Below are positions 1 through 34,958 of a DNA stretch of 34,958 bases, in pieces; within the stretch, counting starts at the first letter, position 1, and each line of letters begins with the position of its first letter. Both the position numbers and the translations under genes were made by a program. Source of the stretch: Gammaproteobacteria bacterium. Its GTDB lineage: Bacteria > Pseudomonadota > Gammaproteobacteria > Thiomicrospirales > Thiomicrospiraceae. A model generated the notes under the pieces. The model was not told the DNA's origin. It did no database searches and worked only from the letters and a program-made list of their open reading frames with translations. The stretch lies in the NCBI GenBank assembly GCA_014763665.1, contig JACXUY010000015.1:1-34958 (forward strand). Reading direction: 5' to 3'.

Positions 1-1
1 A

Positions 2-103
2 GCGGGCCACAATCTACGCCTGATCCTCAACTTCCTGAGGAATTTTTGGCACTATTTACTGGCAATGTTATGTTTCACATCAACACTCAATTTTAGTGGT
101 TGA
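2..103 (+). mobile_element. 3' end of an IS5-family-like transposase gene (partial)
   Basis: Reading from base 2, the frame stays open to a TGA at 101-103 and gives about 33 residues beginning AGHNLRLILNFLRNFW. The motif AGHNLRLIL followed by a hydrophobic aromatic tail is, from memory of the family, the usual C-terminus of IS5-group DDE transposases. The rest of the gene lies outside the window. I could not assign the terminal inverted repeat; it should lie within the next 100 bases or so. A second frame from base 1 is also open (stop 94-96) but does not resemble a known protein end. The element stops short of the terminator of the neighbouring flavoprotein gene, so that gene is not interrupted. 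Confidence 0.6.
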
Positions 104-179
104 ACGTCATAAAAAAATGTATGGATGAATAAGTGGTGTTGTTCAGGGGCGACTAAATAGTCAAGTTCGGTTAAGCCAA

Positions 180-204
180 TAAAAAAGCCCTCGTAAGAGG
201 GCTT
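180..204 (-). terminator. Intrinsic terminator of the SQR-like gene
   Basis: On the minus strand an 8-bp perfect stem AAGCCCTC/GAGGGCTT with a 4-base loop is followed by a T run. It lies about 20 bases past the stop codon of the flavoprotein gene, where a Rho-independent terminator is expected. Confidence 0.85.
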
Positions 205-223
205 AGTTGTTTGTGTATGGTTT

Positions 224-1351
224 TTAACGATACTGACGTAAATACCACCATTCAAAGGCTTGCTTCGCCCAGTGTAATAAACGAAAGGGAATCATGAAGT
301 TACGTTTTTCATCTCGCCATACCAAAATGCCGCGATCGTGCATATCCATAATACACACCAGTTCGATTTTGGTTTTCACGCTGGGGCTTTGACCGCTTAA
401 CTCGGCAATCAGGTTATCAGCAGCTGTTTTGGCTTGTAGGTCGGCCATGTGTGCTTGCTTAGGTAACCATTCCGGTCCGGGATAGCTGCCTGAATCACCA
501 GCAACATAGGTGTATTGCAGTCCCGTTACTTGTCCCAGCTCATTCGCTGGTAAAAAGCCACCCGATGAAAGTTCAACACCTGCTTGATCTGCCCAAGCGG
601 GACCAGTCATGCCCGGCATAAACAAAATTAAATCGGCGGCAATGGTTTCTGCTTCCGTTACCACCGCTTGCGCTTCAAAGCGCACCAATTTGTGACCTAA
701 ATGGGTGCTAATGTCTCTTTCTGCCATGCGTTTAAGAATACGATCAACCGCTTCGTCTCCCAAGCGTTGACCAGGACGTTTGGCTGGCGCGAAAAACTTA
801 AAGGTAAACTTGTCTCGAATGCCTTCTGAACGCATCCAGTTATCCAGTCCGAACAAGAGTTCAAACATCGGACCACCGCGCATGGCAGCGGGTTCATTGG
901 GGTTGCCGGCAAAACCAAAAGCAATGGTACCGCCAGTATCACGCATGGCAGCGAGTCGATCTCGGATTTGTTCCGCTGCTGAAATACCCTCGCACAGCGC
1001 AATACTATGCTCAATACCTGGTAGTTTTTTCATAAAACGACCACCCGAACCAATGATTAAGCCATCATTAAGAATATCGCCTGCACTGGTATGCACCACA
1101 CGACCTTGTTCGCTCAACCCGGTCACTTGCGCTTTAACATGGGTTAAGTTCATGCGCTTAAAAAAATGAGCTAAGGGCACGCGCAATTGCTCACCGCGAC
1201 GTTTTCCGGTTGGAATCCAAATGAGACTGGGATAGTAAATCAGTTCTTCTGTCGGGCTAATGAGGGTAATCTTGGCATCGGGACGCTGAGCGCGAACCCG
1301 TTGTACCGCAGTTAGGGCAGCAAAGCCGCTTCCGATGATGGTGATGTTCAT
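224..1351 (-). CDS. SQR/FCSD-like FAD-dependent oxidoreductase
   Basis: The 375-residue protein starts with a Rossmann FAD motif (GSGFAA, residues 7-12) and has a second nucleotide-binding end motif (VAGDSGSYPG, about 283-292). Overall layout and length match the sulfide:quinone oxidoreductase / flavocytochrome c sulfide dehydrogenase flavoprotein group. The C-terminus is amphipathic and aromatic (LLHWAKQAFEWWYLRQYR), consistent with monotopic membrane attachment and quinone access. Only two cysteines are present, C120 and C333, near where SQRs carry the first and last of their three redox cysteines. The middle one appears to be R158 in the segment AAMRGGPMFE. Sulfide oxidation is therefore possible but not assured; a divergent SQR type or another quinone-linked flavoenzyme are alternatives. 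The start is supported by AAAGAG upstream of the ATG. It is a single-gene unit with its own terminator. Confidence 0.75.
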   Translation of the reverse strand: MNITIIGSGFAALTAVQRVRAQRPDAKITLISPTEELIYYPSLIWIPTGKRRGEQLRVPLAHFFKRMNLTHVKAQVTGLSEQGRVVHTSAGDILNDGLIIGSGGRFMKKLPGIEHSIALCEGISAAEQIRDRLAAMRDTGGTIAFGFAGNPNEPAAMRGGPMFELLFGLDNWMRSEGIRDKFTFKFFAPAKRPGQRLGDEAVDRILKRMAERDISTHLGHKLVRFEAQAVVTEAETIAADLILFMPGMTGPAWADQAGVELSSGGFLPANELGQVTGLQYTYVAGDSGSYPGPEWLPKQAHMADLQAKTAADNLIAELSGQSPSVKTKIELVCIMDMHDRGILVWRDEKRNFMIPFRLLHWAKQAFEWWYLRQYR

Positions 1352-1381
1352 GATGGCTCTTTAAAGGTCAATAAATTTTCG

Positions 1382-1387
1382 ATTATA
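1382..1387 (-). promoter_or_regulatory. Possible -10 element of the SQR-like gene
   Basis: The minus strand reads TATAAT here, about 30 bases upstream of the SQR-like start codon, with TG a few bases before it. No good -35 hexamer is seen at 16-18 bases, so this is a weak call based on one hexamer. The rest of the 1352-1527 gap shows nothing else I can name. Confidence 0.3.
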
Positions 1388-1527
1388 AACAGGCAAGCGT
1401 AACTTTTCTAATTGAAAATCATGATGATGAGCTATTAACAAAACTCAAGGTTCAGCCCTTAGCCAGCAGCAAAACTTCTAGCTTGGTTAAGGATGCCTCT
1501 CATCGACAATCAGGTGTCTGTGTCAAT

Positions 1528-2508
1528 TCAGAGAATGGCTGTTAACTCTTCAGTGAAAATAAGGCTACCTGTGTTACGGTATGTCTTCATTAATTCATAT
1601 AAATGATTCAGGGTGCTTTCTGCACGATCGGTAACTAAGTCTACTACCATGCTAACGGGCTGAGCAGGCACAGCTGTCTTTTCGGCTGTTGCTTTGAAAT
1701 GAATCGAAGTTAGTTGGTTATGTACACGCTTAATTAAACGGCCTACGGGCGTTCCAGGCTTCATCACCATGGTAAGCACAAACTCATCTGTATTCATGCG
1801 CCAAGCATGTGTACCTTCTCCTAGTGAGGCCAAAATTTTGGCATAAGCACGCAGCAGACTGTCTCCGCGATGGTGTCCATAACGGGCGTTATAGTCAGCG
1901 AATTGATCTACATCGATGAGTGCCAGCAACATTTGTTTTTTCGACGCTTGATTGCGTTTGACAATCACGGGTAAAAATTCGGCTAGGTGTGTTTCGTTGT
2001 GCAGGCGCGTGAGTAGGTCGGTCATGGTATGCTTTTTATGCTCTACCAATCGCGCCCGTGTGGCATCAACTCGTTGTTTTCCATCTTTCACTTCATGCGA
2101 CAACAGACGATTGGTTTTTTTCAGATGTGCTGAAATAAGCGGTGCTTTTTCAGGATTGTTTTCCAAGGCTTGTGCCAGCTCGAAATGGGTATCGACGTGT
2201 TTGCTGACATTTTCGGTCATTTCACCAATGGCATTCATCAATTCTTGTTCAACGCCGACAATAGTGCGTTCTTGTTGTTTAAAAAAGCGCTCTGTTAAGC
2301 GAACGCCTAAAATGTCTGACCAAGGTTCTTGACTGTCGCGCATCTGATCAATAAAGGCATTAAATTCAGGATGCTCACCCAAAGCATACTCATAAAACAG
2401 ATGATAATTAATTGGATTAGGGTGTGCATTGAGTTCACTCATCAATGCAATGGCTTTTTTATGCGCCACCAGCATCGCTTCGGGTTGATGTAAATAAGCA
2501 AGTCGCAT
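1528..2508 (-). CDS. GGDEF-domain protein with degenerate active site (NTDEF)
   Basis: The protein has 326 residues. Residues 1-160 are an alpha-helical N-terminal region with the motif HPNPINYHLFYEYALG (29-44), typical of a family of soluble diguanylate cyclases. A GGDEF fold follows: DLLTRLHNETHL (164-175), IDVDQFADYNARYGHHRGD (198-216) and the signature site at 239-243, which reads NTDEF instead of GGDEF. No RxxD inhibitory site precedes it. Loss of both glycines usually abolishes or weakens cyclase activity in the family, so it may act as a GTP or c-di-GMP sensor or an inactive partner; this is inference. There is no signal peptide or membrane segment, so it is cytoplasmic. AGGAG 6-7 bases before the ATG supports the start. 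It lies 13 bases after the HDOD gene, so the two are very likely one transcript. Confidence 0.85.
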   Translation of the reverse strand: MRLAYLHQPEAMLVAHKKAIALMSELNAHPNPINYHLFYEYALGEHPEFNAFIDQMRDSQEPWSDILGVRLTERFFKQQERTIVGVEQELMNAIGEMTENVSKHVDTHFELAQALENNPEKAPLISAHLKKTNRLLSHEVKDGKQRVDATRARLVEHKKHTMTDLLTRLHNETHLAEFLPVIVKRNQASKKQMLLALIDVDQFADYNARYGHHRGDSLLRAYAKILASLGEGTHAWRMNTDEFVLTMVMKPGTPVGRLIKRVHNQLTSIHFKATAEKTAVPAQPVSMVVDLVTDRAESTLNHLYELMKTYRNTGSLIFTEELTAIL

Positions 2509-2521
2509 GCATTGCTCCTAA

Positions 2522-3478
2522 TTAAGTAGGGGTTCGATCAATCAAGATAGAAAGTAAGTTCATGCGAATGAGGGATTTAATTTCATCCGACAGGTAAAGC
2601 ACTTCCAAAGCGGTGGTGCGAACCTTCTCAACTTCGGTTGCTTGGTAGTTCTCGGCATTAATTTCACCAACCATGACTTCCGCCAACAAGCCAATGGCGA
2701 CCAGTAGGCGCACGCGTTCATTGCTAAAATGGGCAACTTGCTGGTAGTTGTGATGTTCTTGAATGGCGATGATCATATCTCCTTCACCTGTGCCATTGCC
2801 AAATCCCCATTGACGAGCCGCCACCACGCCTAAGTAATCGTGACGAATTTTCAGCTCTTGCTCTTCTAATAATGGCCCGCTAGCGGGAAACGAGAGCAGG
2901 TGATGCCAGTAGCGCTCATATTTTTGTTGTAGGCTATTGGCAACACCAATAGCGCCCGCATCGCGGAAGAGTCCAAACAGGTAAGCATCACTAATATCAA
3001 TGCCTTGCACATAACCGGCGATTTCGGCACAGGCCACGGCGATATCAAAGCTATGGTCAATGATAGAGCGAAAGAGCGTTGATTGTGCTGGAATGGCGTG
3101 TATCGCCGCCGCCACCGCCAAGCGATAGGTTTTTTGAATGCCGATCAGGTTAATGACGTGGTGAATGGTTTTAATTTCCACTGTGGCGGTCATGTGCCGT
3201 AAAAAGGTCGGCGATTTAACAATGCTGAGAATTTCACCAGTAATGACATTATTCGATTCGATAATTTCGGCAAACTTACGTGCATTCGGATAACGCGAAT
3301 TGGCTTCACGTTCTAATAAGATAATCACATCAGGCATATCCGGTACTTTGAACGCACTCGCTCCGCCCACATGCTTTAGACTTTGCATAATGGCTTCTTT
3401 ACGTAAGGGAACACTTACCGATGAAGGTGCATGTGGGCTTTGAGCAGAATGTTGTTTGCTGGCTTGGTGACGATTCAT
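2522..3478 (-). CDS. HDOD domain protein
   Basis: The 318-residue cytoplasmic protein has a 30-residue polar N-terminus and then an HDOD domain (roughly residues 40-250). Landmarks are NVITGEILSIVKSP, VINLIGIQKTYRLAVA, AYLFGLFRDAG and DYLGVVAARQWGF. HDOD is an HD-related helical fold lacking the metal-binding HD pair; such proteins act as signalling or scaffolding modules, often near c-di-GMP and chemotaxis genes. The first ATG is chosen because AGGT sits about 7 bases before it; an internal Met at residue 31 is an alternative start. It is the first gene of a two-gene unit with the degenerate GGDEF gene and is clearly paralogous to the HDOD protein at 17299-18273, sharing the AYLFGL and LGV-ARQWG blocks. 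Confidence 0.88.
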   Translation of the reverse strand: MNRHQASKQHSAQSPHAPSSVSVPLRKEAIMQSLKHVGGASAFKVPDMPDVIILLEREANSRYPNARKFAEIIESNNVITGEILSIVKSPTFLRHMTATVEIKTIHHVINLIGIQKTYRLAVAAAIHAIPAQSTLFRSIIDHSFDIAVACAEIAGYVQGIDISDAYLFGLFRDAGAIGVANSLQQKYERYWHHLLSFPASGPLLEEQELKIRHDYLGVVAARQWGFGNGTGEGDMIIAIQEHHNYQQVAHFSNERVRLLVAIGLLAEVMVGEINAENYQATEVEKVRTTALEVLYLSDEIKSLIRMNLLSILIDRTPT

Positions 3479-3524
3479 AACTTACCTAAGGATACAAAGA
3501 AGTAGACTCAGTGGTTTTATCTTC

Positions 3525-3530
3525 ATTATA
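3525..3530 (-). promoter_or_regulatory. Possible -10 element of the HDOD/GGDEF unit
   Basis: A consensus TATAAT lies on the minus strand 47 bases before the HDOD start codon. There is no convincing -35 hexamer at normal spacing, so it might depend on an activator or be a chance match. Confidence 0.3.
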
Positions 3531-3560
3531 TCGACCGATAACCTGAAATGCACACTGATT

Positions 3561-3757
3561 TTATTGCATGGATTGCGGCAAGTCGAGCACTTGCATGTTC
3601 ATAATCAGACCAGCATCCTGAATCGGCAACACTACTGCATTTTGATCGGATTAATGATATTGCCGTGCTCATCCAATTCTTTACCAATTCGGGCTTAAGT
3701 GTCATAGCCTACGCTAACACAATGGTCAATGGCAATGGAGTTGTGACTATGGTGTTT
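3561..3757 (-). pseudogene. Possible decayed coding remnant, family unrecognised
   Basis: The 307-base gap between the HDOD gene and selU holds no intact gene. Minus-strand translation gives protein-like pieces broken by lesions: HHSHNSIAIDHCVSVGYDT then a stop (3695-3697), ARIGKELDEHGNIINP, then a frame change near 3646-3650, then DQNAVVLPIQDAGLIMNM continuing to a stop at 3561-3563. Joined together they read like the C-terminal 60-65 residues of one protein. I do not recognise the family. Chance open frames of this size are possible, so this is tentative. Confidence 0.3.
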
Positions 3758-3785
3758 GTGGCAGCTCCCGATAATTTGGTTGTGG

Positions 3786-4838
3786 TTATTGCGATGTGAC
3801 GGCGTTTATTAAATGGGTTGCGGCCCTGTTCAGGGTTTCTGTCGATAAGTTGTCTAGTTTCAGTGTTTGAATGCGGCGCTCTACACCCAGCTGTTGTGTG
3901 CTTTTTTGGTAGAGTGGGTCGTAGTGACGGATGAGTAGGTCACGAATCAGTTCGTGATAATGGCCTCGATCAATCGCTTGCATCCAGTGGTTGAGTTGGC
4001 TCTGTCCATGTAGCGGCAGTAGGTAGTTCAGTTGTTTTTTGAGTCTGTCTGGGTGCAGAATGTATTCGGCATAATCTTGACAAAGATAGTCGATTCGGAT
4101 GTTCATCGGTGTTTGTACCAGCCACAGAGGTGAGCGACGAATGCTGGTCATGAGACTGTCTGGAAGGGAGATCAGACCAATTTTTTTGCTTTCGGATTCG
4201 ATAAAAATGGGTTGACTGGGGTCAAATTGGCTCAGTTGCGCTACCAGTTGCGAATCGAACCATTTTTGTGGTGGTTGTGCCCCCAGTTCCAAGCGACCTA
4301 AGACCGAACCACGGTGCTGAGCCAGATTTTCCAGGTCGAGAACCTGAGCCCCATGTTGTTTGAGCACAGAGAGTAGTCGTGTTTTTCCACTGCCTGTTTC
4401 GCCGCCGATGACTTGAAAGCGAAAAGAGGCAGGCAAGGTTTCGAGGGTTTGTATGACCAGCTTTCGGTAAGCCTTGTACCCGCCTTCGAGTTGATGAGCT
4501 TGCCAACCAATGGCACGCAAAATGGTGACCATGCTGCCTGAGCGATTGCCTCCTCGCCAGCAGTAAACCAAGGGTCGCCAAGATTTTGGGTGATGAAAGA
4601 AATGCTTTTCGATGTGTTCAGCAATGTTGCGAGCGGCATAGGCAGCCCCTTTCTTTTTGGCATCGAAGGCAGAGGTCTGTTTGTATAGGGTGCCGATTTC
4701 AATGCGTTGTTCGTCGTTGAGTGTGGGGGCATTGAGGGCGTTGGGAATGTGGTCGATCAGAAATTCTGCAGTGGTACGGGCGTCAATGATGCTGTCAAAT
4801 GACGTCAGTTGTGCTAAATTATTTATTTTGAATAACAT
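3786..4838 (-). CDS. selU: tRNA 2-selenouridine synthase
   Basis: SelU (MnmH/YbbB) replaces sulfur of 2-thiouridine at the wobble position of tRNAs for Lys, Glu and Gln with selenium from selenophosphate, via a geranylated intermediate. The 350-residue protein has the two expected parts: an N-terminal rhodanese domain with catalytic C93 in CWRGGNRSGS (93-102), and a C-terminal P-loop domain with GETGSGKT (146-153). Length is normal for the family. The start codon faces that of selD only 14 bases away, so the promoter of each gene must overlap the other's coding sequence or 5' end. The substrate link to selD is direct. Confidence 0.95.
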   Translation of the reverse strand: MLFKINNLAQLTSFDSIIDARTTAEFLIDHIPNALNAPTLNDEQRIEIGTLYKQTSAFDAKKKGAAYAARNIAEHIEKHFFHHPKSWRPLVYCWRGGNRSGSMVTILRAIGWQAHQLEGGYKAYRKLVIQTLETLPASFRFQVIGGETGSGKTRLLSVLKQHGAQVLDLENLAQHRGSVLGRLELGAQPPQKWFDSQLVAQLSQFDPSQPIFIESESKKIGLISLPDSLMTSIRRSPLWLVQTPMNIRIDYLCQDYAEYILHPDRLKKQLNYLLPLHGQSQLNHWMQAIDRGHYHELIRDLLIRHYDPLYQKSTQQLGVERRIQTLKLDNLSTETLNRAATHLINAVTSQ

Positions 4839-4852
4839 GTGATGAACTCAGT

Positions 4853-5899
4853 ATGGAAGCTGCTAAACGATTGACGGAATTATCTCATGGCGGTGGTTGT
4901 GGTTGCAAAATTGCGCCCAATTTGCTGTCCGATATGATGCGTGGCATGCGTGAAAAGGCAGTCTTGCCAGAGGCTTTGTTGGTGAGCACTGAGAGCAGTG
5001 ATGATGCAGCTGTCTATCGGTTGAATGAGCATCAGGCGCTGATTGCAACCACCGATTTTTTCATGCCAATTGTGGATGATCCTTTCACCTTTGGACAAAT
5101 TGCTGCCACCAATGCGTTGAGTGATATTTATGCGATGGGTGGCAAACCTATCATGGCGTTGGCATTGGTGGCTATGCCAATTGGTGTTCTGACCCTTGAG
5201 CAGATGCGCGCCATTATGGAAGGTGGTGAGTCTGTGTGTCGTGCTGCGGGCATTCCTGTGGCAGGCGGTCACAGTATTGATTCTGTTGAGCCGATTTATG
5301 GTTTGGCAGCAATGGGTTTGGTGCATCCCAATCATTTAAAAAGGAATAACAGAGCCAAGGTCGGTGATGTGCTGATCTTGGGTAAGCCTTTGGGGGTGGG
5401 TATGTTTGCTGATGCCTTAAAGCGGTTGGTATTGTCTGAACAGGGTTATGCGCAGATGATTCAGTCAACCACGCAGTTGAATGTGGTTGGGGCAAGCTTG
5501 GGCGAAATGAGCGGTGTTCATGCCATGACCGATGTGACGGGTTTTGGCTTGTTGGGGCATTTGGCTGAGGTGTGTCGAGGTTCTCAGGTGGGAGCACAGT
5601 TGTTTTGGCAGCAAGTTCCTGTGTGGTCGCAGGCCATTCCTTTGGCGCGCTCTGGTATTGGTCCTGGAGCCATTGGCCGAAATTGGGCCAGTTACCGAGA
5701 TGAAGTGTATTTGGCAGATGACATTGAAGACTGGCAACGGCGGCTGTTGTGTGATCCGCAAACCAGTGGTGGGCTGTTGGTCAGTTGTGCGCCTTCGGTG
5801 GCTACGTCGGTACTTGAAACCTTTCATGAGGCTGGTTTCTCTCAGGCTGGTGTGATTGGCCAGCTGGTCGAAGGCTCTGGTATTCGTGTGAGTGGTTAG
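4853..5899 (+). CDS. selD: Selenide, water dikinase (selenophosphate synthetase)
   Basis: SelD makes monoselenophosphate from selenide and ATP, the selenium donor for 2-selenouridine and, where present, selenocysteine. The 348-residue protein carries the N-terminal active-site loop HGGGCGCKIAP with C16 and K19, matching Cys17 and Lys20 of the E. coli enzyme. It uses cysteine, not a UGA-encoded selenocysteine. The PurM-like ATP-binding fold is supported by TTDFFMPIVDDPFTFG, NALSDIYAMGG and the GGHSID segment. The ATG at 4853 has a poor Shine-Dalgarno sequence, but the protein begins where family members do. It is divergent from selU. No selA, selB or selC is visible in the window, so only the tRNA-modification use of selenium is supported here. 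Confidence 0.96.
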   Translation: MEAAKRLTELSHGGGCGCKIAPNLLSDMMRGMREKAVLPEALLVSTESSDDAAVYRLNEHQALIATTDFFMPIVDDPFTFGQIAATNALSDIYAMGGKPIMALALVAMPIGVLTLEQMRAIMEGGESVCRAAGIPVAGGHSIDSVEPIYGLAAMGLVHPNHLKRNNRAKVGDVLILGKPLGVGMFADALKRLVLSEQGYAQMIQSTTQLNVVGASLGEMSGVHAMTDVTGFGLLGHLAEVCRGSQVGAQLFWQQVPVWSQAIPLARSGIGPGAIGRNWASYRDEVYLADDIEDWQRRLLCDPQTSGGLLVSCAPSVATSVLETFHEAGFSQAGVIGQLVEGSGIRVSG

Positions 5900-5964
5900 G
5901 GTGATTGAGTATGGATAGGCGTATTTTTGTCCCAGCGAATTCAACCAACTAAGACAAATCGAGT

Positions 5965-7626
5965 CTATTCTAGTACCTGTCCCAAACGCGCCACCAATTG
6001 GCTGTTTTCGCGGTAATCAACCGGACAGTCGATTACGGTGACGCCTTGATGGGCTAGTGCCTGCTGTAATGCGGGCAATAGGTCATCGGCGGATTCAATG
6101 CGCACACCAACAGCACCAAACGACTGGGCGAGTTGCACAAAATCAGGATTGTTAAATTCAACAAAGGCGCTACGTCCAAATTCGCGTTCTTGTTTCCAAC
6201 GAATTAAGCCGTACCCTGAATCATTCCAAATGAGTACCACTAAAGACAGGCCTAAGCGCACAGCGGTTTCTAACTCTTGCACATTCATCAGAAAACCAGC
6301 ATCACCAGTAACAGCTACTGCAGCCTTTTCTGGATAGGCGAGTTTGGCAGCAATCACACCTGGTAAGGCAATGCCCATGCTGGCAAAGCCGTTGGAAATA
6401 ATGCAAGTATTGGAAACTTCGCAGCGGAACATACGCGCCATCCACATTTTATGGGCGCCGACATCGCATACCGCTATATCATCCAGCGCCATAGCGGTAC
6501 GTAAATCCCAGATAATTTTTTGCGGTTTTAACGGCCAATGACTCGATTTGGCGTGCTGTTTCATTTCATGAATGAGCGATTGACGTAAATTGCGATAGGG
6601 TCTGAGGTCGCGTTTGGGAATAGTTGCTTGCCAGTCAGCTTCGTCACGATGGGCGTTGGTCATCAGCTCTAGGTTGCGATAAATATCGCCTAAAATTTCG
6701 ACGCTGGGAATGTAGGCGTCATCGACTTCAGCCGGTTGGCTGTCGATGTGAATAATGGTGCGGTCGCGACTGGCATGCCAAACGCGCGGATGATATTCGG
6801 CCATATCAAAACCGATACAAATAATGACATCGGCTATTTCAAAACCACAATTTTGGTAGTCGCCCGATTGTAATCCTGCTGTACCAATAGCCAATTCGTG
6901 CTTAAAGGAAATAACGCCTTTGGCCATAAAAGTGTTCACCACTGGAAGGTGAAAGGTTTCAGCAAAGGCCTGCAGTTTGGTTTCGGCACGCGCACGAATA
7001 ATGCCATTGCCTGCTAAGATTAAGGGGTGCTTGGCCTGCTTAATTAAGGTCAAGGCTTGATCGCGCACCTCGGGTTGCGCACCTGATCGTAAGGGTTCTG
7101 AAATCGGCAGTGGCGTGGCACTGGTGGGCATTTTAGCGACGTTTTCGGGAAAGTCGATAAAACAGGCACCCATTTTTTCACTTTGTGCTTGCTTAAAGGC
7201 TTTGCGAATGACTTCTGGTGTCGTTTCTGGTTCTAGAATTTGTGCCGAATATTTGCTGATGGGTCGGAACATGCTAACCAAATCCACGACTTGATGGGAT
7301 TCTTTATGCATGCGACTGGTTGCGGCCTGACCGGCAATAGCAACGACCGGTGCTCGATCCATATTGGCATCAGCGACACCAGTAATCAGATTCGTCGCAC
7401 CAGGCCCAAGGGTGGACATGCAAACACCAGCCTTGCCAGTTAAACGTCCGTAAACATCGGCCATAAAGGCTGCCCCTTGCTCGTGGCGCGTGCAAACAAA
7501 CTGAATGGATGAGTCGAGTAGCGCATCCATGACATTCAGGTTTTCTTCACCTGGAATACCGAAAATATACTCGACCTGTTCAGCTTCTAAGCAGCGAACC
7601 ATTAACTGGGCAGCATTGATGGTCAT
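5965..7626 (-). CDS. Acetolactate synthase, catabolic AlsS-like ThDP enzyme
   Basis: The 553-residue protein has the three-domain layout of thiamin-diphosphate enzymes. Catalytic E49 lies in RHEQGAAFMADVYGR, a central domain follows, and the ThDP-Mg motif starts at GDAGFLMN (441-448) and ends with N468 in WNDSGYG. The C-terminal part (FLMNVQELETAVRLGL, DCPVDYREN) resembles Bacillus AlsS more than anabolic IlvB/IlvI. The expected reaction is condensation of two pyruvates to acetolactate with CO2 release; a related ThDP activity cannot be excluded. No regulatory small subunit and no acetolactate decarboxylase are adjacent. The ATG overlaps the dsbA stop by 4 bases (ATGA), so translation is likely coupled and it is the last gene of the cytochrome biogenesis operon. 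Its presence there is unexplained. Confidence 0.85.
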   Translation of the reverse strand: MTINAAQLMVRCLEAEQVEYIFGIPGEENLNVMDALLDSSIQFVCTRHEQGAAFMADVYGRLTGKAGVCMSTLGPGATNLITGVADANMDRAPVVAIAGQAATSRMHKESHQVVDLVSMFRPISKYSAQILEPETTPEVIRKAFKQAQSEKMGACFIDFPENVAKMPTSATPLPISEPLRSGAQPEVRDQALTLIKQAKHPLILAGNGIIRARAETKLQAFAETFHLPVVNTFMAKGVISFKHELAIGTAGLQSGDYQNCGFEIADVIICIGFDMAEYHPRVWHASRDRTIIHIDSQPAEVDDAYIPSVEILGDIYRNLELMTNAHRDEADWQATIPKRDLRPYRNLRQSLIHEMKQHAKSSHWPLKPQKIIWDLRTAMALDDIAVCDVGAHKMWMARMFRCEVSNTCIISNGFASMGIALPGVIAAKLAYPEKAAVAVTGDAGFLMNVQELETAVRLGLSLVVLIWNDSGYGLIRWKQEREFGRSAFVEFNNPDFVQLAQSFGAVGVRIESADDLLPALQQALAHQGVTVIDCPVDYRENSQLVARLGQVLE

Positions 7627-8252
7627 TTTTGGCTCAGCTCCTCAATGAGGGCAAAGAGTTTGGCATGAGTGCCTGCCATGGGTAGATCGGTGACATATTG
7701 CCCGTTGATGACAAAGGTGGGCACGGCTTCGAGTTGATACTGTCCTGACAATTTAGCCGCACGTGTTAGCTCAGCAGTATTAGCGTCACTATTATAGGCT
7801 TTTAGAAAGGCAGCTTTGTTGAAGGTTTTATCTTTAGCCATTAATAAGTCGGCCACTTCTTCTTGGTTTTTAGGACGTGCTTTATCTTGTAAAAACAGCT
7901 CGAACACCTTAGCGCGCAAGCTCAGTTGGTCGCTGGCTTTGAGTGCGAAATGAATCCGTGCCAGTGTTGCCCATGCGGGCGATTGAAACACAGCAGGAAT
8001 GGCTTCAAAGTGAATATGCTTAGGTTTATTGGCCAGCCATTCTTTTAGGGGTTTTTCCATGTCATGGCAGTGAGAGCAGCCGTAAAAGAAAAATTCCTGC
8101 ACTGTTCCTTTGGCCACTAAAGCACGTGCATTGTCAGGCAATTTTTTATAGTGAATACCTTCTTCAAAGGCATAGGGTGCCGCTTGTCCAGACACAGAAA
8201 AAATGCTGATTAAGCCAGCTGTTAATAAGCCCACAAACTGACGACGATTCAT
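7623..8252 (-). CDS. dsbA: Periplasmic thiol:disulfide oxidoreductase, DsbA-like
   Basis: The 209-residue protein has a Sec signal peptide (MNRRQFVGLLTAGLISIFSV, cleavage likely near SGQA-AP at 25), a thioredoxin fold with redox motif C59-S-H-C62 and a cis-proline loop EAVPTF (P178), with the helical insert between them. DsbA oxidises cysteine pairs in exported proteins. Here it probably serves the periplasmic steps around cytochrome c assembly, as it follows ccsB and resB. The ATG at 8252 is chosen because AGGAG sits 11-12 bases upstream and the signal peptide starts there. The open frame runs upstream to 8657, but that part only antisenses or shifts across ccsB. The CSHC dipeptide differs from the CPHC of E. 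coli DsbA, implying a different redox potential. Confidence 0.92.
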   Translation of the reverse strand: MNRRQFVGLLTAGLISIFSVSGQAAPYAFEEGIHYKKLPDNARALVAKGTVQEFFFYGCSHCHDMEKPLKEWLANKPKHIHFEAIPAVFQSPAWATLARIHFALKASDQLSLRAKVFELFLQDKARPKNQEEVADLLMAKDKTFNKAAFLKAYNSDANTAELTRAAKLSGQYQLEAVPTFVINGQYVTDLPMAGTHAKLFALIEELSQK

Positions 8253-8276
8253 AATGAAATTACTCCTAAAAGAAGT

Positions 8277-8305
8277 AACCCGCTCGCATAACATGGGAGC
8301 GGGTT
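8277..8305 (-). other. Intercistronic hairpin between ccsB and dsbA
   Basis: A perfect 9-bp stem (AACCCGCTC/GAGCGGGTT) with an 11-base loop sits in the 74-base gap between ccsB and dsbA. On the transcribed strand it is followed by ACTTCTTTTAG, only a weak T-rich tail. It could be a partial terminator, an RNA processing site or a stabiliser of the upstream message. Confidence 0.6.
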
Positions 8306-8326
8306 GAAATGGAAGTAGCGAGGTAG

Positions 8327-9514
8327 TTACAAGGAACCGTAAGAATGCAGCCCCGACAAGAACATGTTCACCCCCAAGAACGCAAAGGTGGTGATGAGCA
8401 AACCAAGAATCGCCCACCAAGCCATACGCGTACCAGCCCAGCCTTTTGACATACGGAAGTGCAACCAAGCCGCGTAGTTCAACCAGACAATCAGCGCCCA
8501 GGTTTCTTTTGGATCCCAGCTCCAGTAGCCACCCCAAGCTTCTGCCGCCCACATAGCGCCAAGAATGGTCGCAATGGTGAAGAAGGCGAAACCGAAGGCA
8601 ATGGCCTTGTACATCACGTCTTCCATGGTAGCTAGTGTCGGTAGGCGCGTTAACCACGGATTGCTGCTATCGCCGCGTTGTTCAATACGATGACGCCATA
8701 AGAAGGGAATGGCAATCATGGCGGCTAAGGCGAAGGTACCGTAGCCAATGAAATTGGCAGGCACGTGAATTTTCATCCAATAGCTTTTCAAAGCCGGTAC
8801 GAGCGGTTGAATTTCCGCTGCATCGCGACCGAAAGTGTACCATAAAATGAAGGAGACAGCGGCTGAAATGACTGCTAGGACGAAGCCTCCCAACGAACGG
8901 CTGCGAATTTTTTGTTCATAATAAAGGTACAGCAAGGCGGTAATGATCGCGAACAGAATGAATACTTCGTACAAATTACTGACTGGAATATGGCCATAAT
9001 CAGGGTTAATCAGGTAGGACTCGCGCCAGCGAACACCCATACCCGTTAAGCCAAAGGCAACTGCCGACCAAGTCAGTCCGGTTGCGACTTTACCGGCAAA
9101 ACTGGAGTCGCGCCACAAAGCAAAGAAATAGGTAACCATGGCGAAAATAAACAGAAAGTTCATCCACATAATGGCCGATTGGCTAGAGAACAAAAACTTT
9201 AAGAAGAAAGCAGTTTCTTGCGCTTTGTAGCTATCGCCATGAGCGGCATAACTGACAATGCCAATCCATGTCATGATGAGTACAGCGACCATCAGCGATT
9301 GCATGCTTTTCCAAGCGAGACCAAAGGCAATACCGCCCAGTGTGACACCGATTAAAATGCCTGTTTCATAACTTCGGTCGTTGGCATTCATGAGTTCGCC
9401 ATAGCGATCCCAGCCGAGCCAACTGGCAAAAATAATGAATAGACTCCATAAAATGCCTCTGACACTTAGAAGCGATTGAAGCAGAGTCAGCTGCCCTGTG
9501 TAGCCTGCAGTCAT
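8327..9514 (-). CDS. ccsB: System II cytochrome c biogenesis protein, CcsA/ResC type (TIGR name CcsB)
   Basis: The 395-residue polytopic membrane protein carries the tryptophan-rich WWD heme-handling motif (WGGYWSWDPKETWALIVWLN, 327-346). The flanking histidines H250 (KIHVPANF) and H352 (AAWLHFRMS) are of the kind that ligate heme in this family. Together with ResB it forms the System II heme exporter and synthetase that attaches heme to CxxCH motifs of apocytochromes in the periplasm. Naming is inconsistent: this WWD protein is CcsA or ResC in the plastid and Bacillus literature but CcsB in automated annotation. The start codon overlaps the end of resB by 4 bases (ATGA), so the two are coupled and probably made in equal amounts. 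Confidence 0.94.
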   Translation of the reverse strand: MTAGYTGQLTLLQSLLSVRGILWSLFIIFASWLGWDRYGELMNANDRSYETGILIGVTLGGIAFGLAWKSMQSLMVAVLIMTWIGIVSYAAHGDSYKAQETAFFLKFLFSSQSAIMWMNFLFIFAMVTYFFALWRDSSFAGKVATGLTWSAVAFGLTGMGVRWRESYLINPDYGHIPVSNLYEVFILFAIITALLYLYYEQKIRSRSLGGFVLAVISAAVSFILWYTFGRDAAEIQPLVPALKSYWMKIHVPANFIGYGTFALAAMIAIPFLWRHRIEQRGDSSNPWLTRLPTLATMEDVMYKAIAFGFAFFTIATILGAMWAAEAWGGYWSWDPKETWALIVWLNYAAWLHFRMSKGWAGTRMAWWAILGLLITTFAFLGVNMFLSGLHSYGSL

Positions 9515-11508
9515 GAGTTTTCTCCTTGTATGGTGGCGGATGCCAACTGAAGTTGTTGTGTTAGGTGATCAAAAAAAGGTTGCAATAGCTTATCATCTTT
9601 GCCGTCTTTTCCTGCAAAAATAAGCTGAGTGCTTCCGTCATTTTGTGGTTGAAGCAGTAACCATAAGCGTTGTGGACGTACATAAAAGAGTAAGAAAGTG
9701 CCAATGACCAACAGCAGGGAGCCGAAATAGACCACATCCTTACCTGGTGATTTGGTGATTTGTAAGCCAGAAGCTTCGCGATGATCGACGCTGGTGATTT
9801 CAAAGAATATCGGTGGACCATAAGCTGTCAGAGTGTTAACCGCTTCAATACTGTCAGCAAAAAAACGACGTTGCGCTTCATTGGTTTCGACGACAGGGCC
9901 TTCTTGCTCTAGCGTTTTCAGGTAAAGCCCCTGCATGGCAACGGTCATGATTTCTAAGTATTGATTAAACACTTGTTCGCGCTTATCGGCTTCAGGTACG
10001 GCTTGTTCCAAATAACCTCTGATGCCATCAAAACCACGCAATCTGAACAAATTAATGAGCTGTTGCATAAAGCGCTTTTGCGTTTCAAGCTGTTCTCGTT
10101 TAACGGGATCTGTTTCGTTTTCAATGGCAGAGTTCAAAATGGCATCCATGGATTGACGATCATTGAGCTGCGCTAAAAAGCGCATGAAGCGGTTGAGACT
10201 TTGCTGCTCATCTAGCGGCAGTAGTAGGAACTGAAAGTCTTCGGCCATGCTGCGACGAAATTTAGACGCTTGATACCAAGCACCGCCACGTTCTACCGCC
10301 AGTAAATAGTTTTCATATTCCAGTGCTTGACCTTGTGCATCACGTACTTTGAATTGCACGCTGGGTCCTAAATTTTTGACTTTTCGCCCATTTGCATCTG
10401 GCTCAGGAAGATCAATGACGTTATTGGTTTTGTAGTCATTCAATTCAAGTTTATAGTCGCCAATGGGCGTGTTCATACTGATGATGCGGTTCACTTCACC
10501 CATCAGTTTCGATGGGTTGGTTTGGTTGCTGACCAGTGGCCAAGCACGCAAGGCTACCTTACTACCACCATCACCGAAACTGGATTGATAAATCGCGTAA
10601 TCTTTGTAATATAAGGGTTTATTGACATAAATAGTGGTTTTAATCGGCTCAGCCAGCTCTGGCGCATTCAAAATAATGTCGCTTTCAAAAGATTTAGGCA
10701 TGCCTGTGTCGTAATGTTCAACACGGAAATCGACCACTTGTACGGTAAAGGGCAGTTTTTGTACCAGATAGCCTTCCTTAAAGGTTAGGAAAACCACATC
10801 GGCACTTTTGCCTTCGGGAATGTTAACCGAACCACGAAAGGAGTTGTTATCAACCGCAATATTGGCTTTAGGATTGACATCGGTGAGAGCGATGCTGCGT
10901 GTTTCTGCTTGCACCGAGCCCATCCACTCTTGCACCTTGAACTTGATATTCGAATCAAGCAGAGCCCCTAAACAGATAATCACAATGGCAATATGGGTGA
11001 AAAAGTAACCCAAACGATGCCCGGCGCCTTTTTTGGCGGCAATGAGTGTGCCAGCATCTTTGTGCTCGACTTTGCATTTAAAGCCGGTTTTCTTGAACAG
11101 CTGTTGCGCTTCGTCCCGAATTTGTGCGGAATCTTCTGAACGCGCTCCTTGTACCGACAGCCCCATTTTCTGTAATTGTGCGGCATGGGTGTGTTCTTGA
11201 TAGCTGAACATGTCCCTTACAAAATGTGCCCAATTACGCCAAACGCAGGCAGAGATGGACAACAGTAAAAAGGCCAGAACGGCTAAGAACCAAATAGCGC
11301 TGTAAACATCATAGAGTTCGAGGGTGCGAAAAACGTCAAACCAGAAAGGGCCGAATTTGATAACATAGCTGGCATAGGCTTCGTTTTGTTTTAAGATAGT
11401 ACCAATCACCGATGCAATGGCGAGCATCACCAGCAAAACGATGGCCAGGTTCATCGATCCAATGAAGGTCAACAATGGGTGATGCTTGAGTGATCTTTTT
11501 TTATCCAT
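9511..11508 (-). CDS. resB: System II cytochrome c biogenesis protein ResB
   Basis: I use the ATG at 11508, giving 665 residues beginning MDKKRSLKHHPLLTFIGSMN. The frame is open upstream to 11622, but that extension runs over the divergent engB start, is rich in basic non-family sequence, and the family start fits the chosen Met. Three membrane segments lie in the N-terminal part (near 17-40, 70-90 and 165-185), then a large periplasmic domain, then a fourth segment (YFGSLLLVIGTFLLFYV) close to the C-terminus. This is the usual ResB topology. It partners the WWD protein encoded next in the operon. The Shine-Dalgarno sequence (AAGG, 2 bases from the ATG) is close, so the exact start is less sure than the identity. 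Confidence 0.92.
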   Translation of the reverse strand: MDKKRSLKHHPLLTFIGSMNLAIVLLVMLAIASVIGTILKQNEAYASYVIKFGPFWFDVFRTLELYDVYSAIWFLAVLAFLLLSISACVWRNWAHFVRDMFSYQEHTHAAQLQKMGLSVQGARSEDSAQIRDEAQQLFKKTGFKCKVEHKDAGTLIAAKKGAGHRLGYFFTHIAIVIICLGALLDSNIKFKVQEWMGSVQAETRSIALTDVNPKANIAVDNNSFRGSVNIPEGKSADVVFLTFKEGYLVQKLPFTVQVVDFRVEHYDTGMPKSFESDIILNAPELAEPIKTTIYVNKPLYYKDYAIYQSSFGDGGSKVALRAWPLVSNQTNPSKLMGEVNRIISMNTPIGDYKLELNDYKTNNVIDLPEPDANGRKVKNLGPSVQFKVRDAQGQALEYENYLLAVERGGAWYQASKFRRSMAEDFQFLLLPLDEQQSLNRFMRFLAQLNDRQSMDAILNSAIENETDPVKREQLETQKRFMQQLINLFRLRGFDGIRGYLEQAVPEADKREQVFNQYLEIMTVAMQGLYLKTLEQEGPVVETNEAQRRFFADSIEAVNTLTAYGPPIFFEITSVDHREASGLQITKSPGKDVVYFGSLLLVIGTFLLFYVRPQRLWLLLQPQNDGSTQLIFAGKDGKDDKLLQPFFDHLTQQLQLASATIQGENS

Positions 11509-11620
11509 AGCCTTGATATGCCTATATTTTTTGTGTGTCAATTTGGGCGATCTTTTCGCCGAAAGTGCACTGATTATAACCCATGCCATGTGAATGGCAA
11601 GCGATCCGCGAGAACCTTGC

Positions 11621-12244
11621 ATGATACAACATCCCCTTTATCAATGTGCTACTTTCTTAAAAAGTGCGCCTAAACTGGCTCAATGTCCCGAAGATACGGG
11701 GGCAGAAGTGGCTTTTGTGGGACGTTCTAATGCGGGTAAGTCGAGTAGCTTAAACTGTATTACCCATCAAACGGGGTTGGCGAAGGTATCGAAAACGCCG
11801 GGTCGGACTCAGTTAATCAATATTTTTACCCTTGACACGCCAGACAGGCGTTTAGTGGACTTGCCGGGTTATGGGTTCGCTAAGGTGCCTATTCCTCTGA
11901 AAGAAGAATGGGGCAGGTCGATGGGTGCTTATTTAGAGCAGCGTCAGTGTTTGAAAGGCATTATTCTATTAATGGATATTCGTCATCCTTTTATGCCATT
12001 GGATGATCAGCTACTGCATTGGGCTGTGGCGATTGGGCGTCCGGTGCATGTGTTATTAACCAAGGCCGATAAGTTATCTTTTGGTCAGCAAAAAAATACC
12101 TTGCTGGCGGTGCGCAAGCAACTCGCTACTTATGGTGGTGAATTAAGCGTGCAGACTTTTTCTGCGCTGAAAAAAACAGGGTTAGACGAAGTGTGGGCAA
12201 AATTAGATGATTGGTTAGCTTGGTCGGGTGAGCAGACGCAATAA
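11621..12244 (+). CDS. engB: Ribosome biogenesis GTP-binding protein EngB (YsxC/YihA)
   Basis: The 207-residue TRAFAC-class GTPase is needed for large ribosomal subunit assembly. Its motifs are the P-loop GRSNAGKS (34-41), the G2 loop TPGRTQ (59-64), the G3 box DLPG (80-83) and the G4 box TKAD. The start at 11621 is chosen because [17 protein letters not shown] aligns with the usual N-terminus (E. coli has MTNLNYQQTHFVMSAP); the longer open frame from 11594 adds nine residues with no ribosome-binding site. It is divergent from resB with about 110 bases between the chosen starts. Confidence 0.95.
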
Positions 12245-12297
12245 AATATTTTCGCATCCCCCTTTTTTTTATTTGGTCTTGTGCTAAAGTTGCTTAA

Positions 12298-12318
12298 ACT
12301 GCCTTGGGCAGTGTTTTT
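12298..12318 (+). terminator. Terminator-like hairpin between engB and the UDP-sugar dehydrogenase
   Basis: The 6-bp stem ACTGCC/GGCAGT with a 3-base loop is followed by GTTTTT. It lies 54 bases after the engB stop and just 8 bases before the ribosome-binding site of the next gene. It could end engB transcription or act as an attenuator in the leader of the dehydrogenase gene. Confidence 0.6.
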
Positions 12319-12332
12319 CGCTTGTGAGGACC

Positions 12333-13610
12333 ATGATTGTGAATCTTTCCAATGTTCGTATTGGTATTGTTGGTTTGGGTTATGTCGGTTTGCCATTGGC
12401 AGTCGAGTTTGGTAAAAAGTTTGAAGTGATCGGTTTTGATATTCATCAAGCCCGTGTTGAAGCGCTTAAAGCGGGGCATGACCACACGCTAGAAGTGTCT
12501 GATGAAGAGTTAAAAGAAGCGACCAAGCTCTCTTACACGGCCAATTTAGAAGATATCCGTCCTTGCAATGTGTACATTGTCACTGTACCGACACCGATTG
12601 ATGAACACAAAGCCCCCGACTTTACACCGCTAATTAAAGCCAGTGAGTCACTCGCTAAAGTGTTAAAGCGTGGCGACGTGGTGATTTATGAATCGACCGT
12701 TTACCCAGGGGCAACCGAAGAGGTCTGTGTGCCTTTATTGGAAAAAAGTGGCTTGAAGTTTAACGAAGACTTCTACTGTGGTTACAGCCCAGAGCGCATT
12801 AATCCGGGTGATAAACAGCACCGAGTGACCAATATTTTGAAAGTCACTTCAGGTTCTACACCGATCGTTGCCGATTTTGTTGACGCACTTTACCAAAGCA
12901 TTATTGTCGCTGGAACGCACAAAGCCAGCAGCATGAAAGTGGCTGAAGCAGCGAAAGTGATCGAAAACACCCAGCGAGACGTCAATATTGCCTTGATTAA
13001 CGAATTGGCGCTCATTTTCAATAAACTTGGTATTGATACCGAAGAAGTATTGAAAGCAGCGGGTACGAAATGGAATTTCTTGCCGTTCCGTCCGGGTTTG
13101 GTCGGTGGACACTGTATTGGTGTTGACCCTTATTACCTTACCTTCAAAGCGCAAGCGGTGGGTTATAACCCAGAAATCATCCTGGCAGGTCGTCGCTTAA
13201 ACGACAACATGGGTGCTTATGTGGTGCAGCAAATTGTTAAGATGATGTTGAAAAAGAAAATCAACGTCATGGGTGCGCGTGTGCTGATTCTCGGTTTGAC
13301 GTTCAAAGAAGATTGCCCTGATGTACGCAACACACGTGTGGTCGATATGGTGCAAGAACTGGCGGAATATGAAGCGCAAGTCGATGTTTATGATCCTTGG
13401 GCGGATAAAGCAGAAGCCAAACACGAATATGGCATTGACCTGATTGATGCTCCCGAACAAGGTGCTTACGATGCCGTAATTTTAGCGGTAAAACACCATC
13501 AGTTCATCGAAATGGGTGCTAAGGGCATTCGAGCGCTTGGTAAAGACCCGCATGTCCTCTTCGATGTGAAGTATGTATTAGGCAAAGACGAAGTCGATGG
13601 TCGTTTGTAA
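12333..13610 (+). CDS. tviB: UDP-N-acetylhexosamine 6-dehydrogenase (TviB/WbpA-like nucleotide sugar dehydrogenase)
   Basis: The protein oxidises C6 of a UDP-sugar to the uronic acid in two NAD steps. An N-terminal Rossmann motif (GIVGLGYVG, 11-19), a long linker helix and the catalytic-cysteine motif [12 protein letters not shown] (C261) are followed by a C-terminal UDP-binding domain. Sequence style ([19 protein letters not shown]) matches the TviB/VipA/WbpA group acting on UDP-GlcNAc or UDP-GalNAc rather than UDP-glucose dehydrogenases; substrate is inferred. The start is uncertain: GTG at 12324, ATG at 12333 (GAGGA only 2 bases away) and GTG at 12339 (GAGGA 8 bases away) are all in frame, and the last has the best spacing. 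The next intact gene, an epimerase, likely acts on its product, though a terminator lies between them. Confidence 0.9.
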
Positions 13611-13632
13611 TCTGTCTGCTGTTTGCTTGGTT

Positions 13633-13660
13633 AAAAACGCACCTTAGGGTGCGTTTATTG
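13633..13660 (+). terminator. Intrinsic terminator after the UDP-sugar dehydrogenase
   Basis: A perfect 9-bp stem AAACGCACC/GGTGCGTTT with a TTAG loop is followed by a short, T-poor tail (TATTGTG). It starts 23 bases past the stop codon. The ACC-TTAG-GGT core is shared with the terminator at 17260. Confidence 0.75.
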
Positions 13661-13685
13661 TGTTAATTGTCGTTAGTGAAAACCC

Positions 13686-13775
13686 ATGAAAATTGAAAAA
13701 AACACCGTGGTAACCTTAGGTTACCAAATTAAAGACCTTGACGATGCGCTGATTGATGAAGACGACGGAATCTGA
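13686..13775 (+). pseudogene. 5' fragment of an FKBP-type prolyl isomerase gene (SlyD-like)
   Basis: A 29-residue frame starting MKIEKNTVVTLGYQIKDL and ending in DALIDEDDGI matches the first strand and turn of SlyD proteins (E. coli SlyD starts MKVAKDLVVSLAYQVR and continues VLVDES). The stop comes exactly where SlyD would continue into its proline-isomerase core, and no further SlyD sequence follows before the next gene at 13813. It is therefore a truncated copy, probably left by recombination or deletion, rather than a functional isomerase. Translation as a short peptide cannot be excluded. Confidence 0.6.
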
Positions 13776-13812
13776 AATCGCGCATCAACATGTACATGAT
13801 TAAGGAAAGCAA

Positions 13813-14820
13813 ATGAAAGTATTAGTGACTGGGGCGGCGGGTTTTATTGGCTCGCATGTGTCGCACATTTTATTGGATCGCGGAGATACCGTTGTCGGAT
13901 TAGATAATCTGAATGACTATTATGACGTGAATTTGAAGCTGGCGCGTTTGGCACGTTTAGAGGCGAAACCCAATTTTAGCATCGCTAAAATTGATTTGGC
14001 TGACCGTACTGCGATGGAAGCCTTGTTTGCCAAAGAGAAGTTCGATAAGGTCGTTCACCTTGCCGCACAAGCGGGGGTGCGTTACTCTATCGAAAACCCC
14101 CATGTCTATGTAGACAGTAACATTACTGGCTTTTTGCATATTTTAGAAGGCTGTCGTCATCACCAAGTGCAGCATTTGGTTTATGCCAGTACCAGTTCCA
14201 TTTATGGTGCCAACGAAGCCATGCCATTCTCGGAACATGACAGTGCCAATCATCCTTTAACACTTTATGCGGCAACGAAAAAAGCCAATGAATTGATGGC
14301 GCACAGCTATTCCAATATTTTCGGCATGCCCACGACAGGCTTACGTTTCTTTACCGTTTATGGTCCTTGGGGACGTCCCGATATGGCGCTGTTCTTATTT
14401 GCCAAGAACATTATCGAAGGCAAACCGATTAATGTGTTCAATCACGGCAATCATACGCGTGATTTCACCTTTGTGGACGACATTGCCAACGGTGTTGTGG
14501 CAGCAATGGATCATAATGCGCAACCGAATCCGCACTGGGATGGCATGAACCCCGATCCAGCGACCAGCAAAGTGCCTTGGCGCGTTTACAACATTGGTAA
14601 TAATCAGCCGGTGAAGTTGATGCGCTATATTGAAGTGCTAGAAGATTGCTTGGGCAAAAAAGCAGAGCTGAATTTATTGCCATTGCAGCCGGGTGATGTG
14701 CCCGATACCTATGCCAGTGTTGATAATTTAGTCAAAGATGTCGGTTACAAACCTGCCACGCCAGTAGAAGAAGGTGTGCGTCGGTTTGTCGAATGGTATC
14801 GTGCCTACTATCAGCAGTGA
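13813..14820 (+). CDS. NAD-dependent UDP-sugar epimerase (UDP-glucuronate 4-epimerase/CapI-like)
   Basis: The 335-residue extended short-chain dehydrogenase has the NAD motif GAAGFIG (7-13), the catalytic serine region ASTSSIYG (S128), and Y152-xxx-K156 in YAATKK. Residues such as [13 protein letters not shown] and [15 protein letters not shown] are hallmarks of UDP-glucuronate 4-epimerases. With the upstream dehydrogenase it would supply a UDP-galacturonate or N-acetyl-galactosaminuronate type precursor for capsule, O-antigen or exopolysaccharide, comparable with the TviB/TviC pair of Vi antigen. Which sugar is used cannot be told from sequence alone. AAGGA stands 7 bases before the ATG. No glycosyltransferases are nearby. 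Confidence 0.9.
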
Positions 14821-14831
14821 GTTTATTCCTA

Positions 14832-15268
14832 ATGCAGCGTTTTCAAACTTGGTTAGATTTGGGCAATCGTTTCGTGACGGCGCAACGTCTGTTTTTTATT
14901 GCCTTAATGGCGCTGCTATAAGTGGTCGCTATGGCTTCCTTAGCCACTCAGTTAGCCGCCGCAGTTTGGGCAGAGGGGGCTTTGGCCTTCGAAACCTTAC
15001 AGCTTTTATTTAATGATGCGCTCTTTGTACTGATTATTTTGGCGGTGGTACACTATTGATCAACGATAGTTTTACCTATGCGCTGACTTTCTTGGAAGTG
15101 GGTTTTGTGGTATTGCTACGCAAGTTGATATTATTGGAAACTACCCCAGAAGAAGCTTGGGTATTGTTAGTGTTAGGGGTAGTTTCGGCATTGTTCTTTG
15201 GTCTGATTGTCTACACCCACTATCTCAAACATGACATAGTGCCATTAGAAAAGGAACAGCAACCCTAG
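14832..15268 (+). pseudogene. Broken phosphate-starvation-inducible PsiE-family membrane protein gene
   Basis: Three pieces read as one protein of about 145 residues. The first starts MQRFQTWLDLGNRFVTAQRL and stops at an in-frame TAA (14919-14921). The same frame continues to FNDALFVLIILAVVHY and a TGA at 15057-15059. A shift by one base, explained by one missing T near 15055-15058, then gives LINDSFTYALTFLEVGFVVL and on to a stop at 15266-15268. The four hydrophobic helices and the order of motifs resemble PsiE. It follows the epimerase by 11 bases. Two independent lesions make a pseudogene more likely than a base-calling error. Confidence 0.7.
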
Positions 15269-15318
15269 ACGAGTTAAATCGATTATATTTATTAATGAAT
15301 AACACAAGGATTAGGTTC

Positions 15319-16215
15319 ATGACGACGACCAGTCAATTGATGCAACGTTTTGCGCAAGAAAATCACCTTCGCTTTGTTGAGCAGGGTGAATTACAAATTG
15401 CAGAATTAACCTCTGATGCGGGTAAGGTTCGAGTTGCGTTGCAAGGCGCTCAGGTACTGCAATGGACACCAACGGGTGAGTCAACGCCTGTTATTTGGGT
15501 GAGTGATGCCGCTGTTTATCAAGCGGGTAAAGGCGTACGTGGTGGCGTTCCTGTCTGTTGGCCTTGGTTTGGTGCGGGTGAAGCAGGCAAGCCAGCGCAT
15601 GGCTTTGTGCGCACCAAATTATGGTCGGTAGCGGCCACGGGTGTGAATGAAACCGGTCCTTGGCTACGCCTTACGACCAGTGACGATGAAGCCTCGCGTG
15701 CCTTGTGGCATCATGCTTTTAACTTGTCGTTGACAGTAACTTTGGGTCAGTCGTTACATATTGCCTTAACAACCGACAATACGGGTACGAGCGAGTTTAG
15801 CATCAGTGAAGCCTTGCATACCTATTTTGCCATTGGTGATGTTGATAAGGTGCGCGTGACCGGTTTGGATCACACGCATTATTTGGATAAAGTCCTTGGC
15901 ATGTCGCGCCATCAGCAGGTGGGCGATGTAACCATTGTGGGCGAGGTAGATCGCGTTTACGTCGATACCACCTCGGAAGTGTCGATTGTCGATAGTGCCT
16001 TAGCGCGTCGCATTGATATATGTAAAGCGCACTCAAGCGCAACCGTGGTGTGGAATCCGGGTAGCGAAAAAGAGAAAGGCTTTGTCGATATGCGAGAAGG
16101 CGATTATCGTCGTATGCTTTGTGTCGAGTCGGGTACGGCAGGGGGCGACTTGGTCACGATTCCCGCCGGTGAAGCGCACACACTGAGTGTTGAATATCGC
16201 CTTGTTCGCGACTAG
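15319..16215 (+). CDS. D-hexose-6-phosphate mutarotase (YeaD-like aldose 1-epimerase family)
   Basis: The 298-residue protein belongs to the galactose mutarotase-like superfamily and should interconvert alpha and beta anomers of hexose 6-phosphates such as glucose 6-phosphate. Family marks are GVRGGVPVCWPWFG (72-85), the HGFVR histidine (H94), the second catalytic histidine in SEALHTYFAIGD and VVWNPG near the end. The start at 15319 is preferred over 15295 because AAGGA stands 8 bases upstream. It is cytoplasmic, with no signal peptide. Confidence 0.88.
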   Translation: MTTTSQLMQRFAQENHLRFVEQGELQIAELTSDAGKVRVALQGAQVLQWTPTGESTPVIWVSDAAVYQAGKGVRGGVPVCWPWFGAGEAGKPAHGFVRTKLWSVAATGVNETGPWLRLTTSDDEASRALWHHAFNLSLTVTLGQSLHIALTTDNTGTSEFSISEALHTYFAIGDVDKVRVTGLDHTHYLDKVLGMSRHQQVGDVTIVGEVDRVYVDTTSEVSIVDSALARRIDICKAHSSATVVWNPGSEKEKGFVDMREGDYRRMLCVESGTAGGDLVTIPAGEAHTLSVEYRLVRD

Positions 16216-16221
16216 AGATTC

Positions 16222-16397
16222 TTGGTGTTCTCTAAAAAACCTGACGGGAAGTGGGTTTCACCTTGCGGTGCACTAAAGTGTGGGGGAAGGGGCGCAAGAA
16301 GATTGCATATAACCCTTTCAATTAGTCCCCTCCACCAGAAAAAAATAAACTTGGGAAGGCTAAAAATCTCACGAAGTGGATTTTTAGAGATGCCCAA
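16222..16397. repeat. MITE-like element with imperfect terminal inverted repeats
   Basis: The left end 16222-16241 (TTGGTGTTCTCTAAAAAACC) and right end 16378-16397 (GGATTTTTAGAGATGCCCAA) are inverted copies matching at 16 of 20 positions. The 176-base interval codes for nothing convincing, though both strands happen to be open. The right end also sits in a local hairpin (16360-16387, CTAAAAATC-T-CAC GAA GTG GATTTTTAG). I see no clear target-site duplication. It lies between the mutarotase and ppiC-like genes and fills the intergenic gap almost completely. A long-range RNA hairpin is an alternative reading. Confidence 0.45.
16360..16387. other. Strong hairpin upstream of the ppiC-like gene
   Basis: A 12-bp stem with one bulged T encloses the loop GAA: CTAAAAATC T CAC / GTG GATTTTTAG. 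It ends 31 bases before the ppiC-like start codon, so it would fold in that gene's leader if transcription comes from upstream. It is part of the proposed inverted-repeat element. Confidence 0.6.
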
Positions 16398-16418
16398 TTA
16401 TTAGCGCATAAAAGAAAG

Positions 16419-17255
16419 ATGAAGATGTTGATTCAAAAAACCTTATTAAGCTGTGCCCTAGCAACGCTACTGACCAGTGGTTTAGCACAAGCGGCGGATG
16501 AAAAAGCCAAGCCCGCTTCTGATAGCACGGCGATGGTCACCGTCAACAAAGTAGCCATTTCGCAGGCCACTTTTGCTGATGCCATGCGTGATCAATTGCA
16601 ACGTGGCGCTAAAGACAGTGAGCAACTCCGTTCAGCAGTGATGGACGAACTGATCGTGTCCGAAGCTTTAGCGCAACAAGCCACCAAAACGAAAGTAGCC
16701 AACAATCCCAACGTCAAACGTGCTTTAGCGAATGCGCAACGTGCTATTTTGGCAGAAGCCTATGTTATTCAGCAGTTAAAAGATAATCCCATTACCGATG
16801 CGCAAGTTCGTGCCGAATACGATCGACAAATTGCCATGACTAAAGAAGGGCGGAATTCGATTGAATACCGTATTGCGCAAATCGTCACTAAAGACGAATC
16901 TTCCGCTAAGGCAGCGATTGCCCGTTTGAACGTGGGTGAAGACTTTAATGCTGTTGCCAAGGCAACCAGCATTGATCCTGAAGTGGCGCGTAGCGGTGCC
17001 GAGTTGCCTTGGTCTTTGCCCGACCAGCTGATTCCGCCTTTGGGTGATACGGTTGTTGCCTTGGCAAAGGGTAGTGTCAGTGAACCAGTCGCCACTTCGG
17101 TTGGGTTTCATGTGCTTAAAGTGTTAGATTCTCGCCCGTTCAAAGCGCCCAGCTTTGATGAAAGCAAACAAGGTATTCGTATGGCTTTGGTTGAGCGCCG
17201 CAAGCAAGAAATCATTCGTGGGGTGATGGAGAAAGCGGAAGTTAAGCCAAATTAA
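16419..17255 (+). CDS. Periplasmic parvulin-type peptidyl-prolyl cis-trans isomerase (PpiC domain)
   Basis: The 278-residue protein has a signal peptide (cleavage likely after A25 in GLAQA-ADE), an N-terminal SurA/PrsA-like helical chaperone region (30-135) and a PpiC/rotamase domain (about 142-235, with EYRIAQIVTKD, GEDFNAVAKATSID, SGAELPW and SVGFHVLKVLD). It should help fold exported or outer-membrane proteins. A second Met at residue 3 is an equally possible start. A strong terminator follows the stop codon directly. Confidence 0.9.
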   Translation: MKMLIQKTLLSCALATLLTSGLAQAADEKAKPASDSTAMVTVNKVAISQATFADAMRDQLQRGAKDSEQLRSAVMDELIVSEALAQQATKTKVANNPNVKRALANAQRAILAEAYVIQQLKDNPITDAQVRAEYDRQIAMTKEGRNSIEYRIAQIVTKDESSAKAAIARLNVGEDFNAVAKATSIDPEVARSGAELPWSLPDQLIPPLGDTVVALAKGSVSEPVATSVGFHVLKVLDSRPFKAPSFDESKQGIRMALVERRKQEIIRGVMEKAEVKPN

Positions 17256-17259
17256 TCAA

Positions 17260-17293
17260 CAATCAAGCGACCTTAGGGTCGCTTGATTGTTTT
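17260..17293. terminator. Bidirectional terminator between ppiC-like and HDOD genes
   Basis: A perfect 13-bp stem CAATCAAGCGACC/GGTCGCTTGATTG (17260-17272 and 17277-17289) with a TTAG loop is followed by TTTT on the plus strand. It lies between convergent genes ending at 17255 and 17299 and can serve both. Confidence 0.9.
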
Positions 17294-17298
17294 GAGCG

Positions 17299-18273
17299 TT
17301 AAGCCGTTGGTGTTAGCCAATAGCTGCTTAGGTTCTTGCGGATATTGCTTAATGCTTCATCCGACAAGCCAATAACCAGACTGGCTTTTTTTGCTTGGTC
17401 GAGCAGCTCTTGCGATTGATAAGCCTGATAAACCAATTCACTGACCATGCTTTGCGCCAATAAGCCTGTGGCAATCATCAGACGCACTTCACTCGATTGA
17501 ATACATTCATAATGCACGTGATGATGATAAGCAATGGCGGTCAAAAAGAGTCGATCGGCGACATAGCGTTCATTTAACCCCCATTGGCGTGCTACCAACA
17601 CCCCTAGTTGATCGTGCGCAACAAAGTGTTGGCTTTCGTAGTGGTAAGCTGTTTGCGGTAAGCTGAGGCTTTGTTTGAGTGTCGACGCATAGGCATCACC
17701 GAAACTGCCAGCTAAAGCAAACATACCACCATGTAAATATAGACCGAATAAATAGGCCTTTTCTTGTGTCAGGGGGTGTTCTTGTGGTGGTAAGTAGCCG
17801 GCAATTTCAGCACAAGCATAAGCTGTTTGGGCAGCATAGCCAACAAGGTGTTTAATAAGTTGATCCGCACCGGCTAATTGCTTCATGCCATTCGCAAGGG
17901 CCAGCTGATAGAGTCGTTCAAAGCCGATTAGGTTAACGCATTGATGAATGCTGACAATATCAATTGGTCGTTTTAACTGACTCTGAAAGGCGGGCTGTCG
18001 CAGGGTGTGCAAAATATCACCACTGAGCAAGGGGTCTTGTTGAATAATGTGAACAATTTGTTGCAAATTGGGATTAGCTTGACGCACGCTTTTCGTGAGC
18101 AGCGTTAATGATTCTGGCAGTGCTGGAATGGTTAACTTACCACCAAGTCTGACGAGCTGAGCTTCATAGGTTGGTATGGTTAGAACTGCTTCTAGCGAAG
18201 TGCAGTCACTTGGCGGTTTGGGTAAGTGTCTTGCTGCCAAGTGAAGATGACCTGAGTGCAGATTAAGCGCCAT
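17299..18273 (-). CDS. HDOD domain protein (second copy)
   Basis: The 324-residue cytoplasmic protein has an HDOD domain from about residue 45 to 260 (LLSGDILHTLRQPAF, CVNLIGFERLYQLALA, EKAYLFGLYLHGGMF, DQLGVLVARQWGL). It parallels the protein at 2522-3478 block by block, so the two are paralogues that have diverged widely. The first ~40 residues are unlike the other copy. Its start codon lies inside the last 11 bases of the upstream SBP-GGDEF gene, so translation is very probably coupled and the two products are likely to work together. The conserved HD metal ligands are absent, as in all HDOD proteins. Confidence 0.88.
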   Translation of the reverse strand: MALNLHSGHLHLAARHLPKPPSDCTSLEAVLTIPTYEAQLVRLGGKLTIPALPESLTLLTKSVRQANPNLQQIVHIIQQDPLLSGDILHTLRQPAFQSQLKRPIDIVSIHQCVNLIGFERLYQLALANGMKQLAGADQLIKHLVGYAAQTAYACAEIAGYLPPQEHPLTQEKAYLFGLYLHGGMFALAGSFGDAYASTLKQSLSLPQTAYHYESQHFVAHDQLGVLVARQWGLNERYVADRLFLTAIAYHHHVHYECIQSSEVRLMIATGLLAQSMVSELVYQAYQSQELLDQAKKASLVIGLSDEALSNIRKNLSSYWLTPTA

Positions 18274-19573
18274 TAATTTTCACATCCTGATCAATGTCGT
18301 GGTGGTTTCGATCGAAAAACCAAATTTGGTTTTTGCCCTGCTGTTTGGCAATATACATGGCTTTATCCGCTTGTTGAATGAGGTTGATTTCGGAAAATTC
18401 TTGATCATAGTCACTGGGCGTGTAAAAGTCGACCCCAATACTGGCTGAAATGTTTACTGCTTCACCGTTAATTAGGAAAGGCTGATTGCACACAGCTAAT
18501 AGTTGGTCAAGTATGGGGTAGGCACTTTCTTGGCTCGTTAGATTGGTCATGACAGCGACAAACTCATCGCCACCAATGCGGGCAATGGTGCAATGCGAAC
18601 ACATCACTGTCAAGAAGCGGCTGCCCAGTTCGCTGAGCAGGCTATCTCCGGCATGATGCCCATAGGTGTCATTAACCGACTCGAAGCCATCCAAATCAAT
18701 AAAAACAATCGCCTGTTGCAATTGTCCACCTTGTTGACTCAGCAGTTGATGGTTACGAGTGAGACTGAGCAAGATAATGCCATGCAAGGCTTGTTTGGCT
18801 TCTTCAAAACTAAGATGTTTTCGGCTGGCAATACGATAAAGACTGTCATCGGGCTGTTGTTGTATCCGAGCGAGCATGGCAAAGTGTCCAGCTAAGAGAC
18901 TTTTGACACTATCCACATGGCTGGATAGCATGTCCGAGCGAATCGCTAATACGTCAAAAATGCGCTGTGGAAAGTCTTGACAAGAGTAGGCTATTTGGCC
19001 ACCCAATCGTTTGATTTTACTGGCGTAAGGTTCGTGGGTAATCAAGGCATCAATTTTATCTCTTTGCCAGGCCTCAATTTGACTATCACCCACAGGAACG
19101 GGATAGAGACGAAGCTTTTCTCGCGTCATGCCAACATGAACCAATAACAGATCTAACATTAGTTGACCGAATTGGTTGGCTTCAAAACCAATACGTTGAT
19201 TGGCTTGAATGAAGGGTGGTTGAGCTGGTTTATTTTTCACCAATACCACATCCGCACCAGCGGAAACGTCTAAAATGGCTACGATGGTCAGCGGAATACC
19301 CTGTTCTCGAATGCTGAGTACCTCATCTAGGTTAAAGGTTCCGCCATCGAGCAGTCCTTCTCGAAGGGGTATGATTTTTTCTGACGTATTGCTATATTTT
19401 TCTAACAGGATATTGCTAGGGAGTCGTCCTAGTTCTTCAAGCAAATAAAAGGTTTCATAGCCAATCCAGGGGTGAATGGCTAGACGCAAGTTAGCGCGAG
19501 ATTGGCAAGCTGCTAAAGCAGTACCCACAAAACCAAGTAGCAAGGATTGGAATAGACCCCGACGGCTCAACAT
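18263..19573 (-). CDS. Lipoprotein with NMT1/TauA-like solute-binding domain fused directly to a GGDEF domain
   Basis: The 436-residue protein starts with a twin-arginine-like lipoprotein signal (SRRGLF at 3-8; lipobox LAAC with C23). Residues about 27-285 are a periplasmic binding domain of the NitT/TauT/THI5 type (HPWIGYETFYLLEELG, DGGTFNLDEVL, DALITHEPYASKI). Its end (EEAKQALHGIILLSLTRN, then QLLSQQGGQ) runs straight into a GGDEF domain at residue 288 (IVFIDLDGFESVNDTYGHHAGD; GGDEF 334-338, intact; no RxxD site). There is no membrane helix between the parts and the usual DxLTxLxNR start of GGDEF is missing. If exported, the cyclase would be outside, away from GTP. An internal in-frame deletion of an SBP-TM-GGDEF ancestor is the simplest explanation. 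AAGG 8-9 bases before the ATG supports the start. Confidence 0.85.
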   Translation of the reverse strand: MLSRRGLFQSLLLGFVGTALAACQSRANLRLAIHPWIGYETFYLLEELGRLPSNILLEKYSNTSEKIIPLREGLLDGGTFNLDEVLSIREQGIPLTIVAILDVSAGADVVLVKNKPAQPPFIQANQRIGFEANQFGQLMLDLLLVHVGMTREKLRLYPVPVGDSQIEAWQRDKIDALITHEPYASKIKRLGGQIAYSCQDFPQRIFDVLAIRSDMLSSHVDSVKSLLAGHFAMLARIQQQPDDSLYRIASRKHLSFEEAKQALHGIILLSLTRNHQLLSQQGGQLQQAIVFIDLDGFESVNDTYGHHAGDSLLSELGSRFLTVMCSHCTIARIGGDEFVAVMTNLTSQESAYPILDQLLAVCNQPFLINGEAVNISASIGVDFYTPSDYDQEFSEINLIQQADKAMYIAKQQGKNQIWFFDRNHHDIDQDVKINGA

Positions 19574-19708
19574 GAATATACCTTTGCTTATGCTGATCGC
19601 TAGGACACAGATTCTACAAAATTTTTATAGAAAGCAACAGCTTTTATGAGGCATTAATCGTTAAGTCTGTTTAGCAATGAAGATGCGATGATGGTTAAGC
19701 GGCATTTC

Positions 19709-19737
19709 TTGACCAAAACAATAAAATTCGCTATTCT
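19709..19737 (+). promoter_or_regulatory. Predicted sigma-70 promoter of gltBD
   Basis: A -35 TTGACC (19709-19714), a 17-base spacer and a -10 TATTCT (19732-19737) precede gltB by about 65 bases. The leader downstream contains a hairpin. The remaining part of the 229-base gap towards the divergent SBP-GGDEF gene is AT-rich and shows no other site I can name. Confidence 0.6.
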
Positions 19738-19766
19738 TTTTAACCATTTTGCCCAAATTTTATGTT

Positions 19767-19784
19767 GCCGACGCTTAGGTCGGC
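19767..19784 (+). promoter_or_regulatory. Leader hairpin upstream of gltB
   Basis: A perfect 6-bp GC-rich stem GCCGAC/GTCGGC with loop GCTTAG sits 7 bases before the gltB ribosome-binding site AGGA (19792-19795). There is no T run, so it is not a terminator. It may stabilise the message or affect ribosome access; no known riboswitch fits. Confidence 0.45.
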
Positions 19785-19802
19785 TTATGCTAGGAAAGAC
19801 GC

Positions 19803-25692
<5,890 letters not shown>

Positions 25693-25703
25693 TGGGAATG
25701 AGA

Positions 25704-25727
25704 AAGGCCGCGCAAGCGGCCTTTTTT
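25704..25727 (+). terminator. Intrinsic terminator of gltBD
   Basis: An 8-bp stem AAGGCCGC/GCGGCCTT with a GCAA tetraloop is followed by a T run. It starts 12 bases past the gltD stop codon. Confidence 0.92.
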
Positions 25728-25793
25728 ACTTCTGCGATGTCGGCTTCTGTTACAATTTAACCTTTGTGTTTAACGACTAACTGAGTATCGCTA

Positions 25794-26897
25794 ATGCATT
25801 GGCAAATTATCCAAGATCGTGCGCTAACATGGTCACAGCAACCCGCTTGTCAGCGAGGTTTGTGTTTACCTATATGCAACAGCAAGGCAAGTTAAGAGAT
25901 GCTCAACTAGGCGCGTTAACGGTTTAATTGTATCTCAAAATAGCAGGACAAAATAAACCCCTGTGGCAGTAAATTAGCGAAGGCTTTCTGGTTAATGACG
26001 ATGACCTAAATCAGCTTGCTATTTCGCATAACCTACGCACAGCCTTGCAGTCTAACGTTGCTTTAAAAGGGTTATTCGATTTAGCACGATTTCAACTGAG
26101 CAATGGCGGTATGCTTTATGCAGAGCTTTATCAGCACCTGATTGCTCATCCAGACACTGACGCCTTAGCCACCATTAAAAAGCTGTTTTATGGCGTCGTT
26201 TGCTACTAAGCCTTATGCCAATGGTGCTTGTGCCAAGCTGGCTATTTATTGCGGTAGTATCGAACGCTTAGAAACGCAAATTTATCCCTTGTTATTATCA
26301 ATGGGTATTCCCAGCGATATCATTTTGAAATACCACAAAGGTAATAGCATCTATAAAGTGAGCAAAGAAGCAGAACTCGCTTTTACTGCCTTGGATATGC
26401 CGCATTCTCGTATTCAGATTGTGCTACTCGTACAGGTAGGCAAAGAGGGCTGGGATTGTCGCCGTTTAACAGGGGTATTGTTATCGCAAAAAGGCGATTG
26501 CCCTAATACCATGACATTACAAACCGCTTGCCGTTGCTTGCGTCAAATGCTATACCAACCTTGTGTACAATCAGGAGCAGATTCAAGCCGCTATCCGCCT
26601 CGCCTTTTACCAGTTCAAAAGCATTAAAACCGATTTTGAGGGATTGTACAACGCGATGCCAGCCGCTAACACATGCGTAAAGTGCTGATCGTCGAAACCA
26701 AGGGCGAAGGCTTTGCCGCGCAACCCGATTTTCAAAAACGTAAAGCCTTTGTTGAAAGCTGGTTTTTGTCGCAACATGAGCAAGTTCAAGGTGATTTTCC
26801 CGCATTCGAGTATTTGTTTATTCATGATGATGAACACGAAGCGCATTTTTTGAGTAAACTAGCGCATAAAGTAACTCAATTTTTTGCGGAGGTGTGA
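25794..26897 (+). pseudogene. Decayed type III restriction (Res)-like DEAD/DEAH helicase gene
   Basis: Pieces of one protein run in order through different frames. It opens with MHWQIIQDRALTWSQQ, then a frame change to YMQQQGKLRDAQLGAL, with stops at 25925-25927 and 25970-25972, then NDDDLNQLAISHNLRTALQ through to IKKLFYGV. At 26190-26209 the frame changes again and the text jumps to ANGACAKLAIYCGS and VQVGKEGWDCRRLTGVLLSQ, the C-terminal helicase part with motif VI-like TACRCLRQ. Further breaks lead to VLIVETKGEGFAAQP and the stop at 26895-26897. Walker A and the DEAH box, expected after FYGV, are missing. The remnant covers about 365 codons, well below the usual size. No modification (mod) gene accompanies it. 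It cannot make an active enzyme. Confidence 0.8.
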
Positions 26898-26898
26898 C

Positions 26899-26997
26899 AT
26901 GGGACTAACACAGTTAATCGACATGGTTAAAGATTTGCCCGAAGACAAATAAAATGAACTCATTGATTTTGCTGAATTTGTGGCTAAAAAGTACGGG
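26899..26997 (+). pseudogene. VapB-like (DUF2281-type) antitoxin gene with a stop codon, truncated
   Basis: The frame reads MGLTQLIDMVKDLPEDK, a TAA at 26950-26952, then NELIDFAEFVAKKYGS. Changing TAA to CAA (one base) restores the usual LPEDKQNELIDFAEF pattern of short antitoxins found next to PIN toxins. GGAGGT 6 bases upstream is a strong ribosome-binding site and overlaps the end of the helicase relic. The sequence passes into the transposase remnant at about 27001, so its 3' end is lost or replaced. Confidence 0.65.
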
Positions 26998-27000
26998 AGT

Positions 27001-27233
27001 GTTCCTGCTCGTCAGCCACAGACCAACGGCATGGTAGAGCGATTTAATGGTCGAATTAGCCAGCTATTGGCGCAAACACAATTTAGATCATCACAACACT
27101 TAAAGACAAGCTAGAGGAGTATCTCATGCTGTATAATCACCACATCCTACAAAAGAACCTTGGGCATGTTTCACCTATGACCAAGCTGAGAGAATGGCAA
27201 ACAAACCATCCTGATTTGTTTATAAAAAAATAG
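27001..27233 (+). mobile_element. C-terminal remnant of an IS481/IS3-like transposase (integrase core)
   Basis: RQPQTNGMVERFNGRISQLL carries the catalytic glutamate region (NGMVERFNGR) of DDE integrase-core transposases. After a frame change near 27085-27100 it continues as TLKDKLEEYLMLYNHHILQK and SPMTKLREWQTNHPDLFIKK to a TAG at 27231-27233. The YNHHIPQKALGH-type block is typical of IS481 and related IS3-group proteins. Only the last ~75 codons remain, with no inverted repeats that I can identify. It lies between the antitoxin and toxin remnants. Confidence 0.75.
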
Positions 27234-27237
27234 ATAA

Positions 27238-27486
27238 TCAGTCGATTCCCAACATGCACAAGGCGCTTTTCAGTTGTATCACTTAGATCAGCCAACACAT
27301 GCCAAGCGTATTATTCAGGCGATGGAAAAATATGCTGACTTGCCGATGGATTCAGCCGATGCTTCTTTGGTCGTTCTTGCTGAACACTTGGCACATGGAC
27401 GTATGTTAACAACCGATCAGCGCAATTTTCATGCCTATCGCTGGAAGTCGCAACACCCTTTTCAAAATTTACGCTTTCAAGGTTAA
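27238..27486 (+). pseudogene. C-terminal part of a VapC-like PIN-domain toxin
   Basis: From just after the transposase remnant the frame reads QGAFQLYHLDQPTHAKRIIQ and then ADLPMDSADASLVVLAEHLA and TTDQRNFHAYRW. The acidic DxADASLV segment and the TTDxRDF-like TDQRNF segment are the C-terminal active-site blocks of PIN ribonucleases; the last expected Asp is Asn here. The N-terminal half with the first catalytic Asp is gone, and no start codon with a ribosome-binding site is present. A short translation product from TTG at 27274 is conceivable but would lack catalytic residues. Confidence 0.7.
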
Positions 27487-27490
27487 CCTT

Positions 27491-28831
27491 ATGAACTGGA
27501 ACAAATTAATGAATGTCGCTAAAGATGTATTAGAAAATGGCTTGCTGGATCAGCCAGAAGCCGAGCAACAGGCACAATCTAAAACAGTGCCCTCATCGGT
27601 TGTTCCAGGAGCAACAGGCGATTTGAAAACAGATGCGCTCAATTATCACCAATACCCGACACCGGGTAAGCTGTCGATTGAACTGAGCAAGCCTGCTGAA
27701 ACCGCGCGTGATCTGACTCTTGCGTATAGTCCAGGTGTCGCCGAGCCGGTGAAAGCCATTGCCGCGACGCCCAGTGATGCTTATAAATACACCATGAAAG
27801 GCAATTTAGTGGCGGTCATTTCTAATGGTACGGCGATTTTGGGCTTGGGTAATTTAGGTGCTCTGGCATCTAAACCAGTGATGGAAGGTAAGGCGTTATT
27901 GTTCAAACGCTTTGCCGGTATTGATTCGATTGATATTGAAGTCGATTGCACTGACACCGAAGAGCTGATTCGCACCATTGCCAATATTGCGCCGACCTTT
28001 GGTGGCATTAATTTAGAAGACATTGCCTCACCACAATGCTTCGAAGTGGAAAACCGCTTAAAAGCCATGCTCGATATTCCGGTTTTTCACGATGACCAAC
28101 ATGGTACCGCCATTGTCTTGGCTGCGGGTTTAACCAATGCCTTACGCATCGCTAACAAGCGCTTAGAAGAGGCTAAGATTGTGCTGGTTGGTGCCGGTGC
28201 AGCAGGCACGGCATCGCTCAATTTATTGTTAGACTTGGGTGCGCAAAAGCCGAATATTCTGGTGGTCGATAAAGTGGGCGTATTGCACACAGGCATGACC
28301 GATTTAGCACCACACATGGCGCAATTTGCCGTCGAAACCAGCGCACGTACTTTGGCCGAAGCTCTGGTCGGCGCAGATGTGTTTATTGGTTTGTCAGCTC
28401 CGAATTTGCTGACCCCCGAAATGTTATCCAGCATGGCCAGCACGCCGATTGTCTTTGCCATGGCCAATCCCGATCCCGAAATTCAACCGGCTTTAGCGAA
28501 ATCAGTGCGTAGTGATGTCATTATGGCGACAGGTCGCAGTGACTACCCTAACCAAGTGAATAATGTGTTGTGTTTCCCCTACTTGTTCCGCGGTGCTTTA
28601 GATGCCCGTAGTAAAGAAATTAACACCGCCATGAAGCTAGCCGCAGTTGATGCCATTGCCAGCTTAGCGCATGAACCTGTTCCTGCTGAAGTGTTGTTAG
28701 CGAATAATCTGCAAAGCCTTAGCTTTGGTGTCGATTATATTTTGCCTAAAGCCAACGACTTACGCTTACGCGAGCGCGTATCGCAAGCGGTGTATCAAGC
28801 CGCGGTGGATTCGGGAGTCGCGCGTATTTAA
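27491..28831 (+). CDS. maeB: Malic enzyme (oxaloacetate-decarboxylating malate dehydrogenase), MaeB-type N-terminal domain only
   Basis: The enzyme converts malate to pyruvate and CO2 with reduction of NAD(P). The 446-residue protein has the malic enzyme N-terminal domain (LTLAYSPGVAEPVKAI with the catalytic Tyr, metal-binding HDDQHGTA) and a C-terminal NAD-binding domain (VLVGAGAAGTAS, then FAMANPDPE). The phosphotransacetylase-like half seen in full-length MaeB (about 760 residues) is absent, as in many short bacterial malic enzymes. Residues 1-50 form a polar, Gln/Glu-rich extension ahead of the catalytic domain. AAGG 8 bases before the ATG at 27491 supports the start; the upstream open frame to 27431 only overlaps the toxin remnant. 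Confidence 0.92.
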   Translation: MNWNKLMNVAKDVLENGLLDQPEAEQQAQSKTVPSSVVPGATGDLKTDALNYHQYPTPGKLSIELSKPAETARDLTLAYSPGVAEPVKAIAATPSDAYKYTMKGNLVAVISNGTAILGLGNLGALASKPVMEGKALLFKRFAGIDSIDIEVDCTDTEELIRTIANIAPTFGGINLEDIASPQCFEVENRLKAMLDIPVFHDDQHGTAIVLAAGLTNALRIANKRLEEAKIVLVGAGAAGTASLNLLLDLGAQKPNILVVDKVGVLHTGMTDLAPHMAQFAVETSARTLAEALVGADVFIGLSAPNLLTPEMLSSMASTPIVFAMANPDPEIQPALAKSVRSDVIMATGRSDYPNQVNNVLCFPYLFRGALDARSKEINTAMKLAAVDAIASLAHEPVPAEVLLANNLQSLSFGVDYILPKANDLRLRERVSQAVYQAAVDSGVARI

Positions 28832-28968
28832 TGGATTCATTTTGCTGAACTTGATCCTAAAAAACTTTATGAACCATTTAATCAAAATTTAATGGAGAGT
28901 TCTACTATGGTAAGGCATAGTATGTTGTCTCTTATCGGCGTTTCTAAATTTCACTAAAAGAGGTGTTT

Positions 28969-31779
28969 ATGAGCGGTATAGCCAAAAAGTTGATGGTGCG
29001 AATGATCATTGCGGCGCTGATTGTATTGGCAGTAGGTCTGGCAGGCATTGTAAAACTAAAAAAAGACATGATTAATGAAAACGCAGCGATGCTGCTAAAC
29101 ACCAAAACGAGGTTGTTAGAGCAAAGGATCGTTGAAAAAATGAAGGCGGGATCAGCAGCTCTCGTTGCTACACTAGCTACAACACCAGAACTTCCTGATT
29201 TGTTTGTGATTAAAGATCATGTGTCGTTGAGATATTACCTAGAAAAGATCCCCCATCAATTCAAAGAGTTAACCGAGCATAAAAATATCAGGTTGAATGC
29301 CTTTGATGCCGAAGGCAATATTTTGATGCGCTCGGCAGCAACAGAACCAGACTCATTGCGTGGAAAGTCCGCCATATTTCGCGCAGGATTTAAGAAAGTG
29401 TTATCGGGCGAGGTGGCAAGTTATACTGGTATCGACTATGCACGTTCTGGCGTAAATCTCGTATCTTTAGCACAAGTGAAAAGTAAGGCAGGAAAAATCG
29501 TTGGTATTCTTGAGTTTCAAGCGGGATTTGGTTCTATCGTAAAAACAAGCGCTCAAAATGATGGAATTTTCATGACGCAGCTGTTGTTGCCAGAAGTATT
29601 AGAATTATACAAACAAGGAAAAGACAACCCTGTTTTGGGTGGTTATCGTTTAGCGCATCCTACCCAGTATAAAGCATCGCAAGAGTGGTTTGCTTCGCTT
29701 AACATTCAGCAGATTATTGACCGAGGTTTTGACATTCAAAACGGCAAAGCGGTCGTTATGGTTCCCTTGGTTAGCAGCGAAGGAAAAAATATTGGTTACC
29801 GATTAGTGGGTATGAATTTGGATCATCCTGAGCTGCAATTGATGGTGCAACGTATCGATACCATCATCATTGATATGCTGGTGATCGTGGTGATTATGTT
29901 GTTGGTGCTGATGGCGATACTGGTTTATGTTATCCGACGTGTGGTGTCACAACCCTTGCAGCAGGTTGAACAAGGCTTACAGCAAGTGGTTAATACAGGG
30001 CGCCTGAATTTAGCAGTGACTTATCAGTCAGATGATGAGGTAGGTCGCATGGTCACCACCTTAACGCAGGTATTTAAGCAAATTGCCCATGGCGTTTCAC
30101 AAGCGAACCAGGTTGTGGCGGCGATTGGTCAGGGCGACTTTTCGAAGCGTTTAACGGGTGAGTTTGCAGGCGATCTTGCTGAACTACAACAAGGTGTGAA
30201 TGCTTCAGCGCAAAGCGTTTCTTTCATGATGGATGAGTTAACGAAAGTGATGCAAGGGCTGTCGGCGGGACGTTTTGACATTAAAATGGATGAGCGCGTT
30301 GCGCCAGCTTTCCGTCAGCAGGTTGATCAGGCCATGCACGATGTGTGTTCGGTGATTGCCGATATTAGCCGCGTCATGGTGCAAATGGAACAAGGCTATC
30401 TGACACATCGTGTTGAGGTAGACTGTCATGGTGACTTACTAAAATTAAAAAACTGTATTAATAATACCTTAGATGCCATTGGCGGAGCGCTTACCGATTT
30501 TGGGCATGTGATGGTGAATCAAACCACGGGTAGTATTGAAGCTGTGCCACGCATCGATCAGAAGGGTGAAGTGGGTATGGTGCAAAATGCCATGACCTTG
30601 TCGATGACCAATATTGCCTCCATGATTACCGAAGTGCGCACCAGCCTAGAGCAGGCTGTGCATGGCGTGATGCAGGTTAATCATAGCATTGGTAACATTT
30701 CTGGGCAAATGCAGCAACAAGCCTCTGCCTTAGAGCAAAGCTCAGCCACTGCGGAAGAGATGCAGCGTCAAGCACAATCAATGCAAGTTCAGGCGAATGA
30801 TGTCGCTAGCCTCATGCAGCAAATGCAAGCGCATGTGGAAACAACGCGTCACGTCATGGCAGGCACCGTCGAAGCCATGCAAACCATTCAACAGAAGAGT
30901 CAGCAAATAGAAAGCATTGTCGCTATGATTGACGGCATTGCTTTCCAAACTAATTTGTTGGCGCTGAATGCGGCAGTAGAGGCGGCTCGTGCGGGTGAGC
31001 ATGGTCGTGGGTTTGCTGTGGTGGCGGGTGAAGTGCGCAGTTTGGCGCAAAAAACAGCCGATGCTGCCAAAGATATTGGCCAGTTAATTGTCAGTGCGGT
31101 TGCTGATGTTGCTCGTGGTAATGAGCAGGTCAAACAAACTGAATTGGCTGTGGCGCAGGTGGAGCAGGGTGCGCAACAGGTGCAAGAACGTATTTCGGTA
31201 ATGCGCGTTTCTGCCGAACAAACGGCTACGGGAGTCAATGAGCTACACCAAGCGATTAGTGTACTCGATAGCGCCATTCAAGAAAATACGGCGGGTGTTG
31301 AGGCTATTAGCCATACCGCCGAACACATTAGTCAACAGTCGCACAGTGTGTTGGGTAGTTTGTCTTTCTTTAAGCTCACCAACTTGAATGGCTTGTTAGA
31401 CGCAGCTGTTGCTGCCAATGATTTCCGTTATGCGCGTGCGCGTCGGTTAATGCGCACTTGGGCATTGAAAACGGAAGTGGCCTTGCTCACACCCAATAGC
31501 CAGCCCGAAACCAGTACTGGCTTAACCGATCATTTTGCCGGTATTGCTGAAATGCAAGGCCGTTATGCCAGTATTGATCAGAAAAAAGAGCATGCGGTTG
31601 CCATTGCTAAGGAATTATTCGATCGCCGTGACCGTGGTGTGGTGATTACCGATGCCGACTTTGGTGAATTACGTGAAGCGGTGAAAACAACGTTAGCCGA
31701 AATCACGGCGGCGGAGCAAATGATTCTGTCAGGACAGGTTGCTGCGCAACGGAGTCTGCCTCGCTTAACATCGCGTTAA
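28969..31779 (+). CDS. Methyl-accepting chemotaxis protein with Cache-like sensor and tandem HAMP repeats
   Basis: The 936-residue chemoreceptor has a membrane helix at about 10-30, a periplasmic Cache-like ligand-binding region (35-298; [13 protein letters not shown] and [20 protein letters not shown]), and a second helix at 299-322. About five HAMP-type units follow (near 323-378, 380-425, 426-470, 471-510 and 511-555), each with a G-[DRY]-[FL]-like start and a later E/L-rich helix. The cytoplasmic signalling domain comes next, with the conserved hairpin tip [20 protein letters not shown] (659-678). The C-terminal ~125 residues are helical and of unknown type; no CheR pentapeptide is present. 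The start at 28969 is chosen because GAGGT lies 5 bases upstream; a GTG two codons earlier is possible. Confidence 0.92.
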
Positions 31780-31794
31780 GGTTCGGTTTTCGTT

Positions 31795-32340
31795 ATGCTC
31801 ATTGCGTTTAATAAGCCCTTTCAGGTGATGAGTCAATTCTCACCAGAAGGGGGTAAGCTGACTTTAAAAGACTTTATTAATATCCCTCGTGTTTACCCAG
31901 CCGGTCGGTTGGATTATGACAGCGAGGGATTGTTGTTATTGACGGATGATGGTCGTCTGCAAGCCCGTATTAGTGATCCGCAGCATAAGTTGCCCAAAAC
32001 CTATTGGGTGCAAGTCGAAGGCGAGATAACGAGCGATGCCATCTCGCGCTTGGCCAAGGGCGTGCAGTTAAAAGATGGCATGACTCAGCCAGCACAGGCG
32101 CAGATGATGACTGAACCAGCTGGTTTGTGGTCGCGTAATCCACCAGTGCGCTATCGAGCGGCTATTCCCACCAGTTGGTTGAGTTTAACCATTCGTGAAG
32201 GACGTAATCGACAGGTCAGGCGTATGACCGCAGCAGTGGGGTTCCCCACCTTGCGTTTAATTCGTTATCGCATTGGTCAGATAACACTCGACGACTTGCC
32301 CCTAGGCAGTTTTCGAGCCGTCACCATGACCGACTACTAA
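31795..32340 (+). CDS. rluE: 23S rRNA pseudouridine synthase RluE-like
   Basis: The 181-residue protein is a short RsuA-family pseudouridine synthase without an S4 domain, as in RluE, which modifies U2457 of 23S rRNA in E. coli. The catalytic aspartate is D40 in GRLDYDSEGLLLLT. The KTYWVQVEG and REGRNRQVRRM blocks are further family signatures. It follows the chemoreceptor by 15 bases and is followed by a strong terminator. Confidence 0.93.
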   Translation: MLIAFNKPFQVMSQFSPEGGKLTLKDFINIPRVYPAGRLDYDSEGLLLLTDDGRLQARISDPQHKLPKTYWVQVEGEITSDAISRLAKGVQLKDGMTQPAQAQMMTEPAGLWSRNPPVRYRAAIPTSWLSLTIREGRNRQVRRMTAAVGFPTLRLIRYRIGQITLDDLPLGSFRAVTMTDY

Positions 32341-32363
32341 GCAGCTTTGTGCATGCGCCCATT

Positions 32364-32396
32364 AAAAAGCCCAGCAACTTGTGCTGGGCTTTTTTT
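32364..32396. terminator. Bidirectional terminator between rluE and the PAS/CZB chemoreceptor
   Basis: A 13-bp stem AAAAAGCCCAGCA/TGCTGGGCTTTTT with loop ACTTG is followed by T on both strands. It lies between convergent genes ending at 32340 and 32420. Confidence 0.92.
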
Positions 32397-32419
32397 ATGA
32401 GAGGGAAAACACCTCACTG

Positions 32420-34958
32420 TTAGAATTCACTCCACTCATCATCTGCGGCTTTAGGAGCAGGTAATGCATTACTTGCACTGGCTAGGCGAGTTTGGTTACG
32501 TGCTTTGGCTTGCACTACTTTAGAAACAAACTCTGGCGTTGCGTGGCGCCCCATTTTGGACTCTAACTCGGTTAACAGATGCACAATTTCGTCTGACATA
32601 CTGTTAATTTGAATTAATAGTTGATCGACAGTCGAAAAGTCTTTTTGCAAGGCAGCCTCACACGCTTGGGCAACGATACGATGGAAAAGAGCGTGTTTTT
32701 CATCCAAAGCCTTGGTAACAGGCAATCCATCAAACTTACGCCCCTCTGAATTTCGCCATTTACCCAAACCACATATGTGATGATTGGCAATATCTGTTAG
32801 GTTAACCTGGGTAACCGCACCACTCAAAATATTCGCAACGCTAATGCGCCAGTTTAGATGAGCCTGTTTCATGTCGGCTAAAGGGCTGCGTCCGTGTTTG
32901 GCAATGCTTTTCGCTTCGTTGCTGAGTTCAAAACTGTTAATCAATCGATTCAATTCAGACATACTTTGAGCCACATTTTCTGTGCTGGCGCTGATTTCTT
33001 CAACTAAGGCGGCACTTTGCTGACTGACGCCGTCCATATCCGACATGGCTAAGTTAACCTGATGAATTGCTGATTTTTGCTCTTTGCTGGCATCGCTTAC
33101 CTGACCGATAATGTGGTTGAGATTTTCAATGGCTTGTTTGACCTCAGTTAAGGCGCTACTCGCTTCCTGTGCACTCATCGAGCTCGTATTAATTTGGCTA
33201 ACACTGGTTTCAATGAGTTGTTTGATGTCTTTAGCTGCTTCGGCAGACTTTCCTGCCAGGCTGCGCACTTCGCCTGCAACAACAGCAAAACCACGACCAT
33301 GTTCACCAGCGCGTGCCGCTTCCACAGCCGCATTGAGCGCTAGCAGATTGGTTTGGAAGGCAATGCTATCGATAATGCCAACAATCTCAGCAATTTTGTG
33401 ACCTGAAGCCTGAACAGTTTGCATAGCTTCTAGGGTTCTATCCATGATTTTTGCGCCGTTCAGAACTTGTTGAGTTGCTCTGCCGGTGACCAAATTCGTC
33501 TGCTCAATGGCAGCTAGGTTTTGCTCTACACTGGATAAGAGCTGAGTTGTTGCAGCCGAAGTTTGTTGAATGGCTGCCGCTTGTGTTTGTACTTGTCCTG
33601 AAAAGGATTCCATACCCTCTGCCAGTTCATGCATGGCGTGATTAACCGAGTTAGCCGCAAACTGCACTTGTCCAACCATTTCATTTAGATTACGCAAAGC
33701 AACATTGATGGCGTTTTGAGTCATGGCATAAGTGCCCTGATAATCTCCAGTTAGCTGACCACCCAGTCGATTAAAGGCTATTTCACCGATGTTAAAAAGG
33801 GTTTTTGCCATAAATTGCTGTAATCCCTCGAGAAGCGTGTTGATGTTCGTGGCCGCTGAAAGATAGAAGCCCTGTAAACCGTCCACGCTAATGCGATTGC
33901 TAACAATGCCTTTGTTTGCATTTTCGATGGTATTGGCTAGTGCGGATTCAATATGACGTTGCTCGGTGACATCCAACCATTCGACGACGTAACCGATTTT
34001 GCGAGAGCCAGATAGAATGGGAACAACCGTTAATTTCAATTTGATATCGTTTATGGATATTTCGGTGCTATGGGGCTGTGTGAGCGCTGCAACCATCGCT
34101 CGCTGATGGGCGGGGTTTTTATGAAAAATATCCATATTGCTACCAACAACATTAGCGGCGGAGAAGTTAGGCAGTTGAGCTTTTAATTTAGCTTCATTAC
34201 GCTTAAACATAGTCGCTAACGAAGTATTGATGCTAATGATGTTGAAGTGCGCATCAGCAACCATTAGGTTGGTGCTGGCGGCATTCATTGCCGCGGTGAG
34301 TACCGCACTTTCGCGTGCGGCATCAAAGGTATTGCTGGCGTTTTGTCCGATACGAGTACGGATGAGGTTTAAGGCATTGGTCCAGGCATCGTTACCGGGA
34401 ATCGGGTCACGGAATAAGCCATTACCCAAATCGTGAATGGCTTTGAGTTGTTGTTCGTTGGGTTGTGATAAGCTATTGGTGCGCCAAACAATGGCTCCTA
34501 GACCTGCTGCAGTGACTAGTGTTGACGAAATAATCAATGCTAAATTATTGGTGACATAAGGCGCAATTAAACCAATTGTTGCCGCAGCAATGCCGGCAAT
34601 GGTCCAGCGGTCGAAGCTGGGTTTAGGCGTCCAGGGCATCTTGCTTTGACCAGCACGGATATCTGCATACAAGCGCTCAGCTAAGGCTTTTTGTTCTGTC
34701 GTCGCGGGATAGCGAACAGAAACATAACCTGTTATTTGGCCGTTGGTGTAAATCGGGCTAGCATTGGCAGCAACCCAGTAATGACGTCCATCTTTACGTA
34801 GATTCTTGACCAGACCAAACCAAGGGCGTCCTGCTTGAATGGTGTCCCATAAGTCTTTGAAGGCTTCCTTGGGCATGTCGGGATGGCGCAATATATTGTG
34901 TGGCTTGCCAAGGAGTTCTGATTCGCTGTAGCCAGAGGCTTCAACAAAGCCTTTGTTG
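32420..34958 (-). CDS. PAS-containing methyl-accepting chemotaxis protein with CZB domain (5' end outside window)
   Basis: The frame is open through the right edge of the window, so the N-terminus is missing. Numbering below is from the TTG codon at 34891, which is not the start. An Aer-like PAS domain ([14 protein letters not shown] upstream, [27 protein letters not shown] at 24-40) is followed by two membrane helices (about 97-112 and 114-135), a second PAS (about 205-310) and a signalling domain with the tip [20 protein letters not shown] (511-530). A chemoreceptor zinc-binding CZB domain contains H678, C707 (HICGLGKW), H733 and H737. The protein ends in EWSEF, an xWxxF pentapeptide of the CheR/CheB docking type. 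It probably senses redox or zinc/hypochlorite-type signals in the cytoplasm rather than a periplasmic ligand; this is inferred from domain content. Confidence 0.92.

Follow-up and report, generated by a model that had tools for sequence, protein, structure and literature searches.

The 436-aa ORF at positions 18263..19573 on the minus strand of the window (the whole 34,958-nt stretch of Thiomicrospiraceae DNA that was analyzed) is a fusion of two genes, with residues 1-287 derived from a solute-binding protein (SBP) lipoprotein and residues 288-436 from the GGDEF domain of a membrane receptor. In a sister genome the two genes are separate, and the window lacks the DNA between two copies of a short repeat, with a reading frame that continues unbroken across the junction. 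We take this to be a deletion-born gene fusion accompanied by loss of the original function, a reading to which we assign a probability of about 0.82.

The SBP-derived part (18713..19573, minus strand) begins with an RR-containing lipoprotein signal, has an NMT1/SsuA-like fold as judged from the structure model and Foldseek matches of the sister SBP, and shares 86% amino acid identity with the sister SBP. The sequence-only reading had proposed a lipobox ending at C23 and a NitT/TauT-like binding domain extending to about residue 285. The lipobox was borne out, with C23 invariant in the 18 aligned SBPs, and the domain is indeed that of an SBP, although the Pfam NMT1 match to residues 63-228 scored 20.4 bits, marginally below the cut-off of 20.5; the sister SBP scored above it. 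The window protein has both the lipobox Cys and the NMT1-type fold that mark NMT1/SsuA-like SBP lipoproteins and is short of the C-terminal 32 aa. An RR pair lies ahead of the lipobox in the signal peptides (window 19559-19564, minus strand), with R4 nearly invariant and R5 invariant among the aligned SBPs. This suggests Tat-exported lipoproteins.

The GGDEF-derived part (18266..18712, minus strand) is 89% identical in amino acids to the GGDEF domain of the sister's receptor. As had been read from the sequence, it retains an intact GGDEF motif (residues 334-338) and opens at the second conserved block, with AIVFIDLDGF at residue 288; the Pfam GGDEF match (E = 1.2e-30) correspondingly runs from profile position 23 onward. 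The first ~22 profile positions, including DxLTxLxNR and the first helix, are absent, leaving an incomplete GGDEF domain. The peptide SLTRNHQLL was considered as a worn-down DxLTxLxNR and rejected, since it is SBP sequence (SLARNRQLL in the sister SBP). The predicted lack of a transmembrane (TM) helix after the signal was likewise upheld by a hydropathy scan, in which the sole post-signal hydrophobic peak (residues 93-111, score 1.93) is also found in the sister's stand-alone SBP and coincides with a beta strand in the model. The same scan gave a strong peak at 319-337 (score 2.89) for the sister receptor, and the fusion protein has no such helix that would place its GGDEF part in the cytoplasm. 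The gene that follows, for an HDOD protein of 324 aa (17299..18273, minus strand), overlaps the fusion ORF by 11 bp, in agreement with the coupling noted earlier. On the other side of the fusion ORF lies a conserved syntenic flank, an ORF at 19803..24269 on the plus strand that we take to be gltB, encoding the glutamate synthase large chain.

The two-gene arrangement is seen in the sister genome, which belongs to the same genus and whose locus (L118) equals contig NCFI01000020.1 of 'Thiotrichales bacterium 35-46-9'. The gene order there is gltB, SBP, receptor, HDOD and PpiC, identical to that of the window apart from the fusion. The SBP lipoprotein is 322 aa long, counted from the equivalent start, and the 657-aa receptor combines a Phosphonate-bd domain (a PhnD-like periplasmic domain), a TM helix, PAS and GGDEF. 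Both genes are intact; they lie in different reading frames and share 4 bp (ATGA), and between receptor and HDOD the overlap is 11 bp, as in the window. In a search of relatives, fusion residues 1-292 matched one gene of the sister genome at 85% and residues 268-436 another at 80%, and in all genomes other than that of the window the SBP and GGDEF parts fell in different genes. The genes for SBP and receptor adjoin, unfused, in genome G003, in most other family members checked and in several genomes of other families. At most of the loci checked, the PhnD-like receptor gene comes after the SBP gene and often overlaps it by 4 bp, and the receptor outputs, where read, are GGDEF, GGDEF-EAL or, in one case, histidine kinase. 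Judged by this pattern of occurrence among relatives, the two-gene form is ancestral and the fusion, in the genomes searched, peculiar to this one. Neither 63 family genomes nor a sample of 369 genomes of the class yielded a second fused copy, and all other SBP-part matches in these genomes stop at or before query residue ~294. These searches, which gave no support for an old, conserved SBP-GGDEF architecture, make it hardly credible that the window protein belongs to such a lipoprotein family, and they agree with the earlier proposal of a recent deletion in that the junction did not recur in distant genomes. A long ORF (609 aa; L150 603-2432) was rejected as a candidate fused copy, as it consists of an NMT1 binding domain and an N-terminal extension of ~310 aa with no Pfam family match, and has no GGDEF.

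Alignment of the window and sister DNA gave a single clean gap at this place, with the window matching both flanks, and the block that the sequence-only reading expected to find in close relatives is present in the sister. The gap ends there in exact copies of GCGATTGTT, at L118 3139-3147 in the SBP gene and 4767-4775 in the receptor gene, both of which read Ala-Ile-Val in their own frames; the window keeps one copy (18704..18712, minus strand). Measured on the sister, the gap spans 1,628 bp, which is not a multiple of three, and since the SBP and receptor genes are in different frames, a deletion of this length brings both into one frame. The fusion ORF has no internal stops. Thus, the earlier suggestion of an internal deletion at residues 285-288 holds, but the ancestor was two overlapping genes rather than one SBP-TM-GGDEF protein, and the segment was not an in-frame one. 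Its loss took away the gene boundary, 32 aa at the C-terminal end of the SBP, the entire PhnD-like domain, the TM helix, PAS and the GGDEF start with DVLTGLPNR. Because 9-bp repeats between the two sister genes are rare (16 position pairs among 1.9 million), the GCGATTGTT repeat is plausible as the cause of the deletion. Relocation of the segment within the genome was rejected, as a search of the window's own genome gave no match above 35% identity and the best matches were paralogues at 32-35%. These paralogues include two adjacent PhnD-domain receptors on another contig (C162; L138 2443-8227), one with a histidine kinase and receiver and the other with PAS-GGDEF-EAL; the two might compensate for the lost receptor.

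Assembly could also produce such a join, if the true genome has both genes and they were connected by the assembler or by a chimeric read. The fusion was seen in one draft assembly of 238 contigs, the one genome of its species that was compared, and an orphan contig of 1.6 kb could have been dropped from it. However, the junction is internal to a 35-kb contig without gaps (no N), is in frame and falls at a 9-10-bp repeat, which is too short to confuse the usual assembly k-mers, and no copy of the missing segment occurs in the assembly. In addition, conserved sites on both sides of the junction are changed in the window only (T81N, S198C and P269L in the SBP part, K298E and R325C in the GGDEF part), which would be odd were both genes intact. 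The clearest of these lies ten residues past the junction, where K298E replaces the Lys of the FKxxND block with Glu; among the GGDEF domains of the fetched loci this position is Lys in 102 of 104 and Arg in 1, with Glu solely in the window. These changes point to relaxed constraint and speak against a misassembly, suggestively but short of proof, and we regard an artefact as unlikely. At the GGDEF inhibitory site RxxD (residues 325-328; 18590-18601, minus strand), the window reads CSHC and the sister RSQC, and the other aligned relatives keep the R and the D.

Substitution rates were compared between the window and the sister. The pairwise dN/dS is 0.058 for the SBP part and 0.082 for the GGDEF part, in an operon where values range from 0.058 to 0.092. 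Such low values are expected if most of the divergence between window and sister predates the deletion, as it may. Relative-rate tests on the SBP part gave ratios from 9:6 to 13:2 depending on the outgroup, which, with eight outgroups and no correction for multiple tests, are suggestive at most; tests on the GGDEF part and HDOD were not significant. The dS to the sister is 1.44 for the SBP part, where synonymous sites are near saturation, versus 0.34-0.67 in the neighbours, and an abrupt drop in identity to the sister occurs near 19700, a short way upstream of the SBP. The stretch 18713-19700 is possibly a recombined segment.

Collectively, these data suggest the following course of events. 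The ancestral operon encoded a lipoprotein SBP, a membrane receptor with PhnD-like, TM, PAS and GGDEF parts, and the HDOD protein. A loss of 1,628 bp, probably through recombination or replication slippage between the two 9-10-bp repeats (GCGATTGTT), then joined SBP codons 288-290 to receptor codons 509-511 through the common Ala-Ile-Val, with the frame kept by a one-in-three chance, such that translation still runs into HDOD. The signal of the SBP would still export the hybrid, and the SBP part would be left with neither its C-terminal end nor its receptor partner. A GGDEF domain outside the cytoplasm has no access to GTP. With a conserved signal that no TM helix follows, the GGDEF part is expected to be carried out of the cytoplasm and so to make no c-di-GMP. 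The alternative that the signal is unused and the protein acts in the cytoplasm, which had been raised from the sequence, is not favoured, as both the lipobox Cys and the paired Arg residues are conserved with those of stand-alone SBPs. The hybrid is probably an exported protein without cyclase activity whose coupling to HDOD is intact, and it probably performs the signalling job of neither parent. Loss of the cyclase function is very likely, and would be so even if the hybrid stayed inside, because the first helix, PAS and a near-invariant Lys are gone. The locus would then be a loss-of-function allele in early decay, which the unchanged HDOD overlap may explain being tolerated.

AlphaFold2 gave a confident model of the sister SBP (pLDDT 87), which resembles TauA and SsuA by Foldseek, and the deletion severs its last helix (283-299 in the sister model). 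The C-terminal end that was removed has the consensus LM...YLP, common to most relatives. In the model of the fusion both domain cores are kept, with most blocks above 90; the overall pTM of 0.61 and a hinge at 281-283 below 50 leave the relative arrangement of the domains undefined. The well-modelled cores, the low dN/dS and the open frame, with neither stop nor frameshift, count against a deletion-born fusion with loss of function. The open frame and the modelled cores, with the retained GGDEF motif and HDOD overlap, would be expected of a working, selected fusion, a cytoplasmic or membrane-associated cyclase or c-di-GMP/GTP binder under the control of the SBP domain. A precedent for adaptive relocalisation of a cyclase is the spontaneous fusion that Farr et al. 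reportedly described in P. fluorescens in 2017, in which the cyclase is placed behind another protein, is said to move to the membrane while remaining cytoplasmic, and gains activity; the study is listed in PMC10333796. In contrast, the hybrid here is predicted to leave the cytoplasm and is without the GGDEF start. Given also the retained export signal without a TM helix, the missing DxLTxLxNR and first helix, K298E at a near-invariant site, the truncated SBP C-terminus and the single occurrence, we consider a working fusion quite improbable. We find it slightly harder still to believe that selection keeps an exported or transiently cytoplasmic hybrid with a new role, for example as an SBP-gated GTP/c-di-GMP binder or as a cyclase acting with HDOD. 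If true, this would be neofunctionalisation of a sensor, brought about in nature by a deletion.

A deletion-born fusion with loss of the original function fits a known kind of event, of which the window would be an isolated example. In the fusions reported across bacteria by Kaul et al. (2026 preprint, PMC12803068), deletion of inter-gene DNA yields a single ORF with the 5´ part of one gene and the 3´ part of another, often with loss of ancestral catalytic motifs. The window likewise has 5´ and 3´ parts of two genes that are intact and separate in relatives, with 1,628 bp missing and unrelocated and an ORF continuous over the junction. It differs in two respects: the partners are neighbours in one operon, run in the same direction and probably acted together, and both domains are still recognisable. 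Nothing on PhnD-type cyclases or on fusion of adjacent operon genes was found in the literature searched. As a natural case from a non-model organism, with the direction of change clearly set, the locus illustrates how a short-repeat deletion can merge the genes of a two-gene sensory operon into a single hybrid.

The ancestral operon may be compared with NspS-MbaA of Vibrio cholerae, in which a periplasmic binding protein is encoded beside a membrane GGDEF(-EAL) receptor (PMC8967002). In the sister and other relatives, a separate SBP and a membrane GGDEF receptor are similarly encoded together. ScrABC of V. parahaemolyticus likewise pairs such a binding protein with a membrane GGDEF(-EAL) receptor. 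By this analogy, a mode of action like that of NspS-MbaA is plausible for the ancestral operon, although we do not class it as a member because its SBP is NMT1/SsuA-like and its receptor has a PhnD-like domain of its own; the window, having lost the receptor, no longer encodes such a pair. Most likely, the intact pair worked in this way, with the ligand-loaded SBP setting the membrane cyclase, and the hybrid protein marks the loss of this one c-di-GMP input.

The locus also draws attention to the pairing of an NMT1-type lipoprotein with a PhnD-like receptor having GGDEF, GGDEF-EAL or histidine kinase output, for which no description was found in the literature searched. A lipoprotein SBP gene lies directly ahead of a PhnD-like receptor gene in the sister (L118 2278-5216) and at L119-L124, L039 and L139-L153, in the family and in other families; at L153 the receptor output is a histidine kinase with receiver and Hpt. 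From these gene neighbourhoods, the pair looks like a widespread two-protein sensor.
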